NCBI GenBank assembly: GCA_947498785.1
Contig: CANMLS010000006.1
Span: 1-64,000 of the forward strand
From: an uncultured Aquimarina sp.
Lineage (GTDB): Bacteria; Bacteroidota; Bacteroidia; Flavobacteriales; Flavobacteriaceae
DNA length: 64,000 nucleotides
Reading direction: 5' to 3'
Position 1 is the first letter of the stretch, and the number at the start of each line of letters is the position of its first letter. The notes under the pieces are model-generated. The model saw only the letters and a program-made list of their open reading frames with translations. It was not told the origin of the DNA and made no database searches. The position numbers and the translations under genes were made by a program. This document shows, in pieces, positions 1-64,000 of this stretch.

Positions 1-294
1 GATTTGGCTAAGCTACTTTTCATAGATGGAATACAGATGATCACACATATTAAAAATAATATGAAAAACTGCTTGATCACACTATCAGATAAAATACTTC
101 TTAGAAAACGTTCTGTGATTGAAACGGTAAATGATGAGCTCAAAAATATATGTCAAGTAGAGCATTCAAGACACAGAAGTTTTGGAAATTTCCTTAGTAA
201 TATCATAGCTGGACTTATTGCATATAGTTTCTTACCTAAAAAACCACAAATCAAATTCCAAACCCAAAATACTAACCAAATTTGTTTGTTTTAA
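1..294 (+). CDS. IS982-family transposase, C-terminal part (cut by window edge)
   Basis: The frame is open from base 1, so the first in-window start codon (TTG at 4) is not the real start; the gene begins upstream of the window. The visible 97 residues resemble the end of IS982-type DDE transposases: a LRKRSVIETVNDELKN segment, which probably carries the last catalytic Glu, followed by the family-typical EHSRHRS motif and a hydrophobic stretch ending in AYSFLPKKP. Complete family members are roughly 290 residues, so about two thirds is missing from view. It would catalyse cut-and-paste movement of its element. The family call rests on motif recognition; whether the copy is intact cannot be judged here. 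Confidence 0.8.
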   Translation, partial: DLAKLLFIDGIQMITHIKNNMKNCLITLSDKILLRKRSVIETVNDELKNICQVEHSRHRSFGNFLSNIIAGLIAYSFLPKKPQIKFQTQNTNQICLF

Positions 295-309
295 TAATCG
301 AACTCAGGT
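1..309 (+). mobile_element. Right end of an IS982-like insertion sequence
   Basis: The element spans the transposase fragment and a short tail. Fifteen bases after the transposase stop the sequence reads CGAACTCAGGT (299-309). Its reverse complement begins ACCTGAGTTCG, which fits the ACC-starting terminal repeats of this family. The left end is outside the window, so the inverted repeat pair and any target duplication cannot be confirmed. The proposed edge lies about 20 bases from the stop codon of the neighbouring lipoprotein gene. Confidence 0.55.
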
Positions 310-329
310 TAATACTAAACAAGGAAAAA

Positions 330-1916
330 TCAATTCACCTCATTACTTAATGTGACTGTTCCATAATCAGCAGGATCTACTCTAGGCAAAACTGAACCAT
401 ATGTAGCCTGAATAGCGTCTAATACACCATTAGTCACCAAGGCATTTGCTCTTGGTGTAGGGTGTACCCCATCTAGTGAAAACCCTCCTCCACTTACAAA
501 GGTTGAAGTAATTGCCCCTCCATTAATAGGGATACCTTCATTAGAAGCTTGCTCCAGAACACTAGCTACATCATAAAAAGCAAGTCCATTAGCTATTGCT
601 AGTCCAGAAATAGTGGCGTTAAACGCCATTCGCGCATTTTCTATAGCAGTTTGTTCTTGTGGTATTAACACATATTGATCCTCTAATGGTAATGACACTC
701 CTGTAACAGAAAATTGAGCGGCCATCTCTTGAGGCAAACCAAGCATAGTTAATTCTGCTACTCTATCCGCATTCAATTGACCAATAACTCTCGAACTAGA
801 TAAAACTAATAAATCTTCTGCTGTAGCTTGTCTTACTTGCCCAAATTGCGCAGCAATAACAGGTGCCAAAGAACCAAAAGTTCCTGCCAAAATCATAGAA
901 AGATTATCTGTTATATCAGCAAGAGATTCATCTTTAATCACTACAGCACTAGCAGCAGTTGTAGAAAACTCAATTGATCTTTCTGGAACGTCTAAAAATG
1001 TAAAGGCTATATTTAATTGAGAATACACCCCATTAAGAGTAGGTATCTGTGGACCAAAACTTGAATCTAAAGGGCTTAGTGGAGCATAAGGAACGGTTGT
1101 AAAAAATGGCAAAGAAGTTACACTTGGCAAATTCAAAACCACTCCCTTAGCTCCATTTGCCGTAAGTCCATTTATCAATTGACTATACACCCCTGCAAAT
1201 GTTGTGCTATTTGTGATATCATTAGGGCCATAATTTTGTGGATTTTGTTCTCCAGTGACATTATGATCCATACCTACACCTCCCGAAGTTGCATAACTAA
1301 GAATATCATTATTCCCTATCCATAAGGAGAAAAAAGTAGGATTTTGCGCAACGGCATCCTCTATCACAGTTGATGTTGCAGAAGAAGCAAATCTTGCATA
1401 ATATGGATTAGCTAATCCAGCACTTACTCCTGCAGCATTGCCATACCCTGGAGCAGCTAAGTGATAACTCTTAGCCCCTGGAACTCCCATATTATTAAAA
1501 GAACTTCCTAAATTAGTTGTAAAATCAGTAGATGGTGCTGCTCCTGTAAAAGTAGCAGGCCCAACGGGGTTAGCATCAGCATCAAATACTAACACAAATC
1601 TTGGGGGAAAATTTACAGGATCATTACTAAAACCGCCTACATTATCTGCCATTAATGGCTGTGTAAACTCTCCACCACCTGCAAATGCAAACTGCTGAGA
1701 CAAGATATTAGGATATGAATTTTCTTGCCCCGTAATATACAATGCTCCATCTGCAAAACCTGCTGTAAGCGAATTTCCTAGTGCAACAAAATTGCTGAAA
1801 TCGGCTTCACCACTTGTATATGTTCCAGCCTCATCAATTGGATTATCAAATTCTGGCTCACAAGCAACTAATCCTAATGCCAGAATTGCTAAATATTTTA
1901 TATTTTTCCTTATCAT
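330..1916 (-). CDS. SGNH/GDSL-like lipoprotein
   Basis: A 528-residue protein with a lipoprotein signal (lipobox LVAC, Cys19), so probably anchored to the outer membrane. It carries SGNH-hydrolase blocks: GNSLTAGF with candidate nucleophile Ser49 (GNS replaces the usual GDS), a Gly of block II near 144, GNND at 201-204 (block III) and DGVHP at 482-486 with the Asp482/His485 pair (block V). The family hydrolyses esters of lipids or sugars; the substrate here is unknown. It follows the FadL-type gene by only 5 bases, so the two are almost certainly co-transcribed, which suggests a joint role in taking up or processing hydrophobic substrates. That coupling is inference. Confidence 0.8.
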   Translation of the reverse strand: MIRKNIKYLAILALGLVACEPEFDNPIDEAGTYTSGEADFSNFVALGNSLTAGFADGALYITGQENSYPNILSQQFAFAGGGEFTQPLMADNVGGFSNDPVNFPPRFVLVFDADANPVGPATFTGAAPSTDFTTNLGSSFNNMGVPGAKSYHLAAPGYGNAAGVSAGLANPYYARFASSATSTVIEDAVAQNPTFFSLWIGNNDILSYATSGGVGMDHNVTGEQNPQNYGPNDITNSTTFAGVYSQLINGLTANGAKGVVLNLPSVTSLPFFTTVPYAPLSPLDSSFGPQIPTLNGVYSQLNIAFTFLDVPERSIEFSTTAASAVVIKDESLADITDNLSMILAGTFGSLAPVIAAQFGQVRQATAEDLLVLSSSRVIGQLNADRVAELTMLGLPQEMAAQFSVTGVSLPLEDQYVLIPQEQTAIENARMAFNATISGLAIANGLAFYDVASVLEQASNEGIPINGGAITSTFVSGGGFSLDGVHPTPRANALVTNGVLDAIQATYGSVLPRVDPADYGTVTLSNEVN

Positions 1917-1921
1917 CTTTA

Positions 1922-3169
1922 TTACAATTTATAAGTTAAACCAAGTCCAGGTGCAAATGCGCTTGACTTATACGTCCCCCCAAAAGTTTCTGTCCCTCCA
2001 GTTGAACTTGTTCCAAAATCATAAGAAGCATCTATTTCTTCGAATCTTAAATAAAAGAAAGAGGCATCAATTGCTAATTTAGACGTTACCGTAAAGCTTA
2101 CCCCTCCAGTAAACCCATCAGAATCGTTACGTGGTGTTTCAGGAGCAAAAAACCCTGGTTGCACAGGTGTTTCATCTCGGTAATACCCTGCTCTTAATGT
2201 AATTTTATCTGTTGCTTCATACTGTACCCCAAAGCGATATACTGAAGAATTTTTATAATTACGAGGGTTTATAGAATTTCTACCATTTCCGAAATTAATA
2301 TCTAACGATTCATAAACATCCCAATATTGCCTATTATAATCTAAAGCAAATATCCATTTCTCATATTCATAAGAAAGCCCAACAGTTAATTCTGCTGGCA
2401 ATGGTAATTCTGCATTAAAAGTTGTTGTTCCGTTTGCAGGAACCCCTGTAGAGTTCGGGAAATTGGCAAAAACAGCTTCTCCTCCATCTGATTCTAATAT
2501 AATCTCACTTCGGTAACTAAAGCCAAGTCTAAAATTATTTGTCGGATTAAACATTGCACCGATACTCCATCCCCAATTAGAAACACCAGAATCGTCTATA
2601 GTAATGTTCGAACGAACACCTTCTATATCAGTAGTTGTTCTACTTGCATTACGATTAAAGTTTACACTACCAGTAACATAAATAGGTCCGCCACCAATAC
2701 TAAAATGATCAGATAGCTTAAAAGACACTACTGGCTGAATATAAATAGCAGCCAAATCAATATTATTCACTAATTGAGACCCTGCCCAATCTGTTGGCCA
2801 AGTAACTTCGCTACCATAAGGTGTATATACACCAAGCCCAACAGACATCCAATTATTTACTTGATATGAAGCATATATATTAAGAGGCGTTCCAACCGAA
2901 TTATCTGTTTCTGTAAAAATTCCTAATTCTTCGTTTTGAAAAATTACATCAGTAAAAACCGCACTCGCTCCAACGCTCACGTTTAATTCATTCTCCAAAT
3001 ATACAAGACCCGCAGGATTAAAGAACACAAGCTCAGCACTGTTCACCACCGCTACTCCCGTATGTCCCATAGCAATTGCCCGCTGACCTTGTACACTAAC
3101 TCTATATCCGCCTGCATAAGTGATCATGGTCACTGAGACGAGCAGAACTAATAATAAAAGTTTTCTCAT
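1922..3169 (-). CDS. OmpP1/FadL/TodX-family outer-membrane channel
   Basis: A 415-residue precursor with a clear signal peptide (about residues 1-19, ending TYA). The mature N-terminus has the FadL signature region: QGQRAIAMGHTGVA followed by an NPAG motif, which in FadL forms the hatch and first strands. The rest alternates in the manner of a beta-barrel and ends in an aromatic/Leu-rich strand (GLTYKL). The family takes up long-chain fatty acids, aromatic hydrocarbons or similar hydrophobic compounds across the outer membrane; the substrate cannot be told from sequence. It is the first gene of a two-gene unit with the SGNH-like lipoprotein. Confidence 0.88.
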   Translation of the reverse strand: MRKLLLLVLLVSVTMITYAGGYRVSVQGQRAIAMGHTGVAVVNSAELVFFNPAGLVYLENELNVSVGASAVFTDVIFQNEELGIFTETDNSVGTPLNIYASYQVNNWMSVGLGVYTPYGSEVTWPTDWAGSQLVNNIDLAAIYIQPVVSFKLSDHFSIGGGPIYVTGSVNFNRNASRTTTDIEGVRSNITIDDSGVSNWGWSIGAMFNPTNNFRLGFSYRSEIILESDGGEAVFANFPNSTGVPANGTTTFNAELPLPAELTVGLSYEYEKWIFALDYNRQYWDVYESLDINFGNGRNSINPRNYKNSSVYRFGVQYEATDKITLRAGYYRDETPVQPGFFAPETPRNDSDGFTGGVSFTVTSKLAIDASFFYLRFEEIDASYDFGTSSTGGTETFGGTYKSSAFAPGLGLTYKL

Positions 3170-3497
3170 AATTAATTTAGAATTGTTTTGTTATCCTAAC
3201 TCGAATTCAGCATATTTTTTGACTTCATCAAAAACTGTCAAATTTAATATCTTTTTACAGCAACTTCTTGACCATAAATGAAGTAACAAAAAACTATATA
3301 GAAATTAAGCTCATGTATTAAAACTTACTTGTCATCGACACAATTTCCTACAGAAAATTGCACTAACTGACGTAAATTTTCTTACATCGAATTCATGTTA
3401 TTTTAAGATTATGTAAAATTGATTTCTCAAATTTAACAGAAAATACCAATTATACAACAAAACCATCAAAATATTATGCATACACAATACTTTTAGT
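3170..3497. other. Intergenic region upstream of the FadL-type gene
   Basis: These 328 bases separate the 5' end of the FadL-type gene from the 3' end of the alpha/beta hydrolase. On the minus strand TAAATTTG (3239-3246) matches the Bacteroidota -7 word TAnnTTTG, about 70 bases before the FadL start, but no TTG lies at the right spacing. I see no gene, repeat or convincing terminator in the rest. Confidence 0.5.
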
Positions 3498-4265
3498 CTA
3501 TTTTTTGACAAATTCTGATACTGCATCCAAAAAATCCGTCGGATTTTCGGCATGTAACCAATGTCCAGCGGCAGAAATTTCCCCAATTTCGGAAGACGGA
3601 AATTGCCTTTTAATTCTAACCATATCTTCACTAGTAATATAATTAGATTTCTCACCTTTTAGAAACAAGGTTTTACCATTATAATTTAGATCCTCAGAAA
3701 GCTCTACTCCTATTTCTGAAGCATTTTTAACCAAAGCCTCAAGATGTATTCTTAAACCAAGCACTCCTTTATCAATCCAATACAAATTCTTCAATAGAAA
3801 CATTCTTACTCCTATATCTGGAACATATGAACTAAGCTCTTTATCGACTTCTCCTCTTGATTTTAATACTTCAAAATTCAAAGCACTTAATCCATCCAAA
3901 ATATCCTGATGATGTAGTGGGTAATATTTTGGACCTATATCAGCAACAATAAGATGATCAATAAGAGTTGGATATTTTACAGCAAAAAGCATTACTGTTT
4001 TCCCTCCCATTGAATGCCCTAAAAGGTTTATATTTTTCAAGTTATGCATTTCACAATACACAAACAAGTCATCAGACATCAACTCATAACTAAAATCATT
4101 ACTATGTGGACTCTTACCATGATTTCTTTGATCTATAAGATGCACTTGAAAACCTTGTTCAGCTATCTTTTTACCAAATGTTTTCCAATTATCCCCCATT
4201 CCCAAAAATCCATGAAGAATTAAAAACGGCTGACCTTCTCCAAAAACGTTAGCGTGTAGTTTCAT
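3498..4265 (-). CDS. Alpha/beta-fold hydrolase (YbfF/ABHD11-like)
   Basis: A 255-residue cytoplasmic protein with no signal peptide. It has the oxyanion-hole HGFLG motif (18-22), the DQRNHGKSPHS segment (45-55) typical of the YbfF/ABHD11 esterase subgroup, the nucleophile elbow GHSMGG (83-88, Ser85) and a C-terminal AAGHWLHAENP with candidate catalytic His235. It is likely an esterase or thioesterase acting on small acyl esters; the natural substrate is unknown. Only 13 bases separate it from pdxJ upstream, so the two probably form an operon. This pairing does not prove a role in vitamin B6 metabolism. Confidence 0.88.
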   Translation of the reverse strand: MKLHANVFGEGQPFLILHGFLGMGDNWKTFGKKIAEQGFQVHLIDQRNHGKSPHSNDFSYELMSDDLFVYCEMHNLKNINLLGHSMGGKTVMLFAVKYPTLIDHLIVADIGPKYYPLHHQDILDGLSALNFEVLKSRGEVDKELSSYVPDIGVRMFLLKNLYWIDKGVLGLRIHLEALVKNASEIGVELSEDLNYNGKTLFLKGEKSNYITSEDMVRIKRQFPSSEIGEISAAGHWLHAENPTDFLDAVSEFVKK

Positions 4266-4278
4266 AAAACAGACTAAA

Positions 4279-4992
4279 TTATTTAAGTCGATGTAAATAC
4301 ATATTTATCACATTCTCTAATCCGAGATATATCGATTCACTTATTAAAGCATGACCTATCGAAACTTCAAGCAATCCTGGAACATTTTCTTTGAAAAACT
4401 TAATATTATCCAAAGAGAGATCATGCCCAGCATTAACTCCAATACCCAAATCAATTGATAGTTGAGCGCATAATGCATATGGTTTAACAGCTTCCAAATT
4501 ACCTTTCCCATATTCAGAAGCAAATTCTTCTGTATACAGCTCTATTCTATCTGTACCTGTAGCAGCTGCCCCTTCGATCATTTCTATTACAGGATCAACA
4601 AATATTGAAGTTCTAATATTATTACGCTTAAATTCTGATATCACATCTATTAGAAAATCTTTATGTTTTTTGGTATCCCATCCTGCATTACTAGTAATCG
4701 CATCTTCTGCATCAGGAACCAGAGTAACCTGAGTTGGAGCAACAGCCAATACCAATTCTATAAATTTAGGAATTGGATTTCCTTCTATATTATATTCTGT
4801 AGTCACAATGGGTTTTAAGTCATGAGCATCCTTATATCTAATATGCCTTTCGTCTGGCCTTGGATGTATTGTAACTCCTTGCCCTCCAAAACACTGAATA
4901 TCAGATACAACTTGCATCAAATCTGGAGTATTTCCTCCTCTAGAATTTCTTAAAGTTGCAATTTTATTTACGTTAACACTTAACTTTGTCAT
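4279..4992 (-). CDS. pdxJ: Pyridoxine 5'-phosphate synthase
   Basis: A 237-residue TIM-barrel enzyme, the normal family length. It condenses 1-deoxy-D-xylulose 5-phosphate with 3-amino-2-oxopropyl phosphate to form pyridoxine 5'-phosphate, the last ring-forming step of the DXP-dependent vitamin B6 pathway in the cytoplasm. Family motifs seen are LSVNVNKIATLRNSRG at the N-terminus, HPRPDERHI (43-51) with conserved His and Arg residues, NAGHDL (187-192) with a conserved His, and SIGHALISES near the C-terminus. It is first in an operon with the alpha/beta hydrolase and is divergent from the CBS-domain gene, sharing a roughly 100-base intergenic region. Confidence 0.97.
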   Translation of the reverse strand: MTKLSVNVNKIATLRNSRGGNTPDLMQVVSDIQCFGGQGVTIHPRPDERHIRYKDAHDLKPIVTTEYNIEGNPIPKFIELVLAVAPTQVTLVPDAEDAITSNAGWDTKKHKDFLIDVISEFKRNNIRTSIFVDPVIEMIEGAAATGTDRIELYTEEFASEYGKGNLEAVKPYALCAQLSIDLGIGVNAGHDLSLDNIKFFKENVPGLLEVSIGHALISESIYLGLENVINMYLHRLK

Positions 4993-5093
4993 GGTTTTTG
5001 ATGTCTTTATCTAAAAAAGCAAAAATACAAAGTTGAGAACGCCTTGATTGTATATTTTTTGATTATTTTGCATAATATAGCTCCCCATAAATT

Positions 5094-5750
5094 ATGAAGA
5101 CAAATTTGTATATAGTTAATGAAATAGAGCCTCTTGATGTGTCTGCCAAAGTTACAGATACACAATTACTGTTTAATGAGCTTACCTACACTCATTTCCC
5201 AGTTCTAAAGAAAGGTATTTACCTTGGATGTATTTCTGAAGCTGACATTAGATGCTTTGAATCCGACAAAAATCTGGATGCATATCAATATGCTCTTGAA
5301 GGTTTTTATGCTCGGAAAGATGATAACTGGCTAGATATTCTAGAATCATTTGCTCAGAATAATTCTAACATCATGCCTATACTTGATGATGATAACAGAT
5401 ATTTGGGGTTTTTTGAACTTGGAGATATCATTAACTTTTTTAACGAAACTCCTTTTTTAAGCGAACCTGGAAATATCTTAATCATAGAAAAAGGAATTCT
5501 GGACTATTCCTTTAGCGAAATTTCGCAAATCGTTGAATCAAATAATGCCAAGGTATTAGGGTTATTTATTTCTAAAATGGAAAATGACGTAGCACAAATA
5601 ACATTAAAAATTAGTGACAGTGATATTAATAACATTGTGCAAACATTTAGAAGATATAGCTACAACATTGTTTCCAAACATCATGAAGATTCATTTTTAA
5701 CAAATCTTAAAGAAAGATCGCAATATCTAGAAAAATACCTTAATATATAA
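5094..5750 (+). CDS. CBS-domain protein
   Basis: A 218-residue soluble protein. Residues about 1-125 resemble a pair of CBS domains, with the typical pattern of a helix, the strand phrase HFPVLKKGIYLGCISEADI and a second copy ending in IMPILDDDNRYLGFFELGDI. CBS pairs bind adenosine nucleotides and act as sensors. The C-terminal third has ACT-like strand phrases (for example VLGLFISKMENDVAQITLKI), so a small ligand-binding module there is possible but not certain. It lies 46 bases upstream of nadK in the same direction, an arrangement common in flavobacteria. A role in regulating NAD(P) metabolism is inference from that neighbour. Confidence 0.8.
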   Translation: MKTNLYIVNEIEPLDVSAKVTDTQLLFNELTYTHFPVLKKGIYLGCISEADIRCFESDKNLDAYQYALEGFYARKDDNWLDILESFAQNNSNIMPILDDDNRYLGFFELGDIINFFNETPFLSEPGNILIIEKGILDYSFSEISQIVESNNAKVLGLFISKMENDVAQITLKISDSDINNIVQTFRRYSYNIVSKHHEDSFLTNLKERSQYLEKYLNI

Positions 5751-5796
5751 TATATAGGTTATATAACTACCCAATACTAACACAAATCGAAACACA

Positions 5797-6681
5797 ATGA
5801 AGATCGGTATATATGGCCAGTTCTATCATAAAAACTCTGGAATCTACATACAGCAATTATTAGAAACTTTAGATAAAAATGGTGTAGAAGTCGTAATCGA
5901 GAAAAATTTTCTTGAATTGATAAATCTTCATGACGAAATTGACAAAACATATTCTCATTTCAGCACTTTTGAAGAATTAGATACTTCTTATGATCTATTT
6001 TTTAGCATAGGGGGAGATGGTACCATCCTTAAAACCATTACATATGTACGTGATTTAGGAATTCCAATAGCAGGAATAAATACAGGTAGACTTGGATTTT
6101 TAGCAACTATTCAAAAAGAAGAAATAAAGGATAGTATAGCATTAATCTTAGATAAAAAATTTTACATATCTTCAAGAAGTTTGGTTACTATAGAAACCTC
6201 TCCACCAAGTGAAGAATTTGGAGTTTTAAACTTTGCCATGAATGAAATTGCTGTAAGCAGAAGAAACACAACATCTATGGTTACAGTACACACAAGTCTT
6301 AATAACGAGTTTCTAACTTCATACTGGGCAGATGGTTTAATCGTTTCTACACCAACAGGATCTACAGGATATTCATTAAGCTGTGGAGGACCGGTAATAA
6401 CACCCGATGCAGAAAGTATAGTTCTTACACCTATCGCACCTCACAATCTTAATGCCAGACCCTTAGTAATTCCTGACAATAAAGAAATCGAATTACAGGT
6501 TTCTGGAAGGGAGGATTCCTACTTAATCTCTTTGGACTCAAGAATTCACACTTTACCAAATGATACCACCGTAATAATTAAAAAAGCAGCTTTTAAAATT
6601 AATATGGTAGTTCTTCAAGACAATAGTTTTCTAAAAACTTTACGCAAAAAGATGTTATGGGGAGAAGATAAACGTAATTGA
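5797..6681 (+). CDS. nadK: NAD kinase
   Basis: A 294-residue enzyme, usual length, that phosphorylates NAD to NADP in the cytoplasm using ATP or polyphosphate. It has the GGDGT nucleotide-binding motif (72-76), NTGRLGFL (95-102), the conserved Asn-Glu pair (149-150) and the glycine/serine-rich TPTGSTGYSLS loop (185-195) of the NAD-kinase/diacylglycerol-kinase superfamily. It sits between the CBS-domain gene and the promoter of the envelope-biogenesis run that follows. Confidence 0.97.
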   Translation: MKIGIYGQFYHKNSGIYIQQLLETLDKNGVEVVIEKNFLELINLHDEIDKTYSHFSTFEELDTSYDLFFSIGGDGTILKTITYVRDLGIPIAGINTGRLGFLATIQKEEIKDSIALILDKKFYISSRSLVTIETSPPSEEFGVLNFAMNEIAVSRRNTTSMVTVHTSLNNEFLTSYWADGLIVSTPTGSTGYSLSCGGPVITPDAESIVLTPIAPHNLNARPLVIPDNKEIELQVSGREDSYLISLDSRIHTLPNDTTVIIKKAAFKINMVVLQDNSFLKTLRKKMLWGEDKRN

Positions 6682-6734
6682 ACAATAAAACCGATTAAAA
6701 AGTGTTTTTTATTCATACTATTTCACACAAATTC

Positions 6735-6763
6735 TTGTGTAGTAAAGTTAATTGTTATATTTG
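6735..6763 (+). promoter_or_regulatory. Bacteroidota-type promoter of the uppS-bamA run
   Basis: TTG (6735-6737), an 18-base spacer and TATATTTG (6756-6763) match the TTG-N(17-23)-TAnnTTTG promoter of Bacteroidota sigma factor SigA. The -7 word ends 17 bases before the ATG of the DUF6089-like gene. A short 5' leader with no Shine-Dalgarno sequence is expected for this phylum. The match is visible; activity is inferred. Confidence 0.6.
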
Positions 6764-6780
6764 CAAACTTTTGAAAATCT

Positions 6781-7458
6781 ATGAGATACTTAGCATCACT
6801 TATAATTGTAGTATTTTTTACACAATCTATAGCATCACAAACTTACGAAGTAGGTTTGATGATGGGAGGTTCTAATTATGTAGGAGACGTTGGATCTACT
6901 TACTACATTTCACCCAACGATATTGCTTTTGGAGCTATTGGAAAATGGAATAGAAGTAAACGACATGCTTTTAGAGCTTCGTTTCTTTATGCAGAATTTA
7001 ATTCTAATGATGACAAAGGGGATGATAGAAGACAACAAAGAGGCCTTAGTTTTAACAATTCTGTAAAAGAATTATCCTTAGGAATGGAATTTAACTTCTG
7101 GGATTGGTATCTTTACGATGAAGAATCACAATTTACCCCATATCTATATACTGGAATTACTACATTTAACTATGGAGCACAAGCTATTGATGTTAATAAT
7201 GAGATTGACGCATATGCAGATAAATGGAGTTTTGCAATTCCTATGGTATTAGGTATTAAAAAAACATTAGGCAGAGATTTTGTACTTGGAGCTGAAATAG
7301 GTGCCAGGTATACATTTACAGATAATCTAGACGGTAGTGACCCTGATGATAGATTCGGTACCGGATTTGGTAATTTAAAAAATAACGACTGGTATGTATT
7401 TACCGGGATAACAATATCTTACACATGGGGTAGGGTACCTTGTTATTGTGCTTTCTAA
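6781..7458 (+). CDS. DUF6089-like outer-membrane beta-barrel protein
   Basis: A 225-residue precursor with a signal peptide (about 1-19, ending SIAS). The mature part has alternating polar and hydrophobic strands, aromatic residues and Gly-rich turns typical of a small eight-stranded barrel (YEVGLMMGGSNYVGDVG, LSLGMEFNFWDW, DWYVFTGITISYTWG). It resembles the DUF6089 family that regularly precedes uppS and bamA in flavobacteria. The function is not known. The stop codon is two bases before the uppS start, so translation is probably coupled. Two Cys lie near the C-terminus (PCYC). Confidence 0.75.
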   Translation: MRYLASLIIVVFFTQSIASQTYEVGLMMGGSNYVGDVGSTYYISPNDIAFGAIGKWNRSKRHAFRASFLYAEFNSNDDKGDDRRQQRGLSFNNSVKELSLGMEFNFWDWYLYDEESQFTPYLYTGITTFNYGAQAIDVNNEIDAYADKWSFAIPMVLGIKKTLGRDFVLGAEIGARYTFTDNLDGSDPDDRFGTGFGNLKNNDWYVFTGITISYTWGRVPCYCAF

Positions 7459-7460
7459 AA

Positions 7461-8198
7461 ATGATAGATAAAAAACAATTAAACTCTAACATCCCTAAAC
7501 ACGTTGCCATTATTATGGATGGTAATGGAAGATGGGCCAAAAAGAAAGGGCTATTTAGAGCCGTTGGTCATGAAAATGGAACCAAAGCAGTGCGAGAAGC
7601 TGTAGAAATTAGTGCAGAAATAGGAATAAAATATCTCACATTATATGCTTTCTCTACCGAAAACTGGAATAGACCAAAACTCGAGGTCGAAACCTTAATG
7701 AAACTTCTTGTTAGTTCATTAAAAAGAGAAATCAAAACACTTCAAGATAATAATATCCAACTTAATGCTATTGGTAACTTACAAACGCTTCCTAAAAAAG
7801 CAAGAACAGAGCTTCTAGAAGTTATTGAAAAAACCAAGTCTAATAAGCGCATGACACTCACCCTTGCTCTTAGCTATGGCAGCAGGGAAGAGCTAATAAA
7901 AACTATTGAAGAAATAAGCATTAAAGTTAAAAATGGCGTAATTTCGCCACATCTTATAAATGAATCAGTCATTAATGAGCATTTGTATACTAAAAACTTA
8001 CCAGATGTGGATTTATTAATACGAACCAGTGGAGAACAACGTATTAGTAATTTTTTACTTTGGCAAATTGCGTATGCAGAATTATATTTTACAGAAATTT
8101 TATGGCCAGATTTTAAAAAATCAGATTTACTGGAGGCCATATTCAATTATCAAAAAAGAGAAAGAAGATTTGGAAAAACTAGTGAGCAGCTCAGTTAA
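7461..8198 (+). CDS. uppS: Isoprenyl transferase (undecaprenyl diphosphate synthase)
   Basis: A 245-residue cis-prenyltransferase that adds isopentenyl units to farnesyl diphosphate to make the C55 carrier lipid for peptidoglycan and surface glycans. Seen are MDGNGRWA (19-26, catalytic Asp20), the TLYAFSTENWNRP segment and the C-terminal RTSGEQRISNFLLWQ and AYAELYF motifs that bind the diphosphate and form the dimer. I chose ATG 7461 rather than ATG 7440: the earlier one overlaps the upstream gene and adds a non-conserved MLLCFLK, and 7461 starts directly after the preceding stop. It is followed by bamA after 4 bases. Confidence 0.96.
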   Translation: MIDKKQLNSNIPKHVAIIMDGNGRWAKKKGLFRAVGHENGTKAVREAVEISAEIGIKYLTLYAFSTENWNRPKLEVETLMKLLVSSLKREIKTLQDNNIQLNAIGNLQTLPKKARTELLEVIEKTKSNKRMTLTLALSYGSREELIKTIEEISIKVKNGVISPHLINESVINEHLYTKNLPDVDLLIRTSGEQRISNFLLWQIAYAELYFTEILWPDFKKSDLLEAIFNYQKRERRFGKTSEQLS

Positions 8199-8202
8199 AG
8201 AA

Positions 8203-10824
8203 ATGACAAAAAAATTACCTATTACGTATTTTACGTTACTCGCCTTATTAATAAATTCAATGTCACTTTCTGCACAAAGTTTACCTGGTGCTAATGGAAA
8301 AGAATATATTATTGGAGATATTAAAGTTACTGGTATTACCAGTTATAATGAGAATACTGTAATTACCTTTACAGGTCTTCAAAAAGGAGAACGCATATTT
8401 TTACCTGGAGATAAAATAAGTAAGGTCATCAAAAAATTATGGGATTTAGAGCTATTTAGTGATATTAACTTTTACATTACAGATGTAGAAGGAGAGGTTG
8501 CAAATCTTGAAATCAATATACAAGAAGTTCCTGAATTAAATGAAGTACGTATTGAAGGAATCAAGAAACGTAAGTCTGAAGGATTAATTAAAGATAATGG
8601 ACTTACAAAAGGTGCCAAAGTAACGGAAAACCTCACAACTACAACGCGCAATTTTATTACTAATAAATACAGAAAAGATGGTTATCTTAACACAAAAGTT
8701 GTGATTAACACCATCTCTGTAAAAGACACTGTTGCTAGTAATAAAGTAAATATGGTTGTCCGCATTGATAAAGGAGATCGTGTAAAAGTAGACAAGATCA
8801 ATATCGAAGGTAACGAGCAGTTATCTAATGCTAAAGTGCGTAGGGCGATGAAAAACACAAAACGTAAGAAACCTTTAAGATTCTGGAAACGCTCAAAATA
8901 TATCAAAGCAGATTATGATGAAGATAAAGACAATATCATAACAAAATATAAAGAAAAAGGATATAGAGACGCTCGTATAACTTCTGATAGTCTTATCGTA
9001 GAAGATGATAATAGTATATCCCTAAACCTTAACATTGAAGAAGGTAACAAGTATTATTTTGGTAATATCACATTTCTGGGCAATAGTGTATATACAGACA
9101 GGCAATTAGCCAGACAACTGGTAATCAAAAAAGGTGATGTATATAATGGGGTGCTTCTTGAAAAACAAATTGCTGACAATACAAAACCAGATGCAAACGA
9201 CCTTACCAATCTTTATCAAAATAACGGGTATTTATTCTCTTCTATTGATGCTGTAGAAACCAAAGTATATAATGACACTCTTGATTTTGAGATCAGAATT
9301 CGTGAAGGAAAGCTTACGTATTTTGATCATATTACTGTTACAGGGAATGATAAAACAAATGATCATGTAATCTATAGAACACTTAGAACCAAACCTGGTC
9401 AGAGATATAGCAAAGACCTTGTTGTACGAACAGTTCGTGAATTGGGGCAATTAGGATTTTTTGATCCAGAACAATTAGAGCCTCAATTCCAGAATGCAAA
9501 TCCACAAGCCGGTACTATAGATATTAATTATCCCGTAGTAGAAAAAGGATCCAGCCAAATTGAGCTACAAGGTGGTTTTGGTGGTGGTGGTTTTGTTGGA
9601 ACATTAGGGCTAGCCTTTAGTAACTTTTCTATACGTAACATTTTCAACAAAGAATCATACAGCCCTTTACCTATGGGTGACGGTCAAACCCTTAGAGTTA
9701 GAGCTCAGGCAAGTAGTTTTTTTCAAACTTATAGCCTTTCATTTATTGAGCCCTGGCTAGGAGGAAAAAGACCTTACCAGCTTTCTACATCATTCTCACA
9801 CACTATACAATTTTTATTTAACAATAGAAATCGTAGACCTGATAGAGATAGTAAATTCCTGATCACAGGTGGATCCATTGGTATTGCAAAAAGATTAAAT
9901 TGGCCCGATAATTATTTCACACTATCTCAAGCCATTAGTGTAAGACATTATAATCTAAAAAACTATAACACAAGATTATTTACCTTTGGTAATGGTTCAT
10001 CTAATGACTTATCATACACTATCGGTATTAACAGAAACAATACCACAGTTAACCCAATTTTCCCAACTGGAGGGTCTGAGTTTAATATTGTTGCTAAACT
10101 ATCTGTTCCTTACTCTCTCTTTGATGGGGTTGATTATAGCGAATTAGCAGAGCGTAGAGCAATTTTGGATCAAGAAATAAACGACCCCAACACAAATCCA
10201 ATAACGCGTCAAGAAAAACAAACTGAGATCGGAAAAATTGATCAAGAACGTTTTAAATGGTTAGAATATTATAAACTCAAATTTGACGGAACATGGTACA
10301 CTAGTTTAATTAACATAGGAACAAAACCTTTGGTTTTAAGAACCAAAGCAGAATATGGATTCTTGGGAGCCTATAATAATGATAGAGGTAATATTCCTTT
10401 TGAACGATTTTTCTTAGGAGGAGATGGATTAGGTGCGACAAGTCTGGACGGTAGAGAAGTTATTGCATTAAGAGGATACCCTAATCAGTCGATCACCCCT
10501 CAAAGTAGAACAAATAATCAAGATTTTGATGCTGATGGGGCAACAATTTATAATAAATATTCGTTAGAACTTCGTTATCCTATAACGCTAAAACCTGCAG
10601 CATCTATATACATGTTAGGGTTTTTAGAAGGGGGTGCTTCTTATGATAGTTTTAAGAGATTTAACCCTTTTCAACTAAATCGTTCAGCTGGAGTAGGTTT
10701 ACGTATCTTTATGCCAGCTTTTGGATTACTTGGTATAGATTTTGGATATGGTTTAGATCCTATTCCTGGAGAAAATGAACCACATGGATGGAAAACCCAC
10801 TTCATTATAGGACAACAGTTTTAG
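8203..10824 (+). CDS. bamA: Outer-membrane protein assembly factor BamA
   Basis: An 873-residue Omp85 protein that inserts beta-barrel proteins into the outer membrane. ATG 8203 follows the uppS stop by 4 bases and opens a good signal peptide (MTKKLPITYF... to about SLSAQ). The first half shows repeated POTRA modules, with phrases such as VRIEGIKKRK, VDKINIEGNEQLS, YYFGNITFLGNS and FDHITVTGNDKTN. The second half is the 16-stranded barrel, with the family arginine motif as LRGYPNQS (Arg757, lumen loop L6) and a C-terminal Phe. The frame stays open 58 codons upstream inside uppS, but that extension is not plausible. Two Skp-type chaperones follow, as is usual. Confidence 0.96.
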   Translation: MTKKLPITYFTLLALLINSMSLSAQSLPGANGKEYIIGDIKVTGITSYNENTVITFTGLQKGERIFLPGDKISKVIKKLWDLELFSDINFYITDVEGEVANLEINIQEVPELNEVRIEGIKKRKSEGLIKDNGLTKGAKVTENLTTTTRNFITNKYRKDGYLNTKVVINTISVKDTVASNKVNMVVRIDKGDRVKVDKINIEGNEQLSNAKVRRAMKNTKRKKPLRFWKRSKYIKADYDEDKDNIITKYKEKGYRDARITSDSLIVEDDNSISLNLNIEEGNKYYFGNITFLGNSVYTDRQLARQLVIKKGDVYNGVLLEKQIADNTKPDANDLTNLYQNNGYLFSSIDAVETKVYNDTLDFEIRIREGKLTYFDHITVTGNDKTNDHVIYRTLRTKPGQRYSKDLVVRTVRELGQLGFFDPEQLEPQFQNANPQAGTIDINYPVVEKGSSQIELQGGFGGGGFVGTLGLAFSNFSIRNIFNKESYSPLPMGDGQTLRVRAQASSFFQTYSLSFIEPWLGGKRPYQLSTSFSHTIQFLFNNRNRRPDRDSKFLITGGSIGIAKRLNWPDNYFTLSQAISVRHYNLKNYNTRLFTFGNGSSNDLSYTIGINRNNTTVNPIFPTGGSEFNIVAKLSVPYSLFDGVDYSELAERRAILDQEINDPNTNPITRQEKQTEIGKIDQERFKWLEYYKLKFDGTWYTSLINIGTKPLVLRTKAEYGFLGAYNNDRGNIPFERFFLGGDGLGATSLDGREVIALRGYPNQSITPQSRTNNQDFDADGATIYNKYSLELRYPITLKPAASIYMLGFLEGGASYDSFKRFNPFQLNRSAGVGLRIFMPAFGLLGIDFGYGLDPIPGENEPHGWKTHFIIGQQF

Positions 10825-10859
10825 TTTTGGCACGATTATTTCAATATACACACAGAATT

Positions 10860-11717
10860 ATGAAAACAAAGGGTCTTTTACTAGTTGCAGCGATCAGTTG
10901 GCTATTTTTTACACAAGCGGCAAATGCACAGAAAGGAATCAGGATTGGTTATATCGACATGGATTATATCCTAGAAAATGTTCCTGAATATAATGAAGCT
11001 TCCTCAGAACTTGAGACCAAAGTTCAAAAATGGAAAATTGAGATCGAAGCAGAGCTCAAAGAAGTAGAAGAAATGCGTAAAGATCTTAATAGTGAAAGAG
11101 TCTTATTAACCAAAGAACTAATTGAAGAAAGAGAAGAAGATATCTTTTTTAAAGAAAAAGAAGTATTAGAGTATCAGCAAAAACGTTTCGGTCCTAATGG
11201 AGATCTATTTATTCAGAAAAAAAGATTAGTTCAACCAGTACAAGATCAGGTTTTTGTTGCAGTTCAGGAAGTCGCAAAAAATAAGAAATATGACTTTATT
11301 TTTGACAAAACTGCCGATTTAGTAATGTTATATTCTGCAGACAGATATGACATTAGCGATCAGGTACTCCTAAGAATAAATAGAGTTTCAAAAAGGAAAC
11401 AACTTAATAGCAGACAGGAGAAAAAAGCTCTGGAAAGAGGAGAAAAAAGAAATGTAGAACAAGAGAAAGAAGTAACTGACAGAGAAAGACTAACTCAAAA
11501 AAGATTATCAGATAGGGAACAGCTTCTAGCCGAGCGTAAAGCAGAAAGAGATTCTATACGAGCTGCAAAAAAGAAAGAATTTGAAGAAAGAAGAGCAAAA
11601 TTGTTAGAAACACAAAAACGAAGAAAAGATTCTATAAATGCCTTAAAATCTAAAAAAGAGAATCTAAAAAACAACGATGCTCCTACTAATTCTAACAATG
11701 AAGAAAATAATAATTAG
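10860..11717 (+). CDS. OmpH/Skp-family periplasmic chaperone, long form
   Basis: A 285-residue precursor starting at ATG 10860 with a signal peptide ending AANAQ. An earlier in-frame ATG at 10788 lies inside bamA and is rejected. Residues about 27-165 form the Skp/OmpH domain: GIRIGYIDMDYILENVPEYN followed by long charged helices and a KYDFIFDKTADLVMLYS strand. Skp trimers hold unfolded outer-membrane proteins in the periplasm and deliver them to BamA, whose gene is 35 bases upstream. Beyond about residue 170 there is a highly charged Arg/Lys/Glu-rich coiled-coil-like tail of about 110 residues that the short paralogue downstream lacks. The purpose of the tail is unknown. Confidence 0.9.
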   Translation: MKTKGLLLVAAISWLFFTQAANAQKGIRIGYIDMDYILENVPEYNEASSELETKVQKWKIEIEAELKEVEEMRKDLNSERVLLTKELIEEREEDIFFKEKEVLEYQQKRFGPNGDLFIQKKRLVQPVQDQVFVAVQEVAKNKKYDFIFDKTADLVMLYSADRYDISDQVLLRINRVSKRKQLNSRQEKKALERGEKRNVEQEKEVTDRERLTQKRLSDREQLLAERKAERDSIRAAKKKEFEERRAKLLETQKRRKDSINALKSKKENLKNNDAPTNSNNEENNN

Positions 11718-11763
11718 AAAATTAATTTTATAAATTTATAACACCCTTTAATATTACTTACAA

Positions 11764-12273
11764 ATGAAACAAATTAGAACATTACTAGTAGCTATTGCGA
11801 TTACTATAGGAACATCAAGTTTTGTAAATGCACAATCCAAAGTTGCACATATAGCATCACAAGAACTTGTAGAGGCAATGCCTGCTTTTAAAGCAGCCAA
11901 GAGTGAAGTAGAGAAGCTTAATAAGACTTATGATGCTGAGATAAGGAATATGGTACTAGAGTTACAAAATACTATAAAGAAATATTCTCAAGAAGCAGAA
12001 ACTAAAACTGACGAAGAGAATCTAAAAAGACAACAAGAAATACAAGCTACAGAGAAAAGTATTAATGATTATAGACAAAATGCTTTACAGGATCTTCAGA
12101 AAAAAGAAGTTGAGCTTTTAAAGCCTATATATGAAAAAGCACGTACATCTATACAAAAGGTAGCAAGAGCACAAGGGTTTGAATATGTACTTGACTCAAC
12201 CACTGGAACAGGAGTAATTATGGCTGATGGTAAGAATCTTATGGCTGATGTAAAGAAAGATCTAGGCATATAA
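11764..12273 (+). CDS. OmpH/Skp-family periplasmic chaperone, short form
   Basis: A 169-residue precursor, the standard Skp length, with a signal peptide ending FVNAQ (about residues 1-23). The pattern is KVAHIASQELVEAMPAFKAA, a long charged coiled coil (roughly 45-120) and the C-terminal strand GFEYVLDSTTGTGVIMADG, as in OmpH/Skp. It should act with the longer paralogue and BamA in moving outer-membrane proteins through the periplasm. It is the last gene before a strong terminator hairpin, so it probably closes the DUF6089-uppS-bamA-skp-skp operon. Confidence 0.93.
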   Translation: MKQIRTLLVAIAITIGTSSFVNAQSKVAHIASQELVEAMPAFKAAKSEVEKLNKTYDAEIRNMVLELQNTIKKYSQEAETKTDEENLKRQQEIQATEKSINDYRQNALQDLQKKEVELLKPIYEKARTSIQKVARAQGFEYVLDSTTGTGVIMADGKNLMADVKKDLGI

Positions 12274-12302
12274 GTATAACTTTATCTTTTTATAAAATTT
12301 AG

Positions 12303-12332
12303 AAAAACAGTGAGCGTCTTCTCACTGTTTTT
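12303..12332 (+). terminator. Rho-independent terminator after the bamA-skp run
   Basis: A perfect 12-base-pair stem (12303-12314 with 12321-12332; arms AAAAACAGTGAG and CTCACTGTTTTT) around a 6-base loop, followed by more T residues. It lies 30 bases after the second skp stop and just before murI. Confidence 0.85.
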
Positions 12333-12333
12333 T

Positions 12334-12341
12334 TATTTTTG
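12334..12341 (+). promoter_or_regulatory. Possible -7 element for murI
   Basis: TATTTTTG matches TAnnTTTG and ends 20 bases before the murI ATG, just behind the terminator. No good TTG is seen at the usual upstream spacing, which would fall in the hairpin, so confidence is low. Confidence 0.35.
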
Positions 12342-12361
12342 GAATAAACTACCTTGTACTC

Positions 12362-13153
12362 ATGCAAAAACAGCCTATTGGTATATTTGATTCTGGTGTT
12401 GGAGGAACTTCTATCTGGAGAGAAATCACATCGCTATTACCTCATGAAGACACTATCTTTTTGGCCGATAGCAAATATGCACCTTATGGTAAACGAAGCA
12501 AAGAAGAAATATCCTCTCTAAGTATTAAAAATACTGAAAAGTTATTAGAATTAAATTGCAAAATTATTGTAGTTGCTTGTAATACAGCTACCACCAATGC
12601 TATAAAAACATTAAGATCAACTTACGACATTCCAATTATAGGAATAGAGCCCGCTATAAAACCAGCAGCCATATACTCAAAAACAAAAAAAGTAGGAGTT
12701 CTTGCCACAAAGGGAACTCTATCTAGTGAATTATTTGCAAAAACATCAGACTTATATACTCAAAACATTGAGGTCATTGAAGTCATTGGCACTGGTTTGG
12801 TAGAACTCATAGAAGAAGGTAAAAAGGATACCAAGGAAATGAAAACTCTTTTACATTCGTATATAGCTCCAATGATCAACAAAAACATTGATTACCTTGT
12901 CTTGGGATGCACACACTACCCATATCTTATTCCTATGTTAAAAAATATGCTTTCTGATCAGGTTACTATCATTGATTCTGGCGAAGCTGTAGCAAGACAA
13001 ACAAAAGCTGTTTTATCAAAAAACAATCTTCTGAATCAGAAATCAGAAATCGGAAATCATAGTTTATATTCTAATAGTAATGCAAAAATACTAGAAACAA
13101 TACTCAAAGTAAACCACCCTATTAAGTATACTGTAAATGCTTTAGATTTTTAA
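12362..13153 (+). CDS. murI: Glutamate racemase
   Basis: A 263-residue cytoplasmic enzyme that converts L-glutamate to D-glutamate for peptidoglycan. It has IGIFDSGVGG (6-15, with Asp10 and Ser11), ADSKYAPYG (35-43), the first catalytic cysteine in VACNTATTN (Cys73) and the second in LGCTHYPYL (Cys183, with His185). The length is normal and no key residue is missing. The gene is separated from the skp genes by a terminator, so it is probably transcribed on its own, convergent with the LytT-like regulator. Confidence 0.97.
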   Translation: MQKQPIGIFDSGVGGTSIWREITSLLPHEDTIFLADSKYAPYGKRSKEEISSLSIKNTEKLLELNCKIIVVACNTATTNAIKTLRSTYDIPIIGIEPAIKPAAIYSKTKKVGVLATKGTLSSELFAKTSDLYTQNIEVIEVIGTGLVELIEEGKKDTKEMKTLLHSYIAPMINKNIDYLVLGCTHYPYLIPMLKNMLSDQVTIIDSGEAVARQTKAVLSKNNLLNQKSEIGNHSLYSNSNAKILETILKVNHPIKYTVNALDF

Positions 13154-13166
13154 TCTTCAAAAACAA

Positions 13167-13898
13167 TTATTTAAAATAATCTAATAAAGCTCCTTTTTTA
13201 GAAGAAGACACAGGTAGCTCCTTACCAGAAGAAAGCTCGATACTGCCCCCCTTCCCTTTTCTATATCTTATAACTTCGCTTACATTCACCAAATAACTTT
13301 TATGAATACGTGCAAATCCGTGCAGGTTTAGCAATTCCTCAAAATATTTGAGGGTTTTACTGACTAATTTCTGACCTTTATTAAGATAAATTTTAGTATA
13401 ATTATCATCAGCTTCACAATACAAAATATTAGAAATTTGCAACACTTCAAAACCATCTTGCTGAGGAATTGTAATTTTACCCTCTGCCGTGGTAACTTTA
13501 GGAACTAGAACAGCATCCTGAAGCACTGCTTCTCGTTGTTTAATATGACTAACGTGATCAACTGCTTTAATAAGATTATCTATTGCTATTGGCTTTAGTA
13601 AATAATACGTTGCTTGGGCATTTAAAGCATCTACTGCGTAGTGATCATATGCGGTCACAAAGACAATTTCGAATGTTCGGTCTGGAACCTGCTCAAACAA
13701 ATCAAATGCATTACCATAAGGCATTTCTACATCGAGAAATAACAAATCAGGAATATGAGATTTTAACTGTTCTAATGTTTCTTGAACACTTGCAGCTTCT
13801 CCTAGGATGGTAACCGAAGGACAATATTTACCTAAATAATTTCTAAGGATAGCTCTACTATTTGCCTCATCGTCTACTATAATTGCGGTTAAGTTCAT
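13167..13898 (-). CDS. LytTR-type response regulator
   Basis: A 243-residue two-component regulator. The receiver domain (1 to about 120) has acidic residues Asp9/Asp10, phospho-acceptor Asp56 (in LFLDVEMP), a Thr at about 82 and Lys102 (YLLKP). The C-terminal part from about 140 is a LytTR DNA-binding domain: ISNILYCEADDNYTKIYL, LHGFARIHKSYLVNV and VSSSKKGALLDYF. It starts directly after the histidine kinase stop with no gap, so the two are one operon. Targets are unknown; family members often control envelope or surface functions. Confidence 0.93.
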   Translation of the reverse strand: MNLTAIIVDDEANSRAILRNYLGKYCPSVTILGEAASVQETLEQLKSHIPDLLFLDVEMPYGNAFDLFEQVPDRTFEIVFVTAYDHYAVDALNAQATYYLLKPIAIDNLIKAVDHVSHIKQREAVLQDAVLVPKVTTAEGKITIPQQDGFEVLQISNILYCEADDNYTKIYLNKGQKLVSKTLKYFEELLNLHGFARIHKSYLVNVSEVIRYRKGKGGSIELSSGKELPVSSSKKGALLDYFK

Positions 13899-16112
13899 TT
13901 ATTTATCTTTCTTAAGCATTAATTTTACCTGAGTCCCTTCTTCATCGTTTTCTAAATCAGATATAAATACATCCACCTTATCTTTATACATTTTATTAAG
14001 GATTGCAATTCTCTTCTTTATATTCCCCATCCCTCTGGATTTTTGTAATTTTTGATTTTGTGTTTTTAATTCTTTAGATTTTTTACGTCCAATACCATTA
14101 TCCAAAATTGTAATTTCTATACTATCTGAAGTAACTTTTTGAAAACGTATTGACAATACTCCTTTTTTTGATTTGTACCGTAATCCATGCCATACCGCAT
14201 TCTCTACATAAGGTTGTAATAACATCGGCGGTATCAGGTATTCATTGACATCAATTTCTGGATCTACCTCGACCGTATATTCAAATTTATCTTGAAATCT
14301 AAAGTGCTCTAATTGCACATACAACCTCAAGAGTTCTATTTCTTTTTCTAACGGAATGAAATCTTCTTCGCTATTCTCCAGAACAGCCCTCATTAATAAT
14401 GAAAAATCTGTTAAATATCTATTGGCGGTTCTCTCATCACTTGTAGCTATAAATGTATTTACAGAGTTTAAGGCATTAAATATAAAATGAGGGTTCATTT
14501 GAGATCGCAACGATTTCAATGCCAAAAGGTTATTAGCATAGCGTTGTTGTTTCATATTACGAAACATCAGATATGCCGCAAGAAGCAATAATAATGTTAA
14601 TCCAATTAAAAAATAAATTACATTTTGCTGTCTAAGGCTCTGCTGATTTATCAATTCTTGTGAGGCAAATGCCAATTCATACCTTGCCTCATTAAGCTCC
14701 CTATCTTTTTCTAAAGTGGTAATCCGATTTGCTCTTTGAGCCAATTCTCGACTAAAACGAGCTGCTTGTGAGATCTCTTGATCTTTTTGAATATATAATT
14801 TATCTATAATTACTTCGTAATCTTCAAATGCATCAGATGCTTTCTTTAATTCTCCTTTTTCACGATATACCTCTCCTAATTTCCTTGTGGCATCTTTTTG
14901 TACAATCAGATCATTTTTTGATTCTGCTTCTTTAATACTTTCTTCTAGGTAAGGAATAGCCTCATCATACTCTTCTTGTGCAGCAAAAGCACTAGCTATT
15001 TTATAATTTTGCACTTGTGAAGTTAATGCGTTATCCTCTTCTACAGGAGCATTATAATCGACCTTTCTCTCTTCAATATCTTCAATATCTTCAAGAGCTT
15101 CCTTTCTTAATTGTATTTCTTTATCAAAACTATTGTTTTTATTGTAAAAATCTGCTGCGACTGCTCTTTGCTTTGCAGATGTTTTTTTATCTTTTCGTTG
15201 TGCTAATTGTACCGAATTATCCAAATATCCCTCTGCGTCTTTGATATTACCTTCCTCTTGTAGTACTTCTGCCAAAGAAGAATTCAATGAAATAATCTTA
15301 TCATCAAAATTTTTTCTTTGACTTATAGACAATGCTTTATTATAATTTAATCTTGCATTGGAAAAATCCTGTAGTCCTTTATAACTATCTCCCAAACCTT
15401 GAGATACCCTTACTTTCTGTTCAGGATTTAACCTGGACCGTTCTAATTGAGAAAATGTATTTAGCGCACCCTGGAAATTCTTATTTTCTAGTTGAGCACT
15501 CCCTAATTTGATTTTAACCTCGGTACTTGCCCTATTTTTAAGACTCATCAAGTAATTACTTTCTGCGAGATCTGGTTGTTTCCAATGTTTATAGATATCT
15601 GCTAGCGTCTCAAATAATTCAGCCTTCTTATTATCTGATGACGGATCATCATCGCGTACAGTCTCTAGAGCATTAGTTATATATTCAATACTCGTCGCTG
15701 CATCTTTTTTTAACGCACCTTTTGCTGCTTTTAGATTACTTCGATAGGTGGATTCTCGTTTTTTTTCTAAAGCTATTTTAGTTTTTTTTACAACAGGATG
15801 ATCATCAACCTCTATATCAATCCTTTGCCCATCTATAATGGTATATCGTACGGTATTAAAAGTATCATGAGAAATGACCAGTTCATCACCAACTTGAGCT
15901 TGAACTCTAAAATCTCCAAATATATCTGTGGTAATTGTTCCTTTTCCTAATATTGTGATTTCTGCTCCTTCAATAGCTTTCCGAGTACTTTTCTCTTTAA
16001 CAGAGCCCTTAATGCTCATTGATGCAGATCTCCTTGCAGTGGGATTCTCTTGCCCCATGATCAACATTGGAAAAAACAAAAGAAACATTATTATAAAACC
16101 TATCTTCTTCAT
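13899..16112 (-). CDS. LytS-like sensor histidine kinase with CarboxypepD_reg-like and TPR domains
   Basis: A 737-residue membrane sensor. After the signal peptide (about 1-20) comes a CarboxypepD_reg-like fold (about 33-107: IKGSVKEKSTRKAIEGAEI, FGDFRVQAQVGDELVIS). Several TPR-like helical pairs follow (about 130-460), then a coiled coil, one membrane helix near 498-515, and a His_kinase domain with SQMNPHFIFNALNS (His542). The C-terminal ATP-binding domain has DNGIGRKKSKE. The phospho-relay partner is the LytTR regulator immediately downstream. The periplasmic TPR region suggests it senses a protein or peptide; the ligand is unknown. The promoter region faces the divergent vWA lipoprotein gene. 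Confidence 0.9.
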   Translation of the reverse strand: MKKIGFIIMFLLFFPMLIMGQENPTARRSASMSIKGSVKEKSTRKAIEGAEITILGKGTITTDIFGDFRVQAQVGDELVISHDTFNTVRYTIIDGQRIDIEVDDHPVVKKTKIALEKKRESTYRSNLKAAKGALKKDAATSIEYITNALETVRDDDPSSDNKKAELFETLADIYKHWKQPDLAESNYLMSLKNRASTEVKIKLGSAQLENKNFQGALNTFSQLERSRLNPEQKVRVSQGLGDSYKGLQDFSNARLNYNKALSISQRKNFDDKIISLNSSLAEVLQEEGNIKDAEGYLDNSVQLAQRKDKKTSAKQRAVAADFYNKNNSFDKEIQLRKEALEDIEDIEERKVDYNAPVEEDNALTSQVQNYKIASAFAAQEEYDEAIPYLEESIKEAESKNDLIVQKDATRKLGEVYREKGELKKASDAFEDYEVIIDKLYIQKDQEISQAARFSRELAQRANRITTLEKDRELNEARYELAFASQELINQQSLRQQNVIYFLIGLTLLLLLAAYLMFRNMKQQRYANNLLALKSLRSQMNPHFIFNALNSVNTFIATSDERTANRYLTDFSLLMRAVLENSEEDFIPLEKEIELLRLYVQLEHFRFQDKFEYTVEVDPEIDVNEYLIPPMLLQPYVENAVWHGLRYKSKKGVLSIRFQKVTSDSIEITILDNGIGRKKSKELKTQNQKLQKSRGMGNIKKRIAILNKMYKDKVDVFISDLENDEEGTQVKLMLKKDK

Positions 16113-16329
16113 TATTCACTATTAAATCTAGGTAAACTTAATCCATTTAACTGGGAAAATAAAATCGGTATTTATAGACTAAATCGTTTTACAACAACTT
16201 TTTGTCATAAAAAAGAAGACTCACTAACTATATAAGTGTGTTCACTCATTCATCATACATAATCCCTCATTATAGATTTTTAAATAGAAAAGTTCAATAT
16301 AGTTTTACTTAGAATTAAAAAAAGAAACT

Positions 16330-17502
16330 ATGAAGACATTTTTTACATGGAGTATGCTGAGTGTATTAATTACTATTTCCTGTAATGCAAATCATAAATC
16401 AAACTCTGAACTAGCATTTCAAAATGAGAAGAATCATTTAATAGAAACTACCAAAACAGATCCAAATACACGTAATATACAAGTAGCACTATTATTAGAT
16501 ACTAGTAATAGTATGGACGGCCTTATTGATCAAGCTAAGGCACAGCTTTGGGAAATCGTAAACGAATTATCATACGCCAAATGTGGTCATAACACAATAA
16601 AGCTAGAAATTGCCTTATATGAATATGGTAACGATGGATTGCCTTCTCAAGAAGGTTTTATAAGACAAGTGCTTCCATTTTCTAATGATTTGGATGAAAT
16701 ATCAAAGGAACTTTTTGCATTAACCACTAATGGAGGAAATGAATATTGCGGTAAAGTCATCAATACCTCGATCAATCAATTAGGTTGGAAAAAGAACAAT
16801 AATCACCTTAAACTAATATTTATAGCAGGAAATGAACCTTTTACTCAAGGACCAGTAAATTATAAAGACGCTGCTGTAGATGCTTCAGAAAAAGATATTA
16901 CAATCAATACTATATTTTGCGGTAATTTTAGACAAGGAATCGATACTATGTGGAAACACGGTGCAGATATAACTGGTGGAGAATATAGTGCCATAGATCA
17001 TAACAGAGAAACTGTTCATATTGCCACACCATATGATAACGTTATTCTTGAACTAAACAATAAACTAAACGGCACTTATATCTATTACGGCCATAGAGGA
17101 GCTCAAAAAAGAGAACTACAAGCCGAACAAGATAGTAACGCCAGATCGTATAGTCCTGCAAATGCTGTAAGCAGAACTGTTAGTAAGAGCTCTGGTTTTT
17201 ACAAAAATAAAAGTTGGGATCTAATTGATGCTGCAGAAGATGAAAGTTTTGAAGTTGAAAAGGTAGCAAAAGAAGAATTACCAGAAGAATTAAAAAATAA
17301 ATCTGAAAAAGAATTAAAACAATATATAGCCCAAAAAAGTACTGCTCGTAAGGAAATACAAAGTAAAATCAATGAATTGAATAAAAAACGAGTACAATTT
17401 ATTAAAGATAATAGCAAAAAAGACGATTCTAACCTAGAAACAGCATTACTAAATGCCATAAAAAAACAAGGTAGAAAAAAATCTTTCTCTTGGGAAAATT
17501 AA
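16330..17502 (+). CDS. von Willebrand A-domain lipoprotein
   Basis: A 390-residue protein with a lipoprotein signal (Cys18 after LITIS). The vWA domain begins near residue 51 with ALLLDTSNSMDG; Asp57-x-Ser59-x-Ser61 is the metal-ion-dependent adhesion site. The strand LKLIFIAGNEPFTQG and the phrase INTIFCG follow, as in this flavobacterial subgroup. The C-terminal third (about 300-390) is Lys/Glu-rich and helical. vWA proteins bind partners through the bound metal; the partner is not known. A rhodanese-like exported protein follows after 18 bases, suggesting co-transcription. Confidence 0.85.
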   Translation: MKTFFTWSMLSVLITISCNANHKSNSELAFQNEKNHLIETTKTDPNTRNIQVALLLDTSNSMDGLIDQAKAQLWEIVNELSYAKCGHNTIKLEIALYEYGNDGLPSQEGFIRQVLPFSNDLDEISKELFALTTNGGNEYCGKVINTSINQLGWKKNNNHLKLIFIAGNEPFTQGPVNYKDAAVDASEKDITINTIFCGNFRQGIDTMWKHGADITGGEYSAIDHNRETVHIATPYDNVILELNNKLNGTYIYYGHRGAQKRELQAEQDSNARSYSPANAVSRTVSKSSGFYKNKSWDLIDAAEDESFEVEKVAKEELPEELKNKSEKELKQYIAQKSTARKEIQSKINELNKKRVQFIKDNSKKDDSNLETALLNAIKKQGRKKSFSWEN

Positions 17503-17520
17503 AACCAAAGTATTGTAAAT

Positions 17521-18033
17521 ATGAAGACTCTTAAAGTAATGATAGTATTAGCTCTTATTCCGTTATCCATACAATCACAGAAAAAAAATGAATTACCAAA
17601 ATCAAAAGTAGATTTTAATTCGTTTCTAAAAATATCTGAAGAAATTAAAGAATATAGAGAAAAAAGATTAATATCTCTTGATACTTTTTTGAAGTATATG
17701 TCTGATAAGAATACAATTGTACTGGATACACGTTCTGAAGCTGCATATAAAAGAAAGCATTTTAAAGGAGCTATTCATATTAATTTTTCTGATTTTACCA
17801 AAGAAGAATTAACAAAAAGAGTCCCTTCAAAAGAGACAAGGATTTTGATTTACTGCAATAATAATATTGATGGAGATCCAATTAATTTTCCTACCAAAAA
17901 GATTAATCTGGCATTAAACATCCCTACATTCATAAATTTGTATGGCTACGATTATAAAAATGTATATGAACTATCTTCATTGGTTAATATACAGAATAAA
18001 AGATTACTTTTTGAAGGAACTGATACTAGGTAA
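17521..18033 (+). CDS. Exported rhodanese-like domain protein
   Basis: A 170-residue protein with a signal peptide (about 1-19, ending SIQS). A rhodanese-like domain follows: TIVLDTRSEAAYKRKHFKGAI (within 65-85) and the active-site strand RILIYCNNNIDGDP with Cys112. The loop after the cysteine is longer and more polar than the compact CxxGxR loop of active sulfurtransferases, so it may be a binding or redox variant rather than a true thiosulfate sulfurtransferase. It forms a pair with the vWA lipoprotein and ends before a terminator. Confidence 0.8.
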   Translation: MKTLKVMIVLALIPLSIQSQKKNELPKSKVDFNSFLKISEEIKEYREKRLISLDTFLKYMSDKNTIVLDTRSEAAYKRKHFKGAIHINFSDFTKEELTKRVPSKETRILIYCNNNIDGDPINFPTKKINLALNIPTFINLYGYDYKNVYELSSLVNIQNKRLLFEGTDTR

Positions 18034-18065
18034 TTAAAGAACTTTATATATTTGGTGATTCAAAA

Positions 18066-18098
18066 ATGCTGTCAGAAAACAATCATATCTGGCAGTAT
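18066..18098 (+). terminator. Rho-independent terminator after the vWA-rhodanese pair
   Basis: The arms ATGCTGTCAGA (18066-18076) and TCTGGCAGTAT (18088-18098) pair over 11 positions, two of them G-T, with an 11-base loop and a run of eight T. It lies 33 bases after the rhodanese stop. The rest of the gap to the convergent PorP/SprF gene shows nothing recognisable. Confidence 0.75.
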
Positions 18099-18313
18099 TT
18101 TTTTTAGCTCAATATTATGTCTTTGAAAAAATAAACATATAATACATTACTTCAACTATGTAAGGAATAGAGCCTATAGAATCTGGATTTTTTCACAGTA
18201 CAAAAACTATAATGGAATTGTAATTTTCGTCCTAATTCAAAAACAAATAGCAATCATTGAATTTTGAAAAATTAGATAAGTTTTATTATAATATTAGAGA
18301 GTGAACTTATATC

Positions 18314-19330
18314 TTATTTAGAATTAACAGCAGGACACTTACAATTCCATCTTTCTTTACGCTCCCCAAAATCATAACCCAAAGTAATTTGATGAAAACC
18401 ACCATCACTTAGCACCACAGAGTTAGATTGATAACTATAGGTATATCCAACCAACCATTTTTTATAATTAACTCCTACAAATGGTGTTATATACTGTAAT
18501 TGTTGGCTTTCTACAGATGTCCCATTTTGAGAAAATTCTGCACCATCCAAGCTACGTCTATAAGAAATCCCGCCCCACAAAGTTCCAAAATTAAAATCTT
18601 TATATGCTTTTAAATTAGCATCAACAGCACTCTCTTTGGTTGCATCTGTTGCTTGATACATGATGGAGGGCTCCAAGCTCAAAATATTTCTAATATCGAA
18701 TAAATATCCCAATGAAAATACATATCTACGCTGATTATTAGACTCCTGTATTGGAGTATCATTATTAAAAGTATCACGTGTTGTAGGTAAGATATTTTTT
18801 ACTGTAAAGTGAGCATACCACTCCAAAAAGTTATATGACAATCCTACATCCATATTATAGTAAAAGTCTTTTTGAACTCTATCCAGAATTACCGGATCAG
18901 GATCAGAAGGATCATCAAGTCCTCTTAAATCCAAGTTCGACTGTATAAAACCAGCACTCATACCAAAGGATAACATATTTAAATCTGTTCTATCTCTAGA
19001 GAATAATAAATGATACGCATATGTTGCATAAAATCCTGTTTGCGAAAATCTACCATTTTCATCTTTATATAGAATTCCTCCCCAACCAGATTTATCACCA
19101 GTTCTGAAATTAAGATTCAATGTTTGCAAATTAGGTGCATTATCTACATCAAACCATTGCTTACGAGCTGTAAGTCTTATTTTATTAGCATTTGCTGCAC
19201 CAGCCATCGCTGGGTGTACAAGATATAGGTTATCTGAAAGATAATCAGAATAGATGGGTATTCCTTCTTGCGAAAATCCAAATTGAAATACTAACGCTAA
19301 AGAAACTACATAAAATATTTTTAAGTTCAT
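18314..19330 (-). CDS. PorP/SprF-family type IX secretion membrane protein
   Basis: A 338-residue precursor with a signal peptide (about 1-20, ending FGFS). The mature start IPIYSDYLSDNLYLVHPAMAGA is the diagnostic opening of the PorP/SprF family, followed by KIRLTARKQWFDVDNAP. The barrel repeats that follow end with the family-typical LGYDFGERKERWNC near the C-terminus. PorP/SprF proteins are outer-membrane barrels that work with the type IX secretion system, often carrying one particular surface protein to the cell exterior. No large adhesin gene lies next to this copy, so its cargo is unknown. Confidence 0.92.
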   Translation of the reverse strand: MNLKIFYVVSLALVFQFGFSQEGIPIYSDYLSDNLYLVHPAMAGAANANKIRLTARKQWFDVDNAPNLQTLNLNFRTGDKSGWGGILYKDENGRFSQTGFYATYAYHLLFSRDRTDLNMLSFGMSAGFIQSNLDLRGLDDPSDPDPVILDRVQKDFYYNMDVGLSYNFLEWYAHFTVKNILPTTRDTFNNDTPIQESNNQRRYVFSLGYLFDIRNILSLEPSIMYQATDATKESAVDANLKAYKDFNFGTLWGGISYRRSLDGAEFSQNGTSVESQQLQYITPFVGVNYKKWLVGYTYSYQSNSVVLSDGGFHQITLGYDFGERKERWNCKCPAVNSK

Positions 19331-19581
19331 TTGGGTTCTATTATTTACGGGGCTAAATAGAATTTGTGAATTTAATCCTAACTAATAAAAATAGTATATA
19401 TTGTAAGGATTCACTATTATTTTTCACTTGATCATTAATTAACGATAGTTCCAAAGATATAAATTTTTGTCAGAATATCAGATTTACACTTTTATAAGAA
19501 GAATACGTTAAAAAGTATAAACGATATAATTACGCAACTCATATCGTCTTGCTTTTTAGTAAATTTACCAAAAATTAGCTC

Positions 19582-20493
19582 ATGGAAAAGAACTTTGAAA
19601 TAAAAATAGAAGCAACTTCAAATCCGGGGATTGTTAAATTTGAAGCAAACTACTTTTTGACCCAACATACCAGTTACGAATTTGAGAACATAGATCAGGC
19701 TAAAAATTCCCCTCTGGCCCAACAATTGTTCTATCTGCCATTTGTAAAAAGAGTGTTCATCGCACAAAACTTTATTGCTATTGATAAATATGATATCGTA
19801 GAATGGGCTGATGTACAGGAAGAGGTTGCTGAACAGATTAAGACATATCTTAACAATAAACAGCCTGTTATTAATGAAGTTGAAACTGAAGTTACAAAAA
19901 AAGTTCCTATCACTATTTATGCAGAAAGTACTCCAAACCCTGGTGTACTTAAGTTTGTTGCAAACAAAAAATTAGTAACTGCAGGACATGAATTTAAAAA
20001 CATTGATGAGGCTACTGAAGCTCCTTTGGCAAAAGAATTATTTCATTTTCCTTTTGTTAAAGAAGTATATATCGACGAAAACTACATCTCTATCGGTAAG
20101 TATGACATGGCCGATTGGAATGATATCACAACTGAGATAAGAGAATTTCTACGTAATTACCTCGAAGAAGGTAAAGAAGTTTTATCTGCTAATGCTACAG
20201 TATCCAAAAGCGAAGCAGAAAAACAAGCCGATGTTGACTTTGAGAAGTTAGATGACGTTTCTAAAGATATTATAAATATTATTGAAGAATACATAAAACC
20301 AGCTGTTGCAAGTGATGGAGGGAATATTCTATTTGATTCTTATGACCCAGAAAGCAAAGGAGTAAAAGTAGTCTTACAAGGTGCTTGTAGTGGATGCCCT
20401 TCTTCTACTTTTACTTTAAAAAATGGAATTGAAAATATGTTAAAGGAAATGTTGAAAGATAAAGTAGAGTATGTTGAAGCGATCAATGGGTAG
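19582..20493 (+). CDS. NifU-family Fe-S scaffold with two N-terminal Nfu domains
   Basis: A 303-residue cytoplasmic protein. Residues about 3-95 and 108-200 are two copies of the Nfu N-terminal domain: the first has SNPGIVKFEANYFL and PLAQQLFYLPFVKRVFI, the second TPNPGVLKFVANKKL and PLAKELFHFPFVKEVYI. The C-terminal NifU domain (about 222-303) carries the cluster-binding CxxC as GACSGCPSST (Cys269, Cys272). It holds and passes on [4Fe-4S] clusters to apo-proteins. The duplication within one chain is clear by eye. It faces away from the PorP/SprF gene. Confidence 0.93.
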   Translation: MEKNFEIKIEATSNPGIVKFEANYFLTQHTSYEFENIDQAKNSPLAQQLFYLPFVKRVFIAQNFIAIDKYDIVEWADVQEEVAEQIKTYLNNKQPVINEVETEVTKKVPITIYAESTPNPGVLKFVANKKLVTAGHEFKNIDEATEAPLAKELFHFPFVKEVYIDENYISIGKYDMADWNDITTEIREFLRNYLEEGKEVLSANATVSKSEAEKQADVDFEKLDDVSKDIINIIEEYIKPAVASDGGNILFDSYDPESKGVKVVLQGACSGCPSSTFTLKNGIENMLKEMLKDKVEYVEAING

Positions 20494-20617
20494 TTCATCG
20501 AAAAACATTTGATTACATCCAAAAAACAGGTAAAGAATGCTTTCATTTATTTCAAATAAGCCAAACATCTTGTATATTAGAGGTTATTCATAAAAAATTA
20601 ACTAAAAAAATATCAAC

Positions 20618-20818
20618 ATGGCAATTGTTAAGGTAATTGAAATAATAGCAAGTTCTGAAAAAGGTTGGGAAGACGCAACTAGAAATGGAATAAAACAAGC
20701 TGGAAAAACAGTAAAAAATATCAAATCAGCTTGGGTATCTGATCAAAAAGTTATCATAAAAGATAATGAAATTTCAGAATATAGAGTAAACCTTAAGGTA
20801 TCTTTCGAAATAAAATAG
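20618..20818 (+). CDS. Dodecin
   Basis: A 66-residue protein matching dodecin over its full length: VKVIEIIASSEKGWEDATRN, then GKTVKNIKSAWVSDQ with the flavin-stacking Trp position, and DNEISEYRVNLKVSFEI. Dodecins form hollow dodecamers that store and shield riboflavin or FMN in the cytoplasm. The gene stands alone between the NifU-type gene and the DUF255 protein and has its own terminator about 100 bases downstream. Confidence 0.95.
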   Translation: MAIVKVIEIIASSEKGWEDATRNGIKQAGKTVKNIKSAWVSDQKVIIKDNEISEYRVNLKVSFEIK

Positions 20819-20914
20819 CTTTTTAGTCTTCTAAATAGTATATTCTAAGGTAATCTATTTTAGTTTAGACATACTTAAAACGAATAAAATCTAATTTATT
20901 TCATAAAATTGTAG

Positions 20915-20939
20915 AGCATCTCAATATTCTTGGGATGCT
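20915..20939 (+). terminator. Terminator after dodecin
   Basis: AGCATCTCAA (20915-20924) pairs with TTGGGATGCT (20930-20939) over ten positions (one T-G) with a 5-base loop, followed by five T. It ends about 36 bases before the next gene. Confidence 0.75.
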
Positions 20940-20975
20940 TTTTATATTTTTAGGGATTACTAAAGTCAAACAAAA

Positions 20976-23078
20976 ATGAAATATTGGTTTCTCATCTTAT
21001 TAATTTTAAATATCTCTTGCACAAGTCAAAACAAACCGCAACCCATGGAATACGAATACACTAATGATTTAATTCATGAAACCAGTCCATATTTATTGCA
21101 ACATGCACATAACCCTGTTAACTGGAAACCTTGGGGAGAAAAAGCACTGGATCAAGCTAAAAAAGAAAATAAACTTATCATTGTAAGCATTGGGTATGCA
21201 GCTTGTCATTGGTGCCATGTCATGGAACATGAAAGCTTTGAAGACCCAAAAGTTGCAGAAATCATGAATACTAATTTCATCAATATCAAAGTTGATCGTG
21301 AGGAACGTCCGGATATTGATCAAGTTTATATGAACGCAGTACAATTAATGACTGGTAGTGGTGGCTGGCCTCTTAACATGATAACCTTGCCTGATGGGAG
21401 ACCCGTTTGGGGAGGCACATATTTTCCAAAAGGAGACTGGGTTGATGCGCTTAAACAAATAGCTGGATTACATAAAAAACAACCCAATAAACTTGTAGAA
21501 TATGCTGACAAACTTGAACAAGGTATAAAAGCTGTCGATGTTATTGACATTAATACTAATAAAATTAATTTTGAAAAAGAATTTATTGCTTCATCTGTTA
21601 AGGAATGGAGTGCAAATTTTGATCATCAAAAAGGAGGAACAAAACGAGTTCCAAAATTTATGATGCCTAATAACTATCAATTTTTACTTCGATACGCATA
21701 TCAAACTAAAGACCAAGAATTATTAATGTTTGTAAAAAACACTCTAGAAAAAATATCTTATGGGGGTGTCTACGACCATGTTGGGGGAGGTTTTTCAAGA
21801 TATTCTACAGATGACAAATGGCATGTTCCGCATTTTGAAAAAATGTTATACGACAATGCTCAATTAGCAAGTTTATACTCAGATGCCTATCTTATTACTA
21901 AAGATCCATGGTTCAAAACTGTAGTATACGAAACATTAGAGTTTGTATCCAAAGAGCTCACCAATGAAGAAGGTGCTTTTTATTCGTCGCTGGATGCTGA
22001 TAGCAACACTCCAGAAGGCGAATTAGAAGAAGGTGCTTTTTATGTATGGACAAAAGAAGAGCTCAAAAAGCTCTTAGGAGATGATTACGAACTCTTTTCT
22101 TCGTATTACAACATAAACTCGTACGGCTTTTGGGAAAAAGAAAACTATGTCTTGATACGAAAGGATACTGATCAAAAAATATGTAATGATTTTAATTTAA
22201 ATTCAGAAACGCTCATCAAAAAAATCTCTCAATGGAAAAAAATCTTACTTCAAGAACGTGAAAAACGTTCTAAACCAAGATTGGATGACAAGACATTAAC
22301 TTCTTGGAATGCTTTAATGCTGAAGGGATATCTAGATGCATATCGTGTTTTTGGAGAGAAAGCATTTCTTGATACTGCAATAAAGAATGCTACATTTCTT
22401 AAAAAAAATCAGCTACAAAACAACAAATCATTATTTCACAATTATAAGAATGGTAAAAGTACAGTTAACGGCTATTTAGAAGATTATGCGCTTGTCATTG
22501 AAGCTTTCATCGTGCTTTATCAAAATACTCTTGATACTGAGTGGCTCGACATAGCCAATCAACTTACAGAATATACTTTGACACATTTTTTTGATAAAAC
22601 AAAAAATATATTCTACTTTACCTCAGATGAAGATCCAGAACTCATTACACGAACTATTGAATATAATGACAATGTAATCCCTGCATCCAATTCTATAATG
22701 GGCAAAAACTTGTTTCTACTATCTCACTATTACGACCGTTCTGATTATAAAGAAATAAGTCAACAAATGCTTCATAACATTCAACCCCAAATCGAATCAT
22801 ATGCTTCTGGATATTCTAATTGGTTAGACCTTATGCTTAATTTTTCTTTTAATTTCTATGAACTGGTTGTTGTTGGAAATGAAGCCAAAATTAAATTGAA
22901 AGAATTAAATCAAACATACATACCCAATAAGCTATTGGCAGGAAGTGTATCAGATTCTGATCGAGCATTGCTTAAAAATAGATTTGATGAAGATAAAACA
23001 CTTATCTATACTTGTGTAAATAATGCGTGCAAATTTCCTGTTGAAGATACGAATGAAGTACTTAAAATGATCGATTGA
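20976..23078 (+). CDS. Thioredoxin-fold DUF255 protein (YyaL/SPATA20 family)
   Basis: A 700-residue protein of the YyaL/spermatogenesis-associated protein 20 family, normal length. After a possible lipoprotein signal (Cys15 in ILNISC; the lipobox is imperfect) comes [17 protein letters not shown] and a thioredoxin-like domain with AACHWCHVM (Cys77, Cys80). The rest is an (alpha/alpha)-barrel like that of N-acylglucosamine 2-epimerases: [41 protein letters not shown] and [19 protein letters not shown]. The biochemical role is not established; a redox or sugar-modifying activity has been proposed for the family. The gene stands alone. Confidence 0.9.
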
Positions 23079-23401
23079 CACTTTTTGCATTTTTCTCTAT
23101 TAAAAAGAAAAAAAACAGACTTTAAACTGAGGTTTTAAACTATCAAAAATGGTAGATAGTAGACGTTTTTTGCGTTTTTAACCCATTGATTAACATTTAT
23201 TTGTAATTAAAATCGCACAATATTACGGTTTTAACGTAAAAAATGTGTGTGAATTTTCTGTTAAAATCTTTATTTTCTTCATGATAATTCAACAAATAAC
23301 ATCTTTTTTGTGATAAATTCATAAAAATCACGCCAAAAAATGATAAAAATTTTATTTAAAGTGTTATTTTTTTAAATTTATCTCACCTAAATTGACAAAT
23401 C
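23079..23401. other. AT-rich intergenic region before the tandem paralogue pair
   Basis: A 323-base gap. It holds a weak hairpin (ACTATC 23139-23144 with GATAGT 23155-23160) followed by a T-rich stretch, which could end the DUF255 transcript. Below that is very AT-rich DNA leading into the first paralogue. No gene and no clear promoter word was found. Confidence 0.4.
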
Positions 23402-24115
23402 ATGAAGAGAACTTTACCTTTTATACTTTTAGCAGCATTTTATGCTTCATTCGCCCAAATACCCTCGAGTTTACTTGTACCTACTTCCAAAATTTCTTCT
23501 TACGATGACTATGAAGGAAGTATTTACATGAAATTTCGTTATAAAGAATCTAGTGTAATAGATGAAAAATCTAGCGCCTTTGACGCTAAGCTAAAGTATA
23601 ATATTTATACTGATGCATTAGAATTTGTATCCAAATCCGGTGATTTGTTTGAACTGGTTAAAAACCCTACTATCCACGCTAGAATTGATGGTGATTATTT
23701 TTACTACTGTGACTTTAAAAGTCAAAGAGGTATTGATCGTAGAGGATATTATGTATTAGTAGAATTAACAGATAGATATCGTATCTATAAAAGATTTACA
23801 TTAGAAATCAAAGATCCAAAAGAACAAGCAGCAGTAAGCAGTGGAGTTGCAGAACCAGGATCTATTAGAATGAACACTTCCTATTTTATTGAAGAGGCAG
23901 GAGTAATTATGGAGCTACCTCTCAACAAAAAAGAAATGTTAGCAGCTTTTAGTGATAAAGAAAATGAATTAAAAGAATATCTTAAAAAAGAAAAAATTCG
24001 TTTAAAAAAGGAAGAAGACCTTATTCGCTTTGTTGCCAGATATAATGCTCTTAAAAGCGATGAAGTTTCGCAAAACAGAAGCCTCCTAAGCAATGCTAAT
24101 TCAGACAGGAATTAA
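23402..24115 (+). CDS. Secreted protein of unknown function, tandem paralogue 1
   Basis: A 237-residue precursor with a signal peptide (about 1-18, ending ASFAQ). I do not recognise the family. The middle part is strand-rich: YEGSIYMKFRYKESSVIDEKS, then YFYYCDFKSQRGIDRRGYYVLVELT, with one Cys in the CDF motif. The last 70 residues are strikingly charged and helical: ELPLNKKEMLAAFSDKENE, EYLKKEKIRLKKEEDLIRF and VARYNALKS. The next gene is a paralogue with the same layout and a nearly identical C-terminal segment. No operon partner with a known function is present, so no role can be proposed beyond a periplasmic or surface location. Confidence 0.8.
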   Translation: MKRTLPFILLAAFYASFAQIPSSLLVPTSKISSYDDYEGSIYMKFRYKESSVIDEKSSAFDAKLKYNIYTDALEFVSKSGDLFELVKNPTIHARIDGDYFYYCDFKSQRGIDRRGYYVLVELTDRYRIYKRFTLEIKDPKEQAAVSSGVAEPGSIRMNTSYFIEEAGVIMELPLNKKEMLAAFSDKENELKEYLKKEKIRLKKEEDLIRFVARYNALKSDEVSQNRSLLSNANSDRN

Positions 24116-24367
24116 TAGACTACTTTTATTTTCCTTACCTGAAATGATTTTTAGCAATATAAATTTTATTAAGTACTATTATTTATAATCACCTAAGGCA
24201 CAAACAAATATACTGCTATAACATTCAATTTATTTTGATTTTGTAATATTAATTAACTATCTTTTAACAAATAAATAAGAAAATGTAAAAACCTAATAAT
24301 AATAATTTAGTTCAAAAAACTACAATTACTATTAATCAAAAAAAATTAACAAACTCAACTTAGAATT

Positions 24368-25072
24368 ATGAAAACAATAGTACTATTATTTTTAACAGTA
24401 TCATCTATATCATTTGCCCAATTACCAAAAAATTTACTAAATGATATTCAAAAAGACTACACATATAGTGAATATACAGGGTCTATTTACATGAATCTTA
24501 GCTACAAAGAATCTAGTGTTATACATGAGAAATCAACTACATACCATGCAAAATTAAGGTATAACATTCACGAGGATGCTATGGAATATAAAGAAAAATC
24601 AAATTTGTATGAGTTAATTAAAAATCAAACTACTCATGTAAGAATTGATGATAATTATTTCTATTACTGTGACTTCAAAAATCAGCGAGGACATAATAAA
24701 TCTGGATATTATATATTGGTAGAATTAACCAACTTGTATAGTATTTATAAAAAAATCACCCTAAGCATGGAAAACTCTGTAAATCAAAGAGTTATTGGCA
24801 ACGCTTCTAATGAACCTGGTAAAATCGTACAAAACATTACATATTATATAGAAGAAGAAGGGGTGATTATGGAACTCCCTCTCAATAAAAAAGAAATGTT
24901 AGCAACATTTAGCGACAAAGAAAATGAACTTAAGGAGTATCTTAAAAAAGAAAAGATTCGCTTAAAAAAGGAAGAGGATCTTATTCGTTTTGTTGCCAGA
25001 TACAATGCATTAAAAAGCTCTAACCCCAATTCTTCTAACAGTCTATTAACGAACACTCTTAGAGGAAATTAA
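24368..25072 (+). CDS. Secreted protein of unknown function, tandem paralogue 2
   Basis: A 234-residue precursor with a signal peptide (about 1-17, ending ISFAQ). It aligns with the preceding gene from end to end: YTGSIYMNLSYKESSVIHEKS, YFYYCDFKNQRGHNKSGYYIL and ELPLNKKEMLATFSDKENE. Similarity is moderate in the first two thirds and close to identity over the last ~55 shared residues, while the DNA there differs mainly at silent positions. The 252-base gap between the copies suggests each has its own promoter. Function unknown; it arose by tandem duplication. Confidence 0.8.
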   Translation: MKTIVLLFLTVSSISFAQLPKNLLNDIQKDYTYSEYTGSIYMNLSYKESSVIHEKSTTYHAKLRYNIHEDAMEYKEKSNLYELIKNQTTHVRIDDNYFYYCDFKNQRGHNKSGYYILVELTNLYSIYKKITLSMENSVNQRVIGNASNEPGKIVQNITYYIEEEGVIMELPLNKKEMLATFSDKENELKEYLKKEKIRLKKEEDLIRFVARYNALKSSNPNSSNSLLTNTLRGN

Positions 25073-25190
25073 AACATCTAATAATATAATAGTGAGTTTT
25101 TAAAGACAGTAGCAGTAGAGGTGACAATTTAATTTTAATAAACCAAAATCTGATATATTTTCATATAATATATTACGTACAAGAATGTTA

Positions 25191-25853
25191 TTAACCTCCT
25201 ACAAAATCTTTTAAATAATAAGGTTCAAAATAGCCCACGTCTTCAAATTCTTTATTTAGGTATTTAGAATAACTTAGTATTACCATCTCTCGCGCAGATG
25301 GTAATTTGTTTTTAACAAAGGTTGCACTACTTGAGATACATATGGTTGAAAACTTCTCTACACCATTACCAATAAAATACACGTTCTTCTTCTCAAGATA
25401 TTCTCTAAAAGAATTTTCAGTAAGAATTTCTGCTTCTGTATCTCTTATCTGCTTATTTTTACTCGAGAAAACCGCAGAGTATACTTCCATTCGTCGTGCA
25501 TCAATCATAGGAACAACGTATGCCTCATTTTCTAAATCTATTTGCAATGCTAATGACTGTAATGTTGGTATAGCAATCAGTGGTATATCCAACGCATAAC
25601 ACAATCCTTTTGCCGCAGAAACTCCAATTCTTAGTCCCGTATATGAACCTGGTCCTTTACTCACAGCAACTGCCATAAGATCTTTTAAAGATATACCAGC
25701 CTCTGACATAACTTTATCAATAAAATTATGTAGCCTTTCTGCGTGAGAATATGAAGTATTATAATCCTCTTCTATACAAATTATTTCCTTTTTTTTAGCT
25801 AAAGCTACAGAACAATTTGTTGTTGAAGTTTCTATGCACAGAATATAAGCCAT
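25191..25853 (-). CDS. tsaB: tRNA threonylcarbamoyladenosine biosynthesis protein TsaB
   Basis: A 220-residue protein of the ASKHA fold, the non-catalytic partner of TsaD in making the t6A37 modification of tRNAs that read ANN codons. Seen are the N-terminal ILCIETSTTNCSVAL strand pair, SYSHAERLHNFI, and the family motif GPGSYTGLRIG (67-77). The length is normal. It is transcribed alone, convergent with the tandem paralogues; a -7-like word lies 15 bases upstream of its ATG. Confidence 0.95.
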   Translation of the reverse strand: MAYILCIETSTTNCSVALAKKKEIICIEEDYNTSYSHAERLHNFIDKVMSEAGISLKDLMAVAVSKGPGSYTGLRIGVSAAKGLCYALDIPLIAIPTLQSLALQIDLENEAYVVPMIDARRMEVYSAVFSSKNKQIRDTEAEILTENSFREYLEKKNVYFIGNGVEKFSTICISSSATFVKNKLPSAREMVILSYSKYLNKEFEDVGYFEPYYLKDFVGG

Positions 25854-25868
25854 TAATCAAAATTTGGG

Positions 25869-25876
25869 CAAAGATA
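25869..25876 (-). promoter_or_regulatory. Possible -7 element for tsaB
   Basis: TATCTTTG on the minus strand matches TAnnTTTG and lies 15 bases before the tsaB ATG, similar spacing to the bamA-run promoter. No clear TTG stands at the expected upstream distance. Confidence 0.4.
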
Positions 25877-25993
25877 ACCTAAATAGCTAAACTATTTTAT
25901 CCTCCTAAGTATCATTAGTAAATTATTATGTACCAGTAGAAAACCCAAACCTGTATATAGATTATTATATATACTACGCCTATACAAATGAAT

Positions 25994-26015
25994 ACACTAT
26001 AAAAGTTTATAGTGT
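25994..26015 (-). terminator. Hairpin directly after the export operon
   Basis: ACACTATAA (25994-26002) pairs with TTATAGTGT (26007-26015) around a short loop. It abuts the stop codon of the last gene of the export operon. The T tail on the minus strand is weak, so termination is only likely. Confidence 0.45.
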
Positions 26016-27293
26016 TTATTTGCTCGGTTTGTTATCAGTTTCTGATTTTACTTTATCACCTGTTTTGAGAATTTTTGTAACTACATTATATGGTCCAGTT
26101 ATCACTTCATCACCTTCCTTCAAGCCACTAATAATTTCAATATTACTATCATCTTGAATCCCAGTTTTTACCACTCTTAATTTTGCAATTTCACCATTCT
26201 TCACAAATACACATTCGAATTTCTTATTAGTCCCAGATACTATTTTATCTTTTGATGTAGTTTCTTTTACACTAGAAGTATCATTTTTAATTACAATCGC
26301 GCTTATAGGAACCCCTATTACATCTTTTCTTTTATCAGTAATAACATCGACCGTAGCAGTCATACCAGGCCTAAATGGAGAATAATTTTCTGGTTTATTA
26401 TCAATCAAATCTTTATATGATTCTTCTAGAATTCTAACTTTTACCTTAAAATTGGTTACTTGATCTGCACTTACTGTATTTTCGGCAGAATTAGCTATTT
26501 CTGTAACCAACCCTTTAAACTCTTTTTTTAGATAAGCATCTACTTCAACAATAGTAGAGTCTTCAATAGTAACCTTAACAATATCATTTTCGTTTACATC
26601 TACTTCAACCTCCATATTACTTAAGTTAGCCACTCTTACAATCTCTGTCCCTGCCATTTGTTGTGTTCCTACAACTCTTTCTCCCAGTTCTACTGATAAT
26701 TTGGAAATTGTTCCATCCATCGGAGCATAAATAGTAGTTCTACTTAAATTATCCTTGGCTTCGTTAACAGTTGCTTGAGCACTTCGCACGTTATAATAAG
26801 CAGATTTTTTACCAGCTTCTGCTCCTTCAAATGCAGATATAGCTCTATCCCATTCGGCTTTAGAAATCACACCTTTTTCAAATAGTTCTTTATTTCGATC
26901 ATAACTAAGTTTTGCCTCCTTGAGACTTGCTTCTGCTTGTTGCAATCCTGCTCTTACATTTTCTAAGGTTGCTTGTGATCTATTTAATCCAGATTGAATT
27001 ATATCTGGATTTATACGAACTAAAACATCTCCTTTCTTAACTTGCTGTCCTTCTTTAATTGGTAAATTTATAATCTCTCCTGACACTTCTGAGGAGAGTT
27101 TAACCTCTACTTCTGGTTGAATTTTACCTGTTGCAGAAACAGTTTCAATGATATCGATTTTCTCAATTTCAGTAATTGACACTTCTTTATAATTACCACT
27201 TTCTCCAAACCAGCCTGCTTTTTTACCATAAACAAGTAATCCGATTAAAACGACAACTATTCCTAAAACAAAGAGTAAAGTTTTTTTATTCAT
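26016..27293 (-). CDS. MacA/HlyD-type periplasmic adaptor, copy 2
   Basis: A 425-residue membrane-fusion protein. One N-terminal membrane anchor (about 5-24), then the first half of the lipoyl domain (SSEVSGEIINLPIKEGQQVKKGDVLV), a long coiled-coil hairpin (about 90-190, with GVISKAEWDRA), the second lipoyl half (IYAPMDGTISKLSVELGERV) and beta-barrel and membrane-proximal domains (GMTATVDVITDKRKD, EGDEVITGPYNVV). It bridges an inner-membrane transporter and a TolC channel. It is the last gene of a run with TolC, a second adaptor, two permeases and an ATPase, all on the same strand, and is 87 bases after the TolC gene. Confidence 0.92.
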   Translation of the reverse strand: MNKKTLLFVLGIVVVLIGLLVYGKKAGWFGESGNYKEVSITEIEKIDIIETVSATGKIQPEVEVKLSSEVSGEIINLPIKEGQQVKKGDVLVRINPDIIQSGLNRSQATLENVRAGLQQAEASLKEAKLSYDRNKELFEKGVISKAEWDRAISAFEGAEAGKKSAYYNVRSAQATVNEAKDNLSRTTIYAPMDGTISKLSVELGERVVGTQQMAGTEIVRVANLSNMEVEVDVNENDIVKVTIEDSTIVEVDAYLKKEFKGLVTEIANSAENTVSADQVTNFKVKVRILEESYKDLIDNKPENYSPFRPGMTATVDVITDKRKDVIGVPISAIVIKNDTSSVKETTSKDKIVSGTNKKFECVFVKNGEIAKLRVVKTGIQDDSNIEIISGLKEGDEVITGPYNVVTKILKTGDKVKSETDNKPSK

Positions 27294-27380
27294 GACGTAC
27301 TTTAACGTTAATTTTATTGTATGAAAAATACAATCTTTTCTATATAATTTGTAGTAGTCAAAAAAGAGATACTACTTATT

Positions 27381-28832
27381 TTATAATTTTATATCAGCGA
27401 TCTTTATTCCAAAATAAAGTTCTAATACTTTCAGTTTAAAAATATAATCAAATTTATTTTGCACTTCCTGACTTTGTGCATTCTCCAATCTAAATTTTGA
27501 TTGACTAAAATCAAACGCATTGGTTAACCCCACATCATAACGATCTTTTGCATATTCGTAGGCTCTCTCCTGAGCTTTTACTGAAACTTGTGCTGCTTCA
27601 TATGCTTCTGCTGCCCCTTTAGCATCAAGGTAAGCCTGATATACATTACTATCAAGGTCTAATTGTGCTTGTTCTAGTTGAAACTCGGTACGTTCTACGT
27701 TTATTTTGCTTCTTTTTACTGTATTTCTTGCAGAAAACCCATTAAATATTGGAACTGATAAGGACAATCCATATCTAAGCCCATCATTTGTATATAATTG
27801 TTTGATATATGAATTAGGGTTTTGTTCTACCAACAGCAAATTAGGTGATTGGGCGATTACATTCTGCCCTGTTGCTTCGACTGTACCAATGCTTTGTGTT
27901 AATATCGGATTATTTTCATCTAATATTCTGGCAAAACCTTTAGCTCCTGATTCTCTTGTATCGTATCCAAACGCACCATTTAAAGTTGGGTAGTATGCTC
28001 CTCTAGCAATCTCAAGATCCTTTTCTGCAATAAGCTTATTTTGCTCAGCAATTTGTACTTCATATCTCGATTCTCTGGCCCTTGCAATCACTTGATCTAT
28101 TGGCTTATTTAGCATTTCAGAGACAGGAACCAAATATTCTTGTTCTACAATATCAAAACTTGCATAATCCTTAATCAATAATCTCTGTGCTAAACCTACC
28201 AATGCTATTTGTACAGCATTCTCTGCCTGTACAATTCTTGTTAATTCATCGGCAGATGTTGCTTCTATTTCCAAAAGATCTCCTTGTGGAAGAACCCCTG
28301 CCTCTACAAGATCTTTGGTACGTTGCAATTGTTCTAACGTAATCTCGTGTTGTTTTTCAATTACTTTTAAAGATTCTTTATTTAATAACACTTGCAAATA
28401 ACTATTAGCAACAAACAACGCAATATCATCTTTTGATTTTCCTAAATTATATTGACTCAACAACTTATTAAGTTTAGCTCTCTGAAATCTTTTTACATTT
28501 CGTAAACCATTAAATATGGTAATTCCTACATTTATTCCATAACTCGAACTTCTAAATGTCTGAGTTCTATTTTCATTTGTAATTGGATCTGTTGATAAAC
28601 CTGAACTCCAAAAATTTGATGCAGATGCATTCAAAGTTGGGAGGAAATTTCCTATCGCATCTAGTCTATCGATACTTGTTGCATCTACATCTAGTTCTGA
28701 TTGTTTGATTGTAATATTATTTTCTAAAGCGTACTCTACACATTCGCGTAATGTCCATTTTTTTTCCTGTGCTTGACTTCCTAATCCTGAAAAGAGTGTA
28801 ATAATACATAAAACTAAGACTTTAATTCTCAT
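27381..28832 (-). CDS. TolC-family outer-membrane efflux channel
   Basis: A 483-residue outer-membrane factor. I place the start at ATG 28832 because it opens a normal signal peptide (MRIKVLVLCIITLFSGLGSQ, cleavage about residue 21); the frame is open 18 codons further upstream without conserved sequence. The opening KWTLRECVEYALENNITIKQ is the standard TolC beginning. Two halves each supply a helical hairpin and strand pair; NPSAY-like turns are replaced here by INGLRNVKRF and NGFSARNTVK. Trimers form the outer channel for the two adaptors encoded either side. Confidence 0.92.
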   Translation of the reverse strand: MRIKVLVLCIITLFSGLGSQAQEKKWTLRECVEYALENNITIKQSELDVDATSIDRLDAIGNFLPTLNASASNFWSSGLSTDPITNENRTQTFRSSSYGINVGITIFNGLRNVKRFQRAKLNKLLSQYNLGKSKDDIALFVANSYLQVLLNKESLKVIEKQHEITLEQLQRTKDLVEAGVLPQGDLLEIEATSADELTRIVQAENAVQIALVGLAQRLLIKDYASFDIVEQEYLVPVSEMLNKPIDQVIARARESRYEVQIAEQNKLIAEKDLEIARGAYYPTLNGAFGYDTRESGAKGFARILDENNPILTQSIGTVEATGQNVIAQSPNLLLVEQNPNSYIKQLYTNDGLRYGLSLSVPIFNGFSARNTVKRSKINVERTEFQLEQAQLDLDSNVYQAYLDAKGAAEAYEAAQVSVKAQERAYEYAKDRYDVGLTNAFDFSQSKFRLENAQSQEVQNKFDYIFKLKVLELYFGIKIADIKL

Positions 28833-28936
28833 AAGTTTAAAATTTAAAGTACTACCTCGACTTAAGTCTTTTAATATTAATTTCATACTACGTATATGTA
28901 TATATTTGATTGATGTTGTTACAGATTATTTTAAAA

Positions 28937-30049
28937 TTAATTTTCAAACTCGGGTTTTTTGATGATATTCCATACTTTCACTTTATCATCCTTGTTAATC
29001 CCGCTTTTGATTTCAACGTTTATTCCATCACTAATACCAAGTTCTATATTTTTATTTTCAAACTGTTGCTCACCTGTTAGAATTTCTACAAATGGTTTTT
29101 TTGTTTTTGTATCATATTGTATTAATGCTTCTTTCAAAGCCATAACACTATCTGCTTTTGCTAAAATAATGGAGGCATTTGCACTCAAGCCTGCACGAAT
29201 AAAAGTAGTGTCTTTTTTATCTAATGTTCCTTTGATTTCAAACTGTATTGCTCCATTTTCTTCTTTTCCTTTTGGAGCGATATAATCCAAAACAGCATCA
29301 AATTTTTTATTCTCTATTGCTCCAACAGTAATTTCTAAAGGTAAATTTTCTTTGATTTTACCAACTTCACTCTCATCTACTTTTCCTTCAAAAATCATAT
29401 CTCCTACATCAGCTATTGTGGCAATAGTAGTTCCATCATTAAAATTATTAGCTTCTATAACCTGATTTCCTGCCTTTACAGGAACTTCTAAAATCATTCC
29501 TGTCACAGTAGAACGTATTAGCGTATTTGCCACACTTCCTAACCCTCTTGCTGTACCGGTTCTAACGATCTGATAGTTTTGTTTTGCTGATTCATAGGTT
29601 TGTTTAGCTTGTTTATAAGAAACATCTACTCCATCAAATTCATTTGCAGAAATCACCCCTTTATCAAAAAGTTCTTTTTGCCTATTATAAACTTTATCCT
29701 GATTATCTAGTCCTATTTTAGCAGTTTCTACAGCATTCTGAGCACTTTGTAAAGATGATACATTTGGAACAACTCTAATTTTGGCAATAAGATCTCCAGA
29801 TTTGATTTGATCTCCTGCTTCGATATATATTTCTTCAATAATTCCAGAAATATTAGGCTTAATTAAAACCTCTTCTTTTGGGACTATACTTCCAGTAGCA
29901 ACAGCTTTCTTTATTATTGTTTCTGTCGTAGCTTGTTCTGTTTCGTATATAACTGGATTTTCCTGATTTTTTTGATATAAATAATATAATGAACCTCCAA
30001 ATACAACTACTATAATAAGTAAAATAATGATAGTTACAGTTTTTTTCAT
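28937..30049 (-). CDS. MacA/HlyD-type periplasmic adaptor, copy 1
   Basis: A 370-residue adaptor with an N-terminal membrane anchor (about 5-24), lipoyl half KPNISGIIEEIYIEAGDQI, a coiled-coil hairpin with GVISANEFDGV, the second half STVTGMILEVPVKAGNQVIE and a barrel domain (LPLEITVGAIENKKFD). It differs clearly from the other adaptor and is about 55 residues shorter. It lies 63 bases downstream of the permease genes, so it is the more likely direct partner of those permeases. Having two adaptors in one run is noted separately. Confidence 0.92.
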   Translation of the reverse strand: MKKTVTIIILLIIVVVFGGSLYYLYQKNQENPVIYETEQATTETIIKKAVATGSIVPKEEVLIKPNISGIIEEIYIEAGDQIKSGDLIAKIRVVPNVSSLQSAQNAVETAKIGLDNQDKVYNRQKELFDKGVISANEFDGVDVSYKQAKQTYESAKQNYQIVRTGTARGLGSVANTLIRSTVTGMILEVPVKAGNQVIEANNFNDGTTIATIADVGDMIFEGKVDESEVGKIKENLPLEITVGAIENKKFDAVLDYIAPKGKEENGAIQFEIKGTLDKKDTTFIRAGLSANASIILAKADSVMALKEALIQYDTKTKKPFVEILTGEQQFENKNIELGISDGINVEIKSGINKDDKVKVWNIIKKPEFEN

Positions 30050-30112
30050 TTTAGTTTCTCTATTGATTAATGATTATCCTCATTTTGTAGGATAGAAAAT
30101 ATGATTGATTAG

Positions 30113-31378
30113 TTATTCAGTTCGTAATGCGTCTATAGGTTTTGTCTTTATTGCCACCTGAGCTGGTATTAACCCTGCTAATAGCCCACTAGTAACAAGT
30201 ATAAATAAAGCTATAAATACTACAGTAAGATCGACACTTGGATTTGCAAACATGCTATCTTCATTGGTTGGTGATCCATCCAGAATTTTATTAATTAAAA
30301 AGATGATTCCTGTAGAAATTGCTATCCCCGTCATTCCAGAAATAATAGTTAAAAAGATTGATTCTAATAAGATTTGACCTCTTACAGCCCATGGTGATGC
30401 TCCCAATGCTCTCCTAATCCCAATTTCTTTGGTTCTTTCTTTTACAACAATAAGCATGATATTACTTATCCCTATAATTCCTGATAATAGTATAAGTGTA
30501 CCTACAAAATATGCAACTCCTTTTAGTGCTATAAACAAACCATTTATTTTATTAAATTCTTTATAAAGATCAAAGTTACCAATGGCTCGATTATCTTCTG
30601 GATGAATAGTATGATTAGTCTTAACAACCTCTAGAATATCTTTCTTTAAATTTGTTATAGATTTACCATCCTGCGCTGTAATTGCCATCCAACCAACTCG
30701 TTCTCCATAATTAAATGCTTGAGAAAAAGAGGTAAAAGGAACAAAGATTTCTTTTTGTCCTTCTTCTCCATCACCATTATTAGATTTTTTGGAGTAGGTA
30801 CCTATTACCATAAAATTGACTCCTTGTATTTTGATATATTCTCCAATAGGTTCCTCTCCTTCTTCAAACAATTCTTTTCTTACTCCTTCACCTATAACAG
30901 CAACTTTTCTTTTGTCATCAATATCTCCATAATTAATAAAACGACCAGAGGTAATATTAATCGGATCTTGCCTTATAATTTCTGGATAGTCACCATATAC
31001 ATTAAATGCACCAGTATTTAATCCCCTTACTACATTATTCGCTCCTCTAAATCCTCCCAACCTATTCCTTGGAGATATATATAACAATCCAGGAACCTGC
31101 TCTCTAATAGAAGGCACATCGCCTATTTTAAAATTGTATCTTCTTCCTTTTGGCAATCCTTTGTAGGGTTTGGACGCCGTTTGGGTCCACATAAACATGG
31201 TATTGGTAGCAATATCACCAAAACCTTGTTTTACTCCATTCTCCAAACCTTTTCCTGCTGCCAAAAGAATAACTAATATAAATATTCCCCAAAACACTCC
31301 AAAAGCTGTTAGTAAAGTTCTAAACCAATTCGCGGTTAACGCCTCTAGTATTTCATTCCATCGATCCCTGTTAAACAT
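30113..31378 (-). CDS. MacB-like ABC transporter permease, copy 2
   Basis: A 421-residue membrane protein with the MacB layout: one N-terminal membrane helix (about 18-40, WFRTLLTAFGVFWGIFILVI), a large periplasmic domain (about 45-280) and three C-terminal helices of the FtsX domain. The coupling-helix segment VVKERTKEIGIRRALGASPW is typical. It starts one base after its homologue ends and both end in a similar PIDALR motif, so they are a duplicated pair. Such proteins drive mechanotransmission, pushing substrates from the periplasm through a TolC channel. Confidence 0.92.
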   Translation of the reverse strand: MFNRDRWNEILEALTANWFRTLLTAFGVFWGIFILVILLAAGKGLENGVKQGFGDIATNTMFMWTQTASKPYKGLPKGRRYNFKIGDVPSIREQVPGLLYISPRNRLGGFRGANNVVRGLNTGAFNVYGDYPEIIRQDPINITSGRFINYGDIDDKRKVAVIGEGVRKELFEEGEEPIGEYIKIQGVNFMVIGTYSKKSNNGDGEEGQKEIFVPFTSFSQAFNYGERVGWMAITAQDGKSITNLKKDILEVVKTNHTIHPEDNRAIGNFDLYKEFNKINGLFIALKGVAYFVGTLILLSGIIGISNIMLIVVKERTKEIGIRRALGASPWAVRGQILLESIFLTIISGMTGIAISTGIIFLINKILDGSPTNEDSMFANPSVDLTVVFIALFILVTSGLLAGLIPAQVAIKTKPIDALRTE

Positions 31379-31379
31379 A

Positions 31380-32630
31380 TTATTCGTCTCTTAGTGCAAC
31401 AATAGGTTTGATTCTCACGGCTCGCCATGCAGGAAAAAAACCTGCCATAGCACCTGCAAAAATGAGTATAAAAACAGTGGTGATAGCCACATTAAAATCT
31501 ACTGAAGGATTTCTTATAAAATCTGTTTGTATCATAGGCCCTGCTAATTCCAATAATGCCAATCCAAAGACAAGTCCAGTAAAACCAGCAATTGCGGTAA
31601 CAAAAATTGCTTCTTGTAGAATCATACCAATAATAGAACTCGGTTGAGCTCCTAATGCTTTACGAATACCAATTTCTTTAGTTCTTTCTTTTACAATAAT
31701 CAGCATGATATTACTTACTCCTACTACACCTGCAATAATTGTACATATCCCTACCCACCAGAAAAAAGCTTTGATCATAAACATAAGGTTATAGAATCTC
31801 TTTGCTCCTTCAAGTGAATTATTTACTCCAATGGCACGCTCGTCTTCTGGTGCAACAATATGCTTTGATTTAAGATATGCTGTCATAGACTCAACAAACT
31901 CCTCTGATTTTTGTACCGCAGTTTCAAAATTTTCTTCTGGTTTTAAAGTATATGCTAACCCTTGAACTTTATGACCTTTATTAAATACCTGTTGCGCTAT
32001 TGGAGGAGGAATAAACACTCGATCCTCTTCTCTTTCTCCTGCCTTATCTGAATATACACCGATCACTTTAAAAGGAATATCATTTATTTGTATATATTCT
32101 CCAATAGGCGTTTTCTCTTTATCTTTAAAAAGATCTTTTTTGATCTTGTTTCCTATAATTGCAACTTTATTTAGTTCATCGATATCTTTTTTATTGATAA
32201 ATCGCCCTTCGATCATCTCTTGATTTTCTATCATTTGAAATTCTGGAAATATCCCTTCGATACCATAGCTACCTGACTCTTTCTTATAGTTAACCACTAC
32301 TCCCCATTCTCTAGCTCTTGAAGATTTATATTCTAAATACTTTTGATTTTTCTTGTTGATAAAATCATAATCTTCATTGGTCATTTCTATTCTTCTACCA
32401 GGATTTAATCCTTTATATTCAACAGAAGTAGTTCTAGTCCAAACCCAGATACTATTAGAAGCATCATTCTCAAATTCTTTTGCAATACCATTTTGCATTC
32501 CTTGTCCTACTCCTAATAGAAGAACGAGAATAAATATTCCTGAAGCTACAGAAACACCTGTAAGAAAGGTACGTAACTTATTTTTTGCTATTGTTTCAAA
32601 TATTTCTTGCCAACGCTCTAGACTAAACAT
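31380..32630 (-). CDS. MacB-like ABC transporter permease, copy 1
   Basis: A 416-residue protein with the same MacB architecture: N-terminal helix (about 18-40, KLRTFLTGVSVASGIFILVL), periplasmic domain and three FtsX helices. The coupling segment VKERTKEIGIRKALGAQPSS is present and the end reads PIVALRDE. Its start overlaps the ATPase gene by 8 bases, which points to translational coupling and to a shared transporter. The two permeases are divergent enough that a heterodimer with the single ATPase is likely. The substrate is not predictable. Confidence 0.92.
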   Translation of the reverse strand: MFSLERWQEIFETIAKNKLRTFLTGVSVASGIFILVLLLGVGQGMQNGIAKEFENDASNSIWVWTRTTSVEYKGLNPGRRIEMTNEDYDFINKKNQKYLEYKSSRAREWGVVVNYKKESGSYGIEGIFPEFQMIENQEMIEGRFINKKDIDELNKVAIIGNKIKKDLFKDKEKTPIGEYIQINDIPFKVIGVYSDKAGEREEDRVFIPPPIAQQVFNKGHKVQGLAYTLKPEENFETAVQKSEEFVESMTAYLKSKHIVAPEDERAIGVNNSLEGAKRFYNLMFMIKAFFWWVGICTIIAGVVGVSNIMLIIVKERTKEIGIRKALGAQPSSIIGMILQEAIFVTAIAGFTGLVFGLALLELAGPMIQTDFIRNPSVDFNVAITTVFILIFAGAMAGFFPAWRAVRIKPIVALRDE

Positions 32631-33324
32631 TTGCAGTAGCTTTTACTTGATTAACAACAGTATCATCAATGATAACTCCATCTTTCAGATTTACGATACG
32701 TTTGGTCATATCAGCAATATCTGGCTCATGGGTAACAATAAGAATAGTTTTTCCTTCATCATTAATCCCCTGAATCAACTCCATAACTTCATAAGAAGTT
32801 TTTGTATCTAAAGCTCCAGTTGGTTCATCGGCTAATAATACTTTTGGTTCTGACGCCAGTGCTCTAGCGATAGCAACTCTCTGTTTTTGCCCTCCTGACA
32901 ACTCATTAGGATGATGTGTTGCCCAATCTGCTAATCCAACTTTTGAAAGATAATGTATTGCCTTTTCTAATCTCTCTTTTCTCTTCATACCTTGATAATA
33001 TAAAGGCATGGCAACATTATCTATTGCAGTCTTGTAATTAATCAAATTAAATGACTGAAAAATAAAACCAAGAAATTTATTCCTGTATTGCGCAGCTATT
33101 TTTTCATTTAAGTTTTTAATTGGCATTCCATCTAAGAAATAACTACCGTTATCTGCTTCGTCCAACATTCCTAAAATATTTAACAAGGTGGATTTCCCAG
33201 ATCCCGAAGATCCCATAATGGACACTAATTCTCCTTCTTTTACACTAAAATCTATTCCTTTAAGTACGTGAAGCGAATTGCTTCCCATTTTGTATGATTT
33301 ATGTAAGTCTTTTATTTCAATCAT
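32623..33324 (-). CDS. MacB/LolD-type ABC transporter ATPase
   Basis: A 233-residue nucleotide-binding subunit with Walker A GSSGSGKST (38-46), Q-loop Gln90, signature LSGGQKQR (142-149), Walker B VLLADEP (162-168) and an H-loop in VTHEPDIAD. The sequence is most like the MacB/LolD subgroup that powers periplasmic export or lipoprotein release. It is the first gene of the export operon (ATPase, two permeases, adaptor, TolC, adaptor) and overlaps the first permease by 8 bases. Confidence 0.95.
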   Translation of the reverse strand: MIEIKDLHKSYKMGSNSLHVLKGIDFSVKEGELVSIMGSSGSGKSTLLNILGMLDEADNGSYFLDGMPIKNLNEKIAAQYRNKFLGFIFQSFNLINYKTAIDNVAMPLYYQGMKRKERLEKAIHYLSKVGLADWATHHPNELSGGQKQRVAIARALASEPKVLLADEPTGALDTKTSYEVMELIQGINDEGKTILIVTHEPDIADMTKRIVNLKDGVIIDDTVVNQVKATANV

Positions 33325-33456
33325 AATACTGGATTAGGATTTTAGAAGCACAAAAACTATACCTCTATAAAATAAAACTCGCTAACACATCTAAAACCCA
33401 AATGGTTTTAGATCAATCTATAAGCTTCCCATTGAAGACTTTTAATTGGTTAGTGC

Positions 33457-33476
33457 AGTCTTATCTACATAAGACT
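33457..33476 (-). terminator. Possible terminator between two minus-strand operons
   Basis: AGTCTTAT (33457-33464) pairs with ATAAGACT (33469-33476) around CTAC, and the stem extends imperfectly on both sides (TTAGT / ACTAA). It lies about 60 bases past the stop of the 77-residue gene and before the ABC ATPase gene. The minus-strand T tail is poor. Confidence 0.4.
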
Positions 33477-33534
33477 AACTAATTGTCATTTTTGTTACAC
33501 CTTGTATTGTTATGGAAATGTTAAAATTAAGAAA

Positions 33535-33768
33535 TCACAACCCCTTTGATCTTTTGGGCTTTTTTTTATTTCTATAGATAAGGTAACCAACTCCTCCAAT
33601 CAAAATATATGGGATAATCATTAAATATACTATTCCGTTATTTATGCCCTTTGCTGTCTCCTGCCCTTCTTCACTCTCCAAAACCGCTCTACACATCGCG
33701 CATTGTGCTTCTGCTGATGTGGACAACATTAAGAAAAGAATTAGAATGCAGATTATTTTAGTTTTCAT
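33535..33768 (-). CDS. Small membrane protein with a CxxC motif
   Basis: A 77-residue protein with a signal peptide (about 1-21, ending AEAQ), then CAMCRAVLE giving a CxxC directly at the mature N-terminus (Cys23, Cys26), one membrane helix (about 46-65, GIVYLMIIPYILIGGVGYLIY) and a basic tail (NKKKPKRSK). I do not know a named family. It is the last gene of a run with DUF420 and SCO proteins, so a part in copper handling or oxidase assembly is plausible, but this is inference from position and the cysteine pair. Confidence 0.75.
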   Translation of the reverse strand: MKTKIICILILFLMLSTSAEAQCAMCRAVLESEEGQETAKGINNGIVYLMIIPYILIGGVGYLIYRNKKKPKRSKGL

Positions 33769-33792
33769 TAATATTTTTTAACAACATTCCTT

Positions 33793-34335
33793 TTAAACGT
33801 AATAAGGTGAAATCATAAGATACACAACCACACCTGTAATAGCCACATATAACCAAATCGGAAATGTAATTCTTGCAATTTTCTTATGCTTATCAAAATT
33901 TTTGGTCAATGCTTTCACATAAGTAATTAACACAAAAGGAATAATGATTACAGATAATATTATATGTGTAATCAAAATAAAATAATATATATAACGTATT
34001 ATGCCTTCTCCTCCAAACCTAGTTGAATCACTCGTCATATGATATGCTATGTACATTAATAAAAAAAGCACTGAGCACATAATTGCTGTTTTCATGAGCT
34101 TTTCATGTAGTGTAACTTTTTTATTTTTTATTGCCCACAATGCAGCAAGAAGAATTATAGCAGTAATACCATTGATTGAAGCATAAATAGGAGGCAAAAA
34201 AGTAAGGGGCTGCACATCAAATCCCAATTTTCTTAAATTAACCCCAAATAATGCTGCTACAGCCAGAGGAATAACAATAGACAAAACTACAATCCACTTA
34301 TTATATTTCTTTTCTACTTCTGATAGGTTACTCAT
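33793..34335 (-). CDS. DUF420 membrane protein
   Basis: A 180-residue protein with about five membrane helices and the DUF420 pattern: LPPIYASINGITAIILL, VTLHEKLMKTAIMCSVLFL, YHMTSDSTRFGG and FPIWLYVAITGVVVYLM. The conserved His residues within helices (HEKLMK, YHMT, THIILS) suggest heme or metal contact. DUF420 proteins are regularly encoded with cytochrome c oxidase assembly genes and are distantly like CtaM-type factors. The start overlaps the SCO gene by 8 bases, so the two are translationally linked. Confidence 0.88.
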   Translation of the reverse strand: MSNLSEVEKKYNKWIVVLSIVIPLAVAALFGVNLRKLGFDVQPLTFLPPIYASINGITAIILLAALWAIKNKKVTLHEKLMKTAIMCSVLFLLMYIAYHMTSDSTRFGGEGIIRYIYYFILITHIILSVIIIPFVLITYVKALTKNFDKHKKIARITFPIWLYVAITGVVVYLMISPYYV

Positions 34336-35062
34336 CTTTATTTAAAAGTTTTTTTATGTCTTGCAATAAAATAGTTATCTGTTCTTCTTCTCCATTTTCA
34401 TCTACTTTTTCCTCTACTCCAATTGTTCCTCTATAGTAAATGATAGGATTACCAGAACTATCATATCTTGATCGCACATATCCTTCCTGATCTATTAATG
34501 CAAAATAGCCATTATGTTCAAACCCGCCTTGTACTTCTGGATTCTCTGCTGCATAAATATTAAATCCTGTATTGGCAAGTTCATATATATTTTCTCTATC
34601 GCCTGTTAAAAAATGCCATTCGGGATCAGTTACTTTATAATTTTCTGCATATTTCTTAAGTCTACCTGGAGTATCAAATTTTGGATTAATCGTAAAAGAA
34701 GCGATTCCAAAATTTTCAAAATCCTTCAATTCATTTTGAAGATATACCAAATTTTTATTCATCTTAGGGCAAATTGTAGGACAACTTATAAAGAAAAATT
34801 CAACTAAATACACTTTACCTTTATAATCATGATTTGTAATAAGAATGCTATCTTGATTTAGAAAAGCAAAACCTGGAACTTTCTTTGGTTCTCCGTTTAG
34901 TTTTATAAAGGCTAATTTTTCATTAGTAATCGGATTAGAAGCACTCATTCGATCATTTTTGACTATCGAAGTATCCTTAACTCTATTTACTATTTTAGGA
35001 ATAAAAATTATACCGAAGATTAATATAATAAATGATATGCCTACATATGAGTATTTTTTCAT
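34328..35062 (-). CDS. SCO-family copper chaperone
   Basis: A 244-residue membrane-anchored protein (helix about 5-24) with a thioredoxin fold facing the periplasm. The copper ligands are present: FFISCPTICP (Cys94, Cys98) and the distant His183 in GGFEHNGYF. SCO proteins deliver copper to, or reduce, the CuA site of oxidase subunit II, whose gene (coxB) is about 27 kb away in this window. Gene order with DUF420 and COX3/COX4 genes supports that role. Confidence 0.95.
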   Translation of the reverse strand: MKKYSYVGISFIILIFGIIFIPKIVNRVKDTSIVKNDRMSASNPITNEKLAFIKLNGEPKKVPGFAFLNQDSILITNHDYKGKVYLVEFFFISCPTICPKMNKNLVYLQNELKDFENFGIASFTINPKFDTPGRLKKYAENYKVTDPEWHFLTGDRENIYELANTGFNIYAAENPEVQGGFEHNGYFALIDQEGYVRSRYDSSGNPIIYYRGTIGVEEKVDENGEEEQITILLQDIKKLLNKDE

Positions 35063-35170
35063 GTTTTCGGTTTATTTGTTATAGGTTGTTTATATAAATA
35101 ATCAAAACAAAATCAATAACAATGAATTATTCAAATATAAAGAAGAATTCAAATTATGTATATTTTAGCT

Positions 35171-35824
35171 TTATTTCTCTTTCCGATCTGCCTTATATTT
35201 CTTGAGTGCCAATCGATATTCTGCAAGAACAACCTTGACATCATCAACCATTACATTGGACAAATCTGCTACAGAACTTGCATCATAGCCATACACCTTA
35301 GATTCATTTTCTTTTAGTTCACCATCCCTGCCTCTTAAATCACCATTTTTATCAATAATATATACATACTTTGTAGATAAATTCTCATCGAGCTGATGGG
35401 GAGTATTAAGACTTTTAAAAAGAGTTTTTATACTTTCTTCAGTTCCAAAAACAAATTTCCATTCTGACACATCTGTTATATCATCCAGCTCTTCTAATAG
35501 TTCTTTGGCAGCATTTTCACTTCCGTAAGGTAAAACAACAACAAATTGAAAATCCTGAAACCCATGATTCTTCTTATAAATCTTTTGGTTGAGATTAAAG
35601 GCATTACCTTGTTTGTTAAATATATTTTTTCCAAAAAAGCCTAATATTGTAATTTTATCTTGAAAATTAATTTCTTCACCCGAAAGAGCTTCAAAATTTT
35701 TAAGATCCCCTACCGAATCATTTAAAACTGGAAGTTTTGCAAAATTATGAACTCCTGAAGCGAAGAATAAATATGCTACCAAAGGCAGTACGAATAAGAC
35801 ACCTAAAACAAGAAATTTCTTCAT
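35171..35824 (-). CDS. Cysteine-less SCO/thioredoxin-like membrane protein
   Basis: A 217-residue protein with one N-terminal membrane helix (about 4-22) and a thioredoxin-like domain. Strand phrases ITILGFFGKNIFNKQGNAF, FQFVVVLPYGSE and KYVYIIDKNGDLRGRDGE look like the SCO/AhpC superfamily, but there is no cysteine anywhere in the chain, so neither redox chemistry nor Cys-based copper binding is possible. The gene sits between the SCO gene and the COX4 terminator. A structural role in oxidase assembly is a guess from position. Confidence 0.7.
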   Translation of the reverse strand: MKKFLVLGVLFVLPLVAYLFFASGVHNFAKLPVLNDSVGDLKNFEALSGEEINFQDKITILGFFGKNIFNKQGNAFNLNQKIYKKNHGFQDFQFVVVLPYGSENAAKELLEELDDITDVSEWKFVFGTEESIKTLFKSLNTPHQLDENLSTKYVYIIDKNGDLRGRDGELKENESKVYGYDASSVADLSNVMVDDVKVVLAEYRLALKKYKADRKEK

Positions 35825-35904
35825 TTATAACAACAAACTTTATTCATCCAAATGGTTCAAGAATATGTACTTATAAAAGTCATTTGGATATGACTACAAA
35901 AATA

Positions 35905-35933
35905 AAAAAGACGGTTTAAAAAACCGTCTTTTT
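35905..35933 (-). terminator. Strong terminator after the COX3-COX4 genes
   Basis: A 13-base-pair stem (35905-35917 with 35921-35933, core AAAAAGACGGTTT) with a 3-base loop and A-rich flanking DNA on the plus strand, giving a T tail on the minus strand. It lies 30 bases after the COX4 stop. Because both flanks are A/T-rich it could work in either direction. Confidence 0.8.
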
Positions 35934-35963
35934 ACAATGCTTTTAACTTATATATAAAAAGGG

Positions 35964-36323
35964 TTAAAAGTCCCAGCTTTTATGCCCGGCTTTAAAAACT
36001 TCATATATGTAATCTCCTTCTGTAAGAAGGATAAAAATCAAATAACAAATTAAGAACACAGCGGTCCAAACTACTGATCTTCTTAACCCCTTGGTTTCTC
36101 CTTCCATATGCATGAAGGACCAGGTAATATAGTATGCTTTATAAATAGTTAGTATAATAAATATCCAGTTTAGTAATTTCATACTAATTAAAGTAGTTTC
36201 TACTAAAAATGCGGGCTTTATGATCCCAAGTATTACTTCAACTATTGTAACTACAGACAATAGGATAAATACCTTCCATATTTTTGCTGTATTCGATTCG
36301 TGATGTGCTGTATCGTGTGTCAT
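35964..36323 (-). CDS. Cytochrome c oxidase subunit IV-family protein
   Basis: A 119-residue protein with three membrane helices (about 15-32, 45-65 and 83-103). The family phrase KIWKVFILLSVVTIVEVILGI, the TWSFMHMEGETKGLRR loop and the SFMHM motif fit the prokaryotic COX4 family found in flavobacterial oxidase clusters. It is a small accessory subunit with no redox group. The start is 20 bases after the 327-residue COX3 gene, so both belong to one transcript. Confidence 0.9.
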   Translation of the reverse strand: MTHDTAHHESNTAKIWKVFILLSVVTIVEVILGIIKPAFLVETTLISMKLLNWIFIILTIYKAYYITWSFMHMEGETKGLRRSVVWTAVFLICYLIFILLTEGDYIYEVFKAGHKSWDF

Positions 36324-36343
36324 AAATAACTACTATATTTTTA

Positions 36344-37327
36344 TTAAACCAGGTAAAAGAATGTAAATACAAATACCCAAACCAAATCTACGAAGTGCCA
36401 GTATAAACCAACTTTTTCTACCATTTCATAATTCTTTCTTCTTTCATATGTTCCAAGAATTACATTGATAAAAATGATAATATTAATGATTACACCAGAA
36501 AATACGTGAAACCCGTGAAATCCTGTAATAAAGAAAAAGAAGTTTGCAAATAGCGGGGTACCGTATTCATTATGAACCAAATTTGCTCCTTCAACGATCC
36601 CAATAGCATCACTATTAAGCCTCTTTATAGATTCTTCTCTTGATAATATCGTTTTTTCGCCTTTTTCTGTAAGCAACTGTGTTCTGATCAAAACATCTTT
36701 TCGCTTTGCAAAACCAGTTTTTATTTCTTCGATTGTATAAGTTGGAAGCGTAGCTTCTTTTTCATACCAAATTCCATTTTTTCTTTCATGCTGTGTTCTA
36801 TCGTTGTGCGTATCGATAATTGCAATATCTTCCAGCTTTACTCTATGTCCTTCGGTATCTACAAATTGTAAAATTTGACCTCCTTTAGTTTCTACTGCAC
36901 CATACTCTCCTTTGATGAAGTTTTTCCACTCCCAAGCTTGTGACCCTACAAAAATTGCTCCACCAATAATAGTAAGAAACATATAAAAGATTACTTTTTT
37001 CTGTTTCATATGATGTCCAGCATCAACTGCTAACACCATAGTTACAGAAGAAAATATTAAGATAAAAGTCATTAAAGCCACATAATACATTGGCGCATCT
37101 ACACCATGCAAAAACGGAAAGTGATTAAACACTTCATCGGCTATTGGCCAAGAGTCAATAAATTTAAATCTCGAAAAACCGTATGCGGCAAGAAAACCCG
37201 AAAATGTTAGTGCATCTGAAACGATAAAAAACCACATCATCATCTTACCATAACTTACCTTGAGCGGCTCGTTACCACCTCCCCAAGTTTGATCTTCTGT
37301 ACCTGTTTTAGTAACAGCTGTTTCCAT
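36344..37327 (-). CDS. Cytochrome c oxidase subunit III (long form)
   Basis: A 327-residue COX3-family protein. N-terminal helices (KMMMWFFIVSDALTFSGFLA) and C-terminal helices (ITGFHGFHVFSGVIINIII, GLYWHFVDLVWVFVFTFFY) match the family. Between them, at about 133-255, is a soluble insertion of roughly 120 residues (GQILQFVDTEGHRVKLED and on to LVHNEYG) that the 193-residue homologue lacks. The insertion is common in flavobacterial long COX3 proteins. It forms one transcript with COX4. Confidence 0.93.
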   Translation of the reverse strand: METAVTKTGTEDQTWGGGNEPLKVSYGKMMMWFFIVSDALTFSGFLAAYGFSRFKFIDSWPIADEVFNHFPFLHGVDAPMYYVALMTFILIFSSVTMVLAVDAGHHMKQKKVIFYMFLTIIGGAIFVGSQAWEWKNFIKGEYGAVETKGGQILQFVDTEGHRVKLEDIAIIDTHNDRTQHERKNGIWYEKEATLPTYTIEEIKTGFAKRKDVLIRTQLLTEKGEKTILSREESIKRLNSDAIGIVEGANLVHNEYGTPLFANFFFFITGFHGFHVFSGVIINIIIFINVILGTYERRKNYEMVEKVGLYWHFVDLVWVFVFTFFYLV

Positions 37328-37357
37328 ATAAAGAATTTGGTATTGTTAAATTTCCCA

Positions 37358-37365
37358 CAAAAATA
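37358..37365 (-). promoter_or_regulatory. Possible -7 element before the long COX3 gene
   Basis: TATTTTTG on the minus strand matches TAnnTTTG, about 30 bases before the ATG. The nearest minus-strand TTG (37390-37392) is 24 bases away, one more than the usual upper limit. Confidence 0.35.
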
Positions 37366-37466
37366 ATCAATTTTATCATTTCACCTGCTCAAATTTATTT
37401 TTTAATTGCAACAGAAGTCAATCTTCAAATCAATATCTTTTTTGACCTCTAATCAACAATTATGAC

Positions 37467-38048
37467 TTATTTGACGAAATACAAAAACAAAAAGAGATAA
37501 ACCCACAGAAAATCAACAAAATGCCAGTACATGGCACCAAGTTCCAGCCCTAATGTTTGACCTGTTTTATATTTTTGTTTAAAATGATTATAAATTACAA
37601 CTAAAAGCACGAGAATACCACCAACGATATGCGCCAAGTGTGTCACAATGATGATAAACATAAATGTACTTATAATATTTGATGTTGGTCCCGTAAAATG
37701 GTATCCCTGACTAACTATATCTTCAAAACCCGCAAACTGTAAAACAATAAATATAATTCCTAAAGCAAGAGTAGACAGCAACAAAAGTGTCGCAAGGCTT
37801 CTATTGTTATTTTCAATTGCTTTTTTGACTAGAAAAAATGTAAAACTACTCGCTATAATTACAAATATACTATACACAAAAGGTTGAGGGAATTCTAAAT
37901 CTATAGACCAATCTTTTCTGGCCTTACTCACCACATATGCACTAGTAAGCCCTGCAAACACCATCGCCATACTAACCATAGCAAACCACATCATGGTTTT
38001 TTTAGATCGATTTACTTTTTCTTGTGTTGTTCCTTGTGTTAAATCCAT
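37467..38048 (-). CDS. Cytochrome c oxidase subunit III (short form)
   Basis: A 193-residue heme-copper oxidase subunit III with five membrane helices. Motifs seen are KTMMWFAMVSMAMVFAGL, the HLAHIVGGILVLLVV segment and the closing ELGAMYWHFVDFLWVYLFLF. It lacks the large insertion of the neighbouring COX3. Its start overlaps the end of the heme O synthase gene by 10 bases, so the two are translationally coupled. Whether both COX3 proteins sit in the same oxidase cannot be told. Confidence 0.93.
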   Translation of the reverse strand: MDLTQGTTQEKVNRSKKTMMWFAMVSMAMVFAGLTSAYVVSKARKDWSIDLEFPQPFVYSIFVIIASSFTFFLVKKAIENNNRSLATLLLLSTLALGIIFIVLQFAGFEDIVSQGYHFTGPTSNIISTFMFIIIVTHLAHIVGGILVLLVVIYNHFKQKYKTGQTLGLELGAMYWHFVDFLWVYLFLFLYFVK

Positions 38049-39004
38049 ATTCGAATAAATTTATCCGCTACATAAATAATTTGTAATAAAGTAATATACA
38101 AGACACTCATAAGCATGAGTTTTTTTGCCGTTTTTGCATCTTTATTTTTATATAAACGGATCGCAGATCTCAACAAAACAAGACCTAAAATCAAAACTAT
38201 TAATCCTGAAACTGGAGAAAGATACAATCTACCAGTAACTCCAAAAACAGGTATTAAAGAAGCTGTTATTGTCCAAACTGTATACACAATAACTTGTACC
38301 GCAGTCCCTTTGTCTCTTTTACCCGTTGGAAGCATAAAAAAACCTCCTTTTTTATAATCATCATACAAAAACCAGCCTATTGCCCAAAAATGTGGAAACT
38401 GCCAAAAAAACTGAACCATAAACAGTGTTCCTGGTTCTATTCCAAAATCATTTGTCGCCGCTACCCATCCTAACATAAAAGGAATTGCACCAGGAATCGC
38501 CCCCACAAAAACAGACAAAGGGGTTTTGGTTTTTAAGGGAGTATATAAACTCACATAAATAAATATTGAAATTGCTCCAAACATTGCCGTCTTTGGGTTA
38601 ATACTGTACAATACAGATATTCCTGCAATAGTAAAAAGTGCAGCAATAGTAAAAGCTGTATTAACAGACATTCTTCCCGAAGGTATCGGTCTATTTTTGG
38701 TACGATCCATTAATTTATCAAGATCTCTTTCAATAATCTGATTAAATGCATTGGATGCTCCAACCATAAAATAACCACCAATTGCCAGAAGTAAAAGAGT
38801 ACTCCAAGAAAGAGTTTCTACTCCCAATAAGTATCCTGAGACAGAAGAAAAAACAACACTCAATGCCAAACGCATCTTGGTAATTTCTTTAAAATCCTGA
38901 ACAACAGATAATTTAATTGTATTAATCTGGGTTACGCTCAAATTTTGCACGTTTTCTAAAATAGCTTTTTTTAAAAGTCGTGCAAAGATATGTCTTAAAA
39001 GCAT
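38039..39004 (-). CDS. ctaB: Protoheme IX farnesyltransferase (heme O synthase)
   Basis: A UbiA-family enzyme of about 321 residues that farnesylates heme B to heme O, the precursor of heme A for the oxidase encoded around it. It has some nine membrane helices and the prenyl-diphosphate motif in NQIIERDLDKLMDRTKNRP, plus the second aspartate loop DDYKKGGFFMLPTGKRD. I set the start at ATG 39004; a TTG three codons upstream is also in frame, and the first 30 residues are poorly conserved, so the start is uncertain. It is the first gene of the oxidase assembly run. Confidence 0.93.
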   Translation of the reverse strand: MLLRHIFARLLKKAILENVQNLSVTQINTIKLSVVQDFKEITKMRLALSVVFSSVSGYLLGVETLSWSTLLLLAIGGYFMVGASNAFNQIIERDLDKLMDRTKNRPIPSGRMSVNTAFTIAALFTIAGISVLYSINPKTAMFGAISIFIYVSLYTPLKTKTPLSVFVGAIPGAIPFMLGWVAATNDFGIEPGTLFMVQFFWQFPHFWAIGWFLYDDYKKGGFFMLPTGKRDKGTAVQVIVYTVWTITASLIPVFGVTGRLYLSPVSGLIVLILGLVLLRSAIRLYKNKDAKTAKKLMLMSVLYITLLQIIYVADKFIRIWI

Positions 39005-39404
39005 TCTAGACAACTTATAACTACTTATAATTCACCTTTTAACAACTGTTTTACTAGTATTAAAAGCGATAATAAAGACCTTTTGACAGAACATTTTGAT
39101 AATCACCTCAATAACCATTAACAATTCTCGCGCCTTACTTTTAATAATGTTCACAAAAATGTGCACAAACACAACAAAAAAAGGAATCATCATACTAATA
39201 GACCCATATAAAAAACATTAACTTGATCTGAGTAACAATACTGTGATTCTAAAATATAATTTAATTCTTATACGAAATGACCTTATAAACCATAATTGAT
39301 TTGCAAAACACATATCAAAAAGGTAGCAATTTTAATTTGCTACCTTTTGTTATTTTATGAATGACAACCTTTAAAACAATCTTATTTTTAAAAAGGTTTA
39401 TGTT
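39005..39404. other. Intergenic region between TonB and heme O synthase genes
   Basis: About 400 bases without a gene. The right end holds a strong hairpin (listed separately) that ends the TonB transcript. The rest, about 39,020-39,300, must contain the promoter of the ctaB-cox3 run, but I could not find a convincing TTG/TAnnTTTG pair. No small gene or RNA was recognised. Confidence 0.5.
39318..39348 (-). terminator. Terminator after the first TonB gene
   Basis: A perfect 12-base-pair stem (39318-39329, AAAAGGTAGCAA, with 39337-39348) around a 7-base loop. It lies 56 bases past the TonB stop; the minus-strand tail starts with T residues. Confidence 0.75.
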
Positions 39405-40148
39405 TTACTCCTGTATTCTAAACGTAATTGGTAATTGGTATTTTACAATTACTGGTGTACCTCTTTGTTTACCTGGAGTCATTTGCGGAAACAATTCGAT
39501 TACTCTTTGCGCTTCTTCTTCTAATTTTGAATGCGGAGCACGAACTCTTATGTTTTGAATAGTTCCATCGGTCGAAACTTCGAACACAGTATAAATTCGC
39601 TGAATTCCTGTCAAACCATATCGCTCTCCGAGTCCTGTATTAAATTTTTTAGAAACAATCCTTCTAATTTCTTTAGAAAAACATGCTGCTTTTTCTCCAT
39701 TTGTTTCTAAAGTTTCACAGCCTGGAAAAATTGGTACAGACTCTACTTTTTTAAAATCAAAATGGATAACCTCTCCATCTGATTCTGTATCGCCTATAGA
39801 TTCAACGCTTGGAGCTGGAGAACTACTCGTTGATTTTTCATTTACAAACTCCTTTTCAAACTCTTTTAATTCTGCATCGTCATCTTTTTCAATAAACTCA
39901 GTAGGACTTATCACAGGTTCTGTTTTTTTAACCGCAAGTTCTTTCTTTGCTACTTTTTCAATCTCTACCTCTCCGATCGTAAAAACAGAATCATCATAAT
40001 TATCGACAATTGGAGGTTCTACAGTAATCACAGGTACTGCAGTATACACCTCAAACATTAAATAGGTAAATAATAGACTTGCTATAAGTCCAATCTGGAA
40101 ATTCACCAATGTACTTTTTCGTACATTAGCTTCGTGCTTGTTACTCAT
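39405..40148 (-). CDS. TonB-family energy transducer without a proline stretch
   Basis: A 247-residue protein with an N-terminal membrane helix (about 14-36, TLVNFQIGLIASLLFTYLMF), an acidic linker and a TonB C-terminal domain: VPIFPGCETL, a family Cys pair (GCE and AACFSKE), GIQRIYTVFEVSTDGTIQN and MTPGKQRGTPVIVKYQLP. It would pass proton-motive energy from ExbB/ExbD to outer-membrane receptors. Unlike the next gene it has no poly-proline run in the linker. The two homologues are 117 bases apart, with a terminator between them. Confidence 0.92.
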   Translation of the reverse strand: MSNKHEANVRKSTLVNFQIGLIASLLFTYLMFEVYTAVPVITVEPPIVDNYDDSVFTIGEVEIEKVAKKELAVKKTEPVISPTEFIEKDDDAELKEFEKEFVNEKSTSSSPAPSVESIGDTESDGEVIHFDFKKVESVPIFPGCETLETNGEKAACFSKEIRRIVSKKFNTGLGERYGLTGIQRIYTVFEVSTDGTIQNIRVRAPHSKLEEEAQRVIELFPQMTPGKQRGTPVIVKYQLPITFRIQE

Positions 40149-40201
40149 AATATTTAGTTTTAACGTTACAATTAATCTAAATCAACAAGCATACCAAAAA
40201 A

Positions 40202-40233
40202 AGAATCCCGTTACACTATCGTAACGGGATTCT
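40202..40233 (-). terminator. Strong terminator after the second TonB gene
   Basis: A perfect 13-base-pair stem (40202-40214, AGAATCCCGTTAC, with 40221-40233) and a 6-base loop; on the minus strand it is followed by a run of T (complement of 40196-40202). It lies 32 bases past the TonB stop and separates the two tonB genes. Confidence 0.88.
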
Positions 40234-40265
40234 AATATATAAAGAATATATTTTCTTCTTAGTCT

Positions 40266-40991
40266 TTAGTCTTGCACCTGAAAAACTATAGGTAAAGAAT
40301 ACAGTACACCTACTGCTTTTCCTCTTTGTTTTCCTGGAGTCATTTTAGGCAGTAATTTAATCACTCTATTTGCCTCTTTTTCTAATCTCGGGTGTGGCCC
40401 TCTTGCCTGAACACCTACAATTTTACCAGATCTATCAATCTTAAATCGTACATAAATCCTGTTTACACCAGATAATCCTAATTCACTACCAAGTTCAGTA
40501 TTAAACTTACGGTTAACAAACTTCTTAACCTTATCACTCATACACTTCTTTTTTGCAGAATTATTACCAGCATTTTCACAACCAGGGAAAACTGGTACAT
40601 TTTCGATAACTGCAAAAGGCACATCTCCTATTTCTTCCTCTTCTTCTACATCTTCCACTTCTTCTACTTCTACAATCTCTTCTTCTTGATTAGTTTCGGT
40701 AGACTCAATGATAGTCTCCTCTACTTCTTCCTCATCTTCTACTACATCAATAATTTCTGGAGCAGGTGGCGGTGGTGGTGGCGGTGGTGGTGTGTTCAAA
40801 TTTTGAGTAATTGGAACATCTTCTTCTTCCAATTCATCAAGATTAACTTGACCTATGTCTATATTACTTCTATCATAAGTCTTCCATTCGATTCCTTGCC
40901 ATGTTATAAAAAGAACTAAAATAAGTCCCAATTGAAGGAATAAAGTACTTTTTCTAGTTAAATCTGCTTTAGGATTTTTCTTTGGTTCCAT
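40266..40991 (-). CDS. TonB-family energy transducer with a proline stretch
   Basis: A 241-residue TonB-like protein: cytoplasmic tail, one membrane helix (about 15-33, STLFLQLGLILVLFITW), a linker with nine prolines in a row (after NLNT) and a long Glu/Val-rich acidic stretch, then the C-terminal domain (VPVFPGCENA, CMSDKVKKFVNRKFN, VNRIYVRFKIDRSGKI, MTPGKQRGKAVGVLYSLP). The proline stretch spans the periplasm in classic TonB. It is similar to the neighbouring TonB gene, so the two are a duplicated pair. Confidence 0.93.
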   Translation of the reverse strand: MEPKKNPKADLTRKSTLFLQLGLILVLFITWQGIEWKTYDRSNIDIGQVNLDELEEEDVPITQNLNTPPPPPPPPPAPEIIDVVEDEEEVEETIIESTETNQEEEIVEVEEVEDVEEEEEIGDVPFAVIENVPVFPGCENAGNNSAKKKCMSDKVKKFVNRKFNTELGSELGLSGVNRIYVRFKIDRSGKIVGVQARGPHPRLEKEANRVIKLLPKMTPGKQRGKAVGVLYSLPIVFQVQD

Positions 40992-41133
40992 ATTATATAA
41001 TCGTTATAGGATTGCTAAAATAGCTAATTTCTTTTGTAATTTCCAACTAAAGATAAAAATGTAAAACAAAAAATGAGTTTTTTAACTTTTACCTAATCTA
41101 TATTTGAGTCAACAAAGACGCTTATCTATCTGA

Positions 41134-41547
41134 TTAACGGCTTATTTGCTTAAGTTCAATTAATTTATTTTTAAACACACTAAAAATAAATACAACAAAA
41201 ATTGTACCACTTGTGTTTGCTATCACATCATACCACTCAGAACTACGATAATTTGTGAGTAATGCTTGTAGCACTTCCATAAGCATACCGAATAGAACAC
41301 AGAATACAGATGCTATAATAAGGCTTTTTTTGAAGCTTTTATTTAGTTTTTCAGAAAAAAAGAAAAAGGAAAACCATACTGAAGTTAAAACAAAATATGC
41401 AATAAAATGAGCTATTTTATCACTTCCTTCTACCTTTATATCAACTGGAACAACTATTCTTGACAGAGAAGCCCAAGCCAGCGCACTAGTGATAACAGTA
41501 ACTAGCACAAAAAGGAATTTATGTCCCAATAACCTCCTTATACCCAT
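41134..41547 (-). CDS. VanZ-like membrane protein
   Basis: A 137-residue protein with about four membrane helices and the VanZ pattern: SDKIAHFIAYFVLTSVWF, where Lys/His sit before helix 2, the loop GMLMEVLQALLTNYRSSEWYDVIANTSGTI, which carries the conserved Glu-Gln and Asp-Asn residues. The biochemical function of the VanZ family is not settled. The start at 41547 overlaps the gcvH 3' end by 29 bases, which suggests translational coupling, although a later start is possible. Confidence 0.85.
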   Translation of the reverse strand: MGIRRLLGHKFLFVLVTVITSALAWASLSRIVVPVDIKVEGSDKIAHFIAYFVLTSVWFSFFFFSEKLNKSFKKSLIIASVFCVLFGMLMEVLQALLTNYRSSEWYDVIANTSGTIFVVFIFSVFKNKLIELKQISR

Positions 41548-41899
41548 CGGCAGACATTAAATCATCAATTTGTGATGCATCAGATATTTTAATCTTTATC
41601 ATCCAACCTTCACCATAAGGATCATTATTTACTAATTCTGGATCACTTTCTAGAACTTCATTGAATTCGGTGATCTCACCCGTAAGTGGTAAAAACAAAT
41701 CCGACACTGTCTTTACTGCTTCTACTGTACCAAAAATCTCTTCTCGTTCTAATTTTTCATCAACTGTCTCCACTTCTACATAAACGATGTCACCTAGTTC
41801 ACTTTGAGCAAAATCAGTAATGCCAACGGTTGCAATATCACCATCAATTTTGATCCATTCGTGATCTTTTGTATATTTTAAATCTGAAGGAATATTCAT
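41519..41899 (-). CDS. gcvH: Glycine cleavage system H protein
   Basis: A 126-residue lipoyl carrier protein of standard length. It shuttles the aminomethyl group between the P, T and L proteins of the glycine cleavage complex in the cytoplasm. The start LKYTKDHEWIKIDGD, the turn VGITDFAQSELGDIVYVE and the lipoyl-lysine site GTVEAVKTVSDL (Lys63) are all present. The P, T and L genes are not in this window. It precedes the VanZ-like gene, as in many flavobacteria. Confidence 0.97.
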   Translation of the reverse strand: MNIPSDLKYTKDHEWIKIDGDIATVGITDFAQSELGDIVYVEVETVDEKLEREEIFGTVEAVKTVSDLFLPLTGEITEFNEVLESDPELVNNDPYGEGWMIKIKISDASQIDDLMSADGYKEVIGT

Positions 41900-42038
41900 T
41901 CGAAAAATATTTATGAGTTGTTAATATTATATATGGTGACGAAAATAAATCTATTTTATTAGATTTTGAGATAACCCAACAAAAAATTATTAAAAAACAA
42001 TTGTTAATCTGTTATATCATCATTTATTTACATTAATC

Positions 42039-45000
42039 TTAGTTCCCAAAATTATATCGCAATGTAAATCCTCCTCGAATTGTTGTCTGTGGGAATGCTG
42101 TGGAAATAGAATATTGAGAAAAAGTATGATCATAAAAGAATAATGCCGTTAGATTTTTACTCAACGAATAATCTGCAGTAAGCTTAACTCCATAAATATC
42201 TTGCCCAGCAGTTACCTGAGTATTATCAAGGTCTAGATATCTAATTAAGGTTTCATTTTGACGTAGAGACAAATCTGCTCGTAGATTAAGGTCGCTTTTT
42301 ACGATCTGTTTTCGTCCTGCAATTCTGGTTGCAAAAGTAAGATCAGCAAATCTATATCCCAGACCAACTATATATTCATTACCCTGAATCTCTGTTAACA
42401 GATTATTATCAAAACTTAACGATAATGCTCTATCTTTCTTCCATTCTACAAGAATTTTAACTGAGTTTTTCATTTCCAAATCTAATCGCATAAGAGGACT
42501 AAATTGCTCTGTTAAATTAACATTAGAATACAACTCTGGATTTCTATAATTACCCCCATCATCAAACTCGCTATTATTAAATTCTAAATTGCTTTGAAAC
42601 TGATTAATCGTATAATTAGCCCTATATCCATGAGCTACAGAAAATCGTTTAAAGCGTTTCTTAAACCATTTCAAATTCATTAAGCCCGTATATTTTACAT
42701 CCCAATTAGGTAATGGCACATCTCTAAAAGCTCCTTTTTGAACTTTATCTGCACTTGTTCCCGAATAAGCAGATAAAAATGCAGGTAACAACACAGCTTG
42801 ATTTGTTCTCCCATAACCTATCGGAAAACCTTCTTCATCAGTATTATTTGGATTATCTCCGCGATCTAATGCGAGACGCCTTGCCACAATCAATCTATTT
42901 CTTCTAAAATCATCAAACACATCAGAATTAGTCTCATCACTTTTCTTAAAAGCAGTTTTTATAAGCAATGTCGAAATTGAATAATTACCAAAAGTATTAG
43001 GAGTAAGTGACGAGTATGGATTATTATTATCTATATTACCGTCGGTATCCAGATTTACTCTATAATTCTCTGTATAGGTTTCTGAATAATTTCTATTAGC
43101 GCTAATATCAATCTTAAGATCTTTTAGAAGCCCAACAGAAGCCTGAATATTAAGTTGTCTTCCTTCAACTTCCTGATACTGTTGATTAAAATCATCATAC
43201 AAGGTTAACCAACCATTACGAGCTGCCAAATCACGAATTTCTGACTGACTACCAAAAGTAAATCCTACGGTAGGTTTTAGTGTTCCTACAAAACCTGGTT
43301 CTCTGGTATATCCAGGAAGAAAAATACCATTATCTTGTTGATAATTTACATTTATCTTTTTTACAGCGGTAACCAATCCAACAAGAGTATTATATGCCTT
43401 TGCACCTGTACTTAATTTACTTTTACCCTTTTTCTGACCTTTTTTGGATTGAGTTTTACTCTCGGCTGCTACTGCTTTATTATCCTTAACTCCTTTTTTA
43501 CTTTTAGCGTCTTTCTTTTTCTTTGCACTTTTTCTTCCAGCCTTTCTTTTTCTTAATCCTACATATTTATACAATGTGTTCATATCCAATGATCCGTTTA
43601 CGGTATGAACATTTGCATTCTGTACAGTATTACCTAAGTCAGGTATACCTTCTAAAGTTTTCAAAGCTTCACTACCTTTTACCCATTGAAAATCTGCATT
43701 ATACGAATAGGTAGATCGAATAAACTTAAGTGCAGGTATTTTTTTAAAGGGAAGCTCATAATTTACCTGTAATTGTTGACTATGTGTATTAGGATCTCCT
43801 ATTTCAAAAAAACCACTCCAGATATCAATGGTATTATCAACGTTATTATTCTCATCAATAAAGTTTTTAACAATACGATTATTTGCCGATGTAAAGTTAA
43901 AGTTTAATGATTTAGTCAAATTATAGTTGACTCCATACTGCCAATCGAAGAGGAAATTACGCTGATACAATGTAGGCAGCCTTATATCATCTGGTCCTAA
44001 AGTAATATCTCTAAAAACTTGCTCATTGTATTGTCTTGTAATATTAGAACTTACAGAGATACTTGTAGGAAGTACATTAAAATTAAAGTCTTTAAGCAAA
44101 TCAAAATACTTGCTTTTTCCTAAAAACTTAATTTTTTTAAATGGTTCTATTTCTTTTGGCTGAAAACCAAAATCATACGTCCCTCCTAATCTTACATTTT
44201 GATCTAATGATTTTTCAATCTCAAAATCACGATGATCAGTTTGATTATAAGTCCCAGAAAATGTAAAATTCTCTACATCGTATGGCATAGGCTTACTATC
44301 GCCTGTTCTTTCTTTACGTAATCCAATAACATTAAAACTTTGTCTTTTTGTATAATCGGTTGATTGTCGTTCAACACGTTCCTTTTCGGCTGGATCATCA
44401 ATATTATCCAATCTGTCCTGAAGCTCTAAATCTAAAAATTCGGGATCAAACTGTGGTGTAATAAGTTCTTCTCCACGACTATAATTGAAAGGAATCTGAA
44501 GTCCCCATTTCTTTGGTAACAATTGACCAACATTAACATTAGTAGTCAAATCATATTGCCTAATATCTTCTCTGCTTCTTTCGTTAGGTCCTTGTTCAAC
44601 TCCTCCAAACCCTATAGTACTAATCCTTCCTGAGGCTGTAACATTAGCAAAATCTGCAACATTAGCATCCAAACTACCTACGGTAGCCCAACCTCCTCTA
44701 TTTTTAAGATCACTTAAACGCATCTCATTAAACCAAATCGTACCAGATTGACCACTACCGCTTTCATTTTTGACACCCACCATCATTACTCTTATATCTC
44801 CAAAATTAGGGTTTCCTTTTATCCCAAGTCTTAAATTACTGAGACTACTATTAGGTGAAGGATCTGTCTGTGGGTTCTCTCCATTAGCATCAAAATATAT
44901 TAATGTATTAGGGTTTAATGCTGCTTGCCCTATAACCGCCGATTTAATTTTTTGTAATAAGCTAAGATCAAGATTTAAGCGATTATTCTCTGGCCAAACA

Positions 45001-48000
45001 CTATTTTGATTAGAATCACCACTATCAGATACTTCTAGCGGTAATTCTATTTGGTAGAAATTAGTCGTAAAATCATTACCCATCCTAATAAAAGCTGTCA
45101 AGTCTCCATCATTAAGAGCTTGATTAGGAACGGCCTCGGCGTGTAAAAACAATTCAAGATTTTCATATTGACGCATATCAACATTAAAACTCTTGTACAC
45201 TCCCCTTGCATCCCCTGTTTGGAGAGAACTTACTGTTAGTGCGAGAGAACGCTCATCTTCTCTAATAATATTATTATTATTATTTAACTGCTCTCGTATT
45301 ACTCCTGGCGGAGTTACATAATTAGGGGTTTCCTCTTCACTAACAGATGTTACAATAACTTCACTATCACCAGTTATATTAAGACCGCTCGTGGGGTCAT
45401 TAGTTGTATTTCCTTCTACCACATACCTTCTATAATCACCTCTTACCAAATCCAGATTACCAAACCTTAACAATGTTGGTTGTGAAAAATCAGTAAGATA
45501 CATTCTCATAAATCGTATCGATCTAAAATCATTGATATTTATAGCCCTATCTGGATCATAAATCGGGATTTTAAATCGCACCCATCTGGTCGGCAACTGC
45601 TGACCAGATACATTAGCTATAATTTCTCTTTTATCAGTTATATATCCTGTACCTCCATCATTTCCAATATCCATCCCTCTAAAAATTGGGATTTCGTACT
45701 CAAAATAACTATTAATGGTATTCATAGTATTATCCCTATTTACATCTTCTGCAGTAGGGAATGTTGTATTTCCTCTATCATCATTAGACACATCTGTAGG
45801 TGAATTTCCTTGTGTACCATTATAATTACTATATCTATCCTGAATATTGCCCCCTCCTGCCTGAAGAAAATAGGTATAATTATCTCCAGAAGGATCATCC
45901 AAAGATGAAAAAGCTGCAAACTCTGGTTTTAGTTTCTCAGCAGCATCCCCCAATCCATCAAATCCTACATCCTGATCCGTTCTTGCCTGACCATCAGAAT
46001 CAAATGCGTAGATCAAAGATTGATTTACAGGTACTGTAGCATACTCTGTGCTGATTATATTTTCTGCCTGACCTGTTGTCGGCAATCCATTTTCATATTG
46101 CTTTCTTCCATCTTTTAATACATCTTCACTTATATTACCCAAATTAAAAACGATTGTTCCTCCAGGGTTATTAACGTCATCATGCTCAAAAGGATCCATC
46201 AACCAAAATTCGATAAACTCTACATTAGCCTGTTCAAAATTAGTAGAGGTTAACTGCCTTGTAATTCCTGCAAAATTATTTCTTGGATCTGGTGCTGGTA
46301 ATGCGCTTCCAGGTGCATATGCAGGGTTAAAGTTATATTGACCTCTTTCTCCTGGTTTATAGTTAAGATCTAATGTAAAAAGTGCTAATGTTTGTCCTTG
46401 TTGAATATCAGTATCGGGAAAAATTTCATTAAGAAAAACCCTTCTACTCGCATTAGTTGCCAAATCAGCTTCAGATATTCCACTTGGTCTACCATTACTA
46501 TAAAAAATTGGATCAATAGAGTACCAGTTTAACTTTGCTCTTTGATAACCAGACTGAACACCATCAACTACGACATCACTCGCTGAGTTACCAGGATCAC
46601 CAAAACCAATCGGCACACTAGATAGCTCCCAGGACAATGGTGAACTTATATCAATTCTGGTTTGCGCCCCTTCAAAATCATCAATATATGTAGTTACTTT
46701 ACCATCAAAATCTGCTCCTTTTGGAGCACCAGCGATCAAATAAGCTCCCTCTGCTCTAATAGAAACATTTGATGGTACATCAGTATCTATATTAGGTAAT
46801 TTATTCACCATTCTGGTTAAAAAAGGAACTTCTGTAGCATATGCTACGTTAAATCCTAATATGGTATTGTTTATAGGTTCAAAATCATAGTTAGACTTTT
46901 GGGTAATAGGTCTTTCGTTCAAATTCAAATAAGTACCACCTATAATAAAGTCATCACTAAATTTATGTTCGATATTTAGTCCTGTAAATCGCTTAGTTTG
47001 TTGTCCGAAAACAGCATTATTCTCTGTCGAAACTTGAATGGGAGTATTTGAAGCCAATAATGCTTCATCTAGAATAGTCACTCTTCCCAACTGATAGTTC
47101 ACGGTATAATCCACTCCTTCTTGTAGTGTTCTTCCTCCTGCTGTAACGGTAACAGATCCTTGGGGCACATTAAATGCTCCTAATGGGATTCCATCCTGAC
47201 CTGAAGATTTATATCTCCCCTTCAGTTGAAAATAATTCTTATCTGCCGATTTTTGTTCTGCTACAACCTTGGTTTCGGTATATAGATCACGAAATACATA
47301 TTGAGCTTGATTGGGGTTATAAGAACTTGGATTAGTATATACAGATCCTACAGGGCCATTATCTAGTTTATCAAAAAGATGCTCTCCAAATGGTTCTATG
47401 GTAGTAAATATAATACTTCCATTTTGTGAATCAATTGTAACTCCAGGTACATAATCAAAGAAACCATCTCCTCCTTGTACGGGGTCACTATTGGGATTAA
47501 GACGATCTAAATTAAAAACTTTAAGTAATGTGGTTTGTTCAACATCGTCTGGTAATGGAACCGACGACCCTTCTGCAGCTGTAATATAATTCACAGGAGA
47601 AGGATTTGAATATAAAATATTTAATCTAAAATCGTTTTGCTCTAACCTAAATGCTCCAGTACTATAAATATTCTTCATCATCAAATCCCATGTAGGTAAG
47701 GTTACATTAACAATTGGGCTTTTTAACATCCTAACAATCAAACTCTGACTTGAACCTATAGTTACATCTGTATTATTATTTCCAATATTATCCCCTACTG
47801 TTGCATCAACACCATCATTTGCAAATTCTCCTACCTGAAAAACTCGTCCTCCAACGGTATACTGAAATGCAACTCCCAAAACTTCATCATTATTCAATCT
47901 TTGGTTTAAAGAAATATATCCTAATTGTGTATTTAAGGTATACTCACTAGTATTTAGCTTTCTTGCATTTTCTAAAATCGCATAGTCAAATCCTTCATTA

Positions 48001-49256
48001 AATCCAGCTATTGGTCCAATAAATCCTTGTTGTACTGTAGATATTTGTCTAACTGCTTCGGTAATTGGCCCTGCTGGTCCAATGGCTGTCGGATCTAGAT
48101 CATTATTATTATTATCAGGAAAAGCTCCTGCTCCCGAATTAAATAATGTTGTTGGAATTGTAAAATTACCATTAACAGGAGATTCTCCAAGATCCTGAAG
48201 CGCAACAATATTACGAGCGTTTGTTAGTGTTTGCGCACTTGTTGCTCTATTCGTTACCCAAACCTCTATTCTGGTAATCTGTACATTATTATTAATAAAA
48301 GGATAGCTTGCCAACGATGCATCATAGGTATCTCTAAAATAATGTGACAAAAAGAAATGTCGATTCTCATCATAATCCAATGCAAAAAGTTCAAAATCTT
48401 CTACAGTACCTCCTCCTTCGACATTTACAGATCTTGTTTCAGATCGCTGTTCAGAATACACCCCAGTAATTGTTGTTTTACCAAATTGCAGTCCCATTTT
48501 TACTCCAAAAAGACTCTGGGCTCCCTGGATCAGGGAACTATTTAATGGCATACTCACATTACCAACCTCGATACTCTGTATGATATCATCCTCTGTGGGT
48601 GTATACTCAAGTTTTAACTGATTTTGAAAATCAAAAGTGGATTCTGTATCATAATTTGCGGTAACCTGTAATCGTGTTCCTATTTTACCCAATAAACTCA
48701 GGCTTATTCTCTGATCAAAATCAAATGTAAAATTACTTCGATTACGAGGAGAGAACGCAGGATTGTCCTGTTTGGTGTATAACAATCCCAAATCCATTTC
48801 TACAGATCCTGTTGGGATAATCTCTATTTCACTTCCACCAAAAATGCTTTCAAAAAATTTGGAATTCACATAAAAAATAGGAAGTAGATTCTTTCTTTTT
48901 TCTTCAGCCCCATCTTTTTTACCACTAAATGCTTCTATTTTTTCTTTAAAATAAGATCTTCGTTGTTCTTGGGCTATCAAAGCTTCAAACTCTGATGGAG
49001 TTAGAAAAAGTGGATATCTAACATTAAAATCGCCAAGCTTTTGTCTATAAATGTATCGATTAGTAACTGGATCATATTCATACTTACTAACAATACTATT
49101 AGGGTCTGGTAAAGAAAGTTCTCCCAAAGAAAATGTAGTACTTGTAGAATCCCGAACTTTTTCGGTATCCTGACTATGTAACACTCCACTATAAAGTGCT
49201 ATCAAACATACTAGTAATCTAAAAAAATTAAAGTGTAAGGAATCTGAAGAACTCAA
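42039..49256 (-). CDS. sprA: SprA/Sov, type IX secretion outer-membrane translocon
   Basis: A 2405-residue precursor (signal peptide about 1-28, ending LHSQ). It is the giant single-chain outer-membrane barrel through which type IX secretion cargo and gliding adhesins leave the cell. Family features seen are the N-terminal SLPDPNSIVSKYEYDPVTNRY, LFLTPSEFEALIAQEQRRSYF, many Gly/Asn-rich strand pairs, and the barrel end in LRYNFGN. The length is normal for SprA. Residues about 1895-1955 hold an unusual Lys/Gly-rich low-complexity run (GRKSAKKKKDAKSKKGVKDN). It follows ruvA by 5 bases, the usual flavobacterial order. Confidence 0.97.
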   Translation of the reverse strand: MSSSDSLHFNFFRLLVCLIALYSGVLHSQDTEKVRDSTSTTFSLGELSLPDPNSIVSKYEYDPVTNRYIYRQKLGDFNVRYPLFLTPSEFEALIAQEQRRSYFKEKIEAFSGKKDGAEEKRKNLLPIFYVNSKFFESIFGGSEIEIIPTGSVEMDLGLLYTKQDNPAFSPRNRSNFTFDFDQRISLSLLGKIGTRLQVTANYDTESTFDFQNQLKLEYTPTEDDIIQSIEVGNVSMPLNSSLIQGAQSLFGVKMGLQFGKTTITGVYSEQRSETRSVNVEGGGTVEDFELFALDYDENRHFFLSHYFRDTYDASLASYPFINNNVQITRIEVWVTNRATSAQTLTNARNIVALQDLGESPVNGNFTIPTTLFNSGAGAFPDNNNNDLDPTAIGPAGPITEAVRQISTVQQGFIGPIAGFNEGFDYAILENARKLNTSEYTLNTQLGYISLNQRLNNDEVLGVAFQYTVGGRVFQVGEFANDGVDATVGDNIGNNNTDVTIGSSQSLIVRMLKSPIVNVTLPTWDLMMKNIYSTGAFRLEQNDFRLNILYSNPSPVNYITAAEGSSVPLPDDVEQTTLLKVFNLDRLNPNSDPVQGGDGFFDYVPGVTIDSQNGSIIFTTIEPFGEHLFDKLDNGPVGSVYTNPSSYNPNQAQYVFRDLYTETKVVAEQKSADKNYFQLKGRYKSSGQDGIPLGAFNVPQGSVTVTAGGRTLQEGVDYTVNYQLGRVTILDEALLASNTPIQVSTENNAVFGQQTKRFTGLNIEHKFSDDFIIGGTYLNLNERPITQKSNYDFEPINNTILGFNVAYATEVPFLTRMVNKLPNIDTDVPSNVSIRAEGAYLIAGAPKGADFDGKVTTYIDDFEGAQTRIDISSPLSWELSSVPIGFGDPGNSASDVVVDGVQSGYQRAKLNWYSIDPIFYSNGRPSGISEADLATNASRRVFLNEIFPDTDIQQGQTLALFTLDLNYKPGERGQYNFNPAYAPGSALPAPDPRNNFAGITRQLTSTNFEQANVEFIEFWLMDPFEHDDVNNPGGTIVFNLGNISEDVLKDGRKQYENGLPTTGQAENIISTEYATVPVNQSLIYAFDSDGQARTDQDVGFDGLGDAAEKLKPEFAAFSSLDDPSGDNYTYFLQAGGGNIQDRYSNYNGTQGNSPTDVSNDDRGNTTFPTAEDVNRDNTMNTINSYFEYEIPIFRGMDIGNDGGTGYITDKREIIANVSGQQLPTRWVRFKIPIYDPDRAININDFRSIRFMRMYLTDFSQPTLLRFGNLDLVRGDYRRYVVEGNTTNDPTSGLNITGDSEVIVTSVSEEETPNYVTPPGVIREQLNNNNNIIREDERSLALTVSSLQTGDARGVYKSFNVDMRQYENLELFLHAEAVPNQALNDGDLTAFIRMGNDFTTNFYQIELPLEVSDSGDSNQNSVWPENNRLNLDLSLLQKIKSAVIGQAALNPNTLIYFDANGENPQTDPSPNSSLSNLRLGIKGNPNFGDIRVMMVGVKNESGSGQSGTIWFNEMRLSDLKNRGGWATVGSLDANVADFANVTASGRISTIGFGGVEQGPNERSREDIRQYDLTTNVNVGQLLPKKWGLQIPFNYSRGEELITPQFDPEFLDLELQDRLDNIDDPAEKERVERQSTDYTKRQSFNVIGLRKERTGDSKPMPYDVENFTFSGTYNQTDHRDFEIEKSLDQNVRLGGTYDFGFQPKEIEPFKKIKFLGKSKYFDLLKDFNFNVLPTSISVSSNITRQYNEQVFRDITLGPDDIRLPTLYQRNFLFDWQYGVNYNLTKSLNFNFTSANNRIVKNFIDENNNVDNTIDIWSGFFEIGDPNTHSQQLQVNYELPFKKIPALKFIRSTYSYNADFQWVKGSEALKTLEGIPDLGNTVQNANVHTVNGSLDMNTLYKYVGLRKRKAGRKSAKKKKDAKSKKGVKDNKAVAAESKTQSKKGQKKGKSKLSTGAKAYNTLVGLVTAVKKINVNYQQDNGIFLPGYTREPGFVGTLKPTVGFTFGSQSEIRDLAARNGWLTLYDDFNQQYQEVEGRQLNIQASVGLLKDLKIDISANRNYSETYTENYRVNLDTDGNIDNNNPYSSLTPNTFGNYSISTLLIKTAFKKSDETNSDVFDDFRRNRLIVARRLALDRGDNPNNTDEEGFPIGYGRTNQAVLLPAFLSAYSGTSADKVQKGAFRDVPLPNWDVKYTGLMNLKWFKKRFKRFSVAHGYRANYTINQFQSNLEFNNSEFDDGGNYRNPELYSNVNLTEQFSPLMRLDLEMKNSVKILVEWKKDRALSLSFDNNLLTEIQGNEYIVGLGYRFADLTFATRIAGRKQIVKSDLNLRADLSLRQNETLIRYLDLDNTQVTAGQDIYGVKLTADYSLSKNLTALFFYDHTFSQYSISTAFPQTTIRGGFTLRYNFGN

Positions 49257-49261
49257 TGTTT

Positions 49262-49843
49262 TTATAAATTTTTTAGTGCTTGTTTAATAATATTTTCAAC
49301 CGTTTCTTTTGGGGCTTGTTTCAGGACTCTATCAATAGCCTTTTCTGCAAGTTTACGATTAAATCCAAGGGTTTCTAAAGCAGATAACGCTTCATCTTTG
49401 TTAGTATTGCTCTGCGATAAGGAAACTTCATCGATATTATAAACTTTAAGTATTTTATCCTTTAAATCTATAATTACACGTTGTGCTGTTTTAGCACCAA
49501 TCCCCTTAATAGATTGGATTGTGGCAACATCATTTCCCGCTATTGCTTCCTTAATTTGATCGGGGTGTAATGATGATAACATTGTTCTTGCTGTGCTAGC
49601 ACCTATTCCTGAAACTGAAATTAGAAGTCTAAAAATTTCTCGTTCTGATTTTTCTGCAAAACCAAATAAAGTGTGAGAATCTTCTTTAACCTGTAAATGC
49701 GTATATAGTTGTAACGACTCTCCTTCTGGAAGTAACGAAAACGTATGCAATGAAATATGTAAAATATACCCCACTCCACCGCAATCTATGACAACATCAG
49801 TTGGGTTTTTCTCTATAAGCCTCCCCTTGATATGTGTGATCAT
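49262..49843 (-). CDS. ruvA: Holliday junction DNA helicase subunit RuvA
   Basis: A 193-residue protein that binds four-way DNA junctions and loads the RuvB motor. It shows the N-terminal OB fold (MITHIKGRLIEKNPTDVVID, GVGYILHIS), helix-hairpin-helix motifs (LLISVSGIGASTARTML, IQSIKGIGAKTAQRVIIDLK) and a C-terminal RuvB-binding domain (EALSALETLGFNRKLAEKAI). Length and motifs are normal. It is directly upstream of sprA; ruvB is about 9 kb away. Confidence 0.97.
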   Translation of the reverse strand: MITHIKGRLIEKNPTDVVIDCGGVGYILHISLHTFSLLPEGESLQLYTHLQVKEDSHTLFGFAEKSEREIFRLLISVSGIGASTARTMLSSLHPDQIKEAIAGNDVATIQSIKGIGAKTAQRVIIDLKDKILKVYNIDEVSLSQSNTNKDEALSALETLGFNRKLAEKAIDRVLKQAPKETVENIIKQALKNL

Positions 49844-49866
49844 ATGCTAAGTTGATTTTAAGCAAC

Positions 49867-49874
49867 CAAATGTA
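49867..49874 (-). promoter_or_regulatory. Possible -7 element for ruvA-sprA
   Basis: TACATTTG on the minus strand matches TAnnTTTG and lies 24 bases before the ruvA ATG. A good TTG at the expected spacing is missing. Confidence 0.4.
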
Positions 49875-50369
49875 GTGAAATTCTACTATATAACTAGAAT
49901 AAAAAAACTCTCATATCCCTAAACGGATTTACGTAAATGCATAATGAAACAGAAAAATACTCAAAGGCTTTTTCTACAAAAAGACAAAATAAAAAAAGTG
50001 ACCAGTTTAAGGAATTTGTTTGTAATGAATTTTTACAAAGAAGATCAATTGATTATTTGATTAAAATAATCGAGATATGATTATTCAAAATCGAGTATCG
50101 TACCTTTATCATATTTAAAAAAGAACTAAGTAAACCAAACCCAATATACACCTGAAATTCAATCTGATTAAACAACAGGGCGTTGGATAAAGAAATACAG
50201 TAACTCTAACATGATCATCAGATTAGTCGAGGCATCAGTAAAACCTCTTTTTTACCTATAGTATACAGCTACCTATGTTTACCCTTTATTCATACTCGGT
50301 ACTGGTTACAATCTACACTATCCTATCTGAGCGATCTGGGTCTATACCGAAAATCAAATTATTAGTGAA

Positions 50370-50775
50370 TTCCTGTTCAAATTTAAATTCACCTCCTGTG
50401 ATGGGTCAAAAAGACGTTCCATTGGACTTTTTTGACGAAAATTTAGATCTTAAGAGTTCAAATTTGAGTACTCAATGTCCAAATTTGAACTACTGACCTT
50501 CAAAATTGAACTTATGAGGTCCAATTTTGGAACATCAAAGCCTAAATTTGGGCTTTGCATATCTAACTGTACGTCTTTTTGACCTTCTCATGCGTCTTTT
50601 TGACGAAGTGTTTAACTCTGCTAGTTGAACTTTTAACTTATTGCATTGAAATTTCAACTCCTTGAGTTAAAACTTTAACCCCAGAAGCTGAAATTTTAAT
50701 TCGATCTGAAGAATTTTTAACTCTTGGAGTCAAATCGCACGTCTTTTTTGTCTTCAAGATGGTCTTTTGGGATAA
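50370..50775. repeat. Degenerate tandem array with an exact 21-nt period
   Basis: From about 50,436 to 50,772 one motif recurs every 21 nt with no net slippage. Near-palindromic AT-rich units (TTCAAATTTGAA-like) start at 50,436, 50,457, 50,478, 50,499, 50,520 and 50,541. CGTCTTTTTGAC-like units start at 50,571, 50,592, 50,739 and, weaker, 50,760. TTGAAATTTCAACT-like units start at 50,625, 50,646, 50,667, 50,688 and 50,709. Similar units are grouped in blocks. A related unit at about 50,377 is three bases out of step. Units share perhaps half to three quarters of their bases. In every frame the array is broken by stops, so it is not a present-day gene. I cannot name a described family. Confidence 0.75.
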
Positions 50776-51010
50776 AATTCGATAAAACATATCATCCGAA
50801 CACAGGTCAAAACCCATATAATCTATTGTTTATTTTGGAATTATAAATTAAAGTGTTTTGTCATGGTTAAATGAAGACAAAATGTATTGAGAAAAACTTT
50901 CAGAAGTTAAAAATTCTATTCTCGATACAATTCTACTAGAGCCCCCTTTTTGTTTGTTCAGAAACCAAGTTGATGTACAGAAATATCAACAGTAATCAAA
51001 ATTACTATAA

Positions 51011-51046
51011 ATCAACCTCACAGTTTTTAACACCTGCGAGATTGAT
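51011..51046 (-). terminator. Likely terminator of the malic enzyme gene
   Basis: ATCAACCTCACAG (51011-51023) and CTGCGAGATTGAT (51034-51046) pair over 13 positions; the two non-Watson-Crick pairs become G-U in the minus-strand RNA, so the stem is stable in that orientation. It lies 15 bases after the stop. The following T tail is moderate. Confidence 0.55.
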
Positions 51047-51061
51047 CATAAAATAACATAG

Positions 51062-53371
51062 TTATATGTCCTTAGACATAGCTGATAAATGCAAGTCTCT
51101 TTTTTCTTTCTCTTGTGCATCAATTACAGCCACAGCAGCCATATTGATCATTTCTTCTACACTTGCTCCTAATTGTAGAATATGTACTGGTTTACGCATA
51201 CCCATCATAATAGGACCAATAGATTCTACGTTATTTAACTCGCTTAACAACTTATAATTACTATTTGCAGCATCCAAATTAGGAAATACCAAGGTATTTA
51301 CTTTTTGCCCATTAAGCTTAGAGAACGGAAATTTATCTTTTCTCATTTCTTTATTCAACGCAAAATTCATTTGTAACCCTCCATCCACAACTAGATTAGG
51401 ATAATATCGATGCAAATAAGATACTGCATCATGTACTTTTGAAGCATTAGTATGTTTTGATGATCCAAAATTTGCATAAGAAATCATAGCTACTACAGGT
51501 TTTATTCCGAACATTTCTACTGTTCTAGCTGTCATTTGCGCTATTTTGGCTAATTCTTTTGATGTAGGATCTATATTAATAGAAGTATCACTTATAAACA
51601 ACGGCCCTTTATCAGTCATCATCACATTCATTGTAGCAATACGAGTAGCTCCTTTTGCAAGTCCGATAAGGTCAAGCATTGGCTTTACAACTGAGGCGTA
51701 ACTTCTGGAATACCCCGAAAGCAAAGCATCAGCATCGCCTTCATTAACCATCATAGCAGCAAAATAATTACGCTCACGCATTAATTTCTCTGCATCATAC
51801 AACGTTATTCCTTTACGCTTATGGGTTTGCCAATATTTTTTTGCATACGCATTTTTTCGATCATATTCTTCATCTGCCTTAGGATCAATAATTGTAATAT
51901 CACTTGGATCAAAATCAATTTCTTTCATCAGTTCCTCTATAATATCTCTACGTCCTAATAAAACAGGAAAGGCAATACCTTCTTCTTTTACTGTTTGTGC
52001 AGCTTTTAAAACATCCAGATGATCTCCTTCTGTAAAGACAACTCGTTTTGGATTTGTTCTTGCTCTGTCGAGCAGTAATCTTACTAGTTTATTATCATTA
52101 CCCATGCGCTCGAGTAATTCGTCCTCATACTTTTTCCAATCGGTAATAGGCTCTGTAGCTATACCGCTTTCTATCGCTGCTTTTGCAACTGCAGGAGGTA
52201 CTTTAGCAATCAATCGAGGATCAAAAGGCTTCGGGATAATATAATCTCTTCCAAAATTAAGGCGGGTTTCTCCATAGGCAATATTTACTTGTTCAGGAAC
52301 TGGTTCTTTGGCCAATTCTGCCAATGCTTTTACAGCAGCCATTTTCATTTCTTCATTAATCCCTGTTGCTCTTACATCCAAAGCCCCTCTAAAAATAAAA
52401 GGAAAACCTAACACGTTATTTACCTGATTAGGATGGTCACTTCGTCCTGTAGCCATAATAAGGTCTTTACGAGTTTTTATAGCGAGGTCGTATTTTATTT
52501 CTGGATCTGGGTTTGCCATAGCAAAAACGATAGGATTATCTGCCATAGAAATCAACATCTCTGGAGTTACAAGATTTGCCATTGATAAACCTATGAACAC
52601 ATCTGCCCCTTTCATCGCATCTTCTAATTCATTTAGATCTCTGTCGGTTGCAAACTCTGCTTTTTCTTTAGTAAGATTATTACGATCTTTACGTATAACT
52701 CCCTTACTATCGGTCATTGCTATATTTTCTGACTTTGCACCGAAAGCTTTGTAAAGTCTGGTACAGGAAACTGCTGCTGCACCTGCACCACTAACTACAA
52801 TTTTTACTTCTTCAATTTTTTTACCTGCAATCTCTAAAGCATTTAGTAAAGCAGCGGCAGAGATTATAGCCGTACCATGCTGATCATCATGCATTACTGG
52901 TATATCTAACTCTTCTTTTAATCTTCTTTCTATCTCAAAAGCTTCTGGAGCCTTGATATCTTCTAGGTTAATCCCTCCAAAGGTTGGTGCTATATTTTTT
53001 ACTGTTTCAATAAAAGCATCTACATCTTTGGTATCCACCTCTATATCAAAGACATCGATATCTGCAAAGATTTTAAACAACAATCCTTTTCCTTCCATCA
53101 CTGGTTTAGAGGCTTCAGGGCCAATATCTCCTAATCCTAAAACTGCGGTTCCGTTAGAAATTACTGCTACAAGATTACCTTTTGCTGTATATCTATAAGC
53201 GTTTGAAACATCTTTTTCTATTTCTAAACAGGGTTCTGCAACACCAGGAGAATATGCCAAAGCCAAATCTCTTTGAGTTGCATATTTTTTAGTAGGAACG
53301 ACTTTTATTTTTCCAGGGGTAGGCTTTGCGTGATATACTAAAGCTTCTCTTCTTTTACTTTCGATACTCAT
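51062..53371 (-). CDS. maeB: NADP-dependent malic enzyme with phosphotransacetylase-like domain
   Basis: A 769-residue MaeB-type enzyme that oxidatively decarboxylates malate to pyruvate, giving NADPH. Residues about 1-150 are the malic N-terminal domain (VAEPCLEIEKDV, NGTAVLGLGDIGPEASKPVM); about 160-400 the NAD(P)-binding domain (VMHDDQHGTAIISAAALLNA, VVSGAGAAAVSCTRL); about 430-769 a phosphate acetyl/butyryltransferase-like domain (PKRVVFTEGDHLDVLKAA) that in this family is regulatory rather than catalytic. Length is standard. The gene stands alone, with a promoter-like word 57 bases upstream. Confidence 0.95.
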   Translation of the reverse strand: MSIESKRREALVYHAKPTPGKIKVVPTKKYATQRDLALAYSPGVAEPCLEIEKDVSNAYRYTAKGNLVAVISNGTAVLGLGDIGPEASKPVMEGKGLLFKIFADIDVFDIEVDTKDVDAFIETVKNIAPTFGGINLEDIKAPEAFEIERRLKEELDIPVMHDDQHGTAIISAAALLNALEIAGKKIEEVKIVVSGAGAAAVSCTRLYKAFGAKSENIAMTDSKGVIRKDRNNLTKEKAEFATDRDLNELEDAMKGADVFIGLSMANLVTPEMLISMADNPIVFAMANPDPEIKYDLAIKTRKDLIMATGRSDHPNQVNNVLGFPFIFRGALDVRATGINEEMKMAAVKALAELAKEPVPEQVNIAYGETRLNFGRDYIIPKPFDPRLIAKVPPAVAKAAIESGIATEPITDWKKYEDELLERMGNDNKLVRLLLDRARTNPKRVVFTEGDHLDVLKAAQTVKEEGIAFPVLLGRRDIIEELMKEIDFDPSDITIIDPKADEEYDRKNAYAKKYWQTHKRKGITLYDAEKLMRERNYFAAMMVNEGDADALLSGYSRSYASVVKPMLDLIGLAKGATRIATMNVMMTDKGPLFISDTSINIDPTSKELAKIAQMTARTVEMFGIKPVVAMISYANFGSSKHTNASKVHDAVSYLHRYYPNLVVDGGLQMNFALNKEMRKDKFPFSKLNGQKVNTLVFPNLDAANSNYKLLSELNNVESIGPIMMGMRKPVHILQLGASVEEMINMAAVAVIDAQEKEKRDLHLSAMSKDI

Positions 53372-53427
53372 ACTAAATTTAGATAAATGTGGAAATACGA
53401 CAAAATGTTCTTAAACTATTACATATA

Positions 53428-53435
53428 CAAAGTTA
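53428..53435 (-). promoter_or_regulatory. Possible -7 element for maeB
   Basis: TAACTTTG on the minus strand matches TAnnTTTG, 57 bases before the ATG. A CTG, one base from the TTG consensus, stands 17 bases further upstream (53453-53455). Confidence 0.4.
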
Positions 53436-53630
53436 CAAGTCCGATTGAGATGCAGAAATTTATAGTGCTTAATCTTTCAAAAAATAACAAATAAAAAAAA
53501 GAAGTTGTTATTTTAACATATTCACCAACAATTACTCAATAATAACTTTGCTTTTATAAAAATTTTATCGCTATTCGTAGTTTTGATTAGTTAATTTTCA
53601 GAATTCAATATTAAAAAACTTCATTATACT

Positions 53631-54560
53631 CTATTTATCCTCTAAAAATCGAATGTTTCTAAGTAATCCAGAGAACTTAGTTCTTTTTACCGCTGATTTT
53701 TGAAAGACTTTTGAGAATACTTCCTGAGTGATTTCTTCCCAATCTTTTTTGGTCATTTCTAACAATTCTGGTTTTGGATTAAACAAAGGTTCGCTATGAG
53801 GTTTAGAAAAGCGATTCCAAGGACATACATCCTGACATATATCACAACCAAACATCCAATCGTCAAATTTCTCTTTAAAACCATTAGGAATTTCTTCTTT
53901 TAACTCTATAGTAAAATAAGAAATACATTTACTTCCATCCACTACATATGGTTCTACTATAGCTTGAGTTGGACATGCATCTATACAAGCAGTACATGTT
54001 CCACAATGATCAGTAACTGGGGTATCATATTCTAGCTGGAGGTCGACTATTAGTTCGGCAATAAAATAAAAAGAACCAACTTGTTGAGTAAGTAGGTTAC
54101 TATTTTTACCTATCCATCCCAAACCACTTTTTGCAGCCCAGGCTTTATCCAAAACTGGAGCTGAATCGACAAAAGCACGCCCAGAGACATCTCCAATTTC
54201 TTCCTGAATAAAATACAACAGCTGTTTTAGTTTATCTTTAATTACAAAATGATAATCGGTACCATAAGCGTATTTAGATATTTTGGGAGCATTAGAGTCT
54301 TTTTGCGTTTCTGAAGGATAATAATTAAGTAGTAATGAAATTACGCTTTTGGATCCTTCGACTAGTTTTGTAGGGTCTAGACGTTTATCAAAATGATTTT
54401 CCATATACTTCATTTCGCCGTGCATATTCTGATTAAGCCATTTTTCTAATCGTGGCGCTTCATCTTCGAGAAATTCAGCTTTACTGATACCACATGACAA
54501 AAACCCCAGACGTTTTGCCTCTGCTTTGATCAATTGGGTATGTTTGATTTTAGAACTCAA
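53631..54560 (-). CDS. queG: Epoxyqueuosine reductase
   Basis: A 309-residue cobalamin- and Fe-S-dependent enzyme that reduces epoxyqueuosine to queuosine in the wobble base of certain tRNAs. The catalytic Asp region is [21 protein letters not shown] (Asp132). Two [4Fe-4S] clusters are indicated by [12 protein letters not shown] (Cys186, 189, 192, 196) and by Cys212 with [11 protein letters not shown] (Cys239, 242, 246). The length is normal for bacteria that lack the HEAT-repeat extension. It is transcribed on its own, divergent from the sigma-like gene. Confidence 0.96.
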
Positions 54561-54723
54561 AAGGGATAATATACTAATACTATATTTTTGCTAAAGTACA
54601 ACGATTGTACAATATAGATTAAGATCGACACCGCATTTATTTTCTAAAATCAATTACTTTTTCTCCTTATTCAAAAAGAAAAAATGTTTTTTTTATACCT
54701 TAGAGGGATACAAAACTCCCCCA

Positions 54724-55473
54724 ATGAACTTACCCCTTATCCATATTTTAAACAACAATAGTCCAAAAGAAATAAGCCGATTGTATTTTTCCTATAAAAA
54801 AGCTTTTCTAAATTTTGGCAAGAAACATAAAGTAGAAACTGATCTTGTTATCGACATTTATAAAGAAGCATTTGTTGAATTACGAAAACATAGCATACAA
54901 GGAAAACTAGATCAAATCAAAGGTTCATTTAAGCCTTATCTATTTGGAATTGGAAAAACCATGTTATCTAATCACCAAAAAGGTGATACTTCTTCTGAGA
55001 TACAATATTCATCTCCTGATAACAAATTTTTGGAAATTGAATTGGATGCTCCCATCGCATTATCCAAAGAACAAAAAACATTGTATCAATTTTTTGGCAC
55101 ACTCGGAGAACGCTGTCAGGAAATATTGATATTATTCTATTATAGAGGTCTTGCCATCGAAGAAATTGCTGATAGACCAGGATATGAAAATATCACTGTG
55201 GTAAAAAACAAAAAATCACTTTGTATACAACAACTCAAAAATCTGAATTCAGATGTAGGGAATGAAATTGAATTTCGAACTAACCTTAAAAGAATAACTG
55301 AGGATCATGATTCGCAAAATTTTCGATTATTACTTTCTGACTTAGAATCTAAAGGTCCTATCCACGAAAAGAGAAAAAAGAAAATAAAATGGTGGCATGT
55401 ACTAGCTTTAATTTTTGTCATTATTGCATTTGTATACTTTTTAAAATACTATACAAGTATCTTTAATAAATGA
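54724..55473 (+). CDS. Sigma-70-like protein with a C-terminal membrane helix
   Basis: A 249-residue protein. Residues about 15-85 resemble sigma region 2 (SYKKAFLNFGKKHKVETDLV, IDIYKEAF, KPYLFGIGKTML), and about 119-175 region 4 with a helix-turn-helix: LGERCQEILILFYYRGLAIEEIA followed by VVKNKKSLCIQQLKNL. A charged linker then leads to KIKWWHVLALIFVIIAFVYFLKYY, a single membrane helix (about 224-243) with a short tail. Region 2 is weakly conserved, so the sigma assignment is moderate. Tethering to the membrane suggests release by proteolysis, but no anti-sigma or protease gene is adjacent. It stands alone, convergent with the P450 gene. Confidence 0.7.
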   Translation: MNLPLIHILNNNSPKEISRLYFSYKKAFLNFGKKHKVETDLVIDIYKEAFVELRKHSIQGKLDQIKGSFKPYLFGIGKTMLSNHQKGDTSSEIQYSSPDNKFLEIELDAPIALSKEQKTLYQFFGTLGERCQEILILFYYRGLAIEEIADRPGYENITVVKNKKSLCIQQLKNLNSDVGNEIEFRTNLKRITEDHDSQNFRLLLSDLESKGPIHEKRKKKIKWWHVLALIFVIIAFVYFLKYYTSIFNK

Positions 55474-55494
55474 CATAAAATGCATCAAAAACAC

Positions 55495-56823
55495 TTATCT
55501 GGAAGTAAAGGTTAATGGAGCATTCATTGGTTTTAATGTAATCAAAGGTTTTACTTCAATACTATGTAGGTCGGTTTGAATTTTATATTCCTTGATCACA
55601 CTGCTTATGGTAAGAATCATTTCATACATCGCAAAATTATTACCTATACACATTCTTGGTCCTAAACCAAAAGGGAAATATTGATCAGAATACTCTTTTT
55701 TATCAACTTCTGGATTAAATCGTTCTGGATTAAACTTTTCTGGGTCTTGCCAAAAATTCATATGTCTGTGTATTTCAAAAAAAGAAATAAGTACGGTAGT
55801 TCCTTTTTTAAGAATAAGATCATTGTATCTGTCATCTTCTATGGCAACTCTATCAGAAAAATATGCAGGAGGGTATAATCGCATTGCTTCTTCAATACAT
55901 TGTTTTGTATATTGATACTCTGTAATCTGTTCTATTGGCGATTTGTTTTCTTTAATTCCAGAAACTTCTTTGTATATTTTTTCTTGAACCTCAGGGTGTT
56001 TTGCAAGCAACAATAATGTAAATGTTAGTGCATTAGAAGTAGTTTCATGGCCCGCAGTAAATAATATCAGAATCTCATCAATTAATTGTTCATTACCCAT
56101 AGCAGTTCCATCCTCGTATCGAGATGCTAACAACATATCTAATAGATCATTGTATTCTACATTAGACGCTCTTCTTTCTTCAATAATGATGTTCAGAATA
56201 TCTCTGGATTCTCTTGTTAGCGTAAGGGTATCTTTAACTTTTCCTGTAAGATAAAACCACCATCGTTTATACGGTTGTCTTATTTCTTTGATTAGAAATT
56301 GCTGTGCTGCTTCTGTTATATGTTGCAACCTAGAAATAGTCTCTCCTTTATCTGTATAACTAAACAATGATTTTGCAACTACCTTAAAAGCTAAATCACT
56401 CATTAAGTGAAAAATATCAGCTTTCTTGTTAGGTTCTATTTTTAAAAGTTCTTCTTTAATTACTGAGGTAATAGTATGAATTAAAGATTCTAATTTCTTC
56501 TTATGAAAAGCAGGTTGGATAAGTCTTCTTTGTTTTAACCATTTTTCACCTTCAGCAGTTAATAGTCCTTCTCCAATATACTTAGCAAGATCTTTGGTTT
56601 GTAGTGAAGACTTACTATACTTTCTATGTTGCTTCTGTAGCATATGTTTAGCAAACCTTGCATCTCTAGTAAAAATTACAGATTCCCCAAAGCCCAATTG
56701 CACTTTAAATATATCTCCATATTTTTCAAAGTTTTCATGATGAAAAGGAAGTGGATTCTTAAGAATACGACGTGCATTATTAAGTACATTAAAAAATGAA
56801 ACTGTTGGGATAGCTTTACTCAT
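55495..56823 (-). CDS. Cytochrome P450
   Basis: A 442-residue soluble P450. The oxygen-binding helix I motif is AGHETT (257-262), the ExxR motif is EAMR (312-315), and the heme-binding loop is FPFGLGPRMCIG with ligand Cys392. The start region (SFFNVLNNARRILKNPLPF, YGDIFKVQLG) resembles CYP4/CYP102-type fatty acid hydroxylases. It would insert oxygen into a hydrophobic substrate using electrons from a partner, yet no ferredoxin or reductase gene is near. It lies 28 bases after the KAP NTPase gene on the same strand and is convergent with the sigma-like gene. Confidence 0.94.
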   Translation of the reverse strand: MSKAIPTVSFFNVLNNARRILKNPLPFHHENFEKYGDIFKVQLGFGESVIFTRDARFAKHMLQKQHRKYSKSSLQTKDLAKYIGEGLLTAEGEKWLKQRRLIQPAFHKKKLESLIHTITSVIKEELLKIEPNKKADIFHLMSDLAFKVVAKSLFSYTDKGETISRLQHITEAAQQFLIKEIRQPYKRWWFYLTGKVKDTLTLTRESRDILNIIIEERRASNVEYNDLLDMLLASRYEDGTAMGNEQLIDEILILFTAGHETTSNALTFTLLLLAKHPEVQEKIYKEVSGIKENKSPIEQITEYQYTKQCIEEAMRLYPPAYFSDRVAIEDDRYNDLILKKGTTVLISFFEIHRHMNFWQDPEKFNPERFNPEVDKKEYSDQYFPFGLGPRMCIGNNFAMYEMILTISSVIKEYKIQTDLHSIEVKPLITLKPMNAPLTFTSR

Positions 56824-56851
56824 AACTAAAGTATTTCATATGAAATAACGA

Positions 56852-58339
56852 TTATTTTAAGTAATCCAGATAAGCCTTAGTCCCTTCCTCTAATATCGAA
56901 AAATAATTCAATCTAATCTTTTCTTTTTCAACTTTATTGACATGACCATTTCTAGTTACATTTTTGCAATCTAATGCTCGTGAATAGTTATTTTTTATAA
57001 TATCGCATTCAAAATTTAAATCATCCAATGAAAGTCTTATTGATGTTTTATCATCTTCTGAGGTTCTTCCTGAAAACTTGATAATATCCATTAACCATAT
57101 AATTTCACATATTTTATTCAAATTACTTTTATCATATGAATCATAATTAAAATGAAACTCTTTCTTAGATGCTTTATTTAAGGTTTTTAAAAACTCATTA
57201 TTGTTATTAAAAAAACTAATAAAAAAATTAAGTACACTTTCTATATTTATATTATATCTCTGTAAATAAACATTTTCTTGCCTTTGATTTTGTAGTTTAA
57301 CCCTAGAAAAATAATTTAAATCATAAGTTTTATTATAATTAACCAAATCTCTTAAATTAATAAGGTCATAATCTATTAATTGTAATAGAATAAATCTAAT
57401 ATGAATCCCTATTCTACGATCAACTGAAAAAAAGTCATCTATTCCTGTTTTAATTTCTCCTAAATATTTACCTATTATTTCTTTCACTAGCTTAGAAATA
57501 CTATACCAATAAATACCAGTATAAAACTTATCTATATACCCTTTAAAATCTGAATTAACACCATATTTATGGGAAAAAACATTCTCTATGTTATTATAAT
57601 CGCAGACAAAAACTACTTTATCAAAATCAAATTTATTATCACCCTCTGCCCCAGCAAAATCATTATGCGCAGAAAAAACATTCAAAATTCTAAAAAGATG
57701 ATCTGGGTCTAACCTATCTAGGTCATCTATAACAAGAACAACCTCTTTACCTTCATCTTTTTTAACCTTTGATAATAATACTCGAATTAATTCTGTAAAA
57801 AAATCTTCCTCATAAAGATGTCCTTTTTTTGTGGTAGCATCTTCTAAATACTTTTTTATACATAAAAAGTCATCTTTTTGAATTTGTTCATAAAAATCCT
57901 CATAGCCTTTTATTAAGCTTTTAATTTGCTGATAAATTTTTAAGCCAGTACTTCCAAACTTTGGGATAAAGTTCAAAAAAGATGCAAAAAAATCCCCTTT
58001 TTTCTCTAAATCTTTAAAACTGAGTAAATACGTCCATAAAGTTAGTTGATAAGGAATATCTAACTTTTCAAATTCTTCTTTTGGTACTATTCCAATTAAC
58101 TGAAACAAAATATCATACTTAATCAGTTCAAAAATATCCTGATTCGAAACAGTAGAATAATTTACTGGATAAATATGAATACCACTATAATTAGTGTTAT
58201 CATTAAAAAAATCCTTTAGAAAAGTGGTTTTTCCGCTTCCGAATACTCCGGAAAATAAAATTTTAGAATTTTCATTAACTACACTATTAAAATCCTCAAA
58301 AGGAATTTCTATCTTATCCAAAGTCTCTTTATCTTTCAT
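56852..58339 (-). CDS. KAP-family P-loop NTPase
   Basis: A 495-residue protein with Walker A GVFGSGKTT (31-39) and the KAP-type Walker B VLVIDDLDRLDPDHLFRIL (201-219), with Asp205/Asp206 for magnesium. The region between holds amphipathic and aromatic helices (LTLWTYLLSFKDLEKKGDFF, FIPKFGSTGLKIYQQI). The C-terminal half is helical and Asn/Lys/Tyr-rich. KAP NTPases often associate with membranes and several occur in anti-phage or plasmid exclusion systems. The gene starts 14 bases after ruvB and looks richer in A/T than its neighbours. The function here is unknown; a defence role is possible but unsupported by other genes. Confidence 0.85.
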   Translation of the reverse strand: MKDKETLDKIEIPFEDFNSVVNENSKILFSGVFGSGKTTFLKDFFNDNTNYSGIHIYPVNYSTVSNQDIFELIKYDILFQLIGIVPKEEFEKLDIPYQLTLWTYLLSFKDLEKKGDFFASFLNFIPKFGSTGLKIYQQIKSLIKGYEDFYEQIQKDDFLCIKKYLEDATTKKGHLYEEDFFTELIRVLLSKVKKDEGKEVVLVIDDLDRLDPDHLFRILNVFSAHNDFAGAEGDNKFDFDKVVFVCDYNNIENVFSHKYGVNSDFKGYIDKFYTGIYWYSISKLVKEIIGKYLGEIKTGIDDFFSVDRRIGIHIRFILLQLIDYDLINLRDLVNYNKTYDLNYFSRVKLQNQRQENVYLQRYNINIESVLNFFISFFNNNNEFLKTLNKASKKEFHFNYDSYDKSNLNKICEIIWLMDIIKFSGRTSEDDKTSIRLSLDDLNFECDIIKNNYSRALDCKNVTRNGHVNKVEKEKIRLNYFSILEEGTKAYLDYLK

Positions 58340-58353
58340 ATATAACCCTTCTT

Positions 58354-59376
58354 TTAAAACAATCCACCTTGAATTCCGCCTTTTATACGTCCCAGATGCT
58401 TATATGCTGCTTCTGTAACTTCTCTACCTCGTGGAGTACGCATGATAAATCCTTGTTGAATTAAAAAAGGTTCGTATACTTCTTCAATAGTCTCTGCACT
58501 TTCGCTAACCGCAGTAGCAATAGTTGTTAATCCCACAGGACCTCCTTTAAACTTATCGATCATGGTCGTTAGGATTTTATTATCCATCTCATCCAAGCCA
58601 TGTGCATCTACATTAAGTGCTTTTAGAGCAAACTTAGAAATTTCGATATCAATTTTACCATTTCCTTTAATTTGGGCAAAATCACGAACCCTACGCAATA
58701 AAGCATTTGCAATTCTAGGCGTACCGCGACTTCTTCCTGCAATCTCTATAGCTGCTTCCATAGAAATAGGCACATTAAGGATATGGGCACTTCTTTCTAC
58801 TATAGTTGATAATAATTCTGTAGTATAATATTGTAATCGAGATTGAATTCCGAAACGAGCTCTCATGGGAGCGGTTAGCAATCCGGATCGTGTTGTTGCA
58901 CCTACTAGTGTAAATGGATTGAGATTAATCTGTACAGTTCTGGCGTTTGGACCACTTTCGATCATAATATCGATCTTATAGTCCTCCATAGCAGAATATA
59001 AATACTCCTCTACTATGGGACTCAATCTATGAATTTCATCTATAAATAATACATCCCTATCATCAAGATTAGTTAGTAATCCAGCTAAGTCACCTGGTTT
59101 ATCTAATACAGGTCCTGATGTTACTTTAATCCCAACGCTTAACTCATTTGCCAAAATATGCGCTAAGGTGGTCTTCCCTAAACCCGGAGGACCATGAAAC
59201 AAAGTATGATCCAAAGCTTCATCTCTAAGGTTTGCTGCTTGCACAAAAACTTTAAGGTTTTCTAATACCTGATCCTGCCCTGCAAAATCTTCAAAAGCTA
59301 GTGGTCTTAACGCTCTTTCAATATCAAGGTCTTCTCCAGAAAAATGCTCGTTTGTTGGATCAAGGTTTTCATTCAT
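58354..59376 (-). CDS. ruvB: Holliday junction branch migration ATPase RuvB
   Basis: A 340-residue AAA+ motor that drives branch migration with RuvA. Seen are the start [18 protein letters not shown], Walker [10 protein letters not shown] (62-70), Walker B with DEIHRL (113-118), sensor and arginine-finger region [19 protein letters not shown], and the C-terminal winged helix ending [17 protein letters not shown]. The length is normal. The KAP NTPase gene follows 14 bases downstream, so it may be read through from ruvB. A terminator separates ruvB from coxA upstream. Confidence 0.97.
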
Positions 59377-59497
59377 CTATTCGGTTTCTAAAAAAAGGTT
59401 ATCCTTATATACAAAAGGAATATAACTTATTCTAACAAATATAATAAAAACAGCATCTCAATTTCTTTCTATATCGATTAATTCTAAGTCCGCTAAA

Positions 59498-59532
59498 AAA
59501 AAGCCCTTTCAACTGTGCTGAAAGGGCTTTTT
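59498..59532 (-). terminator. Terminator of the act-cox operon
   Basis: A 14-base-pair stem (59498-59511, AAAAAGCCCTTTCA, with 59519-59532) around a 7-base loop, with an A run on the plus strand giving T residues on the minus strand. It lies 22 bases after the coxA stop and before ruvB. Confidence 0.88.
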
Positions 59533-59554
59533 AATATTTATAAGATATCACTGA

Positions 59555-61372
59555 TTAGTGATGCATTTCTTCTTCTCCTTCTTGAAGTGGAATAACCTGA
59601 GAAACAAAATCTTGACCCGCGATTACATATTCACCATCTTCTCTTGTTTTACTATAGTCATATGCCCATCTATGAACAGAAGGTATTTCTCCTGGCCAGT
59701 TACCATGTATATGTTCTACTGGAGTAGTCCATTCCAGTGTATTTGATTTCCAAGGATTTTGCACAGCTTTCTTTCCATAAAATATAGAGGAAATAAAATT
59801 ATATAAGAATACCAATTGAGCTGCTGCCGTAATAATCGCAAAAACAGTAATTAACACATTCGTATCTGCTAAATCATCAAAATATGGAAAGTTTGAATTC
59901 GTATAATAACGTCGTGGTAATCCTGCCATACCAATAAAATGCATTGGAAAAAATACTCCATAAGCTCCTATTGCAGTTACCCAGAAATGCACATAACCCA
60001 AGTTCTTATTCATCATCTTACCATACATCTTAGGGAACCAGTGATATACCCCAGCAAATAAACCATAAAGTGCAGAAATACCCATTACCAAGTGAAAATG
60101 TGCTACCACAAAATATGTATCATGTACATTGATATCTAATGTACTATCTCCAAGAATAATACCTGTCAGACCCCCTGTAATAAATGTAGATACCAATCCT
60201 ATAGAAAACAACATTGCAGGGTTAAGCTGTAAGTTACCTTTCCATAAAGTAGTAATATAATTAAATGCTTTTACTGCAGAAGGAATTGCAATCAATAAAG
60301 TTGTAAATGTAAATACAGAACCTAAGAAAGGATTCATTCCTGAAATAAACATATGGTGACCCCAAACTATTGTTGATAAAAATGCAATCGCTAGAATAGA
60401 TGCTACCATTGCCCTATAACCAAATATAGGCTTACGCGCATTTGTAGCGATTATTTCTGAAGTTATTCCTAACGCAGGTAATAACACAATATATACCTCT
60501 GGATGTCCTAAGAACCAAAATAAATGTTCAAAAAGTACTGGTGAACCACCCTGATTATGTAATACTTCTCCCTTGATATAAATATCACTTAAGAAAAATG
60601 AAGTTCCAAAACTTCTATCCATGATCAAGAGTAATGCTGCCGATAATAATACAGGGAAAGAAACTACCCCTATAATTGCTGTAACAAAAAATGCCCAAAT
60701 CGTTAATGGTAAACGAGTCATTGACATTCCTTTTGTTCTTAAGTTAATCACCGTTACTACATAGTTAAGCGAACCAAGTAATGAAGAAGCAATAAATATT
60801 GCCATAGAAACTAACCAAAGGGTCATCCCCATTCCTGAACCACCAATTGCTTGTGGTAATGCACTCAAAGGAGGATAAATTGTCCAACCTGCTGATGCTG
60901 GTCCTGCCTCTGCAAACAAAGACAATACCATGATAACACTACTCAAAAAGAACAACCAGTATGATATCATATTTAAAAATCCAGAAGCCATATCTCGAGC
61001 TCCTATCTGCAAAGGAATAAGTAAATTACTAAATGTACCACTAAGCCCTGCAGTCAATACAAAGAATACCATTATTGTACCGTGAATGGTCACTAATGCT
61101 AAATAGATACCTGGATCCATTACTCCATCAGCCCCAAATTTATCGCCCAAAAGCACCTCGAAAATTGTAAATTTATGATCTGGCCATGCCAATTGCATTC
61201 TAAATAAAATAGACATTGCAATACCAATAATACCCATGATTAAACCAGTAATCAAATACTGCTTAGAGATCATTTTATGATCCTGACTAAAAATATATTT
61301 GGTAATAAATGTCTCTTTATGATGTCCGTGATCGTCGTGGGCATGATCATCTGCGTGTGCTATTGCTGACAT
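59555..61372 (-). CDS. coxA: Cytochrome c oxidase subunit I
   Basis: A 605-residue catalytic subunit with 12 core membrane helices that reduces O2 to water at a heme a3/CuB site and pumps protons. Seen are TIHGTIMVFFVLTAG (heme a His), HPEVYIVLLPALG (CuB His and the Tyr cross-link), WGHHMFISGMNP (CuB His pair) and HDTYFVVAHFHLVMG (heme a/a3 His). The N-terminus is His/Asp-rich (HADDHAHDDHGHH). It is the last gene of a run actE-actF-coxB-coxA and ends in a strong terminator. Confidence 0.97.
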   Translation of the reverse strand: MSAIAHADDHAHDDHGHHKETFITKYIFSQDHKMISKQYLITGLIMGIIGIAMSILFRMQLAWPDHKFTIFEVLLGDKFGADGVMDPGIYLALVTIHGTIMVFFVLTAGLSGTFSNLLIPLQIGARDMASGFLNMISYWLFFLSSVIMVLSLFAEAGPASAGWTIYPPLSALPQAIGGSGMGMTLWLVSMAIFIASSLLGSLNYVVTVINLRTKGMSMTRLPLTIWAFFVTAIIGVVSFPVLLSAALLLIMDRSFGTSFFLSDIYIKGEVLHNQGGSPVLFEHLFWFLGHPEVYIVLLPALGITSEIIATNARKPIFGYRAMVASILAIAFLSTIVWGHHMFISGMNPFLGSVFTFTTLLIAIPSAVKAFNYITTLWKGNLQLNPAMLFSIGLVSTFITGGLTGIILGDSTLDINVHDTYFVVAHFHLVMGISALYGLFAGVYHWFPKMYGKMMNKNLGYVHFWVTAIGAYGVFFPMHFIGMAGLPRRYYTNSNFPYFDDLADTNVLITVFAIITAAAQLVFLYNFISSIFYGKKAVQNPWKSNTLEWTTPVEHIHGNWPGEIPSVHRWAYDYSKTREDGEYVIAGQDFVSQVIPLQEGEEEMHH

Positions 61373-61417
61373 ATCGATATTCTTTTTTAATATAATATAT
61401 TAATTCTTCTTTTTCTT

Positions 61418-62494
61418 CTAGTTACTTGCTTGGGCCGATATTTGTTCTCCAAAAGTTGGTTGTGTTTTTAACCAAGCTTCGTAGTCTTCTTCAGACTCCA
61501 CAATAATCTTCATTTGCATATTATAGTGAGAAGTTCCACATATTTTATTACATAACAAATAGTAATCAAATGTATATGTTTCTAACGCTTCGTCACCTGC
61601 AGCAACTAATTTCTTACTCTTTTCTTTTCTGATCTTATTTATAGTAGCTACTTTTTCAACCATAAACTCACTATTTCTCATTTCCTCAGAAGTAAGAGTA
61701 GGTGTATATGAGAATTCTGTTATCATACCTGGTACTACATTCATTTGAGCTCTAAAGAAAGGCATATAAGCAGAGTGTAATACATCCTGAGATCTCATTT
61801 TAAAAATAACTTTTCTATTCACAGGAAGATGTAATTCATTAGTTATTTTATCATCTTTCCCATATACATCAGAAACATCAACTCCTAATGTATTAACTCC
61901 TTCTATAAAACGAACATTAGCTTTACCTAATTCATTATCTTCTCCAGAATATCTTGCACGCCAATCAAATTGATATGCATATAATTCTACTATTAACGGA
62001 TCGCCTTCTTCCTCATCTATATTCATGATGTCGGTCCAAGTAAATAACCCATAAATAATTAATCCTGCTAATACAATCACTGGAATTATTGTCCAAATAA
62101 ATTCTAACTTGTCATTATCGGCAAAAAATAAGGCTTTATTTTCTTTCTTTCCTCGGTATTTGTAGGCGAAAAAATGTAATAAACCTTGTGTAATGAATTG
62201 CACAATGAATATCAATACCATCGAAATCAACATGAGTTGATCATAATCTACTCCATGCTCAGATGCTGATTCTGGAAGGAAGAATGTATGATACTGTACA
62301 AAACAATATATGGTTAATAAGTAAAGAAATATTACAAATGCAAGCATAAGCTTACCATGCAAATTATTATCCTTATCATTCGCTACTTGGGAATTATCTG
62401 CGCCTTTTAATTGAGACAATTTCAAAATCTTTGACATTTGCCACAATGTGATTCCAAAAAGCGCTATAACTACTATGGTTAAGAATACAGTCAT
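61418..62494 (-). CDS. coxB: Cytochrome c oxidase subunit II
   Basis: A 358-residue subunit holding the dinuclear CuA centre that receives electrons from cytochrome c. Three N-terminal membrane helices are seen (about 1-20, 48-68 and 82-106 region, plus the KLEFIWTIIPVIVLAGLIIYG helix), followed by a cupredoxin domain. CuA ligands are visible: SQDVLHSAYMPFF (His) and CNKICGTSHYNM (Cys315, Cys319, His323, Met326). It lies 33 bases after actF and 45 before coxA. No fused cytochrome c domain is present. Confidence 0.96.
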   Translation of the reverse strand: MTVFLTIVVIALFGITLWQMSKILKLSQLKGADNSQVANDKDNNLHGKLMLAFVIFLYLLTIYCFVQYHTFFLPESASEHGVDYDQLMLISMVLIFIVQFITQGLLHFFAYKYRGKKENKALFFADNDKLEFIWTIIPVIVLAGLIIYGLFTWTDIMNIDEEEGDPLIVELYAYQFDWRARYSGEDNELGKANVRFIEGVNTLGVDVSDVYGKDDKITNELHLPVNRKVIFKMRSQDVLHSAYMPFFRAQMNVVPGMITEFSYTPTLTSEEMRNSEFMVEKVATINKIRKEKSKKLVAAGDEALETYTFDYYLLCNKICGTSHYNMQMKIIVESEEDYEAWLKTQPTFGEQISAQASN

Positions 62495-62527
62495 TTTTAT
62501 CTATCTTCTTTTTTACAATTCTATTTA

Positions 62528-63865
62528 TTAATAATGAAAGTGTTTACTCTCTTCTATATATGGATTACCTTTTGCGAGCAATGGAGCTTTAGTTAATGCT
62601 CTAAATACAACAAATAAGAACAATCCTAAGAATAATAACACCGCACTAATCTCACTAACACCGATAAACCATGATTCTCCAACTGTAGCTGGCATAATCA
62701 TATTATAAACATCAATATAATGACCACAAAGAATGACTACTCCTGCCATCACTACAAACCAGTTTACTCGTTTAAAGTCGCTATTCATTAACACTAAAAG
62801 TGGAAAAATGAAATTCATCACTAGCATCCCAAAGAATGGTAATTTATAATCTTCTATACGAGTAATGAAATAAGTAACTTCTTCTGGGATATTAGAATAC
62901 CAGATCAACATAAACTGAGAGAACCAAAGGTATGTCCAGAATATACTGATCCCAAACATAAACTTGGCTAAATCATGAATATGACTATTATTTACAAATT
63001 CCATATATCCTTTAGACTTTAGGTAAATTGTAATTAATGCTATTGTTGTAATTCCAGATACAAATAAACTAGCGAATACGTACCATCCAAATAATGTACT
63101 AAACCAATGTGGATCAAAACTCATTATCCAATCCCAAGACATCATAGATTCAGTATAAATAAAGAATACTAAAAATCCTGCTGAAATCTTAAAACTCTTT
63201 TTATACCATTTGTTTCCTGCTGCATCTTCGTCTTGCAGTCTAGAATATTTTATTGCAAAATGACGATATAATAGCCAACCTCCTAAAAAGATAGCTGCTC
63301 TTATAATAAAACCAGTACCATTTAACCAGCCTGATTTACCTTGAATAAGTGCGTCATGTTCTACAACTTTTGGATCTGCCCAAACAAACAAGTGATTTAC
63401 ATGAAATCCTGATAATGCTAGTATTACAAATAAGATGATTCCACCTGGTACCAAGTATGCTGTAATAGCTTCCATAACTCTAAACAGTACTGGAGACCAA
63501 CCTGCTTGTGCTGCAAATTGTATAGCATAAAAAGCTAATACTCCCAGCGCAATCATAAAAAAGAAAAACGCAGCCACATAAAGAGAAGCCCAAGGTTTAT
63601 TTTGTAATTGGTGTAAAACATGTTCATAATGTGCATCTCCTCCATGTTCATCTACTGTTGCCTCACCATGACTTTGATCACCATGACCACTTTCTTCTGC
63701 ATGCGATTCACCATGACCACCACCGTGAGCATCGTGCGCTGCCATCATTTCTTTTACTTCTTCAACAGTTCCAGGTGTCGTAAGAAAACCAGAAACAAGT
63801 CCAATCCCACCTACAACCATTAGAATGATAGAAAATAATCTTAATCTATTTGATAGCGTATACAT
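62528..63865 (-). CDS. actF: Alternative complex III subunit ActF (quinol:cytochrome c oxidoreductase)
   Basis: A 445-residue membrane protein of the NrfD/PsrC family with about ten helices, a quinone-site subunit of alternative complex III, which passes electrons from menaquinol to cytochrome c or directly to the oxidase. Phrases such as NHLFVWADPKVVEHDALIQG, SVDW-like MSWDWIMSFDPHWFSTLFGW and FGMLVMNFIFPLLVLMN fit ActF. Residues about 43-85 form a His/Gly/Glu-rich loop (GGGHGESHAEESGHGDQSHG). Position directly before coxB is the usual flavobacterial order. Confidence 0.92.
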   Translation of the reverse strand: MYTLSNRLRLFSIILMVVGGIGLVSGFLTTPGTVEEVKEMMAAHDAHGGGHGESHAEESGHGDQSHGEATVDEHGGDAHYEHVLHQLQNKPWASLYVAAFFFFMIALGVLAFYAIQFAAQAGWSPVLFRVMEAITAYLVPGGIILFVILALSGFHVNHLFVWADPKVVEHDALIQGKSGWLNGTGFIIRAAIFLGGWLLYRHFAIKYSRLQDEDAAGNKWYKKSFKISAGFLVFFIYTESMMSWDWIMSFDPHWFSTLFGWYVFASLFVSGITTIALITIYLKSKGYMEFVNNSHIHDLAKFMFGISIFWTYLWFSQFMLIWYSNIPEEVTYFITRIEDYKLPFFGMLVMNFIFPLLVLMNSDFKRVNWFVVMAGVVILCGHYIDVYNMIMPATVGESWFIGVSEISAVLLFLGLFLFVVFRALTKAPLLAKGNPYIEESKHFHY

Positions 63866-63902
63866 ATCTTAATATCGTTATTCTTAACTTTATACTAGTG
63901 CA

Positions 63903-64000
63903 CTAGTGTGCGTTACTATGATCTTCTGTTGACTCTTGATGTTCTTCTTCCAGTTTTGCTTCTGTAACAACAACATCTGTATCTATTCTAGGAGTTTTTC
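63903..64000 (-). CDS. actE: Probable ActE C-terminus (cut by window edge)
   Basis: The minus-strand frame is open from the window end to a TAG at 63903-63905 and gives about 32 residues (TDVVVTEAKLEEEHQESTED, then HSNAH). This acidic, His-ending tail matches the expected position of the monoheme cytochrome c subunit ActE that precedes actF in flavobacteria. No heme motif is in view, so the call rests on order and tail character only. It ends 37 bases before the actF start. Confidence 0.55.
   Translation of the reverse strand, partial: KTPRIDTDVVVTEAKLEEEHQESTEDHSNAH

What the first reader, a model, noticed from the sequence alone, without database searches (positions are those of the whole stretch)
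56852..58339. KAP NTPase gene set into the ruvB-P450 interval
A 495-residue KAP P-loop NTPase lies 14 bases after ruvB and 28 before the P450 gene, in a stretch of otherwise typical flavobacterial core order. The gene appears more A/T-rich with many Asn, Lys, Tyr and Ile codons. KAP proteins are recurrent in phage-exclusion contexts. A single-gene insertion behind a DNA-repair gene would give it ready expression.
Basis: partly seen in the sequence, partly recalled or inferred. Interest (0 to 1): 0.5.

Follow-up and report, generated by a model that had tools for sequence, protein, structure and literature searches.

The report
Sporadic KAP NTPase in ruvB operon
A flavobacterium carries, squeezed between two housekeeping genes, an extra ATP-driven protein of a family linked to defence against viruses; some distant relatives keep a related gene at this same spot while nearly all close relatives lack it.

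Summary
The gene is real: 495 codons, 14 bp after ruvB and 28 bp before a P450 gene, Pfam KAP_NTPase (38.4 bits, cut-off 20). It has the lowest GC of 47 long ORFs in the window (25.1%), but through amino-acid content: synonymous codon choice is ordinary, and four relatives beside ruvB are as AT-rich in their own hosts, so recent import is not shown. None of 31 same-genus genomes with a readable ruvB has it there; RhTr2 (L003), inside the genus on my tree, does. The four closest homologues found (45-50% identical) all lie in the ruvB-queG interval and form one clade with it (99/100); carriers are scattered on a RuvB+QueG tree. The interval also holds unrelated genes. Of 12 more distant homologues, 7 lie in type I restriction loci, viral contigs or helicase/NACHT islands. 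Best reading: a soluble, locus-bound KAP subfamily of anti-phage defence, made with RuvB, kept or lost sporadically. Defence is inferred, not shown. New member of a known kind, modest interest.

The parts
56852..58339 (-). KAP-family P-loop NTPase gene, 495 aa
   Evidence: ORF; Pfam PF07693 1.1e-9, 38.4 bits, cut-off 20
58226..58249 (-). Walker A motif GVFGSGKT (residues 31-38)
   Evidence: F33, G34, G36, K37, T38 invariant in 7 aligned homologues; motif name recalled
57704..57736 (-). Walker B region LVIDDLDRLDP (residues 202-212)
   Evidence: L202, D205-R209, D211, P212 invariant in 7 aligned homologues; motif name recalled
56855..57319 (-). C-terminal region, residues 341-495, fast diverging, no Pfam match
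   Evidence: 12-33% identity to six homologues against 47-71% for residues 1-95; no Pfam family listed there
58340..58353 (-). 14-bp ruvB-KAP gap
   Evidence: sequence
56824..56851 (-). 28-bp KAP-P450 gap
   Evidence: sequence
58354..59376 (-). ruvB, upstream neighbour and one anchor of the variable interval
   Evidence: Pfam RuvB_N 1.3e-75
55495..56823 (-). cytochrome P450 gene, itself present or absent in relatives
   Evidence: Pfam p450 3.4e-83; presence and absence
53631..54560 (-). queG-like gene, other anchor of the variable interval
   Evidence: match in 363 of 397 family genomes at E<=1e-40; the name queG is recalled from the sequence, no family search was run on it

Best explanation
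The gene codes for a soluble KAP-family P-loop NTPase of a subfamily tied to the ruvB-queG interval of Flavobacteriaceae. It most likely serves in anti-phage defence: transcribed behind ruvB (inferred from the 14-bp gap), the conserved NTPase engine (residues 1-340) would assemble with ATP, and the fast-diverging C-terminal part would sense a phage product or act on the cell to stop the infection. Shown: family, motifs, locus, scattered occurrence, one clade, company of the distant homologues. Inferred: defence, co-transcription, oligomerisation, what is sensed and how the infection is stopped.
For: KAP domain and invariant Walker residues in 7 homologues. No stretch hydrophobic enough for a membrane helix (best 19-residue mean 1.18). 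7 of 12 homologues outside ruvB-queG have defence-type or viral company: in Aequorivita viscosa between hsdM-RhuM and hsdS-AAA_15 genes; in G359 after hsdM-hsdS-hsdR-YgjP genes; on three viral contigs with head or integrase genes; near NACHT, DUF2971 and helicase genes on a Segatella plasmid; near a helicase with a weak nuclease match in G656. Scattered occurrence. One broken copy (L004/G193). Subfamily members match PADLOC candidate PDC-S20 (best 2.4e-10). Print: KAP proteins said to confer phage immunity and often to decay (PMC3995785, passages); Tmn is a KAP NTPase defence system (PMC11846954, one passage); QatA, a predicted KAP NTPase of qatABCD, binds DNA and appears to form 7- or 8-mers (PMC13279940, passages). 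Fold comparison lists RdrA of the RADAR defence system first among AAA+/NLR-type ATPases, on a model of modest confidence.
Against: The five copies beside ruvB are not in a defence island; nine kinds of other interval cargo run against Pfam and PADLOC are mostly metabolic, transport or regulatory genes. The window protein itself matches PADLOC models only weakly (PifA 0.0024 over 28 residues, mad8 0.013, PDC-S20 0.033), and the best PDC-S20 match, G642, lies among ordinary genes. 5 of 12 other homologues have no clear defence company: G008 beside a C39-peptidase exporter, G642 and Prevotella nigrescens among ordinary genes, G086 split over two contig ends and G699 on a 3-kb contig. No control count of how often random accessory genes lie in such settings. 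QatA was not needed for all qatABCD defence. Model pLDDT 64.6, pTM 0.51; RdrA TM-scores only 0.18-0.32.
Confidence: 0.6

Rival explanations
1. Ancient operon member: the KAP gene entered the ruvB-queG interval once in an ancestor of these flavobacteria and has been lost in most lineages. (Concerns history; compatible with a defence role.)
For: All 5 clade members are in the interval. The KAP branch {L002, G140, L004} against the rest (97/98) agrees with the identities of the flanking CoxA proteins (92-93% among L002, G140, L004; 91% window-L003; 84-87% across), and window+L003 as a clade is not rejected (p-AU 0.306). L003 falls inside the window's genus on the RuvB+QueG tree and keeps the ruvB-KAP-P450 order.
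Against: Needs very many losses: 3 of 397 family genomes carry it there and 0 of 31 same-genus genomes. KAP sits before P450 in the window and L003 but after it in L004/G193, so at least one further move. RuvB and QueG identities do not show the CoxA grouping, the RuvB+QueG tree sets G140 apart from L002 and L004 (weakly, 82/81), and the best KAP tree joins the window to {L002, G140, L004} rather than to L003 (87/89).
Confidence: 0.4
2. Repeated transfer between flavobacteria through recombination in the conserved flanks ruvB and queG, which would place the same gene in the same interval again and again. (Concerns history; compatible with a defence role.)
For: Carriers are scattered (5 changes, at least 4 forced) while the KAPs form one clade; KAP position differs relative to P450; the interval is filled by many kinds of gene; no insertion mark was seen at the junctions.
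Against: No recombination junction could be read; the copies are only 39-59% identical, so no recent transfer was seen.
Confidence: 0.5
3. Housekeeping or accessory role linked to RuvB or queuosine (QueG), not defence.
For: Same two anchors in five species; co-directional with ruvB and queG in 5 of 5; QatA, also a predicted KAP NTPase, is encoded with a QueC-family protein (PMC13279940, passages).
Against: Absent from nearly all sampled genomes that have ruvB (393 of 397) and queG (363 of 397); relatives sit in restriction loci and viral contigs.
Confidence: 0.15

Closest known systems
KAP family P-loop NTPases (Pfam PF07693)
   Same: P-loop domain over residues 26-332, Walker motifs
   Different: distinct C-terminal region without a Pfam match
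PADLOC candidate PDC-S20
   Same: G642, L005 and G359 homologues match over part of the NTPase domain (2.4e-10, 4.1e-8, 1.4e-6)
   Different: window protein only 0.033, over about 100 residues
Tmn
   Same: KAP-family NTPase in defence (PMC11846954, one passage)
   Different: Tmn has two transmembrane domains; this protein has no candidate membrane helix
PifA
   Same: weak match around Walker B (0.0024, 28 residues)
   Different: PADLOC profile is 720 long; no further stretch matched
QatA of qatABCD
   Different: no qatB, qatC or qatD beside it; no QatA match listed for the window protein up to E 1 (G642 matches at 0.018)
RdrA of RADAR
   Same: first in the fold comparison (Z 11.9, rmsd 6.0, 243 aligned)
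   Different: RdrA chains there are about 780-850 residues; similar Z for other AAA+ and NLR-type ATPases, model of modest confidence; neighbours here are ruvB and P450

Membership tests
KAP NTPase family (PF07693) | Score above Pfam gathering cut-off | tested here: met
   38.4 bits, cut-off 20; 7 of 7 aligned members match the family at E<=0.001
KAP NTPase family (PF07693) | Walker A and Walker B with DDLDR-type signature (signature recalled) | tested here: met
   invariant in 7 of 7
Tmn | Two transmembrane domains in the KAP protein | tested here: not met
   highest 19-residue hydropathy mean 1.18
PifA | Full-length match to the PifA profile | tested here: not met
   28 of 720 profile positions, E 0.0024
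PDC-S20 | Match to PADLOC PDC-S20 profiles | tested here: inconclusive
   window protein 0.033; relatives down to 2.4e-10
qatABCD | Operon with QatB, QatC (QueC-like), QatD | tested here: not met
   neighbours are ruvB, P450 and a queG-like gene
RADAR RdrA | RdrA fold | tested here: inconclusive
   top of the list but tied with other ATPases, on a modest model
RADAR RdrA | Adenosine deaminase partner rdrB beside it (feature recalled) | tested here: not met
   neighbours are ruvB and P450
Anti-phage defence gene | Protection against phage | not testable with these tools
   needs plaque assays

The most novel reading that the evidence does not exclude
The gene is a guard of recombination: held in the ruvB operon, this KAP subfamily watches RuvB or Holliday-junction processing and fires when a phage disturbs it, which would explain why only this clade sits beside ruvB.
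Probability: 0.07. Interest if true: 0.65.

Novelty: new member of a known kind. Interest (0 to 1): 0.35.

Why it matters
It shows a defence-type gene kept outside any visible defence island, in one fixed housekeeping interval of several flavobacteria, and lost or never gained in their close relatives. If defence is confirmed, such operon-embedded solo genes would be missed by island-based searches, and one family of them could be looked for at a known address.

Tried and rejected
Recent foreign origin from base composition: rejected as evidence, because the low GC is carried by amino-acid content and recurs in L002, L003 and G140 (KAP 22-23%, ruvB 35-36%) and in L004 (KAP pieces 25-26%, ruvB 35%).

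Att sites, repeats or mobile genes at the junctions: the spacers after ruvB in the genus loci printed are short or unalike and give no insertion mark by eye; no repeat finder was run.

A ruvB-queG defence hotspot: not supported. Ten cargo proteins (nine kinds of gene, one an ABC pair) out of 148 unlabelled ORFs collected were run against Pfam and PADLOC: amidohydrolase, M1 peptidase, GH16-like, TPR-CHAT, AraC-type regulator, di-haem peroxidase, ABC transporter pair, MscS-like, FAD oxidase. PADLOC matches at E<=1e-4 came only for the ABC ATPase (several generic ATPase models, best mad3 7.3e-31) and TPR models for the TPR-CHAT protein; the latter could still belong to a conflict system. The loci were mostly picked for long intervals, so they do not measure how common cargo is.

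No match among 50,697 phage records; two plasmid records; no PDB sequence match with the A1 profile up to E 1; NCBIfam nothing above cut-off; PHROGs only weak matches. Two further viral scans returned only the query contigs. G096 and G223 (E about 1e-3) are short marginal matches and were left out of the homologue counts; G086, split over two contigs, was left out of the tree. L126 (G381) was fetched and not studied. The genus of Tamlana could not be searched.

Searches for print: ruvB + queG + Flavobacteri, 0 papers; KAP searches. PMC9122126 (passages) says nothing of KAP; PMC10907252 (one passage) names KAP NTPases among putative antigen sensors.

The trees cannot tell old presence with loss from repeated transfer.

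Full report
WHAT IS THERE. The gene at 56852-58339 (minus strand) is an intact 495-codon ORF, 14 bp behind ruvB and 28 bp before a cytochrome P450 gene, all in one direction. Pfam gives KAP_NTPase over residues 26-332 at 38.4 bits (cut-off 20) and confirms RuvB and P450 on either side. Walker A (GVFGSGKT, 31-38) and Walker B (LVIDDLDRLDP, 202-212) carry residues invariant in seven aligned homologues. No 19-residue stretch has a mean hydropathy above 1.18, so the protein should be soluble. Against six homologues residues 1-95 are 47-71% and residues 176-340 41-57% identical, residues 341-495 only 12-33%.

COMPOSITION. Among 47 ORFs of 150 aa or more in the window it has the lowest GC (25.1%; mean of the others 33.3, sd 2.3) and the highest share of Phe/Tyr/Met/Ile/Asn/Lys (43%). 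Its synonymous codon choice is the closest of the 47 to the window's usage. In L002, L003 and G140 the neighbouring ruvB has 35-36% GC and the KAP gene 22-23% (25-26% in L004), so low GC is a trait of this gene family and not a trace of a recent move (all).

DISTRIBUTION. Of 32 other genomes of the genus one (G008) has a homologue, on another contig than its ruvB; a 33rd genome, G232, has none. ruvB could be read in 31 of these 33 (G021 partial, G031 none) and none has KAP beside it. In one search, 23 of 29 such loci have P450 next after ruvB; of the other six, G028 has queG there, G015, G030 and G001 have a 670-aa amidohydrolase-family gene in the very slot and then P450, G032 has a 419-aa gene on the other strand, and G005 has neither P450 nor queG within 17 kb. 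G007 is like G005, and G232 has the amidohydrolase relative (family, tested on the G015 copy). In a sample of 397 family genomes 7 match at E<=0.001, two of them marginally (G096, G223); of the five good ones three (window, G140, G193) lie between ruvB and queG and two (G086, G359) elsewhere. In 296 genomes of the order a profile finds 3 at 1e-10: the window, G642 and G656. Among 218 relatives of G140 only G140, G086 and the marginal G096 match, and in the genus of G193 two of three match. These samples overlap, and the large ones score only the first few candidates per genome.

ONE CLADE, ONE INTERVAL. A scan of the species-genome collection with short peptide patterns of the window protein, which reaches close relatives only, found four relatives. 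Three of them (Tamlana laminarinivorans L002, 'Flavobacteriaceae bacterium RhTr2' L003, a MAG L004 whose contig has the length of the G193 contig and is counted once with it) lie, like G140, between ruvB and queG: ruvB-KAP-queG (L002, G140), ruvB-KAP-P450-queG (window, L003), ruvB-P450-KAP-queG (L004/G193, broken into frames of 131 and 378 codons). On a tree of 16 KAP proteins these five form one clade with support 99/100 and the other eleven fall outside. On a RuvB+QueG tree of 63 loci the five carriers need 5 changes (at least 4 forced), no fewer than shuffled labels give (mean 4.9); L003 falls inside the window's genus, next to G008.

LOSS OR TRANSFER. The KAP branch {L002, G140, L004} agrees with identities of the flanking CoxA proteins, and window+L003 as a clade is not rejected (p-AU 0.306), though the best tree joins the window to the other three (87/89); RuvB and QueG identities do not show the same grouping, and the RuvB+QueG tree sets G140 weakly apart. 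A single old entry with many losses and repeated entry through the conserved flanks both remain open; the KAP/P450 order difference asks for at least one extra event. The interval itself is variable: in 62 fetched loci with both anchors, many picked because it is long, it runs from 28 bases to 17.9 kb. Ten cargo proteins run against Pfam are an amidohydrolase, an M1 peptidase, a GH16-like protein, a TPR-CHAT protein, an AraC-type regulator, a di-haem peroxidase, an ABC transporter pair, an MscS-like protein and an FAD oxidase.

COMPANY OF THE DISTANT HOMOLOGUES. Twelve homologues outside ruvB-queG were looked at. Aequorivita viscosa (L005): hsdM, RhuM-family gene, KAP, hsdS, AAA_15 gene. G359: hsdM, hsdS, hsdR, YgjP-like, KAP. 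Three viral contigs: L113 with a major head protein, L114 with virion structural genes, L115 with an integrase and a head-protease-like gene. Segatella copri plasmid: NACHT, DUF2971 and helicase genes within a few kb. G656: a helicase with a sub-threshold nuclease match about 2 kb away; three nearer ORFs match nothing. Against the trend: G008 beside a C39-peptidase exporter, G642 and Prevotella nigrescens among ordinary genes, G086 and G699 uninformative. That is 7 of 12; no background rate was measured.

FUNCTION. In print, KAP proteins are tied to phage immunity and frequent decay (PMC3995785, passages); Tmn is a KAP-family NTPase defence system with two membrane domains (PMC11846954, one passage); [quoted passage not shown] QatA of qatABCD is a predicted KAP NTPase that binds DNA and seems to form heptamers or octamers, yet is not needed against all phages (PMC13279940, passages). 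The predicted structure (pLDDT 64.6, pTM 0.51, seven sequences) compares best with RdrA of RADAR (Z 11.9, TM-scores low), closely followed by other AAA+ and NLR-type ATPases; this supports the ATPase class and no more. My reading is a soluble sensor-type ATPase of anti-phage defence, made along with RuvB. Expression with ruvB, oligomerisation, the trigger and the outcome are inferred.

VERDICT. Real, correctly placed, and of somewhat more interest than a one-off insertion, because one KAP clade recurs in one interval across flavobacteria. Still a new member of a known kind, with function inferred.

Noticed in passing
54724-55473 (+): 249-aa ORF running against queG and P450, with a sub-threshold sigma-70 region 4 match (E 0.008). 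In G001, G002, G016, G027, G030 and G232 a relative lies in the ruvB-queG interval within a shared cargo block beside a gene of 1018-1025 aa, which is a TPR-CHAT protein in G001; a sigma-like gene beside TPR-CHAT deserves a look.
   Followed up: partly
L053, L054, L055, L072 (ruvB-P450 gap): An amidohydrolase-family gene of about 670 aa occupies the exact slot of KAP in four genus-mates.
   Followed up: partly
G000:C1:323925-325799 (L129, L131): Second KAP-type gene of the own genome, 1134-aa open frame with two KAP_NTPase segments (one partial translation).
   Followed up: partly
L004 6013-7471: KAP copy beside ruvB broken into two frames; decay or sequencing error.
   Followed up: no
L078, L094, L096, L112: The same ABC transporter pair (392 and 251 aa, on the strand opposite to ruvB) lies between P450 and queG in four flavobacteria.
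   Followed up: partly
L049 8672-9146: Two small ORFs that look like leader-bearing peptides (by eye) between a C39-type exporter and the KAP gene of G008.
   Followed up: no
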